Shown here: piece by piece, positions 1 through 64,000 of the stretch
Layout: each line of letters begins with the position of its first letter
How positions within the stretch are numbered: position 1 is the first letter of the stretch
Source of the DNA: Sporolactobacillus laevolacticus DSM 442
Lineage (GTDB): Bacteria > Bacillota > Bacilli > Bacillales > Sporolactobacillaceae
NCBI RefSeq assembly: GCF_000497245.1
Contig: NZ_AWTC01000010.1
Location: 1 to 64,000, forward strand
Reading direction: 5' to 3'
DNA: 64,000 bases
Made by a program: the position numbers and the translations under genes
Notes under the pieces: model-generated
The model's input: only the letters and a program-made list of their open reading frames with translations
Told to the model about the DNA's origin: nothing
The model's database searches: none

Positions 1-53
1 CGATCGTCAAAATACAGACGATCAGCGACCTTTTTTGTGTCAATAGTCTCGAC

Positions 54-221
54 CTACCAAAAAAAACATGAGTTTTTCAGTGGCCTCCTCCAGCTCTTGC
101 CCTGATTCCACTCTTGAAAAGGACGGTACCCTAATTCTTCTAAAAACCATCCCCAGAAGTTTATGGATGCTTCTAGTTTAGAAACATTAATTTCAATATG
201 ATGAATAAGTCCCCGTGACAT
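54..221 (-). pseudogene. VOC (glyoxalase/bleomycin-resistance) family fragment
   Basis: About 55 residues beginning MSRGLIHHIEINVSKLEAS match the N-terminal beta-alpha-beta half-module of vicinal-oxygen-chelate proteins; 'HHIEINVS' carries the usual first metal-ligand His and 'FWGWFLEELGY' is typical of the small one-module members. After GKSW the family pattern is lost and the frame ends at a TAG, so only about a third of a normal 125-150 aa protein remains. The rest is not recognisable in the other frames out to the window edge. I infer a C-terminally truncated, probably non-functional gene. Confidence 0.55.
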
Positions 222-344
222 TAGATGGTCCTCCCTATTGAACATCAGTAATTGTATGAGCACTTCCATGGTAAGGAAGGGGTCATGGACTCAACCCTAT
301 GGTGCTGTATCGCTTGAACGAATAGGAGTAGATTTTTTTAAGCA

Positions 345-1751
345 TCACTGACGGTATTTGTTCATGTCCAAACACCTTTTTAGCTCTTCTACCCCTTCTA
401 TTATCTCTTCCTTGGTCAGACCGCCATAACCCATAATGATTTGCTGCTTGTGCATGCCTTTTTTCAGGGCATACTGCTCGACAGGATAAATGTGTACACC
501 CTTCTCCTTGATTTTGTTAACGATGTCGTCCGTAAAGGTAGCACCTGGAATGTCAACAACAAGGTGCATCCCTGCTGCCTTTCCGATAGTCTTAGCCTCT
601 TTAAAAGAAGACAAAACACACTTCTCGAGTATTTCTCTTTTTTTCCTATAGATCTTTTTCATTTTGCGAACATGGCGATCCAGATAGCCTTCTTCGATAA
701 ATCGGGATAGGACTAACTGATCAATCGAAGCGGTATGACGGTCGTGGAACCACTTTAAATTACGGAACGCTTCAACCAGATGAGCTGGAAGCACCGCGTA
801 GCCTACCCTGAGCGCCGGAGACAGAATTTTACTGAACGTGCCAACATAGATCACCCGCTCCGGATCAAGCCCTTGGATCGAGGGAACCGGTGCACCTTCG
901 TAGGTAAATTCACTATCATAGTCATCCTCAACAATGTAGTTATTCATTTTTCTCGCATATTCGATAAGCTGTACTCTTCTTTGAATCGATAAAATGCCTC
1001 CCATCGGGAACTGATGCGATGGAATGACAAATACAAAACCAAGTTTTTTCCCCTTAGGAAGGTGTTCCGGCAATATTCCATTTTCATCAACGGGTACGGG
1101 AAAAAGATCGGCTCCTGCATTAATAAAAATATTGCGCATTTCATCTGTTACAGGATCTTCGACAGCGATACTAATCCCATCTTTGATCAGCAATTCCGTT
1201 ATAAGGCGCAACGCCTGAGTAGCGCCTTGTGTAATCATGATCTGCTCCGGATCACAATGAACGCCTCTTACCCTTTGAAGATACTTGGCTAGTGTGATTC
1301 TGAGTTCTTCAATTCCGCCCGGCTCCCCATAGCCAAAAATACGGTCTGGCGCTTCTCCGCAAACTTCCTTGGTCAGCTGACCCCATTTTTTCCTTGGAAA
1401 CTGGTCAATCGCCGGATTACCACCCCGAAAATCAATGAGCTTTGGCTCAGAATCTGTCCGAAACATCCTTTGATCACGATGTACGTTGTTTTCGTGCAGC
1501 GGTAAAGAAGATCCTTTGGCGACAAATGTGCCTGATCTGGGTCTGACCTCTACGTAGCCCTCAGCAATCAGTCGATCATAGGCTTCCAATACAACATTTC
1601 GTGAGACACCAATTGTAGAAGAAAGGCCTCTAGAAGAATCCAGACGCTCCCCTTCTTTTAACTCCCGATTCAAGATGTCTCCACGAATCTGCTCATAGAT
1701 TTGCTGAGTCAGTGATGTCGTACTTTTTCGATTGAGATTGATATACAGCAT
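345..1751 (-). CDS. MocR-type (GntR/aminotransferase) transcriptional regulator
   Basis: 468 aa. Residues about 1-75 form a GntR winged helix (LTQQIYEQIRGDIL, GVSRNVVLEAYDRLIAEG), followed by a linker and a full fold-type I aminotransferase domain with the PLP Asp motif (VEDDYDSEF) and the PLP-lysine in GTFSKILSPALRVGY. MocR proteins are PLP-sensing activators/repressors that rarely act as enzymes. The ATG at 1751 is preferred because GGGTG lies six bases upstream; an in-frame TTG at 1769 has no ribosome site. It is divergent from an amino-acid racemase with a shared 110-bp promoter region containing an inverted repeat, so it probably controls the racemase. This fits MocR regulators of D-amino-acid metabolism, but the effector is unknown. 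Confidence 0.85.
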   Translation of the reverse strand: MLYINLNRKSTTSLTQQIYEQIRGDILNRELKEGERLDSSRGLSSTIGVSRNVVLEAYDRLIAEGYVEVRPRSGTFVAKGSSLPLHENNVHRDQRMFRTDSEPKLIDFRGGNPAIDQFPRKKWGQLTKEVCGEAPDRIFGYGEPGGIEELRITLAKYLQRVRGVHCDPEQIMITQGATQALRLITELLIKDGISIAVEDPVTDEMRNIFINAGADLFPVPVDENGILPEHLPKGKKLGFVFVIPSHQFPMGGILSIQRRVQLIEYARKMNNYIVEDDYDSEFTYEGAPVPSIQGLDPERVIYVGTFSKILSPALRVGYAVLPAHLVEAFRNLKWFHDRHTASIDQLVLSRFIEEGYLDRHVRKMKKIYRKKREILEKCVLSSFKEAKTIGKAAGMHLVVDIPGATFTDDIVNKIKEKGVHIYPVEQYALKKGMHKQQIIMGYGGLTKEEIIEGVEELKRCLDMNKYRQ

Positions 1752-1771
1752 TCCCATCACCCGATTCAAAA

Positions 1772-1818
1772 ACTGGTACTATAAAAGTTTTCAATTACTG
1801 TACCTGTTATAGACCAGT
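1772..1818. promoter_or_regulatory. inverted repeat, candidate MocR operator
   Basis: ACTGGTACTATAA at 1772-1784 faces GTTATAGACCAGT at 1806-1818, giving inverted ACTGGT half-sites with a shared CTATAA tail. The pair flanks the -35 and overlaps the -10 of the racemase promoter and lies just upstream of the regulator's start, as expected for an autoregulating divergent MocR protein. Confidence 0.5.
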
Positions 1819-1823
1819 ATACC
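1795..1823 (+). promoter_or_regulatory. sigma-A-like promoter for the racemase gene
   Basis: TTACTG (1795-1800) and TATACC (1818-1823) are separated by 17 bp. The start codon with AGGAGG (1847-1852) follows 38 bases later. Confidence 0.45.
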
Positions 1824-1861
1824 ATGCTACGATTTATAAAAATCAAGAGGAGGTTTTCTTA

Positions 1862-2563
1862 ATGAAAACAATCGGTCTGATCGGTGGATTAAGCTGGGAG
1901 TCAACGGCAGAATACTACCGCTACATTAACACAAGGGTACAAGAAGAACTGGGTGGCTTGCATTCGGCAAAATGCATAATGCACTCATTCGATTTTGAAG
2001 AGATTGCAGCGCTTCAAAGAGCAGGAGAATGGAGAAAAGCAACTGAGGTTATGATTCAAGCAGCTGTCACCCTTGAAAAAGCAGGTGCGGATGTTCTTGT
2101 CATTTGCACAAATACGATGCATAAGATGGCACCGGAAGTACAAGATGCCGTTTCCATTCCGCTGATTCACATTGCCGATGCAACGGCAAAATCGATCCAG
2201 AAACAAGGATTAACGAAAGTCGGCTTGCTGGGGACAAAATTTACCATGGAGCAAGACTTTTATAAAGACCGGTTGATGAAGTACGGTATTTCAACAATCA
2301 TTCCGGAAGAGGATGATCGTACGGTGATTCATGATGTTATTTTTGGGGAACTCTGTCAGGGTAACTATTCACAGGCCTCAAAAGAAAAGTATTTACAGAT
2401 CATTGATAAACTCCTCTCTAAAGGGGCGGAAGGTATCGTTCTCGGATGCACCGAGATTCCGCTGCTAATCAAACAGCAGGATTGCCAGGTTCCGGTATTT
2501 GATACAACCTACATTCACGCAACAGAAGTCGCCTCTTTTGCATTGGACAAGGTCAATAGTTAA
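1862..2563 (+). CDS. aspartate/glutamate racemase family protein
   Basis: 233 aa, a usual length for the cofactor-independent Asp/Glu racemase superfamily (YgeA/RacD-like). The N-terminus MKTIGLIGGLSWESTAEYY is the family signature. The two catalytic cysteines are visible in 'VICTNTMHKM' (about residue 82) and 'IVLGCTEIPLL' (about residue 194). It probably interconverts L- and D-amino acids in the cytoplasm; Asp or Glu is the usual substrate, but YgeA-like members can be broader. A strong AGGAGG precedes the ATG. The gene is monocistronic, divergent from the MocR regulator, and ends in a strong terminator. Confidence 0.85.
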   Translation: MKTIGLIGGLSWESTAEYYRYINTRVQEELGGLHSAKCIMHSFDFEEIAALQRAGEWRKATEVMIQAAVTLEKAGADVLVICTNTMHKMAPEVQDAVSIPLIHIADATAKSIQKQGLTKVGLLGTKFTMEQDFYKDRLMKYGISTIIPEEDDRTVIHDVIFGELCQGNYSQASKEKYLQIIDKLLSKGAEGIVLGCTEIPLLIKQQDCQVPVFDTTYIHATEVASFALDKVNS

Positions 2564-2610
2564 TTTAATACAAGATCCATTCATAAATCTTATTACAAAT
2601 TATTCCACTA

Positions 2611-2652
2611 ACAAATAAGGACTGGCAATTTATACTGCCAGTCCTTATTTGT
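2611..2652. terminator. bidirectional rho-independent terminator
   Basis: Perfect 17-bp stem, ACAAATAAGGACTGGCA against its complement, with an 8-nt loop. It lies between the convergent racemase and DJ-1/PfpI genes and is A/T-rich at both feet. Confidence 0.85.
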
Positions 2653-2718
2653 CTCAGTGTGAGGATTAATTATTAAAAGTTGATCAACGCGTTACTAAGT
2701 CGTGAACTAAATTTCAGA

Positions 2719-3315
2719 TCATAATTCTATATCATATTCCATTCGCTTAGCCGTTTGCTTTGAAACATCATTACTGTAGAGTCGAGAGATCAAATGAAAG
2801 GACATGTTAATGCCTGCTGATATTCCGCCAGAAGTGATGACGGAGCCTTCATCAACAAATTTGACATTACGTTGAACCGAGACTGAAGGAAATTGTTGCT
2901 CTAATCGATCTAAATCCATCCAATGGGTTGTTGCACGTTTTCCATCGAGAATCCCTGCCTCGGCTAGAAGAAATGCTCCCGTACAAACAGAAGTCATAAA
3001 TTCTGCTTTTGAACTTTGCTTTTTTATCCACTGAATGACATTAGGGTTATTAATTTCAATTTCTTCAGCACCATAACCGCCTGGAATAATAACGATGTCT
3101 AATGACGGATGTGATTCAAAGCTATAATCCGGTTTAACCATTAAACCATTTCGCGCTTTAATTATTTCACCATTTTCAGAAATGGTCTTGACAACAAACG
3201 GTTTGCTTTTAGAGTCAGTCAACGTTGTGAGAGAAAAAACTTCAAATGGTCCTGCAAAGTCCAAAACTTCTACTTCATTGAACAATAGGATACCAACCGT
3301 GCGTTGAGACGTCAT
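2719..3315 (-). CDS. DJ-1/PfpI family (GATase1-like) protein
   Basis: 198 aa single-domain class I glutamine-amidotransferase-like protein. The nucleophile-elbow Cys is in 'FMTSVCTGAFLLAEAGILDG' (about residue 96), followed by 'ATTHW', the pattern of isonitrile hydratase/InhA-like and AraC-sensor-like members. 'GILLFNEVEVLDFAGPFEVF' is the usual N-terminus. Exact chemistry (isonitrile hydratase, glyoxalase III, chaperone or ligand sensor) cannot be told from sequence. There is no HTH domain, so it is not one of the AraC-fused regulators. GGTGAT precedes the ATG. It appears monocistronic. Confidence 0.75.
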   Translation of the reverse strand: MTSQRTVGILLFNEVEVLDFAGPFEVFSLTTLTDSKSKPFVVKTISENGEIIKARNGLMVKPDYSFESHPSLDIVIIPGGYGAEEIEINNPNVIQWIKKQSSKAEFMTSVCTGAFLLAEAGILDGKRATTHWMDLDRLEQQFPSVSVQRNVKFVDEGSVITSGGISAGINMSFHLISRLYSNDVSKQTAKRMEYDIEL

Positions 3316-3449
3316 GTATTCATCACCTTTTATTATCGTTCATTTAATAATATCATTTCTTACTAGAAACGAGACTACAAAATCTTCTATCGTTGAAGGT
3401 GCCCCTGAATTTGGAAAATACTCCTGCTTGCTCTTCAACAAAGAATAAC

Positions 3450-3764
3450 TCACTTGATATAGGAACAGCAATAATCGGATAGCTCTACTGCAGTAATTTG
3501 AAATTTGGTGTGAGCGGGTATATCAAAGGTTTCCCCTTCTTCAATAGTCATCCACGCTTCGCTTTTAGGAAGCAGCACTTCAAGTTTTCCGGCTAACAGT
3601 TCCATGTGTTCTTTGTCTGCAGTTTCAAATTCATAGCGTCCAGGCATCATCACTCCCAGAGTTATCCTTTCTTCATTTGCAGAGATCACTGTTCGACTGG
3701 TTACTTTCCCATCAAAATATACATTCGCTTTTTTTACAACAGACACATTTGCAAGTGTATCCAC
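3450..3764 (-). CDS. ppnP: pyrimidine/purine nucleoside phosphorylase (PpnP/YaiE, DUF1255)
   Basis: About 104 aa from a GTG start at 3764, which has GAGG nine bases upstream; an ATG at 3785 lacks a ribosome site. The single beta-barrel cupin domain is clear: NVSVVKKANVYFDGKVTSRTV, ITLGVMMPGRYEF, EHMELLAGKLEVLLP and a terminal SDYCCSYI match the PpnP family (about 94 aa). The family phosphorolyses nucleosides to base plus ribose-1-phosphate with broad specificity. It is flanked by unrelated genes with no evident operon. Confidence 0.8.
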   Translation of the reverse strand: MDTLANVSVVKKANVYFDGKVTSRTVISANEERITLGVMMPGRYEFETADKEHMELLAGKLEVLLPKSEAWMTIEEGETFDIPAHTKFQITAVELSDYCCSYIK

Positions 3765-3841
3765 TTTAGATCGCCTCTTTTTCATTTTTTAAAGTTAATG
3801 AACTTCCCTAAGTTTCTATTGATTGATTAATTTGCAGAAAG

Positions 3842-4669
3842 CTACATAGTGAGATTGATCAAGTGGCCAATCTCCTTAGATATTTCCTGACTCCGATTCA
3901 TTCCTCTTCTTAATGCTGTGATAAATAACTCGCCATCCTTTAGGCTATTAATAATTGCTTCTGTAACGCCGCCTTCTGTGACCATTTTCGCTATATATTC
4001 ATTTTTTTCTCTTTCTCTTTCTGTAGCCAAAACGGGTATAACTCCTTTTGACCACGTATAAAGTTCTAAAAACCACGCGTAGTCCTTTTCCAGTTCATTT
4101 ACAGCGTCATGTATATTTTTGTCATTGTCTTCTTGCAATAATGCCGCCGGCAGGCAAACACCTGCTGTAAACATGTTTAGATCATTTTCATTCGAAAGTT
4201 TAAATAGTGTCAAACTCATTTGACTTATAAGATTGCTAACAAAACGATTATAAGGATAGATTGCAGCAACTCCTTTTTCTGAAACAAGGGTATCCGGACC
4301 GCTAACCATCATTCTAAAAGTTTCTCTATTGAAGATCTTTTTTAACATTTGGGTCGTTAATCCAGCCACACAAGAGATAATTCGTATATTTTTTGATACT
4401 GGTATATTCTTCAAGTGAATAACATCCTGCGGTCTGACGGTAATAAAAATAAGGTCTACCTCAGTAAATATTTGCTCATTCTCTGAAATACAGCTGGCAA
4501 GTCCAAGTTTTTCAAGGTGTTTATATGTTGCTGGATTTCCTCTGTATGAAATAAAAATGTTATGCTTAGAAAAGCCGTGATTAATTAGCGATTCCGTAAT
4601 CGCTTGTCCTAAATGGCCGCATCCGACGATACCGATCTTACTATTTTTTAGGTCATATAAATAATTCAT
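3842..4669 (-). CDS. ProC-like NAD(P)-binding reductase
   Basis: 275 aa, the length of pyrroline-5-carboxylate reductases. A Rossmann motif (KIGIVGCGHLGQAITESLI) opens the protein, and 'VTEGGVTEAIINSL' near the C-terminus corresponds to the ProC 'GGTT' loop. Similarity is weak elsewhere: the usual helix-rich dimerisation domain carries unusual inserts, so proline synthesis should not be assumed. The ATG at 4669 has AAGGTGG eight bases upstream. It lies 46 bp downstream of a TrmB-family gene on the same strand, so the two are probably co-transcribed and functionally linked. Confidence 0.6.
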   Translation of the reverse strand: MNYLYDLKNSKIGIVGCGHLGQAITESLINHGFSKHNIFISYRGNPATYKHLEKLGLASCISENEQIFTEVDLIFITVRPQDVIHLKNIPVSKNIRIISCVAGLTTQMLKKIFNRETFRMMVSGPDTLVSEKGVAAIYPYNRFVSNLISQMSLTLFKLSNENDLNMFTAGVCLPAALLQEDNDKNIHDAVNELEKDYAWFLELYTWSKGVIPVLATEREREKNEYIAKMVTEGGVTEAIINSLKDGELFITALRRGMNRSQEISKEIGHLINLTM

Positions 4670-4715
4670 CTCTGATTCCACCTTCTTTCTCATTTGGTTA
4701 TAAACCTTTGTACGC

Positions 4716-5513
4716 CTAACGATTTTGGATGAGATAGGCTAACATTTCATTGCTCTCACACAAACTTCTAAATTTTTCATAACCTAAGGCATCCACTAGG
4801 ACTTTGCCCCAAATATCGTGTTTCATATACTCTTTGGCTGTAAGAACAACGCTTGGCGCATTGGTCCATATTCCGGTTGTCTCTTTATTTCCATTTATTT
4901 CGCTGATCACGACTTCCGTTGTATCACCCGCTACAACGGTTAGTCTCTTTCCGAGACGTTTTTTTGAAGTTAAGCCACAGGATTTAAGATTTATCATTCC
5001 GCAGTCAACTAAGTCACAGTCTCCAAATACTCCACCAATAACTCTAATTCCTCGATTTTTTGCCGTAATCACGTGCTCTTCTAATAGGGCAGCTTCCTCT
5101 GGCCATAGGGAAAGGAGAAGCAGTTCGGAAACATTTTTCATCACATCGATCATCTTATCGATCACTATCTCATAGCCTGACAAGTTCCATGTTATGTCGA
5201 TGTTCGGTATCGGCTGAACCTGAGTTAACTGCCCTTCTAAATCGTCAACCGTTGTTATAAATTCATTTTTTATTGAACTTAAAAGGGCTTTAGGATCTTT
5301 GGGATAATAATATACAGGTTCTGAAGCGCTGGAAATAACCATCCCCTTATTTTTCAGGCTTGTTAAGGTTTCATATATTTTTGCCGTTGGAATTTTAGCA
5401 ATTTTACTCACCTCATAACCAATTGCTGGGTGCTTCTGTAATAGAGCATAATACGCCTTCGCTTCGTAAGAGGAAAATCCAACCTGAGTCAGCTTAAAGA
5501 TAATATCGTTCAC
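4716..5513 (-). CDS. TrmB family transcriptional regulator
   Basis: 265 aa. The N-terminal winged helix (LTQVGFSSYEAKAYYALLQKHP ... IPTAKIYETLTSLKNKGMV) is the classic TrmB domain, followed by a short coiled linker and the phospholipase-D-like ligand domain (ELLLLSLWPEEAALLEEHV). TrmB proteins are sugar- or metabolite-responsive repressors, mostly archaeal, with a scatter in Bacillota. A GTG start at 5513 follows a GGGGG run. It precedes the ProC-like gene, suggesting control of its own two-gene unit, and is divergent from the 5.7-kb reductase. Confidence 0.8.
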   Translation of the reverse strand: MNDIIFKLTQVGFSSYEAKAYYALLQKHPAIGYEVSKIAKIPTAKIYETLTSLKNKGMVISSASEPVYYYPKDPKALLSSIKNEFITTVDDLEGQLTQVQPIPNIDITWNLSGYEIVIDKMIDVMKNVSELLLLSLWPEEAALLEEHVITAKNRGIRVIGGVFGDCDLVDCGMINLKSCGLTSKKRLGKRLTVVAGDTTEVVISEINGNKETTGIWTNAPSVVLTAKEYMKHDIWGKVLVDALGYEKFRSLCESNEMLAYLIQNR

Positions 5514-5701
5514 CCTTGCACCCCCTTCTCATTTAATAGCTATATACTACTATGGGGGTAAGAACTCAGCAATAACTACTCAAGTGGGGTATATGAAAAA
5601 AATTTAAAGTGACGATCCAAACCATCAAGTCATGTTGTTAGACGTGAACAATAGTGAATGCTACACTGAAGCTGAATAAAGAAGGGAGAGAGTCATTGAC
5701 C

Positions 5702-6334
5702 ATGAAAATTGGATTTATCGGCAGTGGAAATATCGGACAAGTTGTTGCGGCAAGCGCCATTCAAGCAGGCTATTCCGTTGTAATGTCAAATTCACGCGGA
5801 CCTGAAACACTGACTGAACTTGTAAAGAAGCTGGGACCACAGGCCGAAGCAGCTACTGCAGAACAGGCGGCACGTGAAGGCGACATTGTGGTCGTGACCG
5901 TGCCATTGTACGCACTTTCTCAACTTCCCGACTTTGATCTAGATGGAAAGACCATCATCGATACGATGAACTATTACCCTCAGCGGGACGGACAGATTGC
6001 CGCTCTAGATAATGGATCGACGACAACGAGCGAACTCACGGCTGAGCACTTTCCGAACGCTCATGTTGTTAAAGCGTTTAATTCAATCTATGCAGCAGAC
6101 ATCAAAACTACAGCAAAGCCAAAAGGAGATCCAGAACGCAGGACGCTTCCCATTGCCGGTGATGATGCCACGGCAAAGAAAATCGTCACCGAACTAATTG
6201 AATCTATTGGTTTTGATGTCTATGATGCAGGTCCCTTGCATGAAGGATTTCGTTTTCAGAATGGCACACCGGCCTATTGCGCACGCGTCAATCGAAGCGA
6301 TTTGATTCAATTATTAAACCAAGCAAAAGAATGA
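5702..6334 (+). CDS. F420-dependent-NADP-reductase-like NAD(P)-binding protein
   Basis: About 210 aa. The start MKIGFIGSGNIGQVVAASAIQAGYSVVMSNSRGPETL gives a GxGxxG Rossmann motif with a downstream S/R pocket that suggests NADP. 'HVVKAFNSIYA' and 'LPIAGDDATAKKIVTELIESIGFD' are typical of the NADPH-dependent F420 reductase/YwnB-like group, which in Bacillales use substrates other than F420. GGGAGAG lies 7-8 bases before an in-frame TTG at 5696 and 13 before the ATG, so translation may begin two codons earlier. Substrate unknown; flavin or quinone reduction and oxidoreductase roles are all possible. Confidence 0.7.
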   Translation: MKIGFIGSGNIGQVVAASAIQAGYSVVMSNSRGPETLTELVKKLGPQAEAATAEQAAREGDIVVVTVPLYALSQLPDFDLDGKTIIDTMNYYPQRDGQIAALDNGSTTTSELTAEHFPNAHVVKAFNSIYAADIKTTAKPKGDPERRTLPIAGDDATAKKIVTELIESIGFDVYDAGPLHEGFRFQNGTPAYCARVNRSDLIQLLNQAKE

Positions 6335-6370
6335 TGTTTGAGTATTCCAATCAAATATAAGTACGCTCTA

Positions 6371-6416
6371 AAAAAGGTGAACACTTCAGATTAATATCTG
6401 AGATGTTCACCTTTTT
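6371..6416. terminator. bidirectional terminator
   Basis: AAAAAGGTGAACA / TGTTCACCTTTTT outer stem with a second internal stem TCAGAT/ATCTGA; T-tracts on both strands. It separates the reductase gene from the convergent M23 peptidase gene. Confidence 0.8.
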
Positions 6417-6464
6417 ATTTATAAATTTTTTTCATGTTCATCATCACTGTACGGGATCACGTCA

Positions 6465-7631
6465 TTATCGAATAAAGTTTCCCGGATTCACCGCGCCTTT
6501 ATGAGGCGCCGGAGTCCATGGACCTTCATAGAGTTCAAAGTGCAAGTGAGAGCCGAATGATTCGCCCGTATTCCCCATCCCGCCAATCTCTTGTCCTTGA
6601 GTCACGCGTTCGCCGGCAGATACATTGTAAGCGTTCAGATGAGCATAGACAGACGTATATAATTTTCCTTCAATTTGATGGGACACCATCACCGTATTTC
6701 CATAACTTGAGGATCGATACGCTCTGAACACCACTCCGTCAGCTGCTGCCATGACCGGCGTTCCCTCATTGTTCGCTATATCAATTCCTGGATGGAAGCT
6801 ATTGTCAAATGAGCGGTAACCAAATCCAGATGAAATATACCCTTGAGCCGGATTAATAACTATTGACTTGCTGAAAGACAGCTTTTTATATTCCGGTGAC
6901 GCTGCATTACTCTTTAGTGCACGCTTTTGATCTAGTGCCACTTCCCTCTCTTCCTTTTCACCCATGATCTGTTCTTTAATTTTCGACGCTTCTTTTCTGA
7001 GCAGCGTTAATTCACTTTGCTGGTTCTTCTTTTCCTTAAGAAGATCCGATTCCAAATTTTTCAAATCTGCCAGATTGCGCTTCATCAGCTTCAGTTCGTC
7101 CTGAAGTGCCTTTTCTTTAGTGACTTGTTCTTTCTTATCATTTTCCTGAGCAGTCAAAATTTTATTATCCGTCTCAGTGATCGTTTTCAAAGCAAACAAT
7201 CGATCCAGAAAGTTTCTGAAGCTCTCCGCACCCAGAAGAACATCAAGATAATTGATTGTCCCGCCATTTATGTATATAGAACGAATACGTTTTTTTAATA
7301 ATCCATCTCTAACCTTGATCTGTGCCCTGAGCCTTTTAATCCGATCCTTCATTAGTTCTGATTTGATTTGGCTGTTTGTAATTGCCGATTGTCTTTCAGC
7401 TGCACGTTTCTGTATTTTTTCAATCTGCCTTCCAGATGCTTTAATTTTTTTAATGGTGACATCCTGCCGGCTATTATTCTTTGACAACTGTTTTACAGAG
7501 GATGAATTCTGATCGCGTTTGACCCCTGCTTGTTTAACCAACGCAGCATTAGCGTAGTTTTCCGTGTAACCTGTCGTCAGTAAGACTGCCATGCCAAAAA
7601 CCATTGCTGAACGTAAATACCTTTTATTCAC
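6465..7631 (-). CDS. secreted coiled-coil M23 family peptidoglycan endopeptidase
   Basis: 388 aa. A signal peptide (RYLRSAMVFGMAVLLTTGYTE), then a long coiled coil (about 50-245) rich in K/E/Q heptads, then a C-terminal LytM/M23 domain with Zn ligands in 'FHPGIDI' and 'SHLHFELY' and a further His in 'YAHL'. The architecture is that of EnvC/PcsB-like murein hydrolases, which cleave peptide cross-bridges or activate amidases at division or growth sites. The GTG at 7631 has AGGGG upstream; an ATG at 7655 lacks one. It ends at the shared 6.37-kb terminator. Confidence 0.85.
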   Translation of the reverse strand: MNKRYLRSAMVFGMAVLLTTGYTENYANAALVKQAGVKRDQNSSSVKQLSKNNSRQDVTIKKIKASGRQIEKIQKRAAERQSAITNSQIKSELMKDRIKRLRAQIKVRDGLLKKRIRSIYINGGTINYLDVLLGAESFRNFLDRLFALKTITETDNKILTAQENDKKEQVTKEKALQDELKLMKRNLADLKNLESDLLKEKKNQQSELTLLRKEASKIKEQIMGEKEEREVALDQKRALKSNAASPEYKKLSFSKSIVINPAQGYISSGFGYRSFDNSFHPGIDIANNEGTPVMAAADGVVFRAYRSSSYGNTVMVSHQIEGKLYTSVYAHLNAYNVSAGERVTQGQEIGGMGNTGESFGSHLHFELYEGPWTPAPHKGAVNPGNFIR

Positions 7632-7655
7632 TATTATCTTTCCCCTTTTATGCAT

Positions 7656-7842
7656 CTTCTCTTTTTTTGAGTATTAAGGTGAAAGACCCCCGCAGATTTG
7701 TTAACATCATATCAATCTTATATGACAATTTTCGACACATTAGGATAACAATGATGTTTCAAAATTTGTGGTTATATTTGGATGAATCGGTTCTCATCTC
7801 TTGCTGTTTTTTTATGTGTATTAATAGTGAAATACTTATGAA
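7656..7842. other. intergenic region upstream of the M23 gene
   Basis: AT-rich stretch between the M23 gene and the terminator of the small copper-locus genes. It should hold the M23 promoter on the minus strand, but no pair of hexamers stands out, and nothing coding is convincing. Confidence 0.3.
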
Positions 7843-7879
7843 ATAGAGACGAAAAACCCAATCGAGTTTTCGTCTCTAT
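7843..7879 (-). terminator. terminator of the small-protein/two-component operon
   Basis: ATAGAGACGAAAA pairs with TTTTCGTCTCTAT around an 11-nt loop. It lies 37 bases beyond the stop of the last minus-strand gene of the copper locus. Confidence 0.75.
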
Positions 7880-7915
7880 AAAAAGCAGTCATTAGAATCT
7901 TTACTTTTTTGCAGA

Positions 7916-8197
7916 TCAATGATGACGTCCATTACCCTTTTTCATCATAGCCGGCATCATGAGTAGATGCATTAACGGGCAAATGAGTACGGCAGCAAGT
8001 ATGAGCAAGCTGTTTGATCCTGAAAATCCGCCTGTGAAGAACAGACCGACAATCACGGCTATTGGGATAATAAGACATACAGCCATCATAAAATTATGGT
8101 TGGGCTGATGTTTTCCATGGGCATTATGGTTTTCATTTTCGTGATTATGATTCTTATTTATCTGATTGTTATGATCATGGTTTCCGCAGCAATTCAT
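7916..8197 (-). CDS. His-rich small membrane protein with CPLM motif (DUF2933-like)
   Basis: 93 aa. Residues 1-35 are dense in His and Asn (HDHNNQINKNHNHENEN...), typical of a soft-metal-binding tail. Two hydrophobic segments follow (about 38-57 and 64-82), the second ending in CPLMHLLMMPAMM. The Cys-Pro-x-Met plus Met cluster suggests Cu(I) or Ag(I) coordination. It is the last gene of a unit behind a copper-type two-component system. Function not established; I infer copper binding or trafficking. Confidence 0.55.
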   Translation of the reverse strand: MNCCGNHDHNNQINKNHNHENENHNAHGKHQPNHNFMMAVCLIIPIAVIVGLFFTGGFSGSNSLLILAAVLICPLMHLLMMPAMMKKGNGRHH

Positions 8198-8221
8198 GAA
8201 TCATTCCTCCTTATCTTTGTC

Positions 8222-8410
8222 CTATTTACTTTTAAGCTGCTGAAGTTCTTCGCGTAGGAGATCATTCTGTTCCTTCAATGCGCTTAGTTCATTCGAAACT
8301 TTTTGGTGATCCGAGCGATCCTTTTGCGAATGCCCGCCTTTCATCATCAATAACATCATTGGAAGCATCATAAGCGGACAGGCGAGCAGCGCTAGCCAAC
8401 TTAAATCCAT
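8222..8410 (-). CDS. small membrane protein with CPLM motif and coiled-coil tail
   Basis: 62 aa from an ATG at 8410 preceded by GAGGAGG; longer in-frame starts lack a site. One transmembrane segment carries ACPLMMLPMMLLMMK, then a charged heptad tail (ELSALKEQNDLLREELQQL) likely to form a coiled coil in the cytoplasm. The DUF2933-like CPxM segment is shared with both neighbours, so the three look like divergent paralogues in a metal-response operon. Precise role unknown. Confidence 0.6.
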   Translation of the reverse strand: MDLSWLALLACPLMMLPMMLLMMKGGHSQKDRSDHQKVSNELSALKEQNDLLREELQQLKSK

Positions 8411-8523
8411 AGGTTTGTTCCTCCTCTCTTCCTTTACTAAGGATTGTAGACAAGAATTGTGTGGAATCTGTGTGGAAACCATGTAGATTAAAATTAGTTA
8501 TGAAAATCATAAAAGCTTGAAGC

Positions 8524-8727
8524 TCATTTACTTTTTTTTCCGAGATAAAACCACAAATAAAGAATAGCAAGAAGCATCACCGGGCAGGCCATCCACATGC
8601 ATACTTGAAAAAATGCCCTTCCAAAAGAGAGAAAACTCTCATGCCCAAAAGCATTAGCAGAGAAGAACAGGCAGGTTAGTCCCATGATTATCAAAAATAG
8701 TGAAAAAATCCAGTCCAATTTTTTCAT
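8524..8727 (-). CDS. small two-TM membrane protein with CPVM motif
   Basis: 67 aa with two hydrophobic segments (DWIFSLFLIIMGLTCLFFSA and CMWMACPVMLLAILYLWFYL). Its ATG overlaps the stop of the histidine-kinase gene (ATGA), so it is translationally coupled to the two-component system. The CxxxxCPVM cluster resembles the CPxM motifs in the two genes downstream. I infer an accessory of copper sensing or handling. Confidence 0.55.
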   Translation of the reverse strand: MKKLDWIFSLFLIIMGLTCLFFSANAFGHESFLSFGRAFFQVCMWMACPVMLLAILYLWFYLGKKSK

Positions 8728-10139
8728 GAAATCATCCCGCCCTTCTCATGCTTTTCTTCAAAGGGAAATGTCAATGTAAAAGTAGTTCCAACGCCTGCTG
8801 TACTCTCAACATGAACCGTTCCGCCTTGTATTTCGACATACTTTTTAACGATGGACAAACCTAAGCCGGTCCCGCCGTATTTGCGCGCCCGCGATTTTTC
8901 AACACGATAAAACCGTTCAAAAATGAAAGGAAGTTCCTCATTGGGAATGCCAATTCCGGTGTCCGCCACAATGACAACCCCAGCATTATTTTGTTTCTTC
9001 AATTGAACAAGAATCGTCCCGTTCTCTGTAAATCGAATCGCATTTTCCAGTAAATTGAGCAGCACCTGTTCCATGCGTTGACGGTCTCCATGAATACATG
9101 GGACGTGTTCATGGACATCTACTTGAAGACTCAAATGCTTGTTTTCCGCCTTCAGTTTCACTTTCTGAAGTGCCGCTTTCATGGGTCCTTTCAGATCCAG
9201 TGATTCCATAGTGAGCTTTATCTGCCCCTCCTCCATCTTTGAAAGGTCGAACAGATCGTTAATTAGACGTTCGAGACGTACGGATTCTTGATAAATGATC
9301 GATAAGTACTGTTCTTTTTCTTTGTCGGATTGAACCATTCCGTCTGCCAAAACTTTAGTATAGCCCTGAAGGTAAGTCACCGGCGTTCGCAGTTCATGTG
9401 AAATATTTGAGAAAAAAGCTTGTCTCGTATCTCGATAGCGTTGAAGGCTGGCCGCCAGATCATTTATGGAACGTCCAAGCATACCGATCTCATCACGGCC
9501 CCCGATCTTAAGCCGCGCGTCCCAGTCTCCTTTTGCCATTTTCCCAGTCATATGCTGCATTTGAAGTAGCGGACGGGACAGCAACTTGCTCATGATCAAG
9601 ATCATGCCTAAAGCGAGCAGAAAAGCGCCTAATCCAGACAGGATCAGCAAGCCACGCAAACGATACAAAGAGTTATCTATTTGTTTCATTGAAGAAGCAA
9701 TGTAAATCGCGGACCGAGTGCTTTTGTCACGCTTTACCGGTTTTCCGACGACATAATACCGATTATGCTGACCGTCTTGAAATCGGAATTCAATGGCATG
9801 ACCGGAAAGCAACCGCCGATTTTCTGACTTTCTTACAAATGAAGGACTTGGCTGCTCTTTCTTGCCTTCAAGGGTCAGAACTCTTCCATCAGCATATAAC
9901 CAATAGACCTTTACATTTGAAAACTCGGCAAAAGTTCGGATCATCGATTGGGATGAATCCTCCCCGGATGCAGCCATAGTGGTAAAATGAGCAGCGATTT
10001 CGTGAGTATCTTCTTTCATTTGCGCATCATAAAAGGTTGTGAATAAACGGTCGACAGCTAGCCCAAGCGAAAGCAGGATTACGATGATCAGCACCATGAT
10101 GGCGACACCCAGTTTCAGCCCGATTCGATTCATTGTCAT
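8724..10139 (-). CDS. sensor histidine kinase
   Basis: 471 aa membrane sensor kinase. TM1 about 9-31, an extracytoplasmic sensor of about 130 residues, TM2 about 163-185, HAMP (SRPLLQMQHMTGKMAKGDWD), HisKA with the phospho-acceptor in SNISHELRTPVTYLQGY, and HATPase with N-box (LLENAIRFT), G1 (DTGIGIP), F-box (FERFYRV) and G2 (GGTGLGL). It overlaps the response-regulator stop by ATGA and is coupled to a CPxM membrane protein. Divergent placement next to a multicopper oxidase suggests copper or envelope-oxidation sensing, although the sensor domain itself has no obvious metal cluster. Confidence 0.9.
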   Translation of the reverse strand: MTMNRIGLKLGVAIMVLIIVILLSLGLAVDRLFTTFYDAQMKEDTHEIAAHFTTMAASGEDSSQSMIRTFAEFSNVKVYWLYADGRVLTLEGKKEQPSPSFVRKSENRRLLSGHAIEFRFQDGQHNRYYVVGKPVKRDKSTRSAIYIASSMKQIDNSLYRLRGLLILSGLGAFLLALGMILIMSKLLSRPLLQMQHMTGKMAKGDWDARLKIGGRDEIGMLGRSINDLAASLQRYRDTRQAFFSNISHELRTPVTYLQGYTKVLADGMVQSDKEKEQYLSIIYQESVRLERLINDLFDLSKMEEGQIKLTMESLDLKGPMKAALQKVKLKAENKHLSLQVDVHEHVPCIHGDRQRMEQVLLNLLENAIRFTENGTILVQLKKQNNAGVVIVADTGIGIPNEELPFIFERFYRVEKSRARKYGGTGLGLSIVKKYVEIQGGTVHVESTAGVGTTFTLTFPFEEKHEKGGMIS

Positions 10140-10840
10140 GACTTTCCATCCTCAGAATTGAATTTATAGCCAATCCCCCATGCCGTCTGAATTGGTGAAT
10201 AGTGCAACCCAGCCTTTTTCAGCTTTTCTCTGATATTTTTCACATGTATGTCGACCACTCGTGCGTCGCCCTCAAAGTCAAAGCCCCATATCTTTTCAAT
10301 CAGTTGCTCTCTAGATAGAACACGTCCGTTATTCATTGCGAGCGTGTCAAACAGATCGAACTCCTTTTGGGTAAGTTCAAGTGGCCGATCCTGAATCATG
10401 ACCTGCCTGCCGTCTCTGTCGATAATCAGTTCCGGAAAAATCAGTTTATTTTTATCCAACTGGCCGGCTGTAACTGTAGATCGACGGATTAGTGCATGAA
10501 CACGGGCAACCAGTTCGGCAGGATCAAATGGTTTGGTTAAGTAATCGTCCGCGCCAAGTTCAAGTCCCTGGACTTTTTCTTTTGTCTCACCTAAAGCAGT
10601 CAACATCAGAATTGGGACCGATTTCACTTCTCGTATCGATCGGCAGACCTGCCATCCATCCATTTCAGGCATCATCACGTCAAGAATGATCAAATCGAAA
10701 GAGTAATTTTTAATCTTCAGCAACGCTTCATTGCCATCTGCTGCCTCAACTGTATCAAAGCCTTCTTTTGAGAAATAGATACGTAGCAAATTGCGCATTT
10801 TCCAGTCATCATCTACGATTAGAATTTGCAATTTTTTCAT
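10136..10840 (-). CDS. OmpR-family response regulator
   Basis: 234 aa. Receiver domain with the acidic pair (VDDD), phospho-acceptor Asp in 'LIILDVMMPEMDGW', Thr in 'LMLTALG' and Lys in 'DYLTKPFDP', then a winged-helix DNA-binding domain (ELTQKEFDLFDTLAMN ... DARVVDIHVKNIREKL). First gene of the unit; AAGGTGAT precedes the ATG at 10840. A direct repeat in the 220-bp gap to the divergent multicopper-oxidase gene is a likely binding site. Confidence 0.92.
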   Translation of the reverse strand: MKKLQILIVDDDWKMRNLLRIYFSKEGFDTVEAADGNEALLKIKNYSFDLIILDVMMPEMDGWQVCRSIREVKSVPILMLTALGETKEKVQGLELGADDYLTKPFDPAELVARVHALIRRSTVTAGQLDKNKLIFPELIIDRDGRQVMIQDRPLELTQKEFDLFDTLAMNNGRVLSREQLIEKIWGFDFEGDARVVDIHVKNIREKLKKAGLHYSPIQTAWGIGYKFNSEDGKS

Positions 10841-11000
10841 CATGATCACCTTTTCTTATCTTACAGTAAACTTTATTTTTTTGCTGTTTTCGCTCAATAA
10901 CTCTATATACGAAAATTCGTATGGTCTTCTGTTCTGTCCACTCATTATCTCCTGTATTTATAGACTAATCTCGAATTGTGTAGTTTTCGTTAGATTGTTA

Positions 11001-11021
11001 TTTCTTCACAGTTTCTTCACA
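11001..11021 (+). promoter_or_regulatory. direct repeat, candidate response-regulator site
   Basis: TTTCTTCACA occurs at 11001-11010 and again at 11012-11021, an 11-bp period that matches head-to-tail OmpR-dimer binding. It lies 45 bp before the multicopper-oxidase start and just upstream of a TACACT -10-like element (11031-11036) that lacks a good -35, as in activator-dependent promoters. Confidence 0.5.
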
Positions 11022-11065
11022 TTTTTCTTTTACACTAATTTCAATCGAATGGAGGAGTGTGCTCT

Positions 11066-12679
11066 ATGAAAAGATTTCTTTTCGTCGCACTTGCAGCTTT
11101 TACTTTACTCATGATCACTGCTTGTTCCGCAACAACAGCGGACAACAATCAAAAAAAGACCAATATGAATGGCAATGAATCAGCTGCTTCACAAGCACCC
11201 AAAATATTAAGAAGTCCGAATATTACGCTTGTTGCCCAAAAGGGCACACAAAAATTGAGCAACGGTGTTATTGTCCCGGTTTGGACGTTTAATGGTTCCG
11301 CACCAGGACCGGAAATACGTGTGCAAAAAGGCGATAAGATTCACGTCACTTTAAAGAATGAGTTGCCTGCACCTATTTCAATTCACTGGCACGGTTATCC
11401 GGTTCCAAATAAAATGGACGGAATTCCGGGCGTAACACAGGACGCCGTGGCACCGGGAAAGAGCTTTACTTATGAATTCGTTGCTGATAAAGCAGGCACT
11501 TACTGGTATCACTCGCACCAAGATTCAGTGAATCAGGTGGACCGAGGGTTATATGGGGCATTCATTGTTGAAGACTCCAAAGAAAAATACGACAAAGATT
11601 ACACCTTGATGCTGGATGAATGGGTGACAGATAAAAATCAGATTAATGGGCAAATCAAGGCAATGACTCCGGGGACAAGTAAAAAGAAAAGCGGAGACTC
11701 CGGTATGGACGGTATGAACATGGACGGCATGGGCCATGGTAGTTCAACTGAAAACTCATCAAATAACCATGATGGTGGTATGAACATGCCTGGGAATATG
11801 ATGGTCGACAATATGAGCATGTATGACTTGTATACCATTAATGGAAAAAGCGGCAAATTGGTCAAACCTCTGAATGTCAAAAAGGGGGATAAGGTTCGGC
11901 TGCGTTTCATCAATGCCGGCTATCTCCCCCACAACATTCATATTCATGGTCACAACATTAAAGTGATCGCGACTGATGGTCAACCTATTAATAATCCGCA
12001 GACCGTTAAAAATCGGGTGATTTCCATCGCGCCAGGTGAACGCTATGATGTTTCCTTCACTGCTGACAATCCAGGAAAATGGTATATCGAAGATCATGGA
12101 ACAGCAAAAGGTACTAACGAGATGAAGGCTTTAATTAACTATGAAGGCAGCAAAGCTACAAGCGGTCAGCCTAATGCAAGTACACAATTACCAGCGATTG
12201 ATTTTACTGATTACGGGGCTAAAGCAAAACCACAGTTTACCTTGAATCAAAAATACGACGTCACTTATACCATGAATCTCAATGCTGGAATGAATAGTAA
12301 TGGGATGATCTATACAATTAATGGGAAGAGTTTCCCGAATACAGATCCGATCAAGGTTAAAACAGGTGATCGCGTAAAGGTCAAGCTGGTCAATCGTGAT
12401 CATATGAATAATCATCCAATGCATCTGCATGGTCACTTTTTCCAGGTGTTAAGCAAGAATGGCAAACTGGTCAGCGGTTCTCCAATCTACAAAGATACAC
12501 TGAATGTGAAACCGGGCGAAACATACGAAGTCGCTTTCAAGGCCGATAATCCAGGCAATTGGATGTTCCACTGCCACGATCTGCATCACGCAAACGCAGG
12601 CATGGTTACCGAGGTGAATTATACAGATTTTCAGTCAAATTATGTGCCAGACTCTGCAAACGATAATAAGCCAGAATAA
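11066..12679 (+). CDS. multicopper oxidase lipoprotein (CopA/CueO-like)
   Basis: 537 aa. Lipoprotein signal peptide with Cys20 (LMITACSA), then three cupredoxin domains. All four copper-ligand motifs are visible: SIHWHG (about 107), WYHSHQ, HPMHLHGHFF and the type-1 site HCHDLHHANAGM near the C-terminus. Between domains 1 and 2 is a Met/His-rich insert (residues about 210-255, repeated GMDGMNM units), the hallmark of Cu(I) oxidases of the CueO/CopA class. Probably oxidises Cu(I) outside the membrane. The ATG at 11066 sits eight bases after GGAGGAG. Divergent from the two-component genes. Confidence 0.93.
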   Translation: MKRFLFVALAAFTLLMITACSATTADNNQKKTNMNGNESAASQAPKILRSPNITLVAQKGTQKLSNGVIVPVWTFNGSAPGPEIRVQKGDKIHVTLKNELPAPISIHWHGYPVPNKMDGIPGVTQDAVAPGKSFTYEFVADKAGTYWYHSHQDSVNQVDRGLYGAFIVEDSKEKYDKDYTLMLDEWVTDKNQINGQIKAMTPGTSKKKSGDSGMDGMNMDGMGHGSSTENSSNNHDGGMNMPGNMMVDNMSMYDLYTINGKSGKLVKPLNVKKGDKVRLRFINAGYLPHNIHIHGHNIKVIATDGQPINNPQTVKNRVISIAPGERYDVSFTADNPGKWYIEDHGTAKGTNEMKALINYEGSKATSGQPNASTQLPAIDFTDYGAKAKPQFTLNQKYDVTYTMNLNAGMNSNGMIYTINGKSFPNTDPIKVKTGDRVKVKLVNRDHMNNHPMHLHGHFFQVLSKNGKLVSGSPIYKDTLNVKPGETYEVAFKADNPGNWMFHCHDLHHANAGMVTEVNYTDFQSNYVPDSANDNKPE

Positions 12680-12830
12680 ATATAGAGCAAAAAAACCTGT
12701 AAGCATCATTATTTTGTTGAAAAAACGTATTCAGAGATGAAATAAAGAAATTTTTCACGTAAACTATTAGGGTGGAATCCCCCTGAAAGAATATGGGAAG
12801 TCCGTTAAATCAGAAAGACAATTGTTTTCA

Positions 12831-12839
12831 TGATAAAAT
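12831..12839 (+). promoter_or_regulatory. extended -10 element ahead of hemE
   Basis: TGATAAAAT matches an extended -10 (TGnTATAAT) 35 bp before the hemE start. No convincing -35 is seen, as is usual for this class. The rest of 12680-12873 shows only a short GGGTGG/CCCCC hairpin. Confidence 0.35.
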
Positions 12840-12873
12840 GTTTCCATAGGTTACTTTGAAAAGGATGAGTTAA

Positions 12874-13896
12874 TTGTTTAATGATGTATTTCTGAAAGCG
12901 TGCCGAAAAGAGGCTGTCCCTTACACACCCGTATGGTTCATGAGACAGGCAGGTCGCTATCAGGCTGAATATAGAGCCATTCGCGAACGTTATTCTTTTT
13001 TTGAGATCAGCCACCATCCGGAACTATGTGCACAGGTTACCCGGCTTCCGGTTGAGAAACTCGGAGTTGACGCAGCCATCCTCTTTGCCGATATCATGAC
13101 GCCGCTAAAGGCAAGAGGAATAGAGGTTGAAATTGTTGAGGGTGTTGGACCTGTATTAAATCAACCGATCCGATCCGGAGCTGACTTTGCTCAATGGAAG
13201 CAACTGGATCCTGCTCGCGATCTTCCTTTTGTTTTGGATACAGTTGAGTTGCTGCATCAGCAGTTGAATGTTCCGTTAATCGGTTTTGCCGGTGCGCCAT
13301 TTACTTTAGCCAGTTATCTGATTGAAGGCGGACCGTCCAAGAATTATCATAAGACAAAGGCATTTATGTATACCCATCCGGAAGACTGGGCGGCACTCAT
13401 GGACGACTTGGCGGATATGACGCTGAACTATTTACAGGCGCAAATCCGGGCAGGCGCTCAGGCCGTGCAAATTTTTGATTCCTGGGTAGGCGCGCTAGGC
13501 GAAAAAGATTATCAAATCTACATTGCGCCAACAATGGCAAAAATCTTTACTGAACTGAAAAAAACCGGAGCGGTAAGCCTGTATTTTGCTGCGGGAGCAG
13601 GCCATCTTCTAAATGAATGGAATAAGCTCCCTGTTGATGTACTATCCATCGATTGGCGTACCTCTGCAGACGATCTGGACAGGCTGCAAATCTCAAAGGC
13701 GATTCAAGGAAATCTTGATCCTTCGCTGCTGCTTGCCCCGCTGCCGATTCTTAAGGAACGCGCAAAAACTTTATTAGACCAACTAAGTAATCGACCGGGC
13801 TATATTTTCAATCTCGGTCATGGCGTTTTCCCGGAAGTCAGTGAAGAGAATTTGCGGGAACTGACAAAATTCGTTCATCATTATCCAAAAGTTTAA
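12874..13896 (+). CDS. hemE: uroporphyrinogen decarboxylase
   Basis: 340 aa, standard length. The signature PVWFMRQAGRYQAEYRAIRE is at the N-terminus, with the catalytic Asp in 'AAILFADIMTP' and a second family motif 'LIGFAGAPFTLASYLIEGG'. It converts uroporphyrinogen III to coproporphyrinogen III. Start is a TTG with AAGGATG upstream. It stands alone, without hemH or hemY, unlike Bacillus subtilis hemEHY; it converges with hemACDBL. Whether heme is completed in this organism cannot be judged from the window. Confidence 0.95.
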   Translation: MFNDVFLKACRKEAVPYTPVWFMRQAGRYQAEYRAIRERYSFFEISHHPELCAQVTRLPVEKLGVDAAILFADIMTPLKARGIEVEIVEGVGPVLNQPIRSGADFAQWKQLDPARDLPFVLDTVELLHQQLNVPLIGFAGAPFTLASYLIEGGPSKNYHKTKAFMYTHPEDWAALMDDLADMTLNYLQAQIRAGAQAVQIFDSWVGALGEKDYQIYIAPTMAKIFTELKKTGAVSLYFAAGAGHLLNEWNKLPVDVLSIDWRTSADDLDRLQISKAIQGNLDPSLLLAPLPILKERAKTLLDQLSNRPGYIFNLGHGVFPEVSEENLRELTKFVHHYPKV

Positions 13897-13927
13897 GATC
13901 ATGAACAAGAAAATAAGCATTAGAAAA

Positions 13928-14015
13928 CTTGGCTTTGCCAAGCCTATGACTAAGGCGAAGTCATAGTTGCACTTATACTATAATCCTTAAAATTAAATAC
14001 TTTCCTATAGTATAA
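13928..14015. repeat. cluster of small palindromes between hemE and hemL
   Basis: Three perfect inverted repeats in 90 bp: CTTGGC/GCCAAG (13928-13942), CTATGACT/AGTCATAG (13944-13966), and TTATACTATA (13973-13982) against TATAGTATAA (14006-14015). The tightly packed hairpins resemble the subterminal structure of IS200/IS605 ends or a MITE remnant. No second copy was noticed in the window. Confidence 0.4.
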
Positions 14016-14017
14016 AA

Positions 14018-14044
14018 AATCCGGACCGTAAATTTGTCCGGATT
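14018..14044. terminator. terminator shared by hemE and hemL ends
   Basis: AATCCGGAC pairs with GTCCGGATT around a 9-nt loop, flanked by A- and T-rich sequence, between the convergent hemE and hemACDBL transcripts. Confidence 0.7.
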
Positions 14045-14114
14045 TAATCGTTCACTGGATCAGGGCAACCTTTTCCAGTTTTTCTTTTTAAGTAGTAATT
14101 CATCTTTTTAAGCG

Positions 14115-15407
14115 TCAAGATTCAGCAATTTCACGAAACGCGTATTCGGCAGCCTTGATCGTTTTTTCAATATCATCCATTGAATGCTTCGTTGAGAGAA
14201 AAACCCCTTCAAACTGCGAAGGCGGAAGCGAGATCCCTTGTTCGATCATCGCTGTAAAATATTTTTTAAAATGATCCAGATTGGATGACTTCGATCTTTT
14301 ATAATTAATAACCTTCTGATCCGTGAAGAAAATACCCATCATGGCGCCTGCCTGGTTCACGGTTAAAGGAATACCATACTTTGCTGCCGCTGATCGGTAC
14401 CCATCAGCCAAACGATCTGCTTTTTCACGGAACGCGACATAATCTTCCGGTTTCAGCTGTGACAGGGTCATGTAACCGGCAGCCATGGCTAGAGGATTTC
14501 CTGAAAGTGTTCCGGCTTGATAGACTGGTCCCTCCGGCGCAACCTGTTTCATAATTTCACGTTTGCCGCCATATGCGCCAACCGGAAGTCCGCCGCCAAT
14601 CACTTTCCCCAGCGTAGTTAGGTCAGGCGTAACACCAAAGTAACCTTGCGCACAATGATAGGCAACACGGAACCCGGTCATTACTTCATCAAAAATGAGC
14701 AGCGAACCATATTCATTCGTAATTGCTCTTAGAGATTCCAGAAAACCTGGGATCGGTGGAACGACGCCCATATTGCCTGCCACAGGCTCGACAATGACAC
14801 AAGCGATATCCTTTCCAAACTGTTTGAAAACTTCTGCGACGCTTTCAGCATCATTATAGGGAACGGTTAGTGTATCCTTTGCCAGTTGGGCGGGAACACC
14901 AGGACTATCCGGCAATCCGAGTGTCGCTACTCCTGAACCTGCTTTGATCAGCAGCGAATCAGCACTGCCATGGTAACTGCCTTCAAATTTCAGAATTTTG
15001 TCTCGACCAGTGTACCCGCGAGCGAGACGTATCGCGCTCATCGTGGCTTCTGTTCCGGAATTAACCATTCGAACCATTTCTATTGATGGTACACGGTTAA
15101 TAACGAGCTCCGCCAATTTAGACTCCAACACATGCGGTGCGCCGAAACTGAGCCCTTTCGCTGCCGTTTGCTTTACATATTCTACGACCTTCTCATCGGA
15201 ATGCCCGAGAATCAGCGGTCCCCAACTCAGCACATAATCAATATATTCATTTCCATCGAGATCATAGACCTTCGATCCCTTGCCATGGTCCATGTAAATC
15301 GGATCTAAGTCAACCGACGGAAACGAACGGACCGGGCTGTTGACCCCGCCCGGCATCAAGGGCTTTGCTTCTTTGTATGCAGCAATGGATTTGCTGAAAT
15401 CCATCAT
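14115..15407 (-). CDS. hemL: glutamate-1-semialdehyde 2,1-aminomutase
   Basis: 430 aa, normal length. PLP lysine in '[18 protein letters not shown]', substrate-side motifs '[11 protein letters not shown]' and '[13 protein letters not shown]'. It makes 5-aminolevulinate from glutamate-1-semialdehyde, the product of HemA. The ATG directly follows the hemB stop; a second ATG at 15404 is equally well placed after GAAGG. Last gene of hemACDBL, before the shared terminator. Confidence 0.97.
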
Positions 15408-16397
15408 TCACCCTTCTTCCTGGAGCCAGCGAACAGCGTCTTTGGCATGATAGGTAATAATCATATCGGCACCGGCACGTTTCATCGCGGTCAGCGACTC
15501 AAGAACAACTGCTCTCTCATCGATCCAGCCATTCAGGGCTGCGGCCTTTACCATCGCATATTCCCCGCTCACATTGTAAGCGACAAGCGGCAGATTCACT
15601 TGATTGCGCACATCTCGCAGTACATCAAGATACGGAAGCGCTGGTTTAACAATAATAAAGTCGGCGCCTTCTCGAACATCAGATTCTGCTTCCCTAAGCG
15701 CCTCGCGACGGTTGGCAGGATCCATCTGATATGTTTTCCGATTGCCAAATTTCGGTGCACTCTCAGCAGCATCGCGGAACGGGCCGAAGAAAGCCGATGC
15801 ATATTTTACTGCATAAGACATAATCGGAATCTGCGTGAAGCCGGCTTCATCAAGAGCTTGACGGATCGCAGCAACAAACCCGTCCATCATATTTGAAGGG
15901 GCAATGATATCCGCACCAGCTTCAGCCTGTGACACAGCAGTTTTGGCAAGATAGGTAAGGCTTTCATCATTATCCACATCACCATCATGAATAATACCGC
16001 AATGCCCGTGATCCGTGTATTCGCACATGCACGTATCCGCAATGACGACCAAGTCCGGATACTTTTCCTTTGTCTGGCGAATCGCCTGCTGTACAATACC
16101 CTGTTCATCATACGCACCTGAACCGAAGGCATCCTTCTTTTTTGGAATACCAAAGAACATGATGGACGGAATCCCGAGAGAGGTCACTTCCTTCAATTCC
16201 TCATCAAGGCGGTCAAGCGAGTACTGATACACACCTGGCATTGAAGGAATTTCGGATTTGATGTTGCTCCCCTCTTCAGTCACAAAAATAGGATAGATGA
16301 AATCTGATGGCCGCAGAAATGTTTCCCGCACCATATTTCTGATAGCAGGAGTTCGCCTAAGCCGGCGGTGACGATCAAATTCAAGATTGCTGTTCAT
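15408..16397 (-). CDS. hemB: porphobilinogen synthase (delta-aminolevulinate dehydratase)
   Basis: 329 aa from an ATG at 16397 with GAAGGAAG upstream. The metal-binding region [15 protein letters not shown] has the Cys-rich form of Zn-dependent enzymes. Both Schiff-base lysines are present ([15 protein letters not shown] and [12 protein letters not shown]). It condenses two 5-aminolevulinate molecules into porphobilinogen. The start overlaps the end of hemD by 17 bases, consistent with one operon. Confidence 0.97.
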
Positions 16398-17199
16398 TGC
16401 AATGACTTCCTTCTTTATTAGAATAGTAGTTTGCCAGCGCGTCAATCATATCGACAGCTGTAAATCGAGCCGGAATAACGTCTGGGGAATTGCCGAGTGT
16501 TTTAAGTGCCTGCGCAGTGGTCGATCCAATCACTGCAATCGTACATCTTTTCATTGCGCCGCGCCATACGCCCTCTGTCAAAAGTTCAGTAAAAAAACGA
16601 ACTGCGGATGGGCTTGTAAACGTGATCGCGGATAAATGCCCCGATTCGATAATATTCTGAAGTCGAGGTTGAGCGGAGCGGTTCGCTACAGTCTGATAGA
16701 GGACACAACTTGTTACCTTGATTCCCAAATATCTAAGTCTTTCAAGCCATGTCGTGTCTGATAATGATCCTAGCGGAACGGCTACTCGGCTGGCTTGTAA
16801 TCGTCCATCATTAAAAGCTTTCAACAAACCTTGCACAGTAAACGTCTCAGGTATAAAGTCAGCCTGGAGTCCATGGGTCTTGAGCTGTTCAGCGGTTTTT
16901 TTACCGACAACTGCCAGTCTGACTCCGCGTAGCTGTTCGACGTGATCCAAAACGCGTATAAAATAATCTACACTATTCTGGCTCGTCAAAATCACCCAGT
17001 CCGCCTGCTTAACGGACTTAAGCCAGTTTTTCTGCTCTTCTAAAGTAAGCGGCGTCTGGCGATAATCGATAAGCGGAACATGAACAGCCTCCCCGCCATA
17101 TGCGTGAATTCTGGCGCACATGGCAGCGGACTGATGCTGCGCACGAGTAACCAGCACCTGCTTTCCCTTTAAGAGTGCCGGCAAGTTTTCATCTTGCAT
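16381..17199 (-). CDS. hemD: uroporphyrinogen-III synthase
   Basis: 272 aa with the two-lobe HemD fold indicated by '[14 protein letters not shown]', '[13 protein letters not shown]' and '[13 protein letters not shown]'. Sequence conservation is low, as is usual for HemD, but the place between hemC and hemB settles it. It closes hydroxymethylbilane to uroporphyrinogen III, the branch point for heme and siroheme. The ATG at 17199 overlaps the hemC stop by 11 bases. Confidence 0.93.
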
Positions 17200-18124
17200 C
17201 AGTATCACTTTCCGTTCCAAGGTCCGACAAAATCTTTCCTGCTCCTTGAACCAGCAAATCTTCTGCCGCCATAATTCCGAGTGCTTCAGGCTGATCGCCT
17301 AAACGGCTGGTCTTTAACAGCTTTGTCCCATCCGCTGAAGCAACGAGACCGCTCATAGCCAGCATGCCGTCCTTCCGCCGGTCACAGAATGCGGCGATCG
17401 GAACCTGGCAGCCGCCATTTAACCGTTTCAGAAAAGAACGCTCCGCACGAACGGTGACCGCTGTTTCTTCGTTATTAATTGTTTCAAGCAATGCTTTCAG
17501 TTCGATATCCGACGACCTGCACTCAATCGCCAGTGCGCCTTGTCCAACGGCCGGAAGCATAAGATCGAATGGGAGATTTTCGCCTTTTTCCTCCACACCT
17601 AACCGCTTCATTCCTGCCGCAGCAAGAACGATAGCGTCAAAGTCGCCGGATTTCAGCCGTGCAATCCGCGAATCCACATTTCCGCGCAGCGAACGGATGG
17701 TAAGATCTGGCCGGATATTCAGAATTTGTGCGGCACGGCGTAGGCTGCTTGTTCCGACGACAGCCCCTGGTGAAAGTTCCTCAAGCTTTTTGTATTCACG
17801 GGAAATTAGTACATCATGCGGATCTTCACGCTTAGGAATTGATGCAATCTCTAGACCCTGCGGTAATTCAGCGGGCATATCTTTCATGCTGTGAACTGCA
17901 AAATCAATTGATCCGTCTAACAAAGCTCGCTCAATTTCTTTCACAAATAATCCTTTCCCGCCAATCTTGGATAACGTCACATCTAGAATCCGGTCACCTT
18001 TCGTGACAATATGCTTTATATCGAAGGAAAAGTGATCAGACTTGCTCGAAAGACTCTTGATGACCATACCGCTCTGAATCAAAGCGAGCTTGCTCTTCCT
18101 TGATCCAACTTGAATTGTTCTCAT
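17189..18124 (-). CDS. hemC: porphobilinogen deaminase (hydroxymethylbilane synthase)
   Basis: 311 aa from ATG 18124 (MRTIQVGSRKSKLALIQ), exactly the family length; longer in-frame starts would add 35 non-conserved residues. The dipyrromethane-cofactor Cys is in 'LNGGCQVPIAAFC' and the catalytic Asp in 'VHSMKDMP'. It polymerises four porphobilinogens. The ribosome site is weak (ATGGGGC), perhaps because it is read through from hemA, which ends 55 bases upstream. Confidence 0.97.
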   Translation of the reverse strand: MRTIQVGSRKSKLALIQSGMVIKSLSSKSDHFSFDIKHIVTKGDRILDVTLSKIGGKGLFVKEIERALLDGSIDFAVHSMKDMPAELPQGLEIASIPKREDPHDVLISREYKKLEELSPGAVVGTSSLRRAAQILNIRPDLTIRSLRGNVDSRIARLKSGDFDAIVLAAAGMKRLGVEEKGENLPFDLMLPAVGQGALAIECRSSDIELKALLETINNEETAVTVRAERSFLKRLNGGCQVPIAAFCDRRKDGMLAMSGLVASADGTKLLKTSRLGDQPEALGIMAAEDLLVQGAGKILSDLGTESDTDAR

Positions 18125-18179
18125 TTCGTAGCCCCATTTCTTTCTTGACAGGCAGTTCTCTAAATCATCAGGCAAACGT

Positions 18180-19547
18180 TCAGCCGCCGTGGATCGTCCG
18201 TTGATGAACGTCTTCTTCAAGCTCTCCATCTGGGAGCACCTTTAACTCCCGCACCTGTTCAGATTTTTCTGAACGTTCCACGCCATCTGCGATATTAAAA
18301 ATTTCTGCAAAATGATCAATCGCGTGTTTGCCATGCTCACAGCAAGCGAGTTCCTTAATATTATTGATCGGATCACGAAGCAATTGGTTGATCATACTTT
18401 TCGCCTGCTTACTGATGACCTTGCGTTCCTGTTCTGTCATCTCGGGCAGCTTATTTTCAATACGTTTCATCGTCTCCGAATGAATTGAGAGTGCTTTTTT
18501 CCGCAGTGCCGAAATCACAGGAACAACGCCAAGTGTGTGCAGCCATTCTGTGTATTTGGCTTGCTGCTGATCAATCAAGCGCTCAATCTGAAAAGCTGCG
18601 TTTCTGCGTGCTTCCTGATTGCTGTCGATAATTCTCTCCAGATCATCAATATCAAACAGATGAACCCCCTCTAGCCGGGCTAGTTCAGGATCAATATTTC
18701 GCGGAACACCGACATCGACCAGAATCAGCGGACGCTTTCCACGCCTTGCAAGAAGCGGCAAAAGTTTTGCTTCGGTGATCAGAAATTCAGGAGCTGAGGT
18801 TGATGTGAAGACAATGTCACTTCTCTCAATCCACGCATCCAATGCATCGAGTTCTGCCGCCTGTCCTTCAAATTGCTGCGCTAGGAGGTCAGCTTTATCC
18901 TTCGTTCGGTTCATCACCGTCAAATTACGGATTCCGCTGCCGGCTAGATGCTTTAGCGCCAGCCTGCTCATATCGCCCGCACCAATCATCAGTACTGATT
19001 TATCTTCAAGCGGTCCAAAAGTGTCGTCAAGCAGCTTCACAGCTGCATAACTCACCGATACCGGGTGATCATTGATTTGTGTTTCATCCTGTGCACGTTT
19101 GGCTAAGGTTATCGCCTCTTTGAACAGTTCATTGAAGAATGTTCCGGTCGTTCCCGATTGCTGGGCGGTTAGAAAACTCGTCTTTACCTGACCGAGAATC
19201 TGCGTCTCACCAAGGATCATTGAGTCTAATCCACAAGCAACCCGAAATAAATGACGGATCGCTTCCTGGTCTTCTTTGATCACCAGATAGGGTAATAGAG
19301 TCTCGGGGGGCATCTTAAACCAATCGACAAAAAACTTCTTACTATAATATCGGCCAGTGTGCAACTGATCGCAAACGATATAGAGTTCTGTCCGGTTACA
19401 CGTAGACAGGATCACATCTTCAAAAATGCTTTTCGTTTCTCTTAATTCAGTTAGTGCTTGTTCTAAAGCTGATGGTTGAAAGGTCAGTTTTTCTCTGATT
19501 TTCACCGGAGTGTTTCGATGATTGACTCCAATTGTCAGAATGTGCAT
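18180..19547 (-). CDS. hemA: glutamyl-tRNA reductase
   Basis: 455 aa. Catalytic Cys in 'ILSTCNRTELYIV', the motif 'CGLDSMILGETQILGQVK', the NADP-binding 'SVLMIGAGDMSRLALKHL' and a C-terminal helical dimerisation domain. First enzyme of the C5 pathway, reducing glutamyl-tRNA to glutamate-1-semialdehyde. First gene of the operon. Bacillus subtilis has hemX between hemA and hemC; none is present here. Confidence 0.97.
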   Translation of the reverse strand: MHILTIGVNHRNTPVKIREKLTFQPSALEQALTELRETKSIFEDVILSTCNRTELYIVCDQLHTGRYYSKKFFVDWFKMPPETLLPYLVIKEDQEAIRHLFRVACGLDSMILGETQILGQVKTSFLTAQQSGTTGTFFNELFKEAITLAKRAQDETQINDHPVSVSYAAVKLLDDTFGPLEDKSVLMIGAGDMSRLALKHLAGSGIRNLTVMNRTKDKADLLAQQFEGQAAELDALDAWIERSDIVFTSTSAPEFLITEAKLLPLLARRGKRPLILVDVGVPRNIDPELARLEGVHLFDIDDLERIIDSNQEARRNAAFQIERLIDQQQAKYTEWLHTLGVVPVISALRKKALSIHSETMKRIENKLPEMTEQERKVISKQAKSMINQLLRDPINNIKELACCEHGKHAIDHFAEIFNIADGVERSEKSEQVRELKVLPDGELEEDVHQRTIHGG

Positions 19548-19683
19548 GAAACGACTTCCTCCGATCTCATTTGTTCAATGGTGAAGCTTCATCGAACAAT
19601 ATGGACGTAACTTAACCAAGTCCATTTAACCTCTCAAAAGTAACAAATCAGAGAGGCAAAATCAAAGTATTTGCGTTATTAAA

Positions 19684-19718
19684 GTGACATTTATCACTCA
19701 TTGTCACAAAATGTTCAA
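19684..19718 (-). promoter_or_regulatory. candidate hemA promoter with overlapping inverted repeat
   Basis: On the minus strand TTGAAC (complement of 19713-19718) and GATAAA (complement of 19690-19695) are 17 bp apart. GTGACA (19684-19689) faces TGTCAC (19702-19707), so an inverted repeat covers the -10 and spacer where a repressor would block transcription. A further CCTCT/AGAGG stem lies near 19630-19656 in the leader. The protein that binds is unknown. Confidence 0.4.
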
Positions 19719-19803
19719 ACTTTCTCAAACCGTATTTCCAGTTATGATTCAACCAATAATGAAAAGGACAGGAAAAGGATAGCAAATGACAAGGGAAAAT
19801 TAA

Positions 19804-20274
19804 TCATTGCTCGATAAGACGGTTCAAATTAGCCATTTCGATACCACCGACAGCTGCATCCCATCCTTTATTGCCTGCTTTTGTACCCGCGCGTTCAACT
19901 GCCTGCTCAATGTTTTCTGTTGTAACAATACCAAACATGACAGGAACGCCGGTTTCGAGTCCGGCATGGGCAATACCCTTGGAAACTTCGTTGCAGACAT
20001 AATCATAGTGTGACGTAGCTCCTCGAATGACCGCGCCAAGAGCAAGTACCGTGTCGTAACGTCCTGCTGCCGCCATTTTTTTAGCGATAAGCGGGATTTC
20101 GAATGCTCCGGGAACCCAAGCAATATCAATATCCGCTTCGCTAACACCATGACGTCTCAGTGCATCCTGCGCACCTGATAACAGTTTATTCGTAATAAAT
20201 TCATTAAAGCGGCTAACAACGATTCCAACTTTTAATCCTTTACCAATTAAATGACCTTCAAATGTTTGTCCCAT
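19804..20274 (-). CDS. ribH: 6,7-dimethyl-8-ribityllumazine synthase
   Basis: 156 aa from ATG 20274 with AAAGGAGAT upstream. Motifs '[20 protein letters not shown]', '[14 protein letters not shown]' and '[19 protein letters not shown]' are complete, including the catalytic His. It condenses the ribBA product with 5-amino-6-ribitylaminouracil; usually forms 60-subunit capsids. Last gene of ribD-E-BA-H. Confidence 0.97.
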
Positions 20275-20381
20275 TAAATGAATCTCCTTTTTCATTTCAT
20301 AAATTGTTTTTTAGTTCAAGAGACAGCGGATAGGAATCCTATCCTTTGTGAACGAACGATGCTGAGCCTACTTTTGGATCA

Positions 20382-21575
20382 TCAGAATGACATATGAAGC
20401 AGATGGCCCATTTTTTCTGCTTTCGTACGTAGATAGCGTTTGTTCGTCTCATTAGCCGCTATTTCGAGAGGTATCCGTTCAATTTGGCTTATTCCGTACT
20501 GTTTCAGTCCGTCAATTTTGAGTGGATTATTCGTCAAAAGCTGCACATTGGTGATTCCGAGATCGGCTAATATTTCTGCAGCTGAGCCATAGTCACGCAT
20601 GTCCGCTGGAAAACCAAGATGTTCATTCGCTTCGATCGTGTCATCACCGGCTTCCTGTAGTTTATAAGCTTTTAATTTGTTCAGCAGACCGATTCCTCGC
20701 CCTTCCTGACGCAAATAAATGACAACACCTTTTCCGTGCTGCTCAATCGCGTGCAGGGCAGCATGGAGCTGCGGACCACAATCACAACGTTCAGAGCCGA
20801 ACACATCACCTGTCAGACATTCCGAATGCAGACGAACAAGTGTCGGCTCATTTCCAGCGATCTGACCCTTAACGATGGCTATATGTTCTTTCCCATCAAG
20901 CGTTCCCTTATAGCCAATTGCACGAAAGTGTCCGTATTCTGTAGGCAGATCAACGTCCACAATACGTTCAACCTGGTGCTTTCTCCGATAATCGATCAAA
21001 TCTTTCACCGTGATAATTTTCAGATCAAATTTTTCAGCCATTTTCTCAAGTTCGGGGAGGCGTGCCATCCTGCCGTCTTCGCGTAGAATTTCACATATTA
21101 TAGCTGCCGGTTTAGCTCCTGCCAGCTCAGCAAGATCAATTGCTGCTTCAGTATGACCGTTTCGTTCAAGCACACCGCCTTTACGAGCGATTAGTGGAAA
21201 AACATGACCAGGACGGTGAAAGTCTTCCGGCTTAGCATCATCCGAAATGATCGCCTGAATCGTCGCCGATCTTTCAAAAGCGCTAATACCTGTCTTTACG
21301 GATCGGTGGTCAACACTAGCAGTAAACGCTGTTTCATGATTATCGGTGTTTTTTTCAACCATCGGTTCAAATCCGAGCGACTGAGCTAATGAAAATCCAA
21401 TCGGCGTGCATAGCAACCCTTTACCATGCGTTACCATAAAGTTGATAACCTCAGGTGTCGCATGCTCAGCCAGTGCAATCAGGTCCCCTTCGTTTTCCCT
21501 GCTCTCATCATCACAAACAATCACTACTTTTCCATTTTTTAAGTCCTGTACAGCTTCCTCAATAGAAGACAACAT
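20382..21575 (-). CDS. ribBA: bifunctional DHBP synthase / GTP cyclohydrolase II
   Basis: 397 aa. N-terminal 3,4-dihydroxy-2-butanone-4-phosphate synthase domain ([46 protein letters not shown]) and C-terminal GTP cyclohydrolase II domain with the Zn cysteines in '[20 protein letters not shown]' and the '[10 protein letters not shown]' catalytic motif. It supplies both precursors of the pathway. 17 bp downstream of ribE. Confidence 0.97.
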
Positions 21576-21592
21576 GTCTTACACCTCCATAA

Positions 21593-22249
21593 TTAATTGA
21601 TAAACCCGTTTGCTTGAAGTGTTTCATAGGTCAAATCCTTTTTTACGGGCCGTGGTTTTTTCTCTGTTTCCTGCTGATTCTGAACATATCTTTGAAGCAC
21701 ATCGCATTCGATATTAACCAGGTCTCCGATTTTTTTATCGCCTAAAATCGTTTGGCCCGATGTATGCGGAATCAGTGAAACAGTCAACATCCGCGATTCC
21801 GCCCCAAACACAGTCAAACTCGTACCGTCAATCGCAACCGATCCTTTTACCACAATATGAGGCAGAAGACCTGACGCTATTTGTATGTTGAGATAGTGGG
21901 CGTTCCCTTTAGCCACAATCCGGACAATTCTGCCGACACTATCCACATGACCGGTCATAAAATGTCCTCCATAACGGCCAGACGCCTGCATTGCACGTTC
22001 AAGATTCACCGGATCGTTCAGCTTCAGATCTTTAAGCGTTGTCGATTTGATCGTCTCCGGCATCACATCGACTGTAAAAGCTGCGCTAGAAAATCTGCTC
22101 ACTGTAACGCAAACGCCATTGACAGCAATACTATCACCGACAGACACGTCTTCAAGAATGTGTTTCGCCCTGATCGACAACTGGACTGCATTCGGACGCT
22201 TCGTGACTGAAGAGACACGTCCAATTTCTTCTACCAATCCTGTAAACAC
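21593..22249 (-). CDS. ribE: riboflavin synthase, alpha chain
   Basis: 218 aa. Two tandem lumazine-binding barrels, each with the SIAVNGVCVTV / SVAIDGTSLTVF-type motif. GTG start at 22249 giving the canonical MFTGLVEEIGRV; GGAG lies about eight bases upstream. It dismutates two lumazines to riboflavin. The start overlaps the ribD end by 19 bases. Confidence 0.96.
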   Translation of the reverse strand: MFTGLVEEIGRVSSVTKRPNAVQLSIRAKHILEDVSVGDSIAVNGVCVTVSRFSSAAFTVDVMPETIKSTTLKDLKLNDPVNLERAMQASGRYGGHFMTGHVDSVGRIVRIVAKGNAHYLNIQIASGLLPHIVVKGSVAIDGTSLTVFGAESRMLTVSLIPHTSGQTILGDKKIGDLVNIECDVLQRYVQNQQETEKKPRPVKKDLTYETLQANGFIN

Positions 22250-23343
22250 GATGAACACTCCTTCTCCGGTATCGCGGTAATCTTGAGATCGCCACCTATA
22301 TTTTCTACACGTTCTATGGACAACTTAGCCGCCTCAGCAAGATGTTCGATTCCGGATCCTCCAACTGCCGGAATTGCCTCTGTCCCGCCAATTAATTTCG
22401 GCGCCAGGTAAGCAATCAAACGATCAAACGACCTGCTCTTAACAAAACTACCGTGAACGGTCGCTCCTCCTTCAACCAATAGAGAAGTTATCCCTTTCTC
22501 ACCCAACAAAGCCAGAAGTTTCCTGACATCAATTTTCTCTTCCGGTAGTTGAAAAATATCTATATGTCCATGATTGAGCCGTTCAGCCTTCTTCTCATCA
22601 ATGGTATTTCCTGTCACAATCCATGTCGGTGCGGCGCTGTCTGTCACTAATCTGGCTTCTTCAGGAATACGCAGATGCGTGTCGAGCACGACGCGAATCG
22701 GCTGGTGTGCCTCATCATTTAACCGGACGGTCAGTTGTGGATCATCAGCCAAAACGGTTCCAATGCCGACCAAAATCGCATCATGCTGTTCTCGCAACGC
22801 ATGGACGTCATGTCGGGACTGGTCATTTGTAATCCACTTGCTCTCCCCTATTGATGTAGCTGTTTTCCCATCCAGAGTGCTCGCTATTTTCAGCGTGACA
22901 AACGGCGCACCTGTACGGATATAATGGAAAAAGAAGGGATTGAGTGCGTCCGCCTCTTTCTTCATGACTCCTGTATCCACTGTAATTCCAGCCTGTCTCA
23001 TCCGCTCTATACCTTTCCCGGAAACAAGCGGATTTGGATCACGAGAGGCAATAACTACTCTTTTCAGCTTTTTTTTAATGATCAGATCAGCACATGGTGG
23101 CGTTCTTCCAAAATGAGAACAAGGTTCAAGTGTGACATACATAACCCCGCCTTCTGCCCGGTCCCCTGCCATGCGAAGGGCATTCACTTCTGCGTGCGCC
23201 TCTCCCGCTTTCAGATGTGCACCCACACCGACGACGCTGCCGTGATTGACAACAACCGCACCAACCGCTGGATTTGGGCTTGTCTGACCTCTCGTCATTT
23301 GAGCAAGGTGAATCGCCAGTTCCATATAATCCTTATCTTGCAA
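22231..23343 (-). CDS. ribD: bifunctional pyrimidine deaminase/reductase
   Basis: 370 aa. N-terminal Zn deaminase (HAEVNAL and PCSHFGRTPPCAD) and C-terminal NADPH reductase (TLKIASTLDGKTA, LLVEGGATVHGSF). TTG start with GGAGGTG six bases upstream. First gene of the operon, behind the FMN riboswitch and its terminator. Confidence 0.96.
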   Translation of the reverse strand: MQDKDYMELAIHLAQMTRGQTSPNPAVGAVVVNHGSVVGVGAHLKAGEAHAEVNALRMAGDRAEGGVMYVTLEPCSHFGRTPPCADLIIKKKLKRVVIASRDPNPLVSGKGIERMRQAGITVDTGVMKKEADALNPFFFHYIRTGAPFVTLKIASTLDGKTATSIGESKWITNDQSRHDVHALREQHDAILVGIGTVLADDPQLTVRLNDEAHQPIRVVLDTHLRIPEEARLVTDSAAPTWIVTGNTIDEKKAERLNHGHIDIFQLPEEKIDVRKLLALLGEKGITSLLVEGGATVHGSFVKSRSFDRLIAYLAPKLIGGTEAIPAVGGSGIEHLAEAAKLSIERVENIGGDLKITAIPEKECSSCLQDW

Positions 23344-23369
23344 GCTTCACACCTCCATAAAAATGTTTA

Positions 23370-23411
23370 AAGAAAAAACGAACCCCTCGAAGATTTATTC
23401 TTCGAGGGGTT
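23370..23411 (-). terminator. expression-platform terminator of the FMN riboswitch
   Basis: On the minus strand a 13-bp stem AACCCCTCGAAGA / TCTTCGAGGGGTT with a 5-nt loop is followed by CGTTTTTTC. It sits between the aptamer and ribD, the arrangement of transcription-attenuating RFN elements; FMN binding should favour it. Confidence 0.85.
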
Positions 23412-23538
23412 ATCTATAACCATAAATAAATTAAATGCAGAACAAAGAAAGCGTTACATCTCCACGAATTTAACGAGTAAACAGACACCTTGTTTACTGA
23501 AAATTAAATCAGTGCTCATTCAGACGTACACTTTTTTC

Positions 23539-23677
23539 ATCCTTCTCCCATCCAGACTGTACTGTCGGCTTCAGCTTCTCACTGAATCAACCGTTTGCCA
23601 AAAAGGCAACCGGGTCGCGGGCTTACGTTTATAAACGAATCACCGCCGGTTGGGACTTTCACCCGACCCCGAAGGAT
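23539..23677 (-). promoter_or_regulatory. FMN riboswitch (RFN element)
   Basis: Minus-strand transcript contains the RFN consensus blocks: ATCCTTCGGGGTCGGGTG, AAGTCCCAACCGGCGGTGAT, AAGCCCGCGACCCG, and GACAGTACAGTCTGGATGGG, closing with GAAGGAT that pairs with ATCCTTC as P1. It lies about 195 bases before ribD. Senses FMN and represses riboflavin synthesis. Confidence 0.97.
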
Positions 23678-23701
23678 AATACTTACTATGAAATTGTCTC
23701 T

Positions 23702-23730
23702 AGTATAGCACACAACTTGCAAATCAAGTA
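23702..23730 (-). promoter_or_regulatory. rib operon promoter
   Basis: Minus-strand TACTTG (complement of 23725-23730), 17-bp spacer and TATACT (complement of 23702-23707), placing the start a few bases before the RFN aptamer. Confidence 0.5.
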
Positions 23731-23981
23731 GCAGGAGACATTTGGATTCCGTACTTTCAAACCATAAGTACCGGATAATCAATTACTTAAGGACGCTTCC
23801 TTTTATAAAATAGAATTGGTTATTTCTTATAACTATCGTTTTTCGAACTATTGAAAAACACCAATTTCCGGCTCAAAACAAAGTGCCTCAACCTTATATA
23901 TCAAAGATTCAATGGTCTTTTCTCTATTATTGCTAATGGAGAATGTTTCCGAGGTTACTACTCATGATCGTTAGTTCTCAG

Positions 23982-24608
23982 CTATTGATTTTTAATCCAC
24001 TCATCAAGATTCTTAAGGAGTTCGATCTGCTCGTTTCGATGAAGATATTTTGACTGGAGCACATTTTTCAGACAGGTTTTTCTAAGATTACTGCTCAGAT
24101 TTTTTTTTAGTATCTGCTGCCTGAATAAAAATAAAAAATCCAGATATTCTTCAACATTTCCACTCAAGTCATGTTCGATTTCGTCGCGCAGCTTTTTAGC
24201 ATAATAAGGACTTGCTCCGTCTGTTGCCACAGTTATGGTCAAGCGACCGCGCCGGATCACGGCGGGTACGGAAAAGTTGCCAAGTGATGCATCACCTGCT
24301 ACACAGATCAGTTGATTCGGTTGTACAGATTCAGTGATTTCAGCGTTGACTTTCTCGCTATCTGTTGCTGCGATGATTAGGAGAACGTCCTCCGAGTCTG
24401 TCCTTTTCCATTGCCGTTTTTTCCAAAGGATTACACCTTGTTCAGCCCATTCCTGCACCTGATCAGAAGCTTTTTCACAAATGACCGTGACTTGCGCACC
24501 GCAATCAATTAATGATCGGATTTTGCGGGTTGCCACATGTCCTCCACCAACGACTAAAGCAGTTTTGCCCGCCAGATTAAGATTGAGCGGATAATCGGTC
24601 ATAGTCAA
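23982..24608 (-). CDS. precorrin-2 dehydrogenase (siroheme synthesis)
   Basis: 208 aa MET8/YlnF-like protein. Rossmann motif 'KTALVVGGGHVATRKIRSLIDCGAQVTVI', then 'LICVAGDASLGNFSVPAVIRRGRLTITVATDGASP' typical of siroheme-synthase N-terminal domains. Oxidises precorrin-2 to sirohydrochlorin with NAD. Overlaps the ferrochelatase gene by 32 bases; last gene of the sulfite-reduction operon. Confidence 0.9.
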   Translation of the reverse strand: MTMTDYPLNLNLAGKTALVVGGGHVATRKIRSLIDCGAQVTVICEKASDQVQEWAEQGVILWKKRQWKRTDSEDVLLIIAATDSEKVNAEITESVQPNQLICVAGDASLGNFSVPAVIRRGRLTITVATDGASPYYAKKLRDEIEHDLSGNVEEYLDFLFLFRQQILKKNLSSNLRKTCLKNVLQSKYLHRNEQIELLKNLDEWIKNQ

Positions 24609-25326
24609 TAGACTCCCGGATTCTTTTTCTAAGAAGATGAATCAGCGAGGGATGGTAACCAAGCGGCTTGCACAGCACAAAGGAAAACCGGTTGACACTT
24701 GTTTCTATGGATTTTCTTATCGTCCTCATCAGAATCCCGGAAAATAATAGATACGGTACAATATAGACTTTGCCTGGTCCCTGCTCCACCGCAAGTTCAA
24801 GGCCTTCCTTCAACAAAGGTTTTGCGGCCGCCATGTAGCATACGGAAACAGGAGAGATGCCTCGTTTTGCCAGCATGGCACAAATCCTTGAAAAAGCGCG
24901 TGGCGTCTCCAGATCGCTTGAACCCCTGCCGACAATTAGGATGCTGTCATTTTGTACTGAACCGCTATGCTTTTCGTGGATACGCTCTACTAGAATATCG
25001 ATAATACTGTCGTCCACCCCGAAAGGACGTCCGTAAATAAAACGGACATTCGGATAGACTGCCCGTGCTTTCTCAATTTCATCAGGAATATCTCGTTTGT
25101 CATGACCTGCCGACAAAAGAAGAATCGGTTGAACAATCACGCAATCAGCGCCGTGTTTGATGCAACGGCTTATCCCTTCCTGAATGTCTGGTCTCACCAG
25201 CTCCAAATAACAAATCTGCTGAATCGGCACATTGATTTGATCCATACACTGTTTCAGAAAATGATTTGCTTGACGGACACCCTCGGCGACACGCGATCCA
25301 TGGCTGACATACAAAATAGCCAGCAT
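24577..25326 (-). CDS. sirB: sirohydrochlorin ferrochelatase (SirB/CbiX-like)
   Basis: 249 aa. Two ferrochelatase-like half domains; the metal-handling residues appear in 'AILYVSHGSRVAEGV' and 'QPILLLSAGHDKRDIPDEI'. Inserts Fe into sirohydrochlorin to give siroheme for the sulfite reductase. Shares one base with the upstream methyltransferase stop, so tightly coupled. Confidence 0.9.
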   Translation of the reverse strand: MLAILYVSHGSRVAEGVRQANHFLKQCMDQINVPIQQICYLELVRPDIQEGISRCIKHGADCVIVQPILLLSAGHDKRDIPDEIEKARAVYPNVRFIYGRPFGVDDSIIDILVERIHEKHSGSVQNDSILIVGRGSSDLETPRAFSRICAMLAKRGISPVSVCYMAAAKPLLKEGLELAVEQGPGKVYIVPYLLFSGILMRTIRKSIETSVNRFSFVLCKPLGYHPSLIHLLRKRIRESIDYDRLSAQS

Positions 25327-26099
25327 CAGAATACCTCCCTGAGTGTTCTTTGCTGCACCTCTTGACGTTCAAACCATTTCAGCTGCTCCCTAAGCTTCAC
25401 AACCTCTCCGACTACAATCATGGACGGATTATGAATCTGCGCGCTTTCGGATACCTCACAAAGATCAATTAATGGCGCGGTCACGGTCCGCTGATGTTCC
25501 GTCGTTCCCCACTCGATAATAGCCGCCGGTGTGGACGGACTGCGACCGCCAGCAATCAATCCAGCTACAAGATGCGGAAGGGTTGACACACCCATATAGA
25601 TGGCCAGCGTTTCTGCAGCAGCAAACTTCGACCAGTCTGTATTTTCCTTACTTCCTGCCTTGCAATGGCCCGTTACAAAAGCAACCGAACCGGCATAATC
25701 ACGGTGTGTGACCGGAATACCTGCGTATGCAGGCGCGGCGATTCCTGCGGTAATCCCAGGTATAATTTCGAATTCGATGTTTTCTTTTGCAAGTTCAACT
25801 GCTTCTTCTCCGCCACGCCCGAAGATAAAGGGATCTCCGCCTTTCAGTCGTACAACAGTCGCATACAAACCTGCATACTTCACGAGCAGACGATTGATCC
25901 TATCTTGATTCAACGCATGCATGTGGGGCTGCTTCCCACAATAAACCAGCTTTGCGGAATGCTTGGCCTCACGAAGAAGATCTTTGTTGACCAATCTGTC
26001 GTAGAGGATCACATCCGCAGTCTGAAGAAGCCTTAGCCCTTTGACTGTTATTAGACCAGGATCCCCCGGGCCAGCTCCTACGAGATAAACCTTTCCCAT
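25326..26099 (-). CDS. sirA: uroporphyrinogen-III C-methyltransferase
   Basis: 257 aa from ATG 26099 (MGKVYLVGAGPGDPGLITVKG) with AAGGTG six bases upstream; an ATG at 26114 overlaps the previous stop (ATGA) but has no ribosome site. SUMT motifs 'VRLKGGDPFIFGRGGEE' and 'IPGITAGIAAPAYAGIPVTHR' are complete. Uses SAM twice to make precorrin-2, drawing uroporphyrinogen III from the HemACD pathway and SAM from the metabolite that regulates this operon. Confidence 0.95.
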   Translation of the reverse strand: MGKVYLVGAGPGDPGLITVKGLRLLQTADVILYDRLVNKDLLREAKHSAKLVYCGKQPHMHALNQDRINRLLVKYAGLYATVVRLKGGDPFIFGRGGEEAVELAKENIEFEIIPGITAGIAAPAYAGIPVTHRDYAGSVAFVTGHCKAGSKENTDWSKFAAAETLAIYMGVSTLPHLVAGLIAGGRSPSTPAAIIEWGTTEHQRTVTAPLIDLCEVSESAQIHNPSMIVVGEVVKLREQLKWFERQEVQQRTLREVF

Positions 26100-26110
26100 G
26101 CAGCGCACCT

Positions 26111-26329
26111 TCATTCATAAGATTTCCGAGCCTGGATCAGATAGCCGGCTCCGGTCTTTCTAATGGTCTTTTTCTCAATCAAGGCGATATCTGTGATTTT
26201 TGGTTTTTTTAAAAAGTTATGTTGGATTTCCCGGTCCGCAATCCGGAATGCCGCCTCCTCACTCTCTGCAGCCGCGACAACCGGAATCTCTTCTTCTTCC
26301 GTGGAAACAATGAAACGATATAAGTCCAT
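26111..26329 (-). CDS. DUF3906-like small protein
   Basis: 72 aa from ATG 26329 with GAGGAG six bases upstream. MDLYRFIVSTEEEEIPVVAAAESEEAAFRIADREIQHNFL resembles the small DUF3906 proteins found beside sulfite-reductase/siroheme genes in Bacillales. A single alpha/beta ferredoxin-like fold is plausible; no Cys, so no Fe-S role. It is between the sulfite reductase and the methyltransferase genes with overlapping or abutting ends. Function unknown. Confidence 0.6.
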   Translation of the reverse strand: MDLYRFIVSTEEEEIPVVAAAESEEAAFRIADREIQHNFLKKPKITDIALIEKKTIRKTGAGYLIQARKSYE

Positions 26330-26349
26330 CGTCTTCTCCTCATTCCTTG

Positions 26350-27969
26350 TCAATTGTTGTAAGCTTTTAAAAGATCATCAAGAACAGACTGAAGCTTTTC
26401 CGTTCCCTGCCTGTTTTTAAAAGCAAAGAACGTTTCGCCATTTTCTTTTTCTTTTTTGAAATACAGCAGGAAATCTTTGAGCACATCAGAAATTAATGAT
26501 GCCGCAATTCTCCCTTTTAACCGTTCATTAAAATGTCCTTCGCCGGCGAGCGACCCCCCGACGAAGAGTTCATACGCATCGACAAGTTCATTATCTTTTG
26601 TCTTCAGTTTCAGTCCCTGAATGCCTATATCGGCAATATGGCGCTGGCCACAGGAATTGGTGCAGCCCACCATATAGATCCGTACTGGCACATCTAGACT
26701 TACCTCCTTGTCCAATCGGGCAGCGATTTCTTTCATTTTATCTTTGGTGTTCGTCAGTGCGAGATTGCAGAATTCATTTCCTGTGCAGGCCATTGCATAC
26801 CCGGTAAAAGGTGTCGGATGGATCGGGAACTTTTTGAAAATATCTTCGGATAGCAATCTTTCTAATTCATGATCGGGAATATTAGGGATAATCAGATTTT
26901 GAGAATTTACAGTCCTCAATTCCCCGTCACCGTAATGCTTCGCAAGTTCGGCAATCTCCAAAAAGTCGTCTGAATCGATCCGCCCCACCGGAACACTGAT
27001 TCCAACATAATTAAGGCCCACCTGTTTCTGAGGATGCGCGCCAAAAAAGAAACCGCCGTTCCATCCAACGATTTCATCCTTACCCGCGGTGGGGAGTGGT
27101 CCGGTTAATTCTAAAACCTTCTCTTCAAACTTTTCGATGCCCCAGTCGGCCACCAGATATTTCAGCCTGGCTCGGGCTCTGCTCTTTCTATATCCGAAAT
27201 CTCTGTAAAGCGTTGTGACCGCTTCAGCAACTTTTGTGACATGTTCGGGAGTAACGAAGACATTCAATTGTTCGGCGAGGTAAGGTTTCGCGGCAAGACC
27301 GCCACCAACTTTGACATGAAAACCCAGAACTTTTTTCCCATCAATGACTTTCGTAGCCGGTGTAAACGCGAGATCATTGATTTCCGCATGACCGGCATTA
27401 TAAATATTAGCGTTGATCGATATTTTGTACTTTCTCGGCAGATTGGAAAAATCCGGATTGTCCTGAAAAAAACGATAGATTTCATTCACGGTCGGTCTTG
27501 TGTCAAAGAGTTCATCTGGATCGATCCCTGCCAATGGGTTTCCGACAACATTTCTCGGTGCATCGCCCTCCGCTTCACTCGTTGTCAGATCAACCTTTTT
27601 TAGACGATCAAAGATTTCAGGCAAATGTTCAAGCGGCACCCAGTGATACTGGATCGACTGCCTCGTTGTAATATCCAGAGTGCCTTTTTCATATTCAGCG
27701 CCGATCTCCGCCAGGGCCACCGCCTGCTCATAATTTAAGATGCCGGTCGGAATTTTTACACGCATCATGAACAAACCCTTGTCCTGGGGCTTTTGCACGG
27801 TGAGACCGGCATATTTAAAATACATGTACTGATCTTTCGGAATCGATTCAAACCCGTTTTTTGCGTACTTAGGAATGTCTTCAAAAATCGATAAGCCATC
27901 TTTTTTCAGCTTATTGATTTCGTTTTTGTTTAATTGATCATTATCCGCCCATACTTTCACGTAACTCAA
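26350..27969 (-). CDS. ferredoxin-type sulfite reductase (NirA/Sir family)
   Basis: 539 aa siroheme/4Fe-4S protein with two ferredoxin-like and two catalytic repeats. Cluster ligands in 'ACTGNEFCNLA' and 'MVGCTNSCGQRHIADIG' (CX5C plus CX3C). Substrate arginines near 'TLDITTRQSIQYHW'. It reduces sulfite to sulfide with ferredoxin rather than a CysJ flavoprotein; nitrite reduction is the alternative, but the S-box and siroheme genes argue for sulfite. TTG start with AGGAGGAGG. No sulfate-activation genes (sat, cysC, cysH) are nearby, so the sulfite source lies elsewhere. Confidence 0.9.
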   Translation of the reverse strand: MSYVKVWADNDQLNKNEINKLKKDGLSIFEDIPKYAKNGFESIPKDQYMYFKYAGLTVQKPQDKGLFMMRVKIPTGILNYEQAVALAEIGAEYEKGTLDITTRQSIQYHWVPLEHLPEIFDRLKKVDLTTSEAEGDAPRNVVGNPLAGIDPDELFDTRPTVNEIYRFFQDNPDFSNLPRKYKISINANIYNAGHAEINDLAFTPATKVIDGKKVLGFHVKVGGGLAAKPYLAEQLNVFVTPEHVTKVAEAVTTLYRDFGYRKSRARARLKYLVADWGIEKFEEKVLELTGPLPTAGKDEIVGWNGGFFFGAHPQKQVGLNYVGISVPVGRIDSDDFLEIAELAKHYGDGELRTVNSQNLIIPNIPDHELERLLSEDIFKKFPIHPTPFTGYAMACTGNEFCNLALTNTKDKMKEIAARLDKEVSLDVPVRIYMVGCTNSCGQRHIADIGIQGLKLKTKDNELVDAYELFVGGSLAGEGHFNERLKGRIAASLISDVLKDFLLYFKKEKENGETFFAFKNRQGTEKLQSVLDDLLKAYNN

Positions 27970-28013
27970 AATAATCGTCCTCCTCCTGAATTGTTCATTT
28001 TTCTAATGGCATG

Positions 28014-28051
28014 AAAAAAAGCCTTCTCCATTCTGAATATAGGAAAGGCTT
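28014..28051 (-). terminator. terminator of the minus-strand SAM riboswitch
   Basis: Minus strand: AAGCCTTTCC pairs with GGAGAAGGCTT, followed by seven T. Lies between the aptamer and the sulfite-reductase start. Confidence 0.85.
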
Positions 28052-28065
28052 CGCTCATCATATTC

Positions 28066-28177
28066 CTATCTTTCAAAATGGTGGTCCATTTTGCTGGAAT
28101 TAGCACCTTACAGTCATTTCACAAATTCTGCAGGTTGCCGGATGTCATCGGGCCAGTCCCTCAATCACTCTGGATAG
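28066..28177 (-). promoter_or_regulatory. SAM-I (S-box) riboswitch of the sulfite-reductase operon
   Basis: Minus-strand sequence has the S-box core AGAGTGATTGAGGGACTGGC followed by CCGATGACATCCGGCAACC and AAGGTGCTAATTCC, closing with GAAAGATAG. P1 is CTATC/GATAG. Represses the downstream genes when SAM is abundant. Confidence 0.95.
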
Positions 28178-28194
28178 TTATTTGGTTTTCATTA

Positions 28195-28223
28195 ATCTTA
28201 GGATGCTTTCACATTATTGTCAA
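28195..28223 (-). promoter_or_regulatory. promoter of the sulfite-reductase operon
   Basis: Minus strand TTGACA (complement of 28218-28223), 17 bp, TAAGAT (complement of 28195-28200), about 18 bases upstream of the S-box P1. Confidence 0.7.
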
Positions 28224-28294
28224 TATTTCTGATCTGTTTTATCGGATATAAAAAACCTGGTTCTTATAAGTCAATAGATATTTTCTATTCCTGG

Positions 28295-28323
28295 TTGTTT
28301 TATTCCGATCATCATGGTAGGAT
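28295..28323 (+). promoter_or_regulatory. promoter of the YeiH-family gene
   Basis: TTGTTT (28295-28300), 17 bp, TAGGAT (28318-28323), just before the plus-strand S-box; back to back with the minus-strand promoter about 70 bp away. Confidence 0.55.
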
Positions 28324-28331
28324 AAATCCAA

Positions 28332-28447
28332 TTTAATTGACTCTTATCGCGAGAGACGGAGGGAATTGGCCCGATGAAGTCCGGCAACCACTTTACGTTC
28401 AGTAAAGTACAGGTGCCAAATCCAACAGGACTTTCCTGAAAGATAAG
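28332..28447 (+). promoter_or_regulatory. SAM-I (S-box) riboswitch of the YeiH-family gene
   Basis: Contains GAGAGACGGAGGGAATTGGC, CCGATGAAGTCCGGCAACC, a CTTTAC/GTAAAG hairpin, AGGTGCCAAATCC and GAAAGATAAGG. P1 is CTTATC (28332-28337) with GATAAG (28442-28447). Confidence 0.96.
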
Positions 28448-28472
28448 GATTGAATGACACTGTTCCAGTGCC

Positions 28473-28505
28473 AAGCCCCTTTCTTTCGGAATGAGGCTTT
28501 TTTTA
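28473..28505 (+). terminator. terminator of the plus-strand SAM riboswitch
   Basis: AAGCCCCTTTC pairs imperfectly with GAATGAGGCTT and is followed by a run of T. Sits between the aptamer and the downstream Cys-rich mini-ORF. Confidence 0.8.
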
Positions 28506-28527
28506 ATGGATAAATAAAGAAAGTGAG

Positions 28528-28569
28528 ATGGGTAACATGGAACAGTGCAAGATGAACTGCTGCATTTAA
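28528..28569 (+). CDS. Cys-rich leader peptide candidate
   Basis: 13-codon ORF, MGNMEQCKMNCCI, between the S-box terminator and the transporter gene. A second ATG (28537) follows a GAGATGGG stretch that could serve as ribosome site. Three of 13 residues are Cys, two of them adjacent, in a leader region of a sulfur gene. Cys-codon leader peptides are known to sense cysteine supply by attenuation in other bacteria; here this is inference from composition and position only. Confidence 0.4.
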   Translation: MGNMEQCKMNCCI

Positions 28570-28686
28570 CCCAGTAATTAGATGTGTTTTCGAAGGCTAA
28601 AGTTGATAGGAGCCATTAAACATTTTAGTAACTTTATTATTTGACTTTATCTCGGTTGTGACCATTCATTTAAGGAGGAATTATAC

Positions 28687-30039
28687 ATGTCTATTGATTT
28701 GACGTCTGAAAACAATCCGAACACGGTAAGAAAAAGCGGATGGCTTGAACTTGTCCGTAAAGAAGATTGGTTGGCAGTATGGGTCGGCTTATTTCTTGTT
28801 TTGGCAGGGATTTTGTTTTGGACAGCCGGAAGTTCAATAAAGGTGTTGACCGCGCAGATTACGAAATGGACGGATTTTCCGACCTTGGGGAGTATCCTTT
28901 CTGCCCATCTCGGCTCCATAATTTTGCTTTTCCTGACTTTTCTTATCCTGTTCTCCATCACCGCATCCTTTCTTCATATCAAAATCGGAAAATTCGCTGC
29001 AGGATTCACGCTGCTTTTTATTATCAGCGTCGCAGTCAATCTTTTCAGCTCCTGGGGATGGGCACAGCAGTATAACCTTGAGGCGCCACTCGTTGCCCTG
29101 GCTGTCGGATTAATTGTTGGAAACCTTATTCCTCTGTCCGGCTGGTTCTCATCCGCACTTCGCACTGAGCTTTATGTAAAGGTCGGCATCGTCCTATTAG
29201 GCGCAACCCTTCCCTTTACATTGATCATTCAAGCAGGACCGGTCGCTTTCCTTCAGGCTACACTTATTGCAGTCATTACTTTTCTTGTGATCTACTTTGC
29301 AGGCACTCGCTGGTTCGGGCTTGACAAGTACTTCGCCGCAACGCTTGGCGTTGGTGGTTCCGTCTGCGGCGTTTCCGCAGCGATCGCAGTCGGCGGTGCA
29401 ATCAAGGCGAAAAAGGAACATGTCTCAATTTCCATTTCAATCGTTGTCATCTGGGCTGTCGCTACGATCTTCCTGCTCTCTTTGCTCATCAAATGGCTTG
29501 GCATTCCAGCTGGTCCAGCTGGCGCATGGATTGGTACTTCCGAATTCGCCGATGCAGCTGGTGTAACTGCAGCAAGTGCATTCGGTGATCACGCGCTGAA
29601 CTCCTTCACGCTGATGAAAGTCATTGGCCGTGATATCTTTATCGGCGTCTGGGCCTTCATTCTCGCATTCATTTCAATTACCTTCTGGGAAAAGAAACAG
29701 ACGGGAACCAAGGCAGATGCGTCCGAAATCTGGCATCGTTTTCCTAAATTTATCATTGGCTTCTTCGCTGCATCGATTCTGCTTACGGTAGTGATCGCGG
29801 CAACTTCTGTCTCAGGCCGGGCAGTGATCAGCACAGACGTGATTGCTCCGATCAAAGAATTCAGAACATGGGCGTTCACGTTTACATTCCTTTCGATCGG
29901 ATTGACCACACGCTTCAAGGAACTGACCTCCTTCGGTTGGCGACCGTTCGCTGCCTTCAGTACGGGGGCAGTGGTCAATATTATTCTCGGCTATGTTCTC
30001 TCTGTTCTGATCCTCCACAACTTTTGGGCGTCGCTTTAA
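28687..30039 (+). CDS. YeiH/UPF0324 family membrane transporter
   Basis: 450 aa with about 11-12 hydrophobic helices after a 30-residue soluble N-terminus. 'ALAVGLIVGNLIPLSGWF', 'GVGGSVCGVSAAIAVGGAIKAKKEH' and 'SEFADAAGVTAASAFGDHALNSF' are conserved UPF0324 segments. The family is annotated as a putative sulfate exporter on thin evidence. Its S-box shows it is expressed when SAM is low, which favours a part in sulfur acquisition (uptake or exchange of a sulfur anion such as sulfite) rather than export. AAGGAGG precedes the ATG. Confidence 0.85.
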   Translation: MSIDLTSENNPNTVRKSGWLELVRKEDWLAVWVGLFLVLAGILFWTAGSSIKVLTAQITKWTDFPTLGSILSAHLGSIILLFLTFLILFSITASFLHIKIGKFAAGFTLLFIISVAVNLFSSWGWAQQYNLEAPLVALAVGLIVGNLIPLSGWFSSALRTELYVKVGIVLLGATLPFTLIIQAGPVAFLQATLIAVITFLVIYFAGTRWFGLDKYFAATLGVGGSVCGVSAAIAVGGAIKAKKEHVSISISIVVIWAVATIFLLSLLIKWLGIPAGPAGAWIGTSEFADAAGVTAASAFGDHALNSFTLMKVIGRDIFIGVWAFILAFISITFWEKKQTGTKADASEIWHRFPKFIIGFFAASILLTVVIAATSVSGRAVISTDVIAPIKEFRTWAFTFTFLSIGLTTRFKELTSFGWRPFAAFSTGAVVNIILGYVLSVLILHNFWASL

Positions 30040-30118
30040 GTTTCCGGATCAAATCCAAGCACTGTGGGGAAATCATCCATTTCACTACAAGTGCTTACCA
30101 ATTAAGGAGGTGTAACGA

Positions 30119-30487
30119 TTGAAAAAAGATCAACTAACGTGTAAGCAAAGAGTTACGGTCACTTTTAATTTCTATCCTCAGTACCATCAATCGGATTCTG
30201 TGATCAGTCTAAAAAAATGGCATCGCCAGAAGAATAATCTAGACAGCAAGTCCATTAGGGAATTGGGGGCATTTTTGTCCGAACGCCTTGAACATATTGC
30301 CCAAATGATCGAGATTCTTCAGTCCGTACATGAACAATGGGTAGTCACGGGAAAAAGGGACAGAGTCATTCTGGAAACAGATCGTTTTGATGTTCATCTT
30401 GTGGTCAATGCTCTGGCTGAGCAAGGTTTTCTTGCCAGTGATTATCAGCTTTTCGTCGAGTATGAACGAAAATGGGGTATTCTTTAA
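30119..30487 (+). CDS. hypothetical protein downstream of the YeiH-family gene
   Basis: 122 aa from a TTG start with a perfect AAGGAGGTG seven bases upstream. No family is recognised. Charged and mostly alpha/beta in character (SIRELGAFLSERLEHIAQMIEILQSVHE; ILETDRFDVHLVVNALAEQGF), no Cys motif beyond one N-terminal Cys, no membrane segment. It follows the transporter by 80 bases and precedes a strong terminator, so it belongs to the S-box transcript and probably serves sulfur metabolism. Confidence 0.7.
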   Translation: MKKDQLTCKQRVTVTFNFYPQYHQSDSVISLKKWHRQKNNLDSKSIRELGAFLSERLEHIAQMIEILQSVHEQWVVTGKRDRVILETDRFDVHLVVNALAEQGFLASDYQLFVEYERKWGIL

Positions 30488-30553
30488 TCCTAAAGCCGTG
30501 TTGAAGATAATGTTCGCAGCACTACAAGAATTGTGTAAACCAATTTCTACTAA

Positions 30554-30596
30554 AAAGAACCCGGAACCTATGTTCATCAAAGGTTCTTGGTTCTTT
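30554..30596 (+). terminator. terminator of the S-box/YeiH unit
   Basis: Long stem AAAGAACC + GGAACCT against AAGGTTC + GGTTCTTT with one bulge, 10-nt loop, followed by GTTTATT. Confidence 0.75.
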
Positions 30597-30620
30597 GTTT
30601 ATTACTCATGAAGTCCAAAT

Positions 30621-30986
30621 TCATTCTTTCTTCAATATAAACGCTGCAGCGAACCAAATAATTGTAGCAAGCACTTGCGCGATTAGAAGAGCAAACATGG
30701 AAGTCTTCAAAACCATTGAATGTGTTGTATTCGCAAATCCTATTCCTGAGCTTCCGCCCATGAATAATGTCAAGAGCAGAATAACCACAAAAACTGCCTT
30801 TGCCCAGCCTTTATTCTTTGCTACAAAATACAAGGGTACCAAATAAATGATGGATGCAAGGAGCAGCGGTCCTAGCAAACTTGAGATCGACATTTTCACA
30901 CTTGGATCCAAGCCCATAATAGGAAATTTCATGATTGTTACAATCAATATAATGCAGCCGATAATCAGTAGTTTTTTATTTTTCAA
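30621..30986 (-). CDS. four-TM hypothetical membrane protein
   Basis: 121 aa from a TTG start with GAGGAGG upstream. Four hydrophobic helices (LLIIGCIILIVTIMKF, SLLGPLLLASIIYLVPLYF, AVFVVILLLTLFMGG, FALLIAQVLATIIWFAAAF). It follows the MFS gene by 22 bases on the same strand, so is probably expressed with it under TetR control. No domain recognised. Confidence 0.6.
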   Translation of the reverse strand: MKNKKLLIIGCIILIVTIMKFPIMGLDPSVKMSISSLLGPLLLASIIYLVPLYFVAKNKGWAKAVFVVILLLTLFMGGSSGIGFANTTHSMVLKTSMFALLIAQVLATIIWFAAAFILKKE

Positions 30987-31008
30987 ATTGTTACCTCCTC
31001 TCAATAAA

Positions 31009-32496
31009 TTAATTAACTTGCTTCGTTTTGGGATTTTTCAAGAACAGCCAAACAACAATTAACGTGCACGATGCGACCGCACAACAAATAAGCAAAACGT
31101 GATTCATGCCAAGCATAAAGCCGGACCGCACAGCGTGTACTAACGCTGCAGATTGCATCTTATGTGCGACCGCAATACCTGAAGCGACACTTTTTTTAGC
31201 CAGTGAAATCAGTTGAACGGGCATACCTTCGACATGAATATGTGTCTGATAAGCAGACGTTAGCACAGTCCCGAGTGTTGCGACTCCAAATGTGCTGCCA
31301 ATCTGCTGAATGGCTTTAATAACGGATGAACCAATACCGCTTTGATCAGAGGAAAGATCCGCAAGCGCTGTGCTCATTGTAGCCGGCAAGATAACTCCAA
31401 TGCCGACGCCGGCTAATGCTGTCCATACGGCTACCCAACCATAGGACGTGCCGATCACAGTTCGCCAACCCATAAAACCTGAAACAATCAGCAAGATAAA
31501 ACCGAGGCTTAAAATCAACTTTTGATTGATTTTAATTCTGCTGACAATAATCGAACCTAAAGTAATTCCAAGGATTAGCGGCAGCAATTTGAAACCCGCT
31601 TGTTGGGTATCACTACCTTCAATGTTTTGAAAATACTGAGGAAGGATGTAAAGATAACCGAACATAATGTAGCTGATCACCATCATAAAAAGAGTACTCA
31701 ATGAAAATGAGCGTGATTTGAATAATGATAAATCGATTAACGGCTTTTTGTACTTAAGTTCCCAAACGACGAACACCACGAGTAAAATCACTTCAAAAGC
31801 AATCGCAAACCAAACATTAGCATTTGACCACGTTTTTTCACCCGCAAGGATAACCCCATAGGTTATACTGGTCAGCCCAAGGCTTGATGCGGCAATGCCA
31901 AGTAAATCGAATGTTTGCTGGTGTAATTGCTTCGATTCTTTCATTAAAAACATGACAGAAATTAACGCAATAAGAACAATCGGCACATTGATCAGGAAAA
32001 CCGAACCCCACCAAAAATGATTCAGTAGCCAACCACCCAAAATTGGCCCAATCGGCATACTCAGCGTATTTGCGATCACCCAGATCGCCGTCGCTTTAGG
32101 TTGTTCTGTTTTGGTGAACAGCACAGAAATAATGGACATGGATGTTGGGATCAGCATTGCTGCGCCTAGGGCAAGCGTACACCGATAAACAATCAGCAGA
32201 GTGGGTGATGCGGCATAAGCGCAAAGCAGGGATGACACGCCGAAAATAACCAAGGAAAGGATAAGCATTTTTTTACGTCCGAAACGATCGCCTAACATGC
32301 CGGCCGGTAATAACACAGCAGCAAAAACTAAGTTGTAGGAATCAACAAACCATTGTAATTGGGTGTTCGTTGCATTTAATTTTGATGCCAATGTCGGCAA
32401 AGCCAGGTTCAGCACTGTTGAATCAATGCCAACTGCCAGAGTACTCAGAGCGAGAACAAATAGAACGAACCACTTTCGCATATTCTTTGATTTCAT
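31009..32496 (-). CDS. MFS drug:H+ antiporter, 14-TM (DHA2/EmrB-QacA type)
   Basis: 495 aa with 14 predicted helices. 'DSTVLNLALPTLASKLNATNTQLQWFVDSYNLVFAAVLLPAGMLGDRFGRKKML' contains the D-motif of helix 1 and the MFS motif A (GDRFGRKK); 'PIGPILGGWLLNHFWWGSVFLIN' is motif C, the antiporter signature. Likely exports a toxic organic compound. The TetR gene lies immediately upstream, with matching operators at both genes. Confidence 0.88.
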   Translation of the reverse strand: MKSKNMRKWFVLFVLALSTLAVGIDSTVLNLALPTLASKLNATNTQLQWFVDSYNLVFAAVLLPAGMLGDRFGRKKMLILSLVIFGVSSLLCAYAASPTLLIVYRCTLALGAAMLIPTSMSIISVLFTKTEQPKATAIWVIANTLSMPIGPILGGWLLNHFWWGSVFLINVPIVLIALISVMFLMKESKQLHQQTFDLLGIAASSLGLTSITYGVILAGEKTWSNANVWFAIAFEVILLVVFVVWELKYKKPLIDLSLFKSRSFSLSTLFMMVISYIMFGYLYILPQYFQNIEGSDTQQAGFKLLPLILGITLGSIIVSRIKINQKLILSLGFILLIVSGFMGWRTVIGTSYGWVAVWTALAGVGIGVILPATMSTALADLSSDQSGIGSSVIKAIQQIGSTFGVATLGTVLTSAYQTHIHVEGMPVQLISLAKKSVASGIAVAHKMQSAALVHAVRSGFMLGMNHVLLICCAVASCTLIVVWLFLKNPKTKQVN

Positions 32497-32511
32497 ATTC
32501 CGCCTCCATAA

Positions 32512-32535
32512 CTAACTAAACGTTTGCTTAGTTAA
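32512..32535. promoter_or_regulatory. TetR operator at the MFS gene
   Basis: CTAACTAAACG / CTTAGTTAA palindrome agreeing at 20 of 24 positions with the perfect palindrome upstream of the TetR gene; 16 bp before the MFS start. Confidence 0.75.
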
Positions 32536-32556
32536 ATAATCAAATAAAAAATCCTG

Positions 32557-33168
32557 TTATTCACACCATAATTTAATGGTCAAGTCAGCAATCTTTTCCA
32601 CGTATTCATCATAATTATCATTAAATAGGGATTCGCCAAATAGTGAACTTGTCGTGAAGTTATAGGTGTACTGCAAAATCCCTAACCGCAGATCAAACAC
32701 TTTTAATTTTGGTTTCACTTTCAAACTCGTCAAATAGGAAATAAATGTATCGATCAGTTGCTGAGTCGTTTCGTTAATGAACGTGTACTCAGATTTGTCG
32801 AGCAAATGATGTTCGCGAATAACGAGCGGAATAATACTGTCATCTGCAGCAAACAGCGAATGAACGGTTTTCCCGTAAGTAATTAAAGCATCCTTCAAAG
32901 GCAGATCATCCCGGAATGTTTGAATCACTTGCTGTATCTGTTTGATTGTTTTCTCGTGTCCGGCTTCGACCACCGCTTTAAATATCTCTAATTTACCGTT
33001 GGGAAAATAATGATAAGTTAATGCTTCTGATAGTCCTACTGTTTTGTTGATCATACGCATTGATGTTGCATGGTATCCCTTTTCCAAAAACAGTTTCTTT
33101 GAAACATCAAGAATTTGTTTACGGCGCTCCATTGCCTGAAGATCGCGAATTGTCATTTTAATGCTCAT
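32557..33168 (-). CDS. TetR family transcriptional regulator
   Basis: 203 aa from ATG 33168 with GGGAGGT upstream. N-terminal HTH 'RRKQILDVSKKLFLEKGYHATSMRMI' with the recognition helix in 'SEALTYHYFPNGK'. All-helical ligand domain follows. Upstream of the MFS gene in the same direction and flanked by two copies of the same palindrome, so it most likely represses itself and the exporter. Confidence 0.88.
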   Translation of the reverse strand: MSIKMTIRDLQAMERRKQILDVSKKLFLEKGYHATSMRMINKTVGLSEALTYHYFPNGKLEIFKAVVEAGHEKTIKQIQQVIQTFRDDLPLKDALITYGKTVHSLFAADDSIIPLVIREHHLLDKSEYTFINETTQQLIDTFISYLTSLKVKPKLKVFDLRLGILQYTYNFTTSSLFGESLFNDNYDEYVEKIADLTIKLWCE

Positions 33169-33192
33169 TAAATTGACCTCCCTTCCAAACAT

Positions 33193-33216
33193 TAACTAAA
33201 CGATCGTTTAGTTAAA
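33193..33216. promoter_or_regulatory. perfect TetR operator palindrome
   Basis: 24-bp perfect palindrome with half-site TTAACTAAACGA, 25 bases before the TetR start. The core resembles many TetR/QacR-type operators and repeats near the MFS gene. Confidence 0.8.
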
Positions 33217-33344
33217 AATTAACACACAATTTGATTAATAGCAACATGATTTCTCAATTTTTTTCAAGTATGCTTAAGCAATCATTCGCCAATCAACGAA
33301 CCTACGTATTTTTTAGCACTAGATTCATTTGACAATTATCTAAT

Positions 33345-33379
33345 AAAAAGCATACCTTGGTTTTCAAGGTATGCTTTTT
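33345..33379. terminator. bidirectional terminator
   Basis: Perfect 15-bp stem AAAAAGCATACCTTG with GTTTT loop, T-runs on both strands. Ends the CMD/SDR/AKR transcript. Confidence 0.85.
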
Positions 33380-33424
33380 AAGGAGTTATCCTAAGTTTTT
33401 TTAGCATTAAGATCAAATGTATCC

Positions 33425-33751
33425 TTAGTCCTCAGCGTAAATTTCCTTAGCCAGATTAAAAGCTGACCAGGCTTTTGGCCATCCGGCATAAAAGGACAAA
33501 TGCGTAATGACTTCTGCAATTTCTTCCTTGGTAACACCGTTCTCCTTAGCCTTGCCCATATGGTATTTCAATTGTTCAAACATGCCGGAAGTAATCAAAG
33601 ATGTCACCGTAATCAAACTGCGATCACGTGGCGACAATTCTTTTTCCCGTGACCAGACCTGGCCAAAGAGTACATCATCATTAAGTTCTGCAAATTTTGG
33701 AGCAAAATCTCCTAGTAATTCATGTCCGGCTGTTTGTTTTTTAAATGCCAT
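33425..33751 (-). CDS. carboxymuconolactone decarboxylase family protein
   Basis: 108 aa from ATG 33751 with AGGGATG upstream. 'LSPRDRSLITVTSLITSGMFEQLKYHMGKAKENGVTKEEI' and 'SFYAGWPKAWSAF' match CMD/AhpD-like proteins. The CxxC of AhpD peroxidase members is absent and a His (YHMGKA) is kept, so a decarboxylase-like or unknown activity is more likely than peroxidase. Third gene of an AKR-SDR-CMD cluster. Confidence 0.8.
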   Translation of the reverse strand: MAFKKQTAGHELLGDFAPKFAELNDDVLFGQVWSREKELSPRDRSLITVTSLITSGMFEQLKYHMGKAKENGVTKEEIAEVITHLSFYAGWPKAWSAFNLAKEIYAED

Positions 33752-33821
33752 TTTAAAACATCCCTTCATAGCAAAATATAAACTCACTTAATTTCTGAAC
33801 GAGCGCAAGCCTTCAATGTTT

Positions 33822-34565
33822 TTATATGGACTGCTTCGTTGGACGAATTAATAACTCATTGATTGCAACATTCTTCGGAGTGCCGATGGCATAGGCTACA
33901 GCATCAGCAATTTGTTCTGAAGTAAGTCCCAACCCAGGTGTTCGTTGATTATTCTTCACCCATTCACTGGCTTCGGGATCATTAATCGTTGTATACAGTT
34001 CGGTATCCACTGCACCTGGCGAAACAATGGTCGTCCGAATATTGTTTTCTCTTTCTTCTTGGCGCAGCCCCTCCATAATTGCCCGAACCGCAAACTTGGT
34101 CCCGCAATAGACAGCAGATCCCGGATAAACAACATGTCCGGCTACAGAATCAGTCGCAATAATGTGCCCCGATTGTTGCTGTTTCATGATTGGCAAAACA
34201 GCGGCGATGCCATTCAGAACGCCCATAATGTTGATGTCCAGCATTTGCTGCCATTCATGACGGCGAACCTCACTCAAGTTGGCAGTCGGCATAACCCCCG
34301 CATTATTAAACATGACGTCAATGCGACCAAACTTGTCGATCGCCAATTTGACCAGATTTTCCATATCTTCCGGATTGGTAACGTCCGCAACTTGATAAAA
34401 GATCTCAGCTTCCGGCAAGGAATTAACTAATTGCTTCAACCGTTCTTTCCGGCGGGCACCGATCACCAGTTTAGCCCCTTCATTGGCTAAACGACGAGCG
34501 GTAGCCTCACCAATGCCGCTTGAAGCACCTGCAATAATTACAACTTTATCTTTCAATGATGTCAT
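33822..34565 (-). CDS. short-chain dehydrogenase/reductase
   Basis: 247 aa classical SDR. TGxxxGxG-type cofactor motif '[14 protein letters not shown]' with following Arg residues favouring NADP, 'NNAGV', catalytic Ser (TDSVAGH), and Y-x-x-x-K in 'VYCGTKFAV'. Resembles YdfG/serine-dehydrogenase-like members. AGGAGG-type site upstream. A decayed SDR remnant lies directly 5' of it. Confidence 0.88.
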
Positions 34566-34585
34566 TTAATTTCCTCCTTAAATAA

Positions 34586-34717
34586 TTAGTACATTCTCGG
34601 TTTGTCGCCATCCGTATTCGGCTGGTTAACCCCAATACTTCCTCGTACATGCAATTCCGGTTTTTGGATCAATTTCATGATTACATCTGCGACATCCTTG
34701 AGATATCCGGCATCGAC
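34586..34717 (-). pseudogene. C-terminal remnant of a second SDR/epimerase gene
   Basis: Read on the minus strand straight after the aldo/keto reductase stop, an open frame gives VDAGYLKDVADVIMKLIQKP, then a stretch ending VNQPNTDGDKPRMY and a TAA. This is the typical end of an NAD(P)-binding SDR protein, with no start codon and no N-terminal domain. I infer a deletion that removed the first four-fifths of the gene and fused the stump to the neighbour's stop. Confidence 0.6.
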
Positions 34718-35701
34718 TTATGACCATTTACCAGTTAATACTTCTGTTCGATCCGTTGCCGGCGCCGGTGTTCGCGATAGACTCGCTATCTCAGCATACA
34801 TTTCTTTTGTCATGTTAAAATCAGCGGCCGCGAGTGAATCTTCTAATTGTTCGAGATTCCGAGCTCCAATGATTGGTGCGGTAACAGATGGATTAGCCTT
34901 GACCCAGGCAACAGCTAAGGTTGCTGGCGCTACATTGTGTTCCTTGGCATATGCGGTAAATCGATCAGCAGCCTCATAGTTTTCTTCATCGGCATACCGA
35001 TCTGAATAGCGCGCTTCATCAACTAACCTGCCGCTGGTCGGTCGCTTATCAACTCCGTACTTACCCGTCAATAAGCCGCCGCCAAGCGGACTATAAGCGA
35101 TAACCCCCATTTGTTCCGCTTGCGCCATTGGCAGAATTTCCACTTCCGCCTGCCGTTTAACCAGACTATACATCGGTTCGATTATTTCGAACCGCCCGAG
35201 TAATTCTTTAGCTGCGATGCTCTGAGCTTTCATGATTTGCCAGGCTGCCCAGTTGCTGACCCCAGCATGAAGAATCTTGCCCTGGTGCTGGAGGTCATCC
35301 AATGCTCGCAATGTTTCTTCAATAGGGGTATTGTTATCAAAATCGTGAACAATGTAGAAATCAATATAGTCCGTTTGCAATCGTCGCAAACTCGCTTCAA
35401 CACCACGCATAATATGCCGTCGAGAAAGGCCCCGCGCATTGATATCCTGACTGGTCGGCCAGAAAACCTTCGACGTAATAACCACTTCGTCACGAGAATC
35501 TTTAATTAAGCTGCCTAAGATTTCTTCTGAATGGCCGCCGGCATAAACGTCAGCTGAGTCAAAGAAGTTAATTCCTACTTCACGACATCGATCAAACATG
35601 GCTTTGGAAGTCGCTTCATCCGCGGTACTGCCGAACGACATGGTGCCGAAGGCTAAGTTAGAAACTTTAATTCCGGTTTTACCAACCGTACGATATTCCA
35701 T
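34718..35701 (-). CDS. aldo/keto reductase
   Basis: 327 aa from ATG 35701 with AAGGAGTG upstream. TIM-barrel AKR with catalytic tetrad residues visible: Asp and Tyr in 'FFDSADVYAGGHSEEILG', Lys in 'VITSKVFWPTS', His in 'FYIVHDFDNN'. Resembles the YajO/potassium-channel-beta-like group. First gene of a probable unit AKR - SDR stump - SDR - CMD. A MerR-type operator lies upstream, where a truncated MerR gene is divergent. Confidence 0.88.
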   Translation of the reverse strand: MEYRTVGKTGIKVSNLAFGTMSFGSTADEATSKAMFDRCREVGINFFDSADVYAGGHSEEILGSLIKDSRDEVVITSKVFWPTSQDINARGLSRRHIMRGVEASLRRLQTDYIDFYIVHDFDNNTPIEETLRALDDLQHQGKILHAGVSNWAAWQIMKAQSIAAKELLGRFEIIEPMYSLVKRQAEVEILPMAQAEQMGVIAYSPLGGGLLTGKYGVDKRPTSGRLVDEARYSDRYADEENYEAADRFTAYAKEHNVAPATLAVAWVKANPSVTAPIIGARNLEQLEDSLAAADFNMTKEMYAEIASLSRTPAPATDRTEVLTGKWS

Positions 35702-35891
35702 ATTCACGCACTCCTTTTTGTTAATCACTTAACCAAATGCAGTATATCCCCTTCGAGTAGCTAGAACGCAAGCGACATGGATCATTTTTTTGTCGCCTTG
35801 GTTTGAGGTTCGATTTTTATTGCTATACCAAGAAATTCGCCAATTATTTTCGACCAGAAATATCTTCAGTGCTTTTCAATTAATGAAATAA

Positions 35892-35902
35892 AACCTAAGG
35901 TT
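35892..35902. promoter_or_regulatory. candidate MerR-family operator
   Basis: AACCTAAGGTT, an 11-bp perfect palindrome of the AdhR/MerR type, lies 190 bp before the AKR start; AAGGTTAGTA recurs at 36005. Another palindrome, GTTAGTACGTACTAAC (36007-36022), is upstream of the MerR remnant. The rest of 35729-36049 holds nothing convincing. Confidence 0.4.
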
Positions 35903-36049
35903 AGTAATGCTATAAGGAAGGATTGGTTATCCTTTTAAAAAAATCGCTAATCCTTGTGCTCTATCAGCCTTCGTGATAATATCCTTTTTAATAATATCCA
36001 GTTAAGGTTAGTACGTACTAACTTAAGCTTTTCTAAGGGAGGAAGAATT

Positions 36050-36160
36050 TTGACGTACACCATTCAAGAGGTTTCGAAGAAAGTGAACGTATCAACCTAC
36101 AGCATTCGGTATTATGATGATCATGGATTACTACCAAAAACCAGATACGTTAATGCCTAA
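36050..36160 (+). pseudogene. truncated MerR family regulator
   Basis: A TTG start with GGGAGGAAG upstream begins a 36-residue peptide, TYTIQEVSKKVNVSTYSIRYYDDHGLLP and KTRYVNA, which is the MerR helix-turn-helix and the start of wing 1. It ends at TAA where about 90 further residues are expected. No continuation is recognisable in the other frames. Divergent from the AKR gene it presumably regulated. Confidence 0.65.
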
Positions 36161-36384
36161 TAAACAAGCTGAAAAAATATACACTCAGGACTACTAAGCA
36201 GGATTATCTACCGTACTAAATAAAATTATTTCAAGAAAATAATTGGATGTATGAAACAAAAGAGGCTTGCCCAAAATCAATGTTGAACAATCATTGAAAT
36301 TGAAAATGCGCTGATGCCTGACCAGAAGTGAGAACAACATCTTTTGAAAAAAACAAACACTGATGAATTCTCTCCAAAGCAAAA
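36161..36384. other. non-coding, no recognisable feature
   Basis: AT-rich stretch after the MerR remnant. I looked in all frames for the missing MerR C-terminus or a transposase and found neither. Confidence 0.3.
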
Positions 36385-36417
36385 AGCACGCAATCCCTGC
36401 ATTTCAGGGTTTGCGTG
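36385..36417 (-). terminator. terminator downstream of the 36.5-kb gene
   Basis: GCACGCAA-CCCTG pairs with CAGGG-TTTGCGTGC; on the minus strand it is followed by TTTTTGCTTT. Confidence 0.7.
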
Positions 36418-36529
36418 CCCTCCTCCAGAAACTCCTTATACTCTTTATCGCATCTCAACTAAAGTCCTATTCTTCTTGTTTTGGACATCGATGTTTCACC
36501 ATTAGTAAATTATAAACCAACTGAATGCT

Positions 36530-36859
36530 TTAATTCTCTTCTATTCTTTTTTTAACGGTTTTTATAAATTCTTTTGTATAAGCTCTTAATTGTCTGCCTC
36601 TATTGTTTACTCCTTGATCTTGCATTCGAATAATATTCGGACCTGTTTTATCTTTGTTTAGCCCAAAAGATTTAGCCACACAGACATTGCCATCTATTGA
36701 ACTAATGGTCATATAAATAGAATTATTTTCTTTAATCTTATGAAGGTAATGTTCAACCGCTTCATTAACATCCGTAGTGACAAAGTAAAAGTGTTCCGCA
36801 TTTTTACCATGAACAGGCTCAATAAAATTAAATCTTGGTATATCAACTATTTCCAACAT
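36530..36859 (-). CDS. hypothetical protein
   Basis: 109 aa, not recognised. Soluble, mixed alpha/beta: 'HFYFVTTDVNEAVEHYLHKIKENNSIYMTISS' followed by 'VCVAKSFGLNKDKTGPNIIRMQ' and a basic C-terminal helix (YTKEFIKTVKKRIEEN). AT-rich relative to neighbours, alone between decayed genes and an island boundary, so possibly acquired. A weak ribosome site precedes the ATG. Confidence 0.5.
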   Translation of the reverse strand: MLEIVDIPRFNFIEPVHGKNAEHFYFVTTDVNEAVEHYLHKIKENNSIYMTISSIDGNVCVAKSFGLNKDKTGPNIIRMQDQGVNNRGRQLRAYTKEFIKTVKKRIEEN

Positions 36860-37192
36860 TCATAACACCTCACCCTAATTATATTTCTTTAGAAAGAGGA
36901 ATATTCCTGCATCTCACATTGAATGTTATTTATAGGTATGTTCTTTATCAACGATAATTAAATAACTGTTTTTGACCTATGTCTCTCTGATGTGCCTAGA
37001 GCCATAACCATTTGCGGCTGTCTTATGCTTTTTCATTCTTTAATGCCTTCAAAACGGCAACAGCGGAACGATAATAAAATTCGGCGGCAACTCGGATCCC
37101 GCCAGTATTTAGCTAGCAAAACTATAAATAAAATAACAATAAAAGGCCTCAAAAGCCGCTCGGGATCAACGTTTTTGAGGTTTCTTACAAGA
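36860..37192. other. non-coding region left of the island, with tmRNA-terminator-like hairpin
   Basis: No gene is convincing. At 37147-37180 CCTCAAAA pairs with TTTTGAGG; on the minus strand it is followed by CCTTTTATT. It sits at the same distance from the duplicated tmRNA end as the real ssrA terminator does from ssrA, so it looks like a displaced ssrA 3' flank. Confidence 0.45.
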
Positions 37193-37218
37193 TATAAAAT
37201 TCTCCAAATGGAGACGGT
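37193..37218. repeat. duplicated ssrA 3' end (distal attachment site)
   Basis: A 26-bp stretch, TATAAAATTCTCC + AAATGGAGACGGT, is identical to 41528-41553, which covers the last ten bases of tmRNA and its flank. Direct orientation, 4.3 kb apart: the signature of site-specific integration into ssrA. Confidence 0.75.
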
Positions 37219-37522
37219 ATCCATGTTTAAAAAAGCTCACAGTTGTTGGCAGATCAAATATTTATCGGCATTTTGGAACTACTTGATCCGGAATTTATAC
37301 GGAATCCAAAACGGACTCTTTTGTGGAACAAGATAATGGGTTGGACATTAACATGTAATTCTCTTAAAGGCATGAATTCTGTATTGATACCAAGATTCAT
37401 GCCTTTTTACTAGTGAATACCAAAGCTATAACAGATCAAATGTTATACCATACCAAGATATTTCCCAATATCCAACATTCTTTGCAATATAAATAATCGT
37501 AATGAACTTAGGTGCAACATAG
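37219..37522. other. island left flank, non-coding with one hairpin
   Basis: AAAGGCATGAAT (37366-37377) pairs with ATTCATGCCTTT (37395-37406) and is followed by TT, a rho-independent terminator shape on the plus strand, although no plus-strand gene precedes it. Possibly the tail of a deleted island gene. Confidence 0.4.
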
Positions 37523-37588
37523 TAAAACCCCCTGAAGTTGGGTTTCTATTGTCCAACTTCAGGGCGTCAGTTCATAGCGGGGGTTTTA
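37523..37588 (-). terminator. nested inverted repeat, terminator-like
   Basis: Outer arms TAAAACCCCC / GGGGGTTTTA enclose an inner 12-bp stem CCCTGAAGTTGG / CCAACTTCAGGG. Lies 56 bases beyond the cupredoxin stop, so may terminate that transcript; the double stem also resembles a MITE. Confidence 0.55.
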
Positions 37589-37644
37589 TATTTCACACGT
37601 TACACGTGCTCAACGGACTTTAGTCGATCTAGTTTGTTACTTAG

Positions 37645-38382
37645 CTATTTAATAATCAGTTTACCGTACATGCCCTTTTGCGCATGGCCGGGATACTGAC
37701 AGATATAGTAGAACGTACCCGGCTGACTTGCCTGAAATGTGGTCGTGGCCATTGCGTAATGGCCGTTTGAGGCTTTAGGCAATGTACGTAAGACACTTCC
37801 GGGATAGACGCCTCCATCCATCATGGACATATAGCCATAGGGCGGTGCTGCATTGGTGATTTCAAAGGCATGCGGCATGTCTGCGTCCTCGTTTACAAAT
37901 TCCGTCGTTACATCAGCGCCTTTGGTAATGATCAGCTTCGGATTGACAAGGCCGTCTATGACAAATTTGTCATCGGCCTGTTCGGGACTGCCTTCAATGA
38001 CAAGTTTCACACTACTGCCCAAATAAGTAATGGTATTCGTTTTTTCGTCAACCTGCGAATTATGCCGCGCGATAGACATATCATTCAGAACGGTAGATTC
38101 GGTGACACTGGCTTGATTGCCGTAGCTATAATCCGCCCCGCCCATCATATCGTATCCGCCACTCATCATACCATAACCAAACCTGCTCGAATAGGTATTA
38201 CTGTCACTGCCATCTGTTTGTGCTGTTGCGGTTGAACTGGTTTGAGCAGTTTCGAATGAATGGGTTCGTGCTTTATTTTGCATGGATACAGAGGAAACTG
38301 TATTAATAGCGCCAAAAATGATTAATCCTATTGCAAAAATACCAGCAACGGATAATGCAGCGATTGTTATTCCAACTTTCAT
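37645..38382 (-). CDS. membrane-anchored cupredoxin
   Basis: 245 aa from ATG 38382 with AAGGAGG eight bases upstream. N-terminal transmembrane anchor (ITIAALSVAGIFAIGLIIFGA), a Ser/Thr/Met-rich linker, then a C-terminal cupredoxin domain. Type-1 copper ligands are visible: His in 'DMPHAFEI', and Cys, His and Met in 'ICQYPGHAQKGMYG'. Resembles sulfocyanin/plastocyanin-like domains. Likely faces outward and binds or transfers copper or electrons. Last gene of the SHOCT-SHOCT-RR-HK-cupredoxin unit in the ssrA island. Confidence 0.85.
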   Translation of the reverse strand: MKVGITIAALSVAGIFAIGLIIFGAINTVSSVSMQNKARTHSFETAQTSSTATAQTDGSDSNTYSSRFGYGMMSGGYDMMGGADYSYGNQASVTESTVLNDMSIARHNSQVDEKTNTITYLGSSVKLVIEGSPEQADDKFVIDGLVNPKLIITKGADVTTEFVNEDADMPHAFEITNAAPPYGYMSMMDGGVYPGSVLRTLPKASNGHYAMATTTFQASQPGTFYYICQYPGHAQKGMYGKLIIK

Positions 38383-38447
38383 GATCAATGCCTCCTTATA
38401 AAAATCTACGAAGCAAAATGATTTTCTTATCGAATTTGTATGCTTTT

Positions 38448-39809
38448 TTAAAGAGTCATCGGAATTCTAATGATAAAATTGCTTCCCTGACCGAGTGCTG
38501 ATTCAACACGAATCGTTCCCCCGATCTGCTCCAGATTCTGCTTTACAACATACAATCCCAATCCTTCTCCGGGAACCGCCTGTGCGTTGCTCCCCTTGTA
38601 ATAGGCTTCAAACAAATGCTTCTGTTCTTCGAGCGATATACCCGCACCAGTATCCTTGATCTCGATGGAGAGCATCTTCTCATCCGTTTGGAGGAAAATC
38701 TCTACTTTTCTGCCGGGCTGGGTGAATTTGTAGGCGTTGGTCAGGATGTTGTAAATGCTCTGGCTTAGCTTATATAGATCGGTCTTGACCGTTATTTTCT
38801 CGTGGCTCATCAAGGAAAGTGCGACTTGCTTCTGATCGAATTGAAGCTTCAACCCGGCCAGAATCCGCCGTAACAAATGGCTGAAGTCGAATTCTTCAAT
38901 GCTGAGCGGAGATACTTCTTTTTCGGTATCCAACAAATGACTCATATTAGAAATGATTGAGGAAACGTTCTCGATCTGCATTTCACAGGTTTTTATTTCC
39001 TCCGATGTCACATCAATCACGCCGTCCTGAAACCCTTCCAGATGTGTCTTCAATATCGTGAGCGGCGTCCGAGTCTGATGAACCATTTCATCAATCAGGC
39101 GTTTGCGCCCCATTTGTTTCAGCTTTAACCGTGATTTCAATTCCTTCAGGCTTTGCTGGATAATGCGGACCTCCCGGATTTTTGAGAACGGTATGTCCGC
39201 CTGATTTCCTAAATCGATATTCAGCGCCATAAATGAAGTACCTCTTAGATCCCGGCTCAGTCTTCGGCTCACAAAGAGCCCGATCATAACCAACAGAGCC
39301 AGCACAATAACGAAAGAGAGCAGGCTGTTTCGGATCAGCGCGGATCGAAACATCACGGAAGTCAGCGAATCGCCGATGGAACTGTAGTGCGTAACGTTTA
39401 CCGTTCCGATAGAAATACCGGAGTCCCTTAGTTCCGTGCGGTCGACCTCCTGGGAAAATGTGCCCACCTCCCTGCCCCGCATCATACCACTCATCATGTT
39501 GTTCATGTTGCTCATGTCAATACCAACATTGACAATGACCGAGCCATCCGCGTTATAGAGAGTAATTCGAGTAACCGGATCGTTCAGATATGACGCAAGC
39601 TGTGCCTCAATCTGTTGTGTGGTCATGTTATTTTGAGAAAGTGCCATTTTTGAAAAACTCTTGATCTGTGACAGGCTTTTATTGTATTCACCGGTCGTAT
39701 AGGTCTGAAAATACTGGTTGATGAGAGAGCTTAAGATTATCGTATTGACAACGATCGCAAGAATGGCCGTAAGGGTTAACATAATTAGCCACTGCCGCCG
39801 TATGGTCAT
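38448..39809 (-). CDS. sensor histidine kinase with Met-rich sensor
   Basis: 453 aa. TM1 at the N-terminus, a roughly 130-residue outer domain holding a Met cluster (DMSNMNNMMSGMMRG), TM2 (LLSFVIVLALLVMIGLFVS), then HisKA (DEMVHQTRTPLTILKTHLEG) and HATPase (NAYKFT, DTGAGIS, GEGLGLYVV). The Met cluster is a plausible Cu(I) or Ag(I) binding site, matching the cupredoxin next door. ATGA overlap with the response-regulator gene. Confidence 0.88.
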   Translation of the reverse strand: MTIRRQWLIMLTLTAILAIVVNTIILSSLINQYFQTYTTGEYNKSLSQIKSFSKMALSQNNMTTQQIEAQLASYLNDPVTRITLYNADGSVIVNVGIDMSNMNNMMSGMMRGREVGTFSQEVDRTELRDSGISIGTVNVTHYSSIGDSLTSVMFRSALIRNSLLSFVIVLALLVMIGLFVSRRLSRDLRGTSFMALNIDLGNQADIPFSKIREVRIIQQSLKELKSRLKLKQMGRKRLIDEMVHQTRTPLTILKTHLEGFQDGVIDVTSEEIKTCEMQIENVSSIISNMSHLLDTEKEVSPLSIEEFDFSHLLRRILAGLKLQFDQKQVALSLMSHEKITVKTDLYKLSQSIYNILTNAYKFTQPGRKVEIFLQTDEKMLSIEIKDTGAGISLEEQKHLFEAYYKGSNAQAVPGEGLGLYVVKQNLEQIGGTIRVESALGQGSNFIIRIPMTL

Positions 39810-40501
39810 TGTATTGCACCCCCGAAAATGTAACCCGCACCATATTTTGTGACCAGGATTTCAGGATTTTTGGGGTCCTTCTCGATCTTCTGACGGAGGC
39901 GCTTGATATAACTGTCGATGTTGCGGTCGTATCCCTTATAATCGATTCCATATGCCAACTCAATGAGCTGTTCTCGGGTTAATACCTGACCCTGATGTCG
40001 GAACATAGTAAGAAGCAGCGCGTATTCGGCGGAAGTGACAGGAATCTCTTCGTCTCCCTTATAGAGCTTCATGCCACCGGTATGCAGGTTTAATGTTTCA
40101 TAATGATAAACCATTTCACCGGTTTCATGGTAAACCCGCTTCATAATTACCGCGACGCGTTTCATGAGCTCTTTCAGGCTGAATGGTTTAACTACATAAT
40201 CATCTGCGCCAATGTCAAACCCCTGAATCCTGTCGATTTCCTCTTGCTTCGCTGTAAGCATAATAACAGGAACGTCGGATACCTTGCGGATTTCCCTCAG
40301 CACCTCAAAGCCGTCGATTCCAGGCATCATTATATCAAGCAGGACGAGGTGGATGGTTTGGCTTCCGAAGATCTCAAGTGCTTCGAATCCGTCTTTCGCG
40401 AGAGAAGGAATGTAGCCTTCATTCACAAGATATTTTGCTACGACATCCCGTATTTCTTTTTGATCTTCCACAACCATCACCTGATAATCCATTCCACTCA
40501 A
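39806..40501 (-). CDS. OmpR-family response regulator
   Basis: 231 aa with receiver (VVEDQKEIRD; phospho-Asp in LVLLDIMMPGIDGF; MLTAKQ; DYVVKPFS) and winged-helix output domain (YDRNIDSYIKRLRQKIEKDP). Start is a TTG at 40501 behind GGAG or an ATG at 40492. Not closely similar to the 10-kb regulator in its linker, so the two systems look independent. Confidence 0.9.
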   Translation of the reverse strand: MSGMDYQVMVVEDQKEIRDVVAKYLVNEGYIPSLAKDGFEALEIFGSQTIHLVLLDIMMPGIDGFEVLREIRKVSDVPVIMLTAKQEEIDRIQGFDIGADDYVVKPFSLKELMKRVAVIMKRVYHETGEMVYHYETLNLHTGGMKLYKGDEEIPVTSAEYALLLTMFRHQGQVLTREQLIELAYGIDYKGYDRNIDSYIKRLRQKIEKDPKNPEILVTKYGAGYIFGGAIQ

Positions 40502-40557
40502 CTCGTCTCCATTTTAGTATCCGACGGCTTCGCCTGTCCAATCAAACTCGCACCTGT

Positions 40558-40812
40558 TTATTTACCCAATACCTTCTTCATCCTTAAGTACTCTTCTTCG
40601 CTCATTTCTCCCTTTGCATAACGGAGTTTCAAAATGTCGAGCGCTCCCTCATCCATTTTTTTATGCGATGCTTTTTTGAACAGAACCATTGCAGCGATGG
40701 TGACTGCAGCCAATAACAATACGCCTATGCCCATTATAATCCACGGTCCGACAAGCCCGGTGCCATATCCAAAGCATCCTCCAAAACCGTCAAATCCTCT
40801 GGCATACATCAT
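40558..40812 (-). CDS. SHOCT-domain membrane protein
   Basis: About 84 aa. A Gly/Cys N-terminus (GFDGFGGCFGYGTG), one transmembrane helix, then the SHOCT module 'ALDILKLRYAKGEMSEEEYLRMKKVL'. SHOCT domains are short oligomerisation modules on membrane proteins. GGAG lies seven bases before the ATG at 40812. Likely accessory to the copper-type two-component system downstream. Confidence 0.8.
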   Translation of the reverse strand: MMYARGFDGFGGCFGYGTGLVGPWIIMGIGVLLLAAVTIAAMVLFKKASHKKMDEGALDILKLRYAKGEMSEEEYLRMKKVLGK

Positions 40813-40850
40813 AAACATTCTCCTTTACTATCATTTATATTTTTGGGTAT

Positions 40851-41033
40851 TCATGTCCGGATTGTTTTCAGCATCCGATTGTAGGTATCTTCGTCAATCT
40901 CTCCTGAGACAAAACGTTGTTTCAAAATCTCTTCTGCATTTGACGTTTTAGCCTGACTGAACCTATTGCTACCTGTCTGACGAAAAAGGAAGTATCCGCC
41001 TACCAAAATTAGAATAACTACAAGAAACATCAA
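40851..41033 (-). CDS. short SHOCT-domain membrane protein
   Basis: 60 aa: one transmembrane helix (FLVVILILVGGYFLF) and a SHOCT module (AEEILKQRFVSGEIDEDTYNRMLKTI). TTG start, or the next ATG, behind AAGGAGG. First gene of the island unit and paralogous to the following one. No promoter is clear in 41034-41230, which is otherwise empty. Confidence 0.75.
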   Translation of the reverse strand: MMFLVVILILVGGYFLFRQTGSNRFSQAKTSNAEEILKQRFVSGEIDEDTYNRMLKTIRT

Positions 41034-41237
41034 TTAAAAGGCCTCCTTTGGAATGTTTCTACAGTCATTATTGCCGAGAAATGTGGCACAATTATGATTA
41101 AATTCATTAAATTTCAATTTAAAACTTGGCAACTCCGACGTGTTTGTATAAAATTTGGCTGTACAGAGATCACGTTTCATGGTCTCTAACATACGATTGA
41201 ATCAATTATGATCTATAAGAAAATTAATATCAATTAC

Positions 41238-41424
41238 ATGACCACGGACTTGGTCAAGCACACATTGGACCGACACTTCGACACTTCGTATTTATTCGCA
41301 CATCCTGGACGAGCATGAGCAGAGAGATTTCCAGGCAACGATCTCGGTTCTTAATGAACTGTTTACCAAATGTTCTGTCGTTCCGTTGAAGAAGAAGGCT
41401 AAAAACTCTCGTTCTAGTTTTTAG
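41238..41424 (+). pseudogene. C-terminal remnant of a tyrosine-type phage integrase
   Basis: One frame reads MTTDLVKHTLD; one base later the next frame continues HWTDTSTLRIYSHILDEHEQ, then a stretch ending ISVLNELF and a short basic tail before TAG. Together these match the integrase box-II end, with the catalytic Tyr in 'LRIYSHIL'. The frame switch and lack of an N-terminal two-thirds show decay. Pointing at ssrA from within the island, it is the expected position for the island's own integrase. A GCTAAAAAC/GTTTTTAGC hairpin covers the stop. Confidence 0.65.
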
Positions 41425-41471
41425 CCAGTCAGGTTCTAAAATTCTATAAAAAATTATAAAATAATAAGTAA

Positions 41472-41514
41472 CGAAAAATCCCCGAAAACCGCATCAGATT
41501 AACGATTTTCGAGG
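41472..41514 (-). terminator. ssrA terminator
   Basis: Minus-strand CCTCGAAAATCG ... CGGTTTTCGGGG stem followed by ATTTTTCG, 30 bases beyond the tmRNA end. Confidence 0.6.
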
Positions 41515-41527
41515 ATTCGTAAAATAC

Positions 41528-41553
41528 TATAAAATTCTCCAAATGGAGACGGT
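41528..41553. repeat. ssrA-proximal attachment site copy
   Basis: Identical over 26 bp to 37193-37218; contains the last ten bases of tmRNA. With the distal copy it brackets the copper island. Confidence 0.75.
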
Positions 41554-41898
41554 GGGAGTCGAACCCACGTCCAGAAGCATCGTGATTTAAGTTTCTACGA
41601 GCGTAGTCGGCATATTAGCATTTCGCCTCGGCGTCGGCCCACCGACAGGCTTTCGCGAGGCTATCCCGATTGTTCTCTTCCCTGGCCCTCAGGATGCGGA
41701 CGTCCGGCGTATCCCACTAGAGTGAGTCCCTGATCCTACCACATGGGCGATGGAGGGAGGGACCGCAAAAGCTACTTAGGCAGCTAGAGCGAGGTTGTTG
41801 TTTGTTTTGCCAGTTATGGCTTTGGCGTTTTTACGAGGCCGACCCCCTCGGCTCGCCGCTTAAACCCGACCTACCCCTGTCGAATCCGTAACGTCCCC
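41544..41898 (-). ncRNA. ssrA: transfer-messenger RNA
   Basis: 355 nt. The 5' end GGGGACGTTACGGATTCGAC and the 3' T-arm GTGGGTTCGACTCCCAC with acceptor CGTCTCC pair as the tRNA-like domain. The tag ORF (41775-41811, minus) encodes GKTNNNLALAA before TAA, giving the tag AGKTNNNLALAA with the alanine from charged tmRNA. Rescues stalled ribosomes with SmpB. Its 3' end is the integration site of the island. Confidence 0.97.
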
Positions 41899-41965
41899 GT
41901 TCAAAAGACAACGGGTCAAGCGAATCATGGCCATAACTGTTACTGCCAACATCACAGTATGGTCA

Positions 41966-41994
41966 TTATAGCAAATAGAAACAATCTTTTCAAC
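41966..41994 (-). promoter_or_regulatory. ssrA promoter
   Basis: Minus-strand TTGAAA (complement of 41989-41994), 17 bp, TATAAT (complement of 41966-41971). Abuts the smpB stop and implies a 5' leader of about 60 nt to be processed. Confidence 0.75.
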
Positions 41995-42462
41995 TTACAT
42001 TTTCTGGTGATCACGAAAGGCTCTGGCGATTTCACGCTGCGCCGTCTGCTTCTTCATTGATTCACGCTTGTCAAACATTTTCTTGCCACGTCCGAGACCA
42101 ACAAGCACCTTCGCAAATCCATTCTTAATATAGACCTTCAGCGGAATCAGCGCGTAACCGGTCTTATCAGCTTCAGGTCCTAACTTATTAATTTCTTTCT
42201 GATGCATCAACAATTTACGCGTTCTGAGCGGATCGTGATTGTATCGGTTACCTTGCTCATACTGACTAATGTGCATATTGTAAACGAATGCTTCGCCATT
42301 TTCGACTCGAGCGAACGCATCCTGAATATTGACCTTGCCTCGGCGAATCGACTTGATTTCCGTACCTTGAAGCACAATGCCGGCCTCCACCGTCTCTTCA
42401 ATAAAATAATCGTGACTCGCCTTTCGATTTTGCGCGAGTACACGGCTCTCACCTTTTCCCAT
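41995..42462 (-). CDS. smpB: SsrA-binding protein
   Basis: 155 aa from ATG 42462 ([19 protein letters not shown]). Family motifs '[23 protein letters not shown]' and '[19 protein letters not shown]' with the basic C-terminal tail complete. Binds tmRNA for trans-translation. Directly upstream of ssrA as in Bacillus; rnr, the usual next neighbour, is 18 kb away. Confidence 0.97.
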
Positions 42463-42552
42463 ACTTAACACCTGCCAGACGTTCATTCATTGTTCCATTA
42501 TAGGTCAATCAAGCGCACACGGGCAAGCGCTTTACTGGTTAATCGTTGGTTC

Positions 42553-42735
42553 TTAATTTCGTTTCCTTATTTTTCCGCCAAGATCCAGAAAAAATAGAAT
42601 GGCTATGAAAACAACGGAACTGAGCAGCATGTCGAGCGGCGTCTTATTTGACTTGGTCATAATCTGCGTGTACCAAAACCATTGAATCACGTAGCTGAGA
42701 ACGAAAAGGCTAACATAATAATAGAACTTTTTCAT
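42553..42735 (-). CDS. small two-TM hypothetical protein
   Basis: 60 aa with two hydrophobic helices (YYYVSLFVLSYVIQWFWY and LLSSVVFIAILFFLDLGG). Its start overlaps the HAD phosphatase stop (ATGA), indicating translational coupling. No family recognised. Confidence 0.5.
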   Translation of the reverse strand: MKKFYYYVSLFVLSYVIQWFWYTQIMTKSNKTPLDMLLSSVVFIAILFFLDLGGKIRKRN

Positions 42736-43604
42736 GGGTTGCCCGCCCCCTTCGCTCCATCTGGATAACCGAGTTCTTCATAAATCGCGTGTGCGACGCC
42801 ATCATCCTCACAATTGGTTGTCACGCGGTCGCATACTGCTTTGATTGCGTCATCAGCGTTCCCCATAGCCACCGATACACCGGCTACCTCAAACATAGAA
42901 AGATCATTGTAATTGTCGCCAATAGCCATAACCTGGCTGATCGGAATGCCCAAATAGTTCGCAAGATGGTCAAGCGCATTTCCTTTGGAGACATTCGGAG
43001 GCATAATTTCGAAGTTGCCCGTGCCGCTCGAGACAATGTTGTACTGGCGCTTTGCCTCATAAACAGATCGTGCCTTCTGTAGCTTCTCGTCGTCGTAGGA
43101 AAAGACAATGATCTTGGAAAATTCATTGCTTCTTTTTTCAAAGATGCTCCAATCTTCGACGAATCGGTAAAAGTCGTCCCGCGTCGCTCCTTGAAAGCCG
43201 ACCGAACGGTCTTCGTGAATATTAAGGCTCTTCAGTTCTGCACGCAACCATTCAGTCCCCTGCTCAGGAACATAGATGTGATGTTCTGAATAAGCCCCAA
43301 TGTAATAGTTTTGTTCAACAAGCTCATTAATAATCTGCAGTGCTTCGCCGCGATTGAGAAAATCAGCACCAAGCAATTTGCCGTCCGCCGAATGAATCGT
43401 TGCACCGTTTGTCCCAATCAGATGCGTTTCCATATCGACCTCTTTCATTTTGCTCTCAATATCAAAGAACGCGCGCCCCGATGCAATCGCTAAGGTTACG
43501 CCTTTCGACCGAGCGTAGCGTAAAGCTTTTAAATTTTCCCAACTGATTTCTCGATGATTATTCAGCAACGTTCCATCCATATCCATTGCCAGTAATTTTA
43601 TCAT
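42732..43604 (-). CDS. Cof-type HAD-IIB phosphatase
   Basis: 290 aa. HAD motif I 'MDMDGTLL', motif II 'ASGR', motif III Lys in 'SKGNALDHLA', motif IV 'IGDNYNDLSMFEVAG', and the C2B cap. Family members dephosphorylate sugar phosphates and FMN/PLP-like compounds. GGAGG upstream. It follows treR by 17 bases, so may remove trehalose-derived or glucose phosphates, but specificity is not predictable. Confidence 0.88.
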   Translation of the reverse strand: MIKLLAMDMDGTLLNNHREISWENLKALRYARSKGVTLAIASGRAFFDIESKMKEVDMETHLIGTNGATIHSADGKLLGADFLNRGEALQIINELVEQNYYIGAYSEHHIYVPEQGTEWLRAELKSLNIHEDRSVGFQGATRDDFYRFVEDWSIFEKRSNEFSKIIVFSYDDEKLQKARSVYEAKRQYNIVSSGTGNFEIMPPNVSKGNALDHLANYLGIPISQVMAIGDNYNDLSMFEVAGVSVAMGNADDAIKAVCDRVTTNCEDDGVAHAIYEELGYPDGAKGAGNP

Positions 43605-43621
43605 GAGTTTCCTCCCACGGT

Positions 43622-44341
43622 TTATTGATGTTCACGACGAGCGAAATCAACAAACTTGAATTTGTCTGCACGGTGTCTTGATTCTGTATACTGGAAAAAC
43701 TCAGCACTCTCCAAGTACACAAGACTGCGTACCACGACGATATGTGTATCGTGATTCATCGCCAAAAGGCGTTTGTCTTCTTCATTTGCGTGCTCAACTG
43801 TAATTTCTTTCTTTGCGAATCCGATCTTCAATTTCAGTTCATTCTCAAGATAATCATACAAAGAATGCTCGCAAATGTCCGCAGTCAGCATCGGAACAAT
43901 GCTCTGAATCAAGTAATCCTTATCTAAGATCACTGCCTCACCATTTACTGAACGTGAACGGATCACTTTCCAGACAGGCTGACTTTTCTGTAGGTTCATC
44001 AGCATCTTTAGATGGTCATCAGGTTTAATCAAAACAAGTTGATGTACGGTTGTCTGCCATTTGTCTTTTGAATGCCCCGCAAGTTCCCGGAAACTCGTCA
44101 GTCCGGATACCGGAAAGTTTTGGCGACTGAGGTCCAAGACGATGGATCCCTTGCCCTGAATCTTCTGGATATACCCATTGCGCGAAAGCATTGCGAGCGC
44201 TTTTCGAATCGTTTCCCGTGATGCCTGATACTGTTCACAAAGTTCGTTTTCTGTAGGCAAAAGATCGCCGGCAGCGATCAATTGATTGTGGATTTTTTCA
44301 CAGAGATCAGTATATATAGCAACAAATTTACTCTTCCCCAT
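43622..44341 (-). CDS. treR: trehalose operon repressor
   Basis: 239 aa GntR/HutC-family regulator. Winged helix 'IYTDLCEKIHNQLIAAGDLLPTENEL' with 'ASRETIRKALAMLSRNGYIQKIQGKGSIVL', then a UTRA ligand domain. Sequence and position beside treC and treP support TreR, which is induced by trehalose-6-phosphate. The ATG at 44341 has GGGGAG eight bases upstream. Transcribed downstream of the treP-treC terminator. Confidence 0.85.
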   Translation of the reverse strand: MGKSKFVAIYTDLCEKIHNQLIAAGDLLPTENELCEQYQASRETIRKALAMLSRNGYIQKIQGKGSIVLDLSRQNFPVSGLTSFRELAGHSKDKWQTTVHQLVLIKPDDHLKMLMNLQKSQPVWKVIRSRSVNGEAVILDKDYLIQSIVPMLTADICEHSLYDYLENELKLKIGFAKKEITVEHANEEDKRLLAMNHDTHIVVVRSLVYLESAEFFQYTESRHRADKFKFVDFARREHQ

Positions 44342-44468
44342 ATTCACCGCTCCCCTTCATCGTCGCGCGTAAAAGCTACCGCAGGTGGGGTTGTTTCGGC
44401 TCCTAATCAGACATTTTCTCACTGATCATCATTAGCCGGTTTCTGCATCATTCTAATAGCAAAATAAA

Positions 44469-44487
44469 AGGGCGATTGTTCCGCCCT
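44469..44487 (-). terminator. terminator after treC
   Basis: AGGGCG/CGCCCT stem with 7-nt loop; minus strand continues TTTTATTTTG. Separates treP-treC from treR. Confidence 0.6.
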
Positions 44488-44566
44488 CTTATCCTTTATT
44501 TCACTATTAGTATACCAAAACACAGTTATGAAAACCTTAACAAAACGGGCAAATTGATGAACTTCC

Positions 44567-46258
44567 TCATTTCTTCGTGATACGGTACACAACTGATTCG
44601 TACGGACGAAGAATCAAGCTATTCAGAAGAACCGGTGAATCCTTGTAGTTGCTGATCAGCAATTCACTGTGTACTGTTGAGACATCTAATTCATCCGACA
44701 CAGAAAAATGCACCGTTCGTGAGTAAAAATTGCTCACAACCAATAATTGTTCATTGTTTCCACTACGCAGATAGGCAAAGATTTCGGGATCGTTCGGGGC
44801 GAGCAACTGGAAATCGCCATTTACGATCACATCAAGCTTTTTCCGCAGACCGATCAATTTCTGATAATGATAAAAAATAGAATCTGAATCTTCAAGTGCA
44901 GCGGCGACATTAATTTCACGATAATTTCTCGCGACGGAAATCCATGGCTTTCCTTTTGAGAATCCACCATCTGACTCGGAATTCCACTGTACCGGTGTGC
45001 GGCTGTTATCACGTGATTTTTGCCGCAGAATCGCCAATATTTCGTCAACGGACTTTCCTTCTTGCTTCATCATTTCATAAGCGTTCAGTGATTCAACGTC
45101 ACGGTATTCTTCAACACTGTCGAAATTAGGATTGGTCATACCGATTTCTTCACCTTGATACACATAGGGCGTTCCCTGAAGCAGATGAAGTGTGGTTGCC
45201 AACATTTTCGCTGATTCGACCCGGTAGTCGCCTTCATCACCAAACCTGGAAACAATTCTTGGCTGATCATGATTACACCAGAACAATGCGTTCCATCCAC
45301 CGCCATCATGCATTCCTTTCTGCCAATGAGCTAGAACGTGTTTTAACGCAACAAGATCCAGCTTGCCAAGCGCCCATTTCTGTCCATTCGGATAGTCGAC
45401 TTTCAGATGGTGAAAATTAAACACCATGCTTAATTCCTTGTACTTCGGATTGGTGTAGCGAACACAGTTGTCAATGGTCGTAGAAGACATTTCACCTACG
45501 GTAAGCGTTCCTGCCCTTTTGCTAAATACGCGTTGATTCATTTCATGCAAAAATTCATGAACGCGCGGACCATCGGTGTAAAAAGGGCGACCGTCCCCTG
45601 GTGAATTCGGATCATGATCATCCGGAAAGCGCTGATCCTTTGAGATCACATTAATGACATCCAGCCGAAAACCATCAACACCTTTATCCAGCCAGTGATT
45701 CATCATTTTATAGACATCTTCTCGAACCGCTTCGTTCTCCCAGTTAAGATCCGCCTGGCTGACATCATACAGGTGCAGATAATATTGTCCGCTTTTTTCA
45801 TCATATTTCCATGCGGAACCCCCAAACTTCGACTGCCAGTTATTCGGTGCGCCTCCATCCTTTCCAGGATCCCGCCAGATGTAATAGTCACGGTAAGGAC
45901 TATCCACACTGCTCTGCGCTTCCTTAAACCATCGATGCTCGGTTGATGTATGATTGACCACGATGTCCATCACAATTTTCAGATCGCGCTGATGCGCTTC
46001 TGAAAACAACCGTTCCAAATCTTCTAACGTGCCATATTCAGGCTGTACGTTATAGTAGTCACTGATGTCGTAACCGTTGTCCTTTTGCGGCGAACGGTAT
46101 AACGGTGTCAGCCAAAGTACATCTACACCCAATTTTTTTAGATAATCAAGTTTCGCGATAATACCGTTAATATCCCCGATCCCGTCTCCATTCGTATCAT
46201 AGAAACTTTTCGGATAGATCTGATAAACGGTCGCATTTTTCCACCAATCCTCTTGCAT
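44567..46258 (-). CDS. treC: trehalose-6-phosphate hydrolase (alpha,alpha-phosphotrehalase)
   Basis: 563 aa from ATG 46258 (MQEDWWKNATVYQIYPKSFYD), the family length; an ATG at 46294 adds 12 unconserved residues. GH13 motifs: 'VMDIVVNHTS', nucleophile Asp in 'GFRLDVINVIS', acid Glu in 'VGEMSS', and 'FWCNHDQPR'. Splits trehalose-6-phosphate to glucose and glucose-6-phosphate in the cytoplasm. Downstream of treP. Confidence 0.93.
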   Translation of the reverse strand: MQEDWWKNATVYQIYPKSFYDTNGDGIGDINGIIAKLDYLKKLGVDVLWLTPLYRSPQKDNGYDISDYYNVQPEYGTLEDLERLFSEAHQRDLKIVMDIVVNHTSTEHRWFKEAQSSVDSPYRDYYIWRDPGKDGGAPNNWQSKFGGSAWKYDEKSGQYYLHLYDVSQADLNWENEAVREDVYKMMNHWLDKGVDGFRLDVINVISKDQRFPDDHDPNSPGDGRPFYTDGPRVHEFLHEMNQRVFSKRAGTLTVGEMSSTTIDNCVRYTNPKYKELSMVFNFHHLKVDYPNGQKWALGKLDLVALKHVLAHWQKGMHDGGGWNALFWCNHDQPRIVSRFGDEGDYRVESAKMLATTLHLLQGTPYVYQGEEIGMTNPNFDSVEEYRDVESLNAYEMMKQEGKSVDEILAILRQKSRDNSRTPVQWNSESDGGFSKGKPWISVARNYREINVAAALEDSDSIFYHYQKLIGLRKKLDVIVNGDFQLLAPNDPEIFAYLRSGNNEQLLVVSNFYSRTVHFSVSDELDVSTVHSELLISNYKDSPVLLNSLILRPYESVVYRITKK

Positions 46259-46305
46259 TGCATTCACACCCAATCTTTTATACTTTGCACCCATCTCTAT
46301 TTTTG

Positions 46306-47730
46306 TTAGTCTTCATCAAAAGATTTCTTGCTGAACTTAGAAAAAACGTAGGTTAGAACAAACGGCAGGATCAGTACAATAAGCATGCCGATAAAGAACG
46401 GTCCCCAATATTTCGGAATGATCGACAGGAAGCCCGGCAGACCACCGATGCCGATTGACGTTGCTTTAACTCCGCACAAAGTAATGAATGCCCCGGCAAT
46501 CCCCGAACTGATAATCGCCGCAAGGAACGGATAACGGAATCTCAGGTTTACCCCGAACATTGCCGGTTCCGTAATGCCCAGCCATGCGGAAATTGATGAA
46601 GTCATTGCCAAACCTTTCAATTTGGCATTGCGAGCCATGAGGAATACAGCAAAGGCTGCCGCACCCTGAGCAATATTGGACAGTGCAAGCATCGGCCAAA
46701 GAAATGTTGAACCGGTACTTCCGATCAGCTGCAGGTCAACGGCAAGGAAGATTTGATGCATTCCGGTAATAACCAACACGCCATAGAAAAAGCCGTACAC
46801 CAAGCCACCGAGAATCGGAACATAATGGAACAATCCGACGATACCTGCTGTAATCCAGTTTGCCAGTTGAAGGGTTACAGGTCCGATTAGCGTGAAAGCA
46901 AGCAATCCTGTTACGAGCAATGCTACTGGCGCAACAACAAGCAATTGAATGGAATCGTAAACATGCTTCTTCAGGAAAATTTCTAATTTTGCAAGGACAT
47001 AGGAGGCAACGAGAACGGGGAGAACCTGCCCTTGATAGCCTACTTTGTCAATATGCAAGCCAAACAGATCCCAAATCGGCACAGTACCTTTCGTTTGTGC
47101 TTCAGCAAGGCTGTATGCATTGAGCAATGACGGATGAACAAGTACCAAACCTAGAACAATACCAAGCAACGGATTGCCGCCGAATTTTTTTACAGCCGAC
47201 CAGCCAATTAAAGCCGGCAAGAAAACGAATGATGTATTGGCAATGACCAGAATAATATCAGCGAAATCTTTCCATTGCGGATAAGCTTGAACAACTGATT
47301 TGGCAAAGAAAATACCTGGATTAGCAAGTACGTTATTAATCCCCATCAACAGACCGGCGGTAACGATGGCAGGAAGAATCGGAATAAAGATGTCCGCTAA
47401 TGTCTTGATCCCTTTTTGAAGCGGATTCATTTTTTCAGCCGCTGCATCTTTCACATCTTGTTTCGTTGATTCACCGATCCCAGTCAGGCGTACAAACACA
47501 TCATACACCTTGTCAACGGTTCCATTTCCAATAACAATTTGAAATTGACCATTTGCTGAAAAAAAGCCTTTGACCAAATCAATTTTATCGAGTTTTTCTT
47601 TATCTACTTTGCTTTCGTCTTTCAAAATCAGGCGAAGCCGGGTAACGCAATGTGTCGCCGCATTAATGTTCTCAGGACCGCCGATCGTATCAATGATCTG
47701 TTTTACAGATTCTTCACTAATCGCTGCCAT
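46306..47730 (-). CDS. treP: trehalose-specific PTS enzyme IIBC
   Basis: 474 aa. N-terminal IIB domain with phospho-Cys in 'NAATHCVTRLRLIL', linker, then a 10-helix IIC glucose-family domain (e.g. 'GITEPAMFGVNLRFRYPF', the substrate motif). No IIA domain, so a glucose-type IIA from elsewhere must serve, as in other Bacillales trehalose systems. Imports trehalose as trehalose-6-phosphate. First gene of the unit; cre-like and repeat elements lie upstream. Confidence 0.92.
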   Translation of the reverse strand: MAAISEESVKQIIDTIGGPENINAATHCVTRLRLILKDESKVDKEKLDKIDLVKGFFSANGQFQIVIGNGTVDKVYDVFVRLTGIGESTKQDVKDAAAEKMNPLQKGIKTLADIFIPILPAIVTAGLLMGINNVLANPGIFFAKSVVQAYPQWKDFADIILVIANTSFVFLPALIGWSAVKKFGGNPLLGIVLGLVLVHPSLLNAYSLAEAQTKGTVPIWDLFGLHIDKVGYQGQVLPVLVASYVLAKLEIFLKKHVYDSIQLLVVAPVALLVTGLLAFTLIGPVTLQLANWITAGIVGLFHYVPILGGLVYGFFYGVLVITGMHQIFLAVDLQLIGSTGSTFLWPMLALSNIAQGAAAFAVFLMARNAKLKGLAMTSSISAWLGITEPAMFGVNLRFRYPFLAAIISSGIAGAFITLCGVKATSIGIGGLPGFLSIIPKYWGPFFIGMLIVLILPFVLTYVFSKFSKKSFDED

Positions 47731-47791
47731 TCAAGTCACTCCCATTTTTTCAATTTATCCTATAAGTGCGTGATCTTTATTTCTTTCTATT

Positions 47792-47806
47792 CGTAAACGG
47801 TTACAT
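47792..47806 (-). promoter_or_regulatory. cre-like site near treP
   Basis: Minus-strand ATGTAACCGTTTACG fits the CcpA consensus (WTGNAANCGNWNNCW) at all but the last base; 62 bp before treP. Confidence 0.45.
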
Positions 47807-47907
47807 TAAATAATAAATAGGCACAATCCGAATCGCCTCACTAGTGCACGGCCGTTGCACCAATCAAGAATCTTCGACTGAACTGAACCTTGAATTTCAT
47901 GTTTTTA

Positions 47908-47921
47908 TTATAGCGCTTTCA
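47908..47921 (-). promoter_or_regulatory. cre site upstream of treP
   Basis: Minus-strand TGAAAGCGCTATAA matches TGWAANCGNTNNCA at 13 of 14 positions. Supports carbon-catabolite repression of the trehalose operon. Confidence 0.6.
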
Positions 47922-47927
47922 TTTAAA

Positions 47928-47967
47928 TTTGTATAGTCAAATATAATGTTTTTGATGATTTGTATAG
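47928..47967. promoter_or_regulatory. TTTGTATAG direct repeat, possible TreR half-sites
   Basis: TTTGTATAG at 47928-47936 and 47959-47967, 31 bp (three turns) apart. TTGTATA is half of the TreR palindrome known in Bacillus, but the second half is poor in both. The rest of 47731-48120 holds no gene. Confidence 0.35.
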
Positions 47968-48120
47968 ATGAATGTTTGTCCGTATTTTGAAACGAAACGT
48001 ATTTCTTTTAAATTGTGCAGAACGTATCATGTTTGTGGATCTTTCATGAGAAAATTTTTACCAGCTATGTTCTTATTTTTATAATTTTCACTCAATGGAT
48101 AAAAGGTTACTTCCTGCTCA

Positions 48121-48726
48121 CTAAAATATATTTATAATTTTACAGAAAACAAGAATGAGTACCTCGATTAGGTTACAACAGAACAGTCTCAATGCTTGTG
48201 TCCAAGAACCGGTGAAACAAATGTATAAAACTATGGCAAATATAAAATCAAATAATAGCGCAAAATTTCCAGTATAAATAAAAGGTATACCTTCAGTGAT
48301 TATAAACAAAATTGGTATGGAAGAAATAAATGCAGGAAACCAACCTAGTCCCTTACCATACCAAGTAATTATTGCTGAAAAAAATCCTATTACAGTTAGG
48401 CAAATCCATATTTGAATATATGATATTGGTAAAAAATGATATAAAAAATATGTGTACGTATAATAAGCGAATAACATTGACAAGAAAAAGAAAAATACGT
48501 TTATACCTGCTAATATTGGACCTAAGCTATAGCATGCGATGAGAGCAGCCAGAAAAATCCATATTCCAAAATTTGTTCCCACCTCTCCAATAATAGGCGT
48601 ATTATCAAAGTATTTTGCAGCTGTTCCCATTAAAATTCCAAGAACAATGCATTTTAACAAACAGAGATATTTCTTGTTTCTATTGCTTGAGTTAGGTTTT
48701 CGAATATTGAAAAGCACATTTTTCAT
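48121..48726 (-). CDS. multi-pass membrane protein of unknown function
   Basis: 201 aa from ATG 48726 with GGGGAT eight bases upstream. Six hydrophobic helices after a basic N-terminus (RKPNSSNRNKKYL), e.g. 'WIFLAALIACYSLGPILAGINVFFFFLSMLFAYY'. No transporter motif recognised; DUF6518-like by general appearance only. AT-rich compared with the gene before it. Last gene of the ABC-GH4-hydrolase unit, 61 bases after the nucleoside hydrolase, so it could be a membrane partner or an unrelated passenger. Confidence 0.5.
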   Translation of the reverse strand: MKNVLFNIRKPNSSNRNKKYLCLLKCIVLGILMGTAAKYFDNTPIIGEVGTNFGIWIFLAALIACYSLGPILAGINVFFFFLSMLFAYYTYTYFLYHFLPISYIQIWICLTVIGFFSAIITWYGKGLGWFPAFISSIPILFIITEGIPFIYTGNFALLFDFIFAIVLYICFTGSWTQALRLFCCNLIEVLILVFCKIINIF

Positions 48727-48787
48727 TTGGAGATATCCCCCTTCCACACCAAGTTACTTCATGTTCTTCCCAATTGAATTCGGTGGA

Positions 48788-49732
48788 TCAGCGAGCTGAA
48801 GATTGATCAGCATCTCGAAATTTGTTTATTAGCCACTCCCAAAACACGTCGCAATCAATATCCACCGCAGCTTGAACATTGGGTTCTTCCCCCAGAACAT
48901 GATTAAAGTCAGCGACGGTCATTCCCCTCGTAATTGTACCTTCTGTTTCAATTTCAATATGATAGTTCTTAAAAGTGATCAAATTCGGAAGAAGTATGCT
49001 CGCCAAGGCAATTGCGTCATGGAGATTCGGCGGATCGAAGCAATATTGCTCGTTTCGGCGCAGCATAAAATCGAAAATTTGCGTTGCGATGCGCGCAAAC
49101 TTGTTCTCGCACGCTTTCACCTGTTCATATACGAAGAGCGGGAGCTGTGGCTTCAAGGTTACATCAAGTCCAATCATCACAAGAGGAATCCCTGACTCAA
49201 ACACGATTTTGCTTGCATCTGGATCGACATAACAATTGAATTCGGAGGTTTGCGTCATATTGCCGCCCCTGAGTGCCCCACCCATGATGGTTATTCTTTT
49301 GATCAGTTTTATTAAATCCGGATGCCGCAGGATAGCTTCGGCAAGATTGGTAAGTGGTCCGACTGCTAAAAGCTCAAGCTCTCCGTTCAGAGAACTTGCG
49401 TATTGATAAATCGTATCTACGGCATCTTTCGGATAAAATAGATTCTTTGATCTTGGGAGATGTACATCACCAAGGCCTGTTGATCCATGGCTGATCGCAG
49501 TATGTAATGCTTTTTTCAACGGTTTCCTCGCGCCTACCGCGACAGGAATATCAAAACCAAGCGCACGAACGAGATTAAGTGTGTTTCTGCTCGTGAGATC
49601 AACACCGACATTTCCAGCGACTGTTGTGAACGCCTTAATATTCAAGATATCCACGCTCATCAAAGCACAAATAATCGCAATCGCATCATCAGTCCCAGTG
49701 TCAACATCCATAATAAGCGGAATTTTTTTCAC
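48788..49732 (-). CDS. inosine-uridine-preferring nucleoside hydrolase family protein
   Basis: 314 aa. The Ca-binding motif 'PLIMDVDTGTDDAIAI' at the N-terminus, 'AVGPLTNLAEAI', 'IMGGALRGGNMT', 'EFNCYVDPDASKIVFESGIP' and a C-terminal 'LHDAIALASIL' are complete. Cleaves N-ribosidic bonds; specificity among purine, pyrimidine or other ribosides is not evident. GTG start overlapping the GH4 stop (GTGA), so it is translationally coupled to a glycosidase behind an importer, which suggests processing of an imported glycoside or riboside. Confidence 0.88.
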   Translation of the reverse strand: MKKIPLIMDVDTGTDDAIAIICALMSVDILNIKAFTTVAGNVGVDLTSRNTLNLVRALGFDIPVAVGARKPLKKALHTAISHGSTGLGDVHLPRSKNLFYPKDAVDTIYQYASSLNGELELLAVGPLTNLAEAILRHPDLIKLIKRITIMGGALRGGNMTQTSEFNCYVDPDASKIVFESGIPLVMIGLDVTLKPQLPLFVYEQVKACENKFARIATQIFDFMLRRNEQYCFDPPNLHDAIALASILLPNLITFKNYHIEIETEGTITRGMTVADFNHVLGEEPNVQAAVDIDCDVFWEWLINKFRDADQSSAR

Positions 49733-51084
49733 AGATACGCCCTGCCTCCTAAGCTTTCCAAATCAGATGTGCAGCTGCTCCACGCTTGATGCAGAACATC
49801 CCTATTTTCTTTGATTAAATCCAATAACAAGAGCTCAGGATAGTCGCAATTGGAAACAAGCGGATCAAGATACATGGCCTGAAGTGCTTTGGAATAATCA
49901 TTAGTCACCGCAGCCTCTACTGCAAGCAGGTATTCACGTCCTAAGGTGTCACACTTATAGGCGATGCCGTCCGGTAATCTTCCTATTTTTTGCGGATGCA
50001 GACCGAACCTGTCAATGAACGTCGGTAATTCAACAATGACTCCATCTGAAATATTCTCAATGTATCCTTTGTTAATCGTATTGACCATTTCCGTCGCGGT
50101 TTCACCGGTCACTAGTGATCTGATAAAATGTGTTGCCGTCTCGCCTGATCCCTCTAGAAATTTCTCGTAACCTGAATTCTTCAAGCGAACCTCATCAAAC
50201 AATTGACGCAAGTTGCTTCGCCAACCATCAACTACGGTGAAATCATTGTTCTTCCATTCATAATCTTGATCATTTAGCACTCTTTCTTTAAGGAAGAAGG
50301 GAAAAAATTCACCAACATGGCGGTCACCGGGAGCCGGATAGAGCCCGTAGGTGCGAAACAGTTGAGTAGAAATCGGCTCTTCTTTGTCCATTCCGGATTG
50401 AATCAGTTTTTCTAATAATTGCGGATAGACATTGGTGCCATCAATGGTAAGGTCAGTAAACCATGTCAGGTGATTGATGCCCGCCGCCCGATACTCCAGT
50501 TTTTCCGAATCAACGTGAAATACCTCTTTGGCGATCCAGCTTGCCGTGTCGGGAGTCCCATGGCAAAGCCCGAACGATTTGATCTTCGTATATTTTTGAA
50601 TGGCGAGACAAACGGCGCCTTCCGGATTTGAATAATTGATAATCCAGGCGTCTGGACATCTTTTCTCCATTTCAGCGGCAATATCTAGGACAACAGGAAT
50701 CGTACGCAGCGTGCGAATGATTCCTCCTGGACCAATGGTATCTCCGACAGATTGTAGCACACCATGTTTTGTGCAGACTTCAATATCCTTCTTCCATCGC
50801 TCATATCCGCCTGTCGCAAAGGTTAGAAAAACAAAATTCGCCCCGTCCAAAGCTTCTTTATAATCCTTTTGCAAAGATACTTCAAAATTTCCCTTTGCAA
50901 ATCGAACCAATTTAGTGACAGCATTTTTCGTCTCTTCCAGCAAGCTGTCATTCAAATCAACAAGCACGAGCTGTCCGCCCTCGATACTCTGTTCACCAAG
51001 AATGTCGCCAACAAGTCTCATTGTAAAGAAAGAACTTCCCGCGCCAATAAACACAAATTTTAGTTGATTCGTGCTATTAACCAT
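49729..51084 (-). CDS. glycoside hydrolase family 4 protein
   Basis: 451 aa from ATG 51084 with GAGGTGA upstream. N-terminal NAD-binding 'FVFIGAGSSFFTMRLV', 'WIINYSNPEGAV', the metal Cys in 'FGLCHGTPDT' and metal His in 'GINHLTWF' identify GH4. This family uses NAD+ and Mn2+ in an oxidation/elimination mechanism and can act on alpha-, beta- and even thio-glycosides. No PTS partner is nearby, so the substrate is probably not a sugar phosphate. Coupled to the nucleoside hydrolase and downstream of the ABC importer. Confidence 0.85.
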   Translation of the reverse strand: MVNSTNQLKFVFIGAGSSFFTMRLVGDILGEQSIEGGQLVLVDLNDSLLEETKNAVTKLVRFAKGNFEVSLQKDYKEALDGANFVFLTFATGGYERWKKDIEVCTKHGVLQSVGDTIGPGGIIRTLRTIPVVLDIAAEMEKRCPDAWIINYSNPEGAVCLAIQKYTKIKSFGLCHGTPDTASWIAKEVFHVDSEKLEYRAAGINHLTWFTDLTIDGTNVYPQLLEKLIQSGMDKEEPISTQLFRTYGLYPAPGDRHVGEFFPFFLKERVLNDQDYEWKNNDFTVVDGWRSNLRQLFDEVRLKNSGYEKFLEGSGETATHFIRSLVTGETATEMVNTINKGYIENISDGVIVELPTFIDRFGLHPQKIGRLPDGIAYKCDTLGREYLLAVEAAVTNDYSKALQAMYLDPLVSNCDYPELLLLDLIKENRDVLHQAWSSCTSDLESLGGRAYL

Positions 51085-51132
51085 TTCGCTCACCTCGGAA
51101 CATCAACCTAGTCTTTTTTATGTTCTAACATC

Positions 51133-51810
51133 TTAATTTCTAATGGCCGTTTTTAATTCACCACGTGATTTTTTGAGCGATCGTCGTTCAAAAATGAGCA
51201 GAATCCTGTTTGCCGCCCATGATAATAGGAACGCGAGTACAGTCCCCCATACAATTTTGACTGCATAATCCATGCGAAGGCCATCAAACAAAAGCGTACC
51301 TAGGCCGCCCGCACCTATAGAAGCGGCAATGGTGGTCATGCCAATTGTTGCGATCACAGCCAGGCGAAGCCCACCAAGTAGTGAAGGAAGCGCGAGAGGT
51401 AATTGCACTTTAACAAAAAGCTGCAACTTACTTAATCCCATTCCTCGGCCAGCCTCAAGAATTGAGGCATCCACCGATTTAAAACCGGCGAGCGTATTAC
51501 GAACCAAAATGAATTGCACATAGACAACAAGTACGGTCACTGCAGTAGGCATGCCTAATCCGCAAATGGGAATGAGAATTGCGAAAAAAGCAAGACTGGG
51601 AATCGCGTACAAAGCACCCAAAATAGCCAGCACAATCGATGAAAGGAGTTGCGATTGGTACAGAACAAGACTGAGCGGCACGGCAATGATGATTGAGATG
51701 GCCAAAACTGTGAGCACAATCTGAAGATGTTGGGCAACCATGATCAACAAATCATCATGATATTCCCCAAAATAGTTAAAAAAATCGGCAATTGAATTAG
51801 TCATGATCAT
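51133..51810 (-). CDS. ABC transporter permease (OpuC/quaternary-amine type)
   Basis: 225 aa with five to six helices and the EAA loop 'ILEAGRGMGLSKLQLFVKVQLPLALPSLLGGL'. Typical of OpuCB/OpuCD permeases. 'MTTIAASIGAGGLGTLLFDGL' is the conserved following segment. AGGAG upstream; start overlaps the ATPase end by 14 bases. One of two permeases flanking the ATPase and binding-protein genes. Confidence 0.92.
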   Translation of the reverse strand: MIMTNSIADFFNYFGEYHDDLLIMVAQHLQIVLTVLAISIIIAVPLSLVLYQSQLLSSIVLAILGALYAIPSLAFFAILIPICGLGMPTAVTVLVVYVQFILVRNTLAGFKSVDASILEAGRGMGLSKLQLFVKVQLPLALPSLLGGLRLAVIATIGMTTIAASIGAGGLGTLLFDGLRMDYAVKIVWGTVLAFLLSWAANRILLIFERRSLKKSRGELKTAIRN

Positions 51811-52819
51811 TCACTCTCCTGATGTTCTTCTTTTGAACATCAAGCCGAACAACATTATCTTGTATTTTTTTCAGTTGAATGAACTGATCCCAAGAAATTT
51901 CGCCAATCGGTTCCTCTTGATCATCGATGACAACAAGCCGCTTCTTTCCGGTTTCAAAGAATTTTGCCAGAACGTCATCGAGAAATTTATCATTATGGAT
52001 GACTCCATCTGCAAGTTTGGTAGGTTGAGTCAGTGGTTGAACAAAATTTTCGACTCTAAGCACTTTAAGTCGATTAATAATGTTCTCTGTTTCGATTAAT
52101 TGCTTGACAAAATCATTGGCAGGATGGAACAAAATATTATAAGGCGTGTCAAATTGCTGGACTTCGCCCTTATCCATAATGATGATCTTGTCGCCAAGTT
52201 TAAAAGCTTCATTTATATCATGAGTGACGAACAGAATGGTTTTATTAAGTTTTTTCTGGATATTAATCAACTCATCTTGGAGGTTCTGTCTGGTGATCGC
52301 ATCAATCGCCCCGAATGGCTCGTCCATGAGCATCAGCTGCGGATCAGCCGCCATCGCGCGAGCCAAACCGATTCTCTGCTGCTGACCGCCTGATAATTGC
52401 TTGGGATATCTCTTTTTATAGTGTTCATCCCCCAGACCGACAAGCTTAAGCAGTTCATCTACTCGGGCATTTATTTTCTCTTTATTCCAATGAAGAATCT
52501 TCGGAACAGTCGCGATATTTTGCTCGACAGTCATATGCGGAAACAGACCAATTTGCTGAATGACATAGCCGATCTTCCTGCGGTAATCTTCAACCTTCAA
52601 TTTTTTAATATTTTCACCATAAAAGAAAATGTCGCCTGAAGTACTTTCGTAGATCCGATTCACCATTTTTAACAGCGTTGTTTTCCCAGATCCAGATGTT
52701 CCTAATATGGTCACAAAGTCTCCTTCGTTAATGGTAAGGCTGACACCAGTAACAGAATTCGTTTCAGCATGCGCAAATTTCTTTGTAATATTTACTAGTT
52801 CAAGAGCTATATTGGTCAC
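51797..52819 (-). CDS. ABC transporter ATPase (OpuCA-like)
   Basis: 340 aa from GTG 52819 with AAGGAG eight bases upstream. Walker A 'GTSGSGKTTLLKMVNR', signature 'LSGGQQQRIGLARAMA', Walker B 'LMLMDEPFGAID', H-loop 'FVTHD'. C-terminal about 90 residues (KRLVVIDDQEEPIGEISWDQF) are a CBS-like regulatory tail found in betaine transporters. Powers the importer of this locus. Confidence 0.93.
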   Translation of the reverse strand: MTNIALELVNITKKFAHAETNSVTGVSLTINEGDFVTILGTSGSGKTTLLKMVNRIYESTSGDIFFYGENIKKLKVEDYRRKIGYVIQQIGLFPHMTVEQNIATVPKILHWNKEKINARVDELLKLVGLGDEHYKKRYPKQLSGGQQQRIGLARAMAADPQLMLMDEPFGAIDAITRQNLQDELINIQKKLNKTILFVTHDINEAFKLGDKIIIMDKGEVQQFDTPYNILFHPANDFVKQLIETENIINRLKVLRVENFVQPLTQPTKLADGVIHNDKFLDDVLAKFFETGKKRLVVIDDQEEPIGEISWDQFIQLKKIQDNVVRLDVQKKNIRRVNDHD

Positions 52820-52920
52820 GATTTGAACTCCTTTCATGAACTGATATCGGTCGGTAAAAAATACAGGAAAACCTCATGCCGATGGACAGAGGTTTCCGCT
52901 TAATAAGTTAATTTTGTTAA

Positions 52921-53859
52921 TTATTTTCCCGCTGCTTTGTTTACAGATTTCTTAATTGTTTTATAGAAATTATCAGCAACATCCTTATATTCCTTTTTAT
53001 CGATATCTACCGAGGCATTCAGCTTAATGATTGTTGGGTTGTCAAGTTTTGCTGATACTGCATTAAGGATCTTACCGATCTTTGGATTTTTTTTCAGGAC
53101 GCTGTCTTTAATTACCGGTGCTACGTAATAAGGAGGCCAAAAATTCTTATCATCCTTAAGCACGACAAATTGCGGATCAACGAGTGAGCCTTCTGTTGTA
53201 TAAGCGACTGCAAGGTCTGCCTGATTATTTTTCAGGACCTGATATTTGATTCCGTCATTATAAACCTTTTCGGATTTAAAATTAAACTTGCCATATTTCT
53301 TGTTCAGCCCGACGAGCCCATCTTCACGCTGATCAAACGATCCGTTGGATGCATACCTAATCTTGCTTGCGTTTGCCTGAAGCTGGGAAATGGTCTTGAT
53401 TCCGTACTTATCCGAGGCTTTCTTTGTAATAACGAGACCTTGCGAATCGTTGATATTCGCTTGTTTCAGCCAAGTCAGATGAAATTTTTTCTGGTATTCC
53501 GAGGAGACCTTGTCATAGACCTGCTTGGCATCAAACAGCGCCGGCTCCTTTAAGATGACGGTCAATCCGGTTCCGGTATATTCGGGATAAAAATCAATAT
53601 CGCCTTTAACAAGTGCGGCATGAGGACCTTGTCCGCCGATATTAAACTTTCTGTCTACTGAGTAACCATTATCTTCGAGGGCTTTTGCGTATATTTCAGC
53701 CAAAACAAGAGACTCTGTGAAATCTTTGGAACCAACCACGACTTTAGGTGACGAACCTTGACCTTGCTTGGAGCAGCCTGACGCCACTGCGAGTGAAGCG
53801 AATACGACAACGATTAGCAATGAAAAACTCAACAATGATTTAAAGATATTCTTTGACAT
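52921..53859 (-). CDS. substrate-binding lipoprotein (OpuCC/OsmF/EgtU-like)
   Basis: 312 aa. Lipobox 'VASGCSKQG' (Cys29), then a type-II periplasmic-binding fold: 'KVVVGSKDFTESLVLAEIYAKALE', 'GDIDFYPEYTGTGLTVIL', 'QADLAVAYTTEG'. This family binds quaternary ammonium compounds (betaine, carnitine, choline) and in the EgtU branch ergothioneine. The aromatic cage cannot be assigned without a structure, so the ligand is inferred from neighbours. Confidence 0.9.
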   Translation of the reverse strand: MSKNIFKSLLSFSLLIVVVFASLAVASGCSKQGQGSSPKVVVGSKDFTESLVLAEIYAKALEDNGYSVDRKFNIGGQGPHAALVKGDIDFYPEYTGTGLTVILKEPALFDAKQVYDKVSSEYQKKFHLTWLKQANINDSQGLVITKKASDKYGIKTISQLQANASKIRYASNGSFDQREDGLVGLNKKYGKFNFKSEKVYNDGIKYQVLKNNQADLAVAYTTEGSLVDPQFVVLKDDKNFWPPYYVAPVIKDSVLKKNPKIGKILNAVSAKLDNPTIIKLNASVDIDKKEYKDVADNFYKTIKKSVNKAAGK

Positions 53860-53890
53860 AATTACTCTCCCTTTTTTTCACTATGTTTTG

Positions 53891-54523
53891 TCATATAAAT
53901 TTCGTTAATCTCTTTTGAGTGATTGATAAGATCACATCTGTAATTATCGAAAGAATGGCGACGGACAGCCCTCCGACAAGTAAAATCGCGGTGCTGGGCA
54001 AACTCAGTCCGATAATGATTAAATCGCCAAGGCCACCGGAACCAATATAAGCAGCCAATGTTGCGCTTGCAATCACTTCAACCGCAGCTGTCCGGATCCC
54101 TGTGATGATCATTGGAAACGCAAGTGGAAATTCAATGGTAAATAAAATTCTCTGCTTACTCATTCCCATTCCTTTCGCAGCCTCGATCACGGAAGGATTG
54201 ATCCCTGTAAAACCGATACACGTATTGATAAGAATAGCCGGAAACGCAAGAAAAGTTAAAGCGATCACTGCTGGAACAAGACCGGTACCAAGAACAGGCA
54301 TTAATACGATCAGAACAGCAAGACTTGGAATAAGACGCAGCAAGTTAAAAAGACCAAGAATGGATTCAGATAGTTTCACATACTTTGCACAAACCACACC
54401 AAAAGGAATAGCGATCACAATACCGATCAGCATAACGATCAGGCTGATCCCAATATGCGTCAACAACGCATTCAGATACACGTTGAAGTTCTTTGACAAA
54501 TAATCAAGCATAAGATGTATCAA
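53891..54523 (-). CDS. ABC transporter permease (OpuC/quaternary-amine type)
   Basis: 210 aa, five to six helices, EAA loop 'VIEAAKGMGMSKQRILFTIEFPLAFPMIITGI', followed by 'TLAAYIGSGGLGDLIIIGL'. TTG start behind GGGGGTGA. First gene of the importer unit; pairs with the permease at 51.1 kb to form the heterodimeric channel. Confidence 0.92.
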   Translation of the reverse strand: MIHLMLDYLSKNFNVYLNALLTHIGISLIVMLIGIVIAIPFGVVCAKYVKLSESILGLFNLLRLIPSLAVLIVLMPVLGTGLVPAVIALTFLAFPAILINTCIGFTGINPSVIEAAKGMGMSKQRILFTIEFPLAFPMIITGIRTAAVEVIASATLAAYIGSGGLGDLIIIGLSLPSTAILLVGGLSVAILSIITDVILSITQKRLTKFI

Positions 54524-54563
54524 TGAAAATCACCCCCTTTTGTACTAAATTTTTTGACGATCG

Positions 54564-54644
54564 CTATTCTCTGAGTAAGATGAAACATCGTCTGAATCCC
54601 CAAAAATTAAATTCATAAGTTCGCAAACAGGTCCAGAAGTTCAT
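54564..54644 (-). CDS. 26-aa mini-ORF upstream of the importer
   Basis: ATG at 54644 has an excellent GGAGGAG seven bases upstream and opens MNFWTCLRTYEFNFWGFRRC, stopping 40 bases before the permease start. Rich in aromatic residues and Arg. Possibly a leader peptide coupling translation, or a chance ORF; no homology recognised. Confidence 0.3.
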   Translation of the reverse strand: MNFWTCLRTYEFNFWGFRRCFILLRE

Positions 54645-54766
54645 TTTATGTATCTCCTCCTTCAAAAATTAAGTGTATTTCTAGATGCTCGCTTTAATTT
54701 TTGTAAATTAAAAATCTCTTATCCTTTAACTCATTCATGATTAGAATAATGAAGCCTGGGCTGTCC

Positions 54767-55513
54767 TTAACTTAATGTTGTAGAAAAGGATAGACTTGAA
54801 GAAATCCTCTTTGCCGTCTTGATGACATGCGGAACTATTGCTGATAACTTTTCATCCTTTATCCGATCTCCCGGTCCGGCAACGGTAACACTCGCAATGA
54901 CATGGTTCGCCTGATCGAATATAGGCGCGGCGATACCGATAATTCCCGGATCGACCTCACTAGACGTTTCGCTGAACCCTTTTTCGCGAATCACCTGTAA
55001 CTCCTCTAGAAAATCATCGACTAAGTCCGTTTCAATGGTATGAATAACCTGGTTAATAATTTTACTCGTCTCAAACGCCAGAATCGCTTTCCCGGATGCT
55101 CCGTTTTGAATGGGGAACGTCTTACCGTCCTCTACCACAAATCGAACGAGATGTTGACCCGCGACACTTTTTACACAGATCACATTTGTTCCTGTCCGTA
55201 CAAACAAAACAACTGTTTCTTTTGTTTCTTCACTAAGCTGTTCCATTAATGGCGCGGCACTAGATTTCAATCGATTTCTGAATTGACTGTTCAAACTCTT
55301 TGCCAATTCAAGAATCCTTAAACCGAGCCCAATTTGTCCCTGCCCTTTTCTTTCGACAAGGCCATTTCTTTCTAATGTCTGAATCAATCGATAAACACTG
55401 CTTTCCGGAATTGATATTCTTTGAGCGATTTCTGCGATCGTTTGCGTTTCGCCATCATCTCCAAGCGCAAATAGAATGTCCAATGCTCGCTCTAGAGATT
55501 GCGTGCCTTTCAT
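54767..55513 (-). CDS. IclR family transcriptional regulator
   Basis: 248 aa. N-terminal winged helix 'SLERALDILFALGDDGETQTIAEIAQRISIPESSVYRLIQTLERNGLV' and C-terminal IclR effector domain ('GIIGIAAPIFDQANHVIASVTVAGPGDRI'). Located between the lyase/hydratase/DUF917 unit and the importer unit, same strand. IclR members usually sense pathway intermediates of aromatic or small-acid catabolism; here it is the likely regulator of the whole 48-60 kb locus. Confidence 0.9.
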   Translation of the reverse strand: MKGTQSLERALDILFALGDDGETQTIAEIAQRISIPESSVYRLIQTLERNGLVERKGQGQIGLGLRILELAKSLNSQFRNRLKSSAAPLMEQLSEETKETVVLFVRTGTNVICVKSVAGQHLVRFVVEDGKTFPIQNGASGKAILAFETSKIINQVIHTIETDLVDDFLEELQVIREKGFSETSSEVDPGIIGIAAPIFDQANHVIASVTVAGPGDRIKDEKLSAIVPHVIKTAKRISSSLSFSTTLS

Positions 55514-55650
55514 TGATACTCCTCATTTCATAAATGTACTTAGCATACTTTTCATTATGCTGAATTCATTAATTGGATTCATAGACAACGCACTTAGTTG
55601 TTGAATCATGTACATTGCCTGGCGAAAAATTGATATGTTTCCTCGCCCCC

Positions 55651-55691
55651 GAACATTAGTTCTATACATATTGATTATAGAACTAATGTTC
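55651..55691. promoter_or_regulatory. 16-bp perfect inverted repeat between DUF917 and IclR genes
   Basis: GAACATTAGTTCTATA and its exact complement, separated by 9 nt. No T-run follows on either strand, so an operator (IclR autoregulation) or mRNA-stabilising hairpin is more likely than a rho-independent terminator. It lies 138 bp upstream of the IclR start. Confidence 0.5.
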
Positions 55692-55757
55692 CTTATTTAG
55701 CAAATACCAACATAGCATTCTTCTAAATAACCTACTAATGAATATTGCTGATCATCT

Positions 55758-56876
55758 TTAGCTAGGATTTGCTGTTTGCTTTGCCTTACCAAATGCGACA
55801 TCGTACAACTGGATGCCTAATGCTTCTTCCACTTCCGGATAAACTGTTGGGTCTTTTACACTTGAGCTGAGTGGAACATTCGACTTATCAATCTTGAAGA
55901 CAGCGACATCTGCGCCCTCCTCAATTTCGTTTGTACTTAACGGTTTGCCCGTTTGTGTAGAAAAAGCTGCGATCACATCCGGAAAAGTAGACAAACGCTC
56001 CCCATGTCCATTCTCGATCGCCATAAATTCATTCATGACGTGAAGAATCAGTTTTTCGTTCTCTGCTGCGACTTCGATAGTGCCGATATCAAAGGCTTCA
56101 TCCGTATATTTGACGTTTTTTCTATTGACTTTTCCCCTACCAATAAATTCGCCTTTTGTTTGTCTTGCAATAGCCTTAAATACTGCTTCCGGCCCTTCAG
56201 GTTCGGCATTAATAATCGCATTCCCCAGTTCAATTGCTAAAGTGATGCCCCCAATAGCGGCATTCTTCTTAATATAACCAGCAGTCAGCGGATGGCGTGC
56301 TGCTGCGATAAATCCACCGGAGAGATCAGAAGCAATTCTCAATATTTTTGACGTTTTTGCGGATGTACCTTCAACAACTAATTCCATATAGTTGCCCTTT
56401 TCCGGTTTCCCGCCGGCTACTGCTTGAATGGTGTGATAGTTGATGTCATTTGCAACTCCAAGCGCACCCATTTTTCCTGTAGGATGTGCGCGGATATCTC
56501 CAGTCGCATCCACAACGACCAAACCAAGCGCCGCTGAAGGCAGCCATCCATTTGTCGAACTCGACTTTCCGTTCTGCGGTGTCATCACGCCGACAATTTT
56601 TCCATCATATTTTTCGATGACGAGCTGAACCGCCTTAATGTAATCCTTCCCAAGCATTTGCCAGTCTGTTGTTCCAGCAGGTGCGCCGATTGCTGTACAT
56701 GTTAGAATAATTGCATCATCGGGCAGCTCATCAACCGAAACAAGCTTCACTCGATCTAATGTTAGCGCGGCATTGCCCATTTCAATGCCATGTTCATAAA
56801 ATCCTCCTCCGCCGCTCGCAAATACAGCGCCTCCTTTGCATGCTGCAAGGACATCTCTTCTTGTTAATTCACGCAT
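55758..56876 (-). CDS. DUF917 / S-methyl-thiohydantoin desulfurase family protein
   Basis: 372 aa. 'AACKGGAVFASGGGGFYEHGIEMG' at the N-terminus and 'NGHGERLSTFPDVIAAFSTQTGKPLSTNEIEEGADVAVF' at the C-terminus are the two DUF917 (S-Me-THD N and C) domains. From what is known of the family, members remove methanethiol from S-methyl-thiohydantoins formed from S-methyl-thiourocanate; older annotations call them hydantoinase-like. The start overlaps the hydratase-like gene stop by 8 bases, fixing the order lyase - hydratase - DUF917 as consecutive steps. Confidence 0.75.
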   Translation of the reverse strand: MRELTRRDVLAACKGGAVFASGGGGFYEHGIEMGNAALTLDRVKLVSVDELPDDAIILTCTAIGAPAGTTDWQMLGKDYIKAVQLVIEKYDGKIVGVMTPQNGKSSSTNGWLPSAALGLVVVDATGDIRAHPTGKMGALGVANDINYHTIQAVAGGKPEKGNYMELVVEGTSAKTSKILRIASDLSGGFIAAARHPLTAGYIKKNAAIGGITLAIELGNAIINAEPEGPEAVFKAIARQTKGEFIGRGKVNRKNVKYTDEAFDIGTIEVAAENEKLILHVMNEFMAIENGHGERLSTFPDVIAAFSTQTGKPLSTNEIEEGADVAVFKIDKSNVPLSSSVKDPTVYPEVEEALGIQLYDVAFGKAKQTANPS

Positions 56877-58536
56877 GTTTCTCTACCCCCTGATAATTAT
56901 TGGTTTCAATACGATGAATCCCTTTCTGATGAACCTCGTCCAATGCTTCCTCGTAGCCTGCATCTGCATAACGAAGTACACCGAGCGTCGTGTCATTGTC
57001 CAAAGTACATTTAAGCCTTTTACCGGCTGCTTCGGTTCCATCGGCTACCAGCGTGACTCCGGCGCTTTGCATGTAACCCGTGTATCCACCGCCGCCAGAA
57101 TGAATGGCGACTAAATCAGCCATTGATGAGCAATTCGTCATTGCATTTAATAACGGCCAGTCTGTCACGGCGTCGCTGCCATCTTTCATGCGTTCCGTCA
57201 TAATATTAGGATGGGTCATCGCGCCAGCATCCAAATGGTCACGAGTGAAAGCAATCGGTCCCTTTAATAAACCATCCGCGACCATCTGATTCACAGCCAA
57301 TGCCAAACGTGTTCGTTCCCCATGACCGAGCCAGCCGATTCTTGCCGGCAGGCCTTGAAACGGGACGTACTTATGAGCAAGCCGAATCCAATTGACCACA
57401 ATTTCATTTTCCGCAAACTCTTTCAAAATATATTTGTCAATCAGATTAATGTCTTCTGCTTCTCCCGATAATGCAATCCAGCGAAAAGGTCCGATCGCTC
57501 GTGAAAACAATGGCCGCAGGAAAGCTTCAGTAAAAATATCAATGTCAAAGGCATCATTAACACCATATTTGAAAGCCTGGGTACGAATGTTGTTTCCATT
57601 GTCAAAGACAATGGAACCTTTTCTTTTAAATTGAAGCATCGCGCTCACTTCAGCAGCGATTGATTGCCCTGCATCATTTGCCAATCGTTCCGGATCGCTT
57701 TGACGCACTGTCTCAACATCAGTCAACCGGTAACCCGCCGGTATATAGCCATAGATAAGGTCATGCGCTGCAGTCTGATCAGAGACAATGTCCGGAATAA
57801 TGTCCCGTTTCAAGATTTCAGGATAAATTTCAGCCGCATTTCCAATCAGGCCAACGGACACACTTTGTTTGTTCTCAGTTGCTTCCTGTATCCAACGCAA
57901 AGCCACATCAAGTTCTGCTGTTTTTCTTTGCAGATAACCGCTTTTTATTCTCTTATCGATGTGCTCCTCGTTCACATCGACACAAAGAATCGCTGCTCCA
58001 GCCATCACTCCTGCTAACGGTTGGGAGCTTCCCATCCCACCTAAACCAGCTGTTAAAATAAAGCGACCACTTAAATCAGAATGAAAATACTTACGAGCAA
58101 TCGTCTGGAAAATCTCATAGGTTCCTTGAATGACGCCCTGGGATCCAATATACTGCCAGTCGCCTGCAGTCAGCCCTCCCCAGCAGATCAATCCTTTTTT
58201 TTGTAATTCATAAAAATGATCACTTTTTGCCCACTGCCCGACAAGATTGCCATTCGCCATGATCACAAGCGGTGCGTTCGTATGGGTTTTAATTATTCCA
58301 ATCGGCTTTCCAGACTGTATGATCAACGTTTCATCTTCTTCTAAATCTTTAAGCGTTGCGACAATCGCGTGATAGGACGGCCAGTTTCGCGCTGCCTTTC
58401 CAAGCGCGCCGTAAACCACCAAATTCTCCTGATCTTCCGCATTTTCCAAAACATTTTCCAGCAAACGGAGCAGTGCTTCTTGCCGCCAGCTTTTGCAGCG
58501 AAGGTCAGCTCCTCTTTGCGCCTTAATCTGTTCCAT
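56869..58536 (-). CDS. urocanase-family hydratase, probably (S-methyl)thiourocanate hydratase
   Basis: 555 aa from ATG 58536 with AAGGAG upstream; 29-35 earlier in-frame residues are not conserved. Full-length urocanase fold: NAD motif 'TAGLGGMGSSQPLAG', 'IGSQGVIQGTYEIFQTIA', 'FDNGNNIRTQAFKYG'. But the urocanase signature FQGLPxRICW reads FQGLPARIGW here (residues 393-402): the active-site Cys is Gly. The usual MYGQMTAGSW is CWGGLTAGDW. These changes sit in the imidazole pocket and argue for a substrate other than urocanate. No hutI or hutG nearby. S-methyl-thiourocanate is the best candidate given DUF917 downstream. Confidence 0.7.
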   Translation of the reverse strand: MEQIKAQRGADLRCKSWRQEALLRLLENVLENAEDQENLVVYGALGKAARNWPSYHAIVATLKDLEEDETLIIQSGKPIGIIKTHTNAPLVIMANGNLVGQWAKSDHFYELQKKGLICWGGLTAGDWQYIGSQGVIQGTYEIFQTIARKYFHSDLSGRFILTAGLGGMGSSQPLAGVMAGAAILCVDVNEEHIDKRIKSGYLQRKTAELDVALRWIQEATENKQSVSVGLIGNAAEIYPEILKRDIIPDIVSDQTAAHDLIYGYIPAGYRLTDVETVRQSDPERLANDAGQSIAAEVSAMLQFKRKGSIVFDNGNNIRTQAFKYGVNDAFDIDIFTEAFLRPLFSRAIGPFRWIALSGEAEDINLIDKYILKEFAENEIVVNWIRLAHKYVPFQGLPARIGWLGHGERTRLALAVNQMVADGLLKGPIAFTRDHLDAGAMTHPNIMTERMKDGSDAVTDWPLLNAMTNCSSMADLVAIHSGGGGYTGYMQSAGVTLVADGTEAAGKRLKCTLDNDTTLGVLRYADAGYEEALDEVHQKGIHRIETNNYQGVEKHA

Positions 58537-58564
58537 CTTTAAGATCTCCTTCATAAAAATGTGA

Positions 58565-60160
58565 TTACTCTTTTTGCCTGATTGCTTTTTCAGCGTTTCT
58601 GAGGATCTCTTTGCTTTTAACGATCCGAAACGCTTTTTCAATATCTAGAGACAAATCTCTGTCTTTATCGAGAAAACCGATCGACCGCCTGATTGTTTCG
58701 TAGACTTCTCTTGTTCCAATACCGAGATGAATATGTTCGCGAAGATCTATAGCCTGCGCTGCATGGATCGCCTCGATTCCAAGAATGTAATATAGGTTAT
58801 CAATAATTAAGCGCGCTTTTTCGAGAGCGTAGACAGAATTTGTCGCGTGATCCTCAATATCGCCTTCAAGTGGAAAGAAGTCCATAGAGACTGGCTGGCA
58901 AAGATGCCTGATCTCCGCATCAAGTGCCGCGAATGTTTTCTGTATGGTCGCAAACCCGATAATCGATGAATCTCTTGGAACAAGGAAACGTGTCAATCCA
59001 GTAAAATCGGGAGAACTGAGTTTTATAATTCGGTAACAAGCAATCTTCGATAAATGAGCCAGTACAATACTCAACATTTCAATTCCAGAAACTAACGTGG
59101 TGATCTCATAATTAGCACTTGATACAATCTTTTTTTCATCGAGAAGTATGGAAGGGTTATCTTCAGACGCGTTCATACAAATGGTCAAATTCTCTCTTAC
59201 ATAATCCAACGCATCCCTAACCGATCCATGCACGCTGAAAGCTCCCCTGAAACTCAGTGGATCCTGAAGATGCTTTCTTGCATGACCATCCCATAAATAG
59301 CTGTTTCTGAGACAATCACGAACGAACGCTGCACTTCTTTTCTGGCCAGAAAGTTTCTTCGCATCAACTACTTTTTCAAATAATGGCGACACATTTCCGT
59401 CTAATCCTTCTAAGGACAAAGCGTAAATCAGATCAGCTGAATCCACCAACTGGTCAAGTTCATGAACAAGGAGAGCCGCCTTTCCTAACGCAAATGCATT
59501 AGAACTGACAATAGCCAGCCCATCTTTAGGTCCTAAAGTAGCCGGTTGCAGCCCCGCTTGTTCCAGCGCATCTTTCGCAGGCATACGGTGCCGTTTATAA
59601 TAAGCCATTCCTTCGCCAATCATCGTCATGCCAATTGAAGAGAGCTGTCCGAGATCCGCCGCTCCAACAGATCCTCTTTCAAGCATGACAGGACGAATTC
59701 CTCTATTTAGAAATTCCTTATATAAAAAAACAATATGAACCTGGATCCCTGTATACCCTTGCAGCAGCGAATTCAATCGTATTAACATGGTCGCGCGAAC
59801 CTGCTCTTCGGAAGCTTCTGTGCCAATAGCAATGCTGTGAGACAAGATCAGATTGTGATTAAATTTTTCATAATGATTGGCGTGTACGACTCTGTCTTTG
59901 TTAAGGCCGACACCGCGATTAAAGCCATATGTGGGAAAATTGGCATCTGCCTGGTCGTTCACAAATTTTCTAGCAGCCTGAATCCTCTGGAGCGCTTCAT
60001 CTGCGATCTCGACTTTTGTCATCTTTCGCGCAACAGCAATTACTTGCTCTATGGACAGATCATTTCCGTTCAATACAATTTTGGTTTCCTTTGTGGGTTC
60101 CTTTCTTTTCTTACCAATGTCATTTGACTGAACGTAATATTGCGCATCCTGACTCATCAT
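58565..60160 (-). CDS. ammonia-lyase-fold protein lacking MIO triad, probable (S-methyl)ergothionase
   Basis: 531 aa of the histidine/phenylalanine ammonia-lyase superfamily. Conserved: catalytic Tyr in 'TYGFNRGVG' (Tyr78), 'ASEDNPSILL', 'QDPLSFRGAF', and 'EGDIEDHATNS' (Glu436). The loop that makes the MIO cofactor, normally GSVGASGDLAPL, reads GSVGAADLGQL (163-173): Ser is Ala and Gly is deleted, so no MIO can form. Ergothionase, which eliminates trimethylamine from a betaine, is the known branch not needing MIO. With the Cys-less urocanase homologue and DUF917 this gives a three-step betaine pathway. GGAGG six bases before the ATG; first gene. Confidence 0.7.
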   Translation of the reverse strand: MMSQDAQYYVQSNDIGKKRKEPTKETKIVLNGNDLSIEQVIAVARKMTKVEIADEALQRIQAARKFVNDQADANFPTYGFNRGVGLNKDRVVHANHYEKFNHNLILSHSIAIGTEASEEQVRATMLIRLNSLLQGYTGIQVHIVFLYKEFLNRGIRPVMLERGSVGAADLGQLSSIGMTMIGEGMAYYKRHRMPAKDALEQAGLQPATLGPKDGLAIVSSNAFALGKAALLVHELDQLVDSADLIYALSLEGLDGNVSPLFEKVVDAKKLSGQKRSAAFVRDCLRNSYLWDGHARKHLQDPLSFRGAFSVHGSVRDALDYVRENLTICMNASEDNPSILLDEKKIVSSANYEITTLVSGIEMLSIVLAHLSKIACYRIIKLSSPDFTGLTRFLVPRDSSIIGFATIQKTFAALDAEIRHLCQPVSMDFFPLEGDIEDHATNSVYALEKARLIIDNLYYILGIEAIHAAQAIDLREHIHLGIGTREVYETIRRSIGFLDKDRDLSLDIEKAFRIVKSKEILRNAEKAIRQKE

Positions 60161-60240
60161 AAGATTCCTCCTTTCAGGGTTATAGCATTAAATTGATATT
60201 ATTCTTATATAATTACTTGGTTATTAGCTTAAAAAAATAT

Positions 60241-60259
60241 CACTATATGATAAATAGTG
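60241..60259. promoter_or_regulatory. inverted repeat in the lyase leader, candidate operator
   Basis: CACTAT (60241-60246) and ATAGTG (60254-60259) around a 7-nt AT-rich centre, about 40 bases downstream of the -10. Suitable for an IclR-type roadblock. Confidence 0.4.
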
Positions 60260-60299
60260 GTTACTTTTCCATTTGCTTTTGATAATTTGTTTAAAAGCA

Positions 60300-60327
60300 A
60301 TTATAGCCTGATTTAACTATTTGTCAA
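60300..60327 (-). promoter_or_regulatory. promoter of the lyase-hydratase-DUF917 operon
   Basis: Minus-strand TTGACA (complement of 60322-60327), 16 bp, TATAAT (complement of 60300-60305): both hexamers are perfect consensus. Long 130-base leader to the first gene. Confidence 0.7.
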
Positions 60328-60349
60328 TATAGTTTTTTTCAAAAAAAAT

Positions 60350-60380
60350 AGCGAAGAGAATGGGATGCATTCTCTTCGCT
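60350..60380 (-). terminator. rnr terminator
   Basis: 13-bp perfect stem AGCGAAGAGAATG with 5-nt loop, followed on the minus strand by eight T. 13 bases beyond the rnr stop. Confidence 0.9.
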
Positions 60381-60392
60381 GCAACTCTTTAA

Positions 60393-62726
60393 TTATTTGC
60401 TTCTTCCCTTGTTTTTTGCGAAGGTATTACTATTGCCGCCACGGCTGCCACCATTGTGGCTACCCCGATTGCCATTTCGCGAATCGGAACGTCTTCCGTT
60501 TTTATCACCGAAGCGTTTCTTTTGGTCACCATTACCAGGACCAGTCTTGCCTTGGATTATGGTCGGTCTTGATTTACGTTGACGCGGCTTTTGCGGCTTC
60601 ATACCGACAACTTCAAAATCAACAGCGTGTTCCTCAAGGTTGACGGCCAGTACACGCACTTCAATCTCATCGCCGATTCGGTACAAATGCCCGGTTCGCT
60701 CACCAACCAGCGCCATATTCTCTTCACTGAAGTGATAGTAATCATCCGTCAGATAGCTAATATGGACAAGGCCTTCAATTGTATTCGGCAATTCAACAAA
60801 CAAGCCGAAATTTGTTACACCGCTGACCACACCGTTGAACGTTTCACCGACTTTATCCTGCATGTATTCAGCCTTTTTCAGATCATCCGTATCTCGTTCC
60901 GCTTCCACAGCGCGCTGTTCACACTCAGAAGTATGCTTGGCAATTTCCGGCATCTCTGCTTTCCAGAACGCCTGCGTCTTCGGATCGGTTTTCTTCTCAA
61001 ACAAGAATTTCCGCAAAAGGCGATGTACCGTTAAATCCGGGTAACGTCGGATCGGCGAGGTGAAGTGCGTGTAATATTCGGTCGACAAGCCGAAGTGGCC
61101 CAAGCATTTATCATCATACTTCGCTTTCGCCATCGACCGCAGCATCACCGTGCTGATGACCGCTTCTTCAGGCTGTCCTTTCGCCTTTTCCAGCAAGGAC
61201 TGGAGCGTGCGCGGATGGACATTGTCCGGAGAACCATGCAGCACATAGCCGAAATTCACAACAAAATCAAAGAACTTTTCCAGTCTTTCCGGATTCGGTT
61301 CTTCATGGACACGATAGATAAATGGTAAATGCAGCTTATCCACATGTTCAGCGACGGTCTCATTTGCTGCAAGCATGAAGGATTCAATCAGCCGCTCGGC
61401 AACTGTCCGTTCACGTACAACAACATCAACCGGTTTTCCTTGTTCATCAACGATGATTTTCGCTTCAGTGAAGTCGAAATCGATTGCACCGCGCTCCTGG
61501 CGATGTTTTTCAAGAATTTCAGCGAGTTCGGCCATCAGGTCAAAGAACGGAATCATATCATGATAGCGTTCCAGAACTTCTTCATCTTCGCGCTTCAAGA
61601 TCTTACGCACATTATTGTATGTCATACGTTCCGTTGATCGAATTACACTTGGAAAAATGTCATGACCAACAACAGCCCCTTGTGGATTGATTTCCATCTC
61701 ACAGCTGAGGGTTAGCCGGTCGACATGCGGATTCAAGCTGCAAATCCCATTTGACAGACGATGCGGGATCATCGGGATAACGCGGTCCACCAGATATACG
61801 CTCGTCCCTCTTTCATAGGCTTCGGCATTAAGCGACGAGCCTTCAGTCACATAATAGCTGACATCGGCAATATGTACACCTAGCTTGTAATTGCCGTTTT
61901 CCAGCTTTGATACGGTTACTGCGTCATCCAAGTCCTTGGAGTCCTCACCGTCAATGGTGACAATCGTTTCTCCACGCAAATCGCGGCGGCCTTCATAATC
62001 TTTCTCCGTCAATTCATCCGGAATCGCCTCAGCTTCCGACAGCACTTCTGGCGGGTATTCAAGAGGCAGATCATGTTTGTAAATGATCGATAAAATATCA
62101 ATACCCGGATCATTCTTATGACCAAGAATCTGCGTGATCATGCCCTCAGCATTCTTGCGGCCTTCCGGATACTTTGTAATCTCTGCGACAACCTTGTGCC
62201 CTTCCATCGCACCATGTTCGGCATTTTCCGGAATGAAGATATCACCATTTATTTTGTTGTCATCAGGTATGACAAAACCGAAATGGCGTCCGGCATTGAA
62301 CGTGCCGACCACTTTGGTAATCGCGCGTTCAAGGATACGGATTACAGTGCCTTCAGGACGCTCGCCCGTTGATTTGTGTGACACACGAATCACGACGGTA
62401 TCGCCATTCATCGCACCTGCAAGATCGTTCGGACCGACAAACACATCGTCCAGTTTTTCATCCTCCGGGATGATAAAAGCAAAGCCCTTGGCATGCGCCT
62501 GTACTCTACCTGTCATTAAACTCATTTTTTCCGGAAGTCCAAAACGATCGGCCCGGGTACGGATCACGAGTCCCTTTTCTTCCAATTCATTCAATAATTT
62601 TACAAAATCAGCGAAATCCTCTGATTGAGTTGCCTGAAATTCTGCCTCAAGCTCTTTCAATGTCATCGGCCGGTAAGTTTCTTCCCGCATATAATTCAGG
62701 ATTTTCTGAATGCGCTCTTCCGCCAT
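60393..62726 (-). CDS. rnr: ribonuclease R
   Basis: 777 aa from ATG 62726 with GGGAGG upstream. Order: N-terminal helix-turn-helix ([21 protein letters not shown]), two cold-shock domains, RNB catalytic domain with '[16 protein letters not shown]' (active-site Asp cluster) and '[18 protein letters not shown]', an S1 domain ([21 protein letters not shown]) and a basic Gly/Arg/Asn-rich tail. 3'-5' exonuclease for structured RNA, partner of tmRNA/SmpB quality control. Downstream neighbour in Bacillus is smpB; here it is a catabolic locus. Confidence 0.97.
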
Positions 62727-62745
62727 GTAGTAAACCTCCCTGTCT

Positions 62746-63495
62746 TTAGGAAACAGACCAATCCAGGCTTTCAAGAAACGCATAGATATCCTGGTGCAGC
62801 TGTGCTTTTTCTGTTCCTATCGTAATCACATGTGTTGAATTTTCATACCATTTTAGTTGTTTGTCCGCGGACTGAATGGTGTCATAAATGAACTGCGCAC
62901 TTTCCGGTTCAAGCATTTCATCCTTTCGCGCTTGAACGATAAGAGCGGGTACCGTGATCTTTTCGCTGTTTACCCGTACCTCATCGATCAGCGTGCTTAA
63001 CTGCTCGAGAACTTTTGGAATTTTCTTTTCAAACGCATTCAGTTCGGCGGCAATTGTCTCTTCACTTTTTCCTTGATACTGCTTATAATTTCGTGCATAG
63101 TTCAGCGTTCCGGCAAAAATTCGTCCCTGCGTGTCAACATAAGCCGGCGCGCACATCGGAACAATACCCTTCACTAAAAAAGTGTATCCACATTTAAGGG
63201 AAAATACCCCGCCTAACGAAAGGCCGCAGACCGCAATTTCAGACTGGCCATGCTGGTGCAGAAAGTCAATAGCTTGACGGACGTCCCGCCACCAATCATC
63301 CGGGCTTGTCTGAAGCAATGCCTCAGGCTCCCCGCCGTGACCGGAATAAATCGGTCCGTAACACGTATACCCGCGTTGGTGCAAGTAGCGGCCAAGCTGC
63401 CGGACATCAATTGAATTTCCCGTAAAGCCGTGAAGAAGCAGTACAGAACGTGATCCGGATTCAAGGAAAAATGGTTTCGGTGGTCTGATTTCCAT
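62746..63495 (-). CDS. carboxylesterase (alpha/beta hydrolase)
   Basis: About 249 aa from ATG 63495; a TTG at 63513 is the alternative. '[27 protein letters not shown]', nucleophile Ser in '[11 protein letters not shown]', Asp in '[13 protein letters not shown]', His in '[10 protein letters not shown]'. Matches the Est30/YvaK-type carboxylesterase that sits between secG and rnr in Bacillales. Hydrolyses short-chain esters; physiological role uncertain. Confidence 0.9.
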
Positions 63496-63720
63496 CCTTC
63501 CCTCATCCTCCAATTAAAGTCATCCAATTTTTGCCGTTGAAAAGGCATCTTCTTCCAAATACATTATACGCTATATCTTCTGTTAGGTCTAAAGGAAACA
63601 AGAAGTTTAAAGGCAGTCACCAGTATGGATTTCCATAGGATATGATGACTTTAATGTCCTCTATGTGTCAAGGTGTGCCAAAAAGAGGCCTCAATGGCAG
63701 AACACTCGGCATATAAACCA

Positions 63721-63746
63721 AAAACCGGAGGTTCAGCTCCGGTTTT
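63721..63746 (-). terminator. secG terminator
   Basis: AAAACCGGAG/CTCCGGTTTT, loop of six, 15 bases beyond the secG stop. 63514-63720 between it and the esterase gene shows nothing else. Confidence 0.8.
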
Positions 63747-63760
63747 ATCGATTCTAACAT

Positions 63761-63994
63761 TTATTTGAAATAGTAGCCAATCAAGAACGCACAGGCAAAA
63801 AAGAGGATTGAGAAAAAGATGGTCAGTCTCTTGATGCCGACTTCGATCCCTCTTGCTTTCTGTTTGCTGAACAATTGTTCCGCACCGCCGGTGATCGCTT
63901 CGGATAAACCATCGCCCTGACTTCTTTGAATCAGGACAAGCGCAATAACAATTACGGCTGAAACAATCATAACAGTTAACAATAATGTATGCAT
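63761..63994 (-). CDS. secG: preprotein translocase subunit SecG
   Basis: About 77 aa. Two transmembrane helices (LLLTVMIVSAVIVIALVLIQ and FFSILFFACAFLIGYY) linked by the conserved 'SQGDGLSEAITGGAEQLF' loop. Part of the SecYEG channel. The start is at 63994, or 64000 if the ATG at the window edge is used; the ribosome site lies outside the window. Confidence 0.93.
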   Translation of the reverse strand: MHTLLLTVMIVSAVIVIALVLIQRSQGDGLSEAITGGAEQLFSKQKARGIEVGIKRLTIFFSILFFACAFLIGYYFK

Positions 63995-64000
63995 CGTCAT

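Follow-up and report, generated by a model that had tools for sequence, protein, structure and literature searches.

A predicted thiourocanate hydratase in a putative ergothioneine-degradation operon of Sporolactobacillus laevolacticus

Results

A urocanase homologue of 555 amino acids from Sporolactobacillus laevolacticus DSM 442 is very likely a thiourocanate hydratase, the NAD+-dependent second enzyme of bacterial ergothioneine degradation. Its gene (etlB-like or ertB-like; 56869..58536, minus strand) lies in the window, the stretch of 64,000 nucleotides (contig NZ_AWTC01000010.1, positions 1 to 64,000) that was analyzed here. The assignment draws on the score against the family model NF058530, the identity to PDB entry 7ned, and the position of the protein in a tree. 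Ergothioneine is the antioxidant of mushrooms, and the operon very probably enables the bacterium to break it down, as far as sequence comparison can tell.

The reading frame begins with an ATG codon at 58536 and ends at 56869. It contains both motifs that a reading of the sequence alone had singled out: FQGLPARIGW (57331..57360, minus strand), with Gly401 at the position of the HutU Cys, and CWGGLTAGDW (residues 118–127; 58156..58185, minus strand), with Gly121 at the position of the HutU Gln and a private Asp126. Both presumably line the substrate/NAD pocket, a placement taken from HutU structures. With Gly401, the protein does not have the signature of canonical HutU, the Cys in FQGLPxRICW. 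Gene decay, which the sequence-only reading had also dismissed, can be ruled out because all three urocanase Pfam domains are matched almost end to end; the Rossmann domain, the NAD+ site by family, is complete (PF01175 positions 1–209 of 209).

The substitutions were compared in an 80-row alignment that included HutU-type proteins (n = 29, two rows being one identical protein), thiourocanate hydratases (n = 42), and long urocanases of ~680 aa (n = 8). At the Gly401 column, Cys occupies 29/29 HutU-type rows and Leu 8/8 long urocanases, while all 42 thiourocanate-hydratase rows hold Gly (29) or Ala (13). Column 121 is Gly in 42/42 thiourocanate-hydratase rows versus Gln in 29/29 HutU-type rows. 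Beyond the Cys column, 36 columns, including 121, 122, and 126, split these two sets at a level of at least 90%. At 32 of these columns, the window protein agrees with the majority of the thiourocanate hydratases. It has the HutU letter at columns 33 and 43, whereas Asp126 and Thr431 match the majority of neither set. The signature Cys is found in none of the best 80 of 179 related loci, which have Gly (18) or Ala (62) instead. Loss of the Cys is a trait of the whole clade, neither a chance event nor unique to the window. The role of Gly as the sole specificity switch was rejected, as 62 of these 80 relatives carry Ala and the S-methyl representative, PDB 8q9u, also has Gly. Because 8q9u shares it, Gly alone cannot distinguish a thio from a methylthio substrate.

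Against NF058530, an equivalog model for thiourocanate hydratase, the protein scores 1017 bits, above the cut-off of 930. When 398 genomes of the class were searched, at most three candidates being scored in each, ten proteins passed, that of the window included (964–1038 bits), and the next score was 737 bits; the thiourocanate-hydratase class is therefore cleanly separated. The identity to PDB 7ned, named urocanate hydratase by its depositors and which we take to be a thiourocanate hydratase, is 71.4% over 546 aa. The 7ned sequence is in turn identical over 546 aa to a protein of Paenibacillus sp. Root444D2, whose cluster (L007) carries all five pathway genes. A tree was built by a quick method with no bootstrap, using 30 of the 80 related loci and containing long branches (8q9u and a paralogue from genome G007). 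It places the 42 thiourocanate-hydratase rows, including the window, on one branch (SH-aLRT 99) and groups the window protein with that of a congener (support 100). The window protein lies outside the HutU rows; the phylogeny called for in the sequence-only reading did not return it to the HutU clade.

The neighboring genes encode two probable pathway partners. The first (58565..60160, minus strand) encodes an ergothionase-like aromatic-lyase homologue of 531 aa, whose loop, GSVGAAD, lacks the Ala-Ser-Gly triad of the MIO group. Its best PDB match is 6s7j/6s7q (474 bits, 47% identity), which we take to be the ergothionase from Treponema denticola, versus 227 bits and 31% identity for the best HAL. 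The lyase was assigned from its similarity to PDB entries and the lack of the triad, as the NCBIfam search returned no ergothionase model. Ahead of the gene is a promoter-like TTGACA-16-TATAAT (60300..60327, minus strand), a 12/12 consensus match; the region holds 32 promoter-like matches, not above shuffles (29.6). The second partner is a thiohydantoin desulfurase of the S-Me-THD/DUF917 family (372 aa; 55758..56876, minus strand; Pfam S-Me-THD_N and _C), whose gene overlaps that of the hydratase by 8 bases. It passes NF058529, the thiohydantoin desulfurase model, with 612.9 bits (cut-off 440).

On the same strand lie the genes of an IclR-family regulator (54767..55513; Pfam IclR_C, HTH_IclR) and of a betaine-type ABC transporter. 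The latter comprises two QAT/OpuC-type permeases (53891..54523 and 51133..51810; Pfam BPD_transp_1 in both), an OpuAC-type betaine-binding protein (52921..53859; Pfam OpuAC), and an ATPase of the betaine family (51797..52837; Pfam ABC_tran). The ATPase is closest to the NCBIfam model proV, slightly below its cut-off (316.6 versus 326.6 bits). The binding protein has choline-, betaine-, and ergothioneine-binding homologues in the PDB. It was compared with the ergothioneine transporter EgtU by motif, and on this basis an EgtU identity was rejected: it has SKDF at the K-I-G of EgtU and EYTGT at F293. Its ligand is uncertain because, by motif, two EgtU specificity residues are missing.

The gene set recurs elsewhere. 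In 27 further Bacillota loci, chosen for holding the hydratase, the desulfurase is present in 27/27, the lyase in 25/27, and an IclR gene in 24/27; the last two pathway genes are absent nearby in 11/27. The thresholds for labeling neighbors were set by us and, for this count and for the nucleoside-hydrolase neighbors described below, were fixed after the scores had been seen. Within the genus, the operon occurs in 2 of 15 genomes. The congener G016 has the full five-enzyme cluster.

In the window, the operon lies in an insert of ~12.4 kb (approximately 47982..60392) between rnr and a PTS gene, delimited by comparison with genus mates and missing at this site in all four checked. Within it is an ORF of 208 aa with no Pfam or NCBIfam match (48121..48747, minus strand). 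A terminator-like 13-bp stem with a T tail follows rnr (60350..60380, minus strand); the region holds 12 terminator-like matches, not above shuffles (10.7). The GC content of the insert differs little (41.7% versus 43.6%). A search for terminal repeats returned one direct pair, lying inside the insert, and three inverted pairs. One inverted pair is close to the insert ends (27 nt, 78% complementary, 48360–48386 and 60195–60221), but we do not count it as evidence.

A whole-genome search found no second urocanase and no second aromatic lyase. Nor is there a histidine ammonia-lyase with MIO, the sole PF00221 match genome-wide being the window lyase. No ORF of the insert encodes either of the two final enzymes of the pathway. 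Genome-wide, nothing exceeds the cut-off for ErtD (hydantoin-5-propionate amidohydrolase), the best score being 328 of 650 bits (NF058539), and the only own-genome paralogue listed for NF058538 reaches 296.5 of 600 bits. An ErtD orthologue above the cut-off was rejected for this genome; its four paralogues pass D-hydantoinase (two) or allantoinase (two) models. For ErtE (N-carbamoyl-glutamate amidohydrolase), paralogues outside the insert score 349–408 of 520 bits, and the clustered gene of the congener is also below, at 336.5.

The insert further contains a nucleoside-hydrolase-like gene of the IUNH family (48788..49732, minus strand; Pfam IU_nuc_hydro), overlapping by 4 bases the gene of a glycoside hydrolase family 4 (GH4) protein (49729..51093, minus strand; Pfam Glyco_hydro_4/4C). 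Close homologues of the nucleoside hydrolase were sought in 394 genomes of one family, with E-value limits set by us and at most three to five candidates scored per genome; 7 of the 7 found adjoin an operon with a MIO-less lyase and a urocanase. One genome (G622) has a GH4 homologue of 77.5% identity in the same GH4–nucleoside-hydrolase order. In another (G701), a member of the subfamily stands beside a hut-like operon whose lyase lacks MIO and is possibly a hercynine lyase.

Discussion

We propose the following route. The betaine-type transporter would import ergothioneine, which the MIO-less lyase, by homology to a characterized ergothionase, would split into trimethylamine and thiourocanate. 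As expected for its family, the hydratase would add water to thiourocanate to give 2-thioxo-imidazolone propionate, a thiohydantoin. The S-Me-THD-type desulfurase, again by family, would exchange sulfur for oxygen and yield hydantoin-5-propionate plus sulfide. The remaining steps to glutamate, ring opening and decarbamoylation, could fall to generic hydantoinases and carbamoylases encoded elsewhere in the genome, or the hydantoin could be the end product.

The new lead at this locus is the nucleoside-hydrolase gene; the hydratase is an expected enzyme of a known kind. Conceivably, though with a low probability, a variant ergothioneine operon has recruited the nucleoside hydrolase (together with closely related GH4 glycosidases, in the case of the window and of one further genome) because its natural input is an imidazole betaine that carries ribose or another sugar. 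These hydrolases would strip the sugar first, and the MIO-less lyase, hydratase, and desulfurase would then act as usual. If true, this, together with the hut-like case in G701, would amount to a general route by which sugar-conjugated trimethyl-histidines are used. Among the papers searched, ergothioneine and nucleoside hydrolase co-occurred only in one that, by its title and abstract, deals with Mycobacterium taxonomy. The phrase "glycosylated ergothioneine" was not among the matches listed for ergothioneine with riboside or glycosylation, and hercynine, trimethylamine, and urocanate were found nowhere together.

A shift of the hydratase itself to another 2-substituted or conjugated imidazole in this pair of genomes is improbable. 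Of the 42 thiourocanate-hydratase rows, 40 have Ala at column 126, and Asp is confined to the window protein and that of G016; such a shift would also fit the missing last two enzymes, the GH4 gene in the insert, and the linkage of the nucleoside hydrolases to such operons. However, G016 combines Asp126 with its complete cluster and has neither a nucleoside hydrolase nor GH4 in its 20-kb stretch, and the NF058530 score of the window protein is well over the cut-off. Still less probable is an S-methyl-thiourocanate hydratase in an operon degrading S-methyl-ergothioneine. PDB 8q9u, which with 8q9v we take to be such an enzyme, also reads FQGLPARIGW and has Gly at column 121, but it branches outside the thiourocanate-hydratase clade (as the one S-methyl row in the tree) and, at 51.7% identity, is no closer to the window protein than HutU 1x87 (52.4%). 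The S-methyl models for the hydratase (NF058531, 782.5 of 880 bits) and the desulfurase (NF058532, 308.9 of 450 bits) are both failed. An ordinary urocanate hydratase of the histidine pathway with a tolerated Cys-to-Gly change is the least probable, since the passed hutU model (708.7 bits, cut-off 375) and the two HutU letters stand against the tree, the 32 diagnostic columns, a lyase without the MIO triad as the only one in the genome, and a thiohydantoin desulfurase as partner. The congener's hydratase passes the hutU model too, and this model fails to separate the two functions.

Thiourocanate, a 2-thio-imidazole, is well supported as the predicted substrate by the curated model, the clade, the MIO-less lyase, the desulfurase, and the recurring gene set. 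The sequence-only reading had suggested a bulkier 2-thio- or 2-methylthio-imidazole; the former part stands, and the latter is disfavored.

Because the hutU model is also passed, the protein would often be named urocanate hydratase, probably a misannotation in a genome where it is the sole urocanase and where a MIO-type histidine lyase is absent. The locus adds a predicted ergothioneine-degradation operon, carried in an insert, to a genus in which it is rare. It also draws attention to the many Bacillota clusters that have no genes for the last two steps nearby, and to one nucleoside-hydrolase subfamily tightly linked to MIO-less lyase/urocanase operons. The literature search returned no paper joining "thiourocanate hydratase" with ergothioneine, thiourocanate itself was named in a single paper, the matches listed for S-methyl thiourocanate or urocanase contained the latter term only, and PMC9516567 contains no catabolism terms on the ergothioneine-degradation pathway.

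One of the closest known systems is the thiourocanate-hydratase pathway represented by 7ned: full-length homology, most diagnostic columns, Gly in place of Cys, and the lyase and desulfurase neighbors are shared. The window protein has TAGDW where 7ned has TAAAW, its cluster lacks the hydantoinase and carbamoylase genes, and its transporter differs in type from that in the cluster holding the twin of 7ned. Beliaeva, Leisinger, and Seebeck reportedly described this five-step ergothioneine pathway with a thiourocanate hydratase in 2021, in ACS Chem Biol 16:397. The ergothionase of Treponema denticola, reportedly the subject of work by Maurer in 2019, has in common with the window lyase a MIO loop one residue short and no Ala-Ser-Gly; the loop letters are EGD there and AAD in the window. 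With S-methyl-thiourocanate hydratase (NF058531; 8q9u/8q9v), the window protein shares the urocanase family, Gly for Cys, and Gly121. With canonical HutU (PDB 1x87, 7jfz), it shares the domain architecture and about 52% identity, but it differs in the absent Cys, the 36 split columns, and the absence of a MIO-type lyase from the genome. The transporter belongs to the same betaine-binding superfamily as EgtU, whose specificity residues include Gly244 and Phe293 (PMC9732360). In contrast to EgtU, the window binding protein is encoded by a separate gene, and by motif the equivalents of Gly244 and Phe293 appear to be Phe and Tyr.

Results and Discussion

Identity of the hydratase

The hydratase gene (58536-56869, minus strand) is an ORF of 555 aa with three urocanase domains, each complete (Pfam), in agreement with the sequence-only reading that the protein is well conserved and not decayed. 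Both motifs named in that reading, FQGLPARIGW and CWGGLTAGDW, are present exactly as it gave them. It had proposed a 2-thio- or 2-methylthio-imidazole substrate. The first part is favored by the clade described below and by a score of 1017 bits against NF058530 (thiourocanate hydratase, cut-off 930), while the second is disfavored by 782.5 bits against NF058531 (S-methyl-thiourocanate hydratase), which misses the cut-off of 880. The hutU model TIGR01228 gave 708.7 bits (cut-off 375; all NCBIfam). With at most three candidates scored per genome, NF058530 matched in 229 of 398 sampled genomes of the class and passed its cut-off in only 10, the window's included; passing scores span 964–1038 bits, and the next highest is 737.

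The top PDB chain is 7ned at 917 bits, followed by urocanases at no more than 615. Deposited under the name urocanate hydratase, 7ned is presumably the thiourocanate hydratase from Paenibacillus in Beliaeva et al. 2021. This assignment is supported by its 100% identity, across 546 aa, to a protein of Paenibacillus sp. Root444D2, in whose cluster (L007) all five pathway genes are present. The window protein is 71.4% identical to 7ned, 51.7% to the S-methyl-thiourocanate representative 8q9u, 52.4% and 51.7% to the HutU chains 1x87 and 7jfz, and 79.3% to the protein of a congener.

A quick tree was built from an alignment of 80 rows (78 different), which took in 30 of 80 loci, themselves the best 80 of 179 relatives. 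The 42 thiourocanate-hydratase rows, among which 7ned equals L007 and L114 equals L004, arise by one change (SH-aLRT 99). The window protein lies among them, paired with its congener (support 100), and not inside the HutU clade, the placement that the earlier reading had named as speaking against its proposal. The 8q9u chain falls just outside (support 84), on a long branch. Another long branch is a second urocanase paralogue in G007 (L111, contig C46, 6254-7978), 44% identical to the window protein and with Cys at the signature column.

At this column, occupied by Gly401 in the window protein, Cys is found in 29/29 HutU rows (two being one protein), Gly in 29 and Ala in 13 of the 42 thiourocanate-hydratase rows, Leu in 8/8 long urocanases and Gly in 8q9u. 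Among the genome rows, those reading RIC were taken as HutU, with zero rows left over, so the uniform Cys was not made by dropping rows. Among the best 80 of 179 relatives, the column holds Gly in 18, Ala in 62 and Cys in none. Column 121 is Gly in 42/42 thiourocanate-hydratase rows vs Gln in 29/29 HutU rows. Altogether, 36 columns separate the two groups at ≥90%; the window protein carries the thiourocanate-hydratase majority letter at 32, the HutU letter at 33 and 43, and a third letter at 126 and 431. Asp126 is confined, among the 42 rows, to the window protein and its congener. The motif changes are traits of the clade.

Operon partners

The hydratase gene is flanked by genes for an ergothionase-like lyase (58565-60160) and a thiohydantoin desulfurase (55758-56876, overlapping it by 8 bases). 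The lyase scores 474 bits to ergothionase 6s7j (47% identity) vs 227 bits to the best HAL (31%) in the PDB. Its loop reads GSVGAAD, whereas the HAL counterpart is GSVG-(Ala-Ser-Gly)-D; because the triad is missing, the MIO cofactor should not form. One paper describes ergothionase as lacking MIO (PMC13405746). Ala-Ser-Gly never occurs in the aligned loop of 36 lyases, and the string ASGD appears once in 76 lyase relatives, in L019 around residue 400, well away from the loop. Two further lyase subtypes of such clusters, in L002 (16155-17738) and L024 (4246-5835), share only 32% and 26% identity with the window lyase and likewise have no Ala-Ser-Gly.

The desulfurase passes NF058529 (612.9 bits, cut-off 440) and stays below the S-methyl model (308.9 bits, cut-off 450; both NCBIfam). 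Beyond it lie the gene of an IclR regulator and four genes of a betaine-type ABC transporter (Pfam). A promoter-like site with a perfect match is found 140 bases upstream of the lyase gene, but sites of this kind are not above shuffles in the region (32 vs 29.6). Judged from sequence, the window protein is very probably a thiourocanate hydratase within an ergothioneine-degradation operon.

Host genome and insert

A single urocanase and a single aromatic lyase are encoded in the host genome (3.59 Mb, completeness 99.8%), and both belong to this operon. A match was found in 15 of 26 genomes searched in its own family, with the thiourocanate hydratase only in the window genome (100%) and the congener G016 (79%); the remaining matches comprise HutU-like proteins, long urocanases and fragments of one. 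The PTS gene directly follows rnr in G010, G012, G016 and G019 (the four congeners compared, out of 14), and homology to congeners picks up near window position 47,981 and at 60,393 or slightly beyond. The intervening ~12.4 kb (47982-60392) therefore appears to be inserted. Near its ends, only one weak imperfect inverted pair was seen. G016 has a full cluster, which includes a carbamoylase gene and one for a hydantoinase that scores 785 against the ErtD cut-off of 650; this cluster lies on a different contig from the rnr-smpB region.

The last two pathway steps

The ErtD cut-off is unreached in the window's own genome (best 328 of 650 bits). Its four hydantoinase-type paralogues pass D-hydantoinase (two) or allantoinase models (two), and its three carbamoylases pass allantoate-type models. 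One D-hydantoinase (G000, contig C13, 140309-141664) scores 577 bits, above cut-off, and could possibly stand in for the missing hydantoinase step. A nearby ORF looks racemase-like from the start of its sequence.

Both last genes occur in 16/27 further Bacillota loci; among 61 loci of other bacteria, chiefly Rhizobiales, the first is present in 57 and the second in 58. In the family of genome G240, the hydratase (E 1e-250 or better) was found in 36/394 genomes as 39 copies, with both last genes in 22 of 39 loci (22/37 in one set, leaving out L232, whose urocanase is HutU, and 0/2 in the other). Genes farther off would be missed, since the stretches reach at most ~8–11 kb on each side and some end at a contig edge.

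A luciferase-like monooxygenase gene accompanies many clusters without the last pair (8/15 in one set, 2/2 in the other), but also 3/22 clusters that have the pair (first set). The same pattern, last two genes absent and a luciferase-like flavin monooxygenase present, was seen in L006, L013, L015, L018, L019, L150 and L151, often together with DUF427 proteins. In these clusters the monooxygenase lies between transporter and hydratase, and in L006 it is of the NtaA/DmoA type.

The nucleoside hydrolase

At the far end of the insert, a nucleoside-hydrolase-like gene (48788-49732, minus strand) is overlapped by a GH4 glycosidase gene (49729-51093, minus strand). Its DTGTDD-, SEFN- and HD-type motifs, which we take to be those of riboside cleavage, are intact. 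In genome searches scoring at most three to five candidates per genome (for the hydratase as well), no close copy besides it was found at E 1e-60 among the 398 sampled class genomes, where one further match is 39% identical; G240's family gave 18 matches in 394 genomes, 7 of them at 57–74% identity.

Six of these seven genomes carry the thiourocanate hydratase, and in 6/6 the gene lies within the hydratase cluster: in four it precedes the hydratase ORF by 2–21 bases, in G622 it is one gene away and in G442 it comes directly after the lyase. In the seventh, G701, it adjoins a hut-like operon (L232, 3777-10597) of a HutH-like lyase, a normal HutU (986 bits) and HutI (500 bits), and a HutG-like protein (208.9, below the 229 cut-off). 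Thus, all seven close copies adjoin a lyase/urocanase operon, and 7/7 neighboring lyases are without the MIO triad. Against the hutH model, the G701 lyase scores 591 bits, above the cut-off of 539, with the triad missing in frame (GSVG-Y-L), making the operon a candidate for a hercynine (histidine betaine) lyase pathway, or for a broken HutH.

Among the 11 distant copies (38–40%), only G734 also has the hydratase, far off on the same contig. A close GH4 relative occurs, among the seven genomes, in G622 only (77.5% identity, order unchanged). The window-type transporter (binding protein 495–517 bits) is found in six clusters of G240's family, with the last two genes in 0/6 and the nucleoside hydrolase in 5/6. 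A necessary role for the hydrolase is opposed by its absence from 33/39 hydratase clusters in this family and by G573, which has the window's transporter type without it. The nucleoside-hydrolase link is the sole lead that our analysis leaves without an explanation. The enzyme type itself is already known, and the window protein adds one more case.
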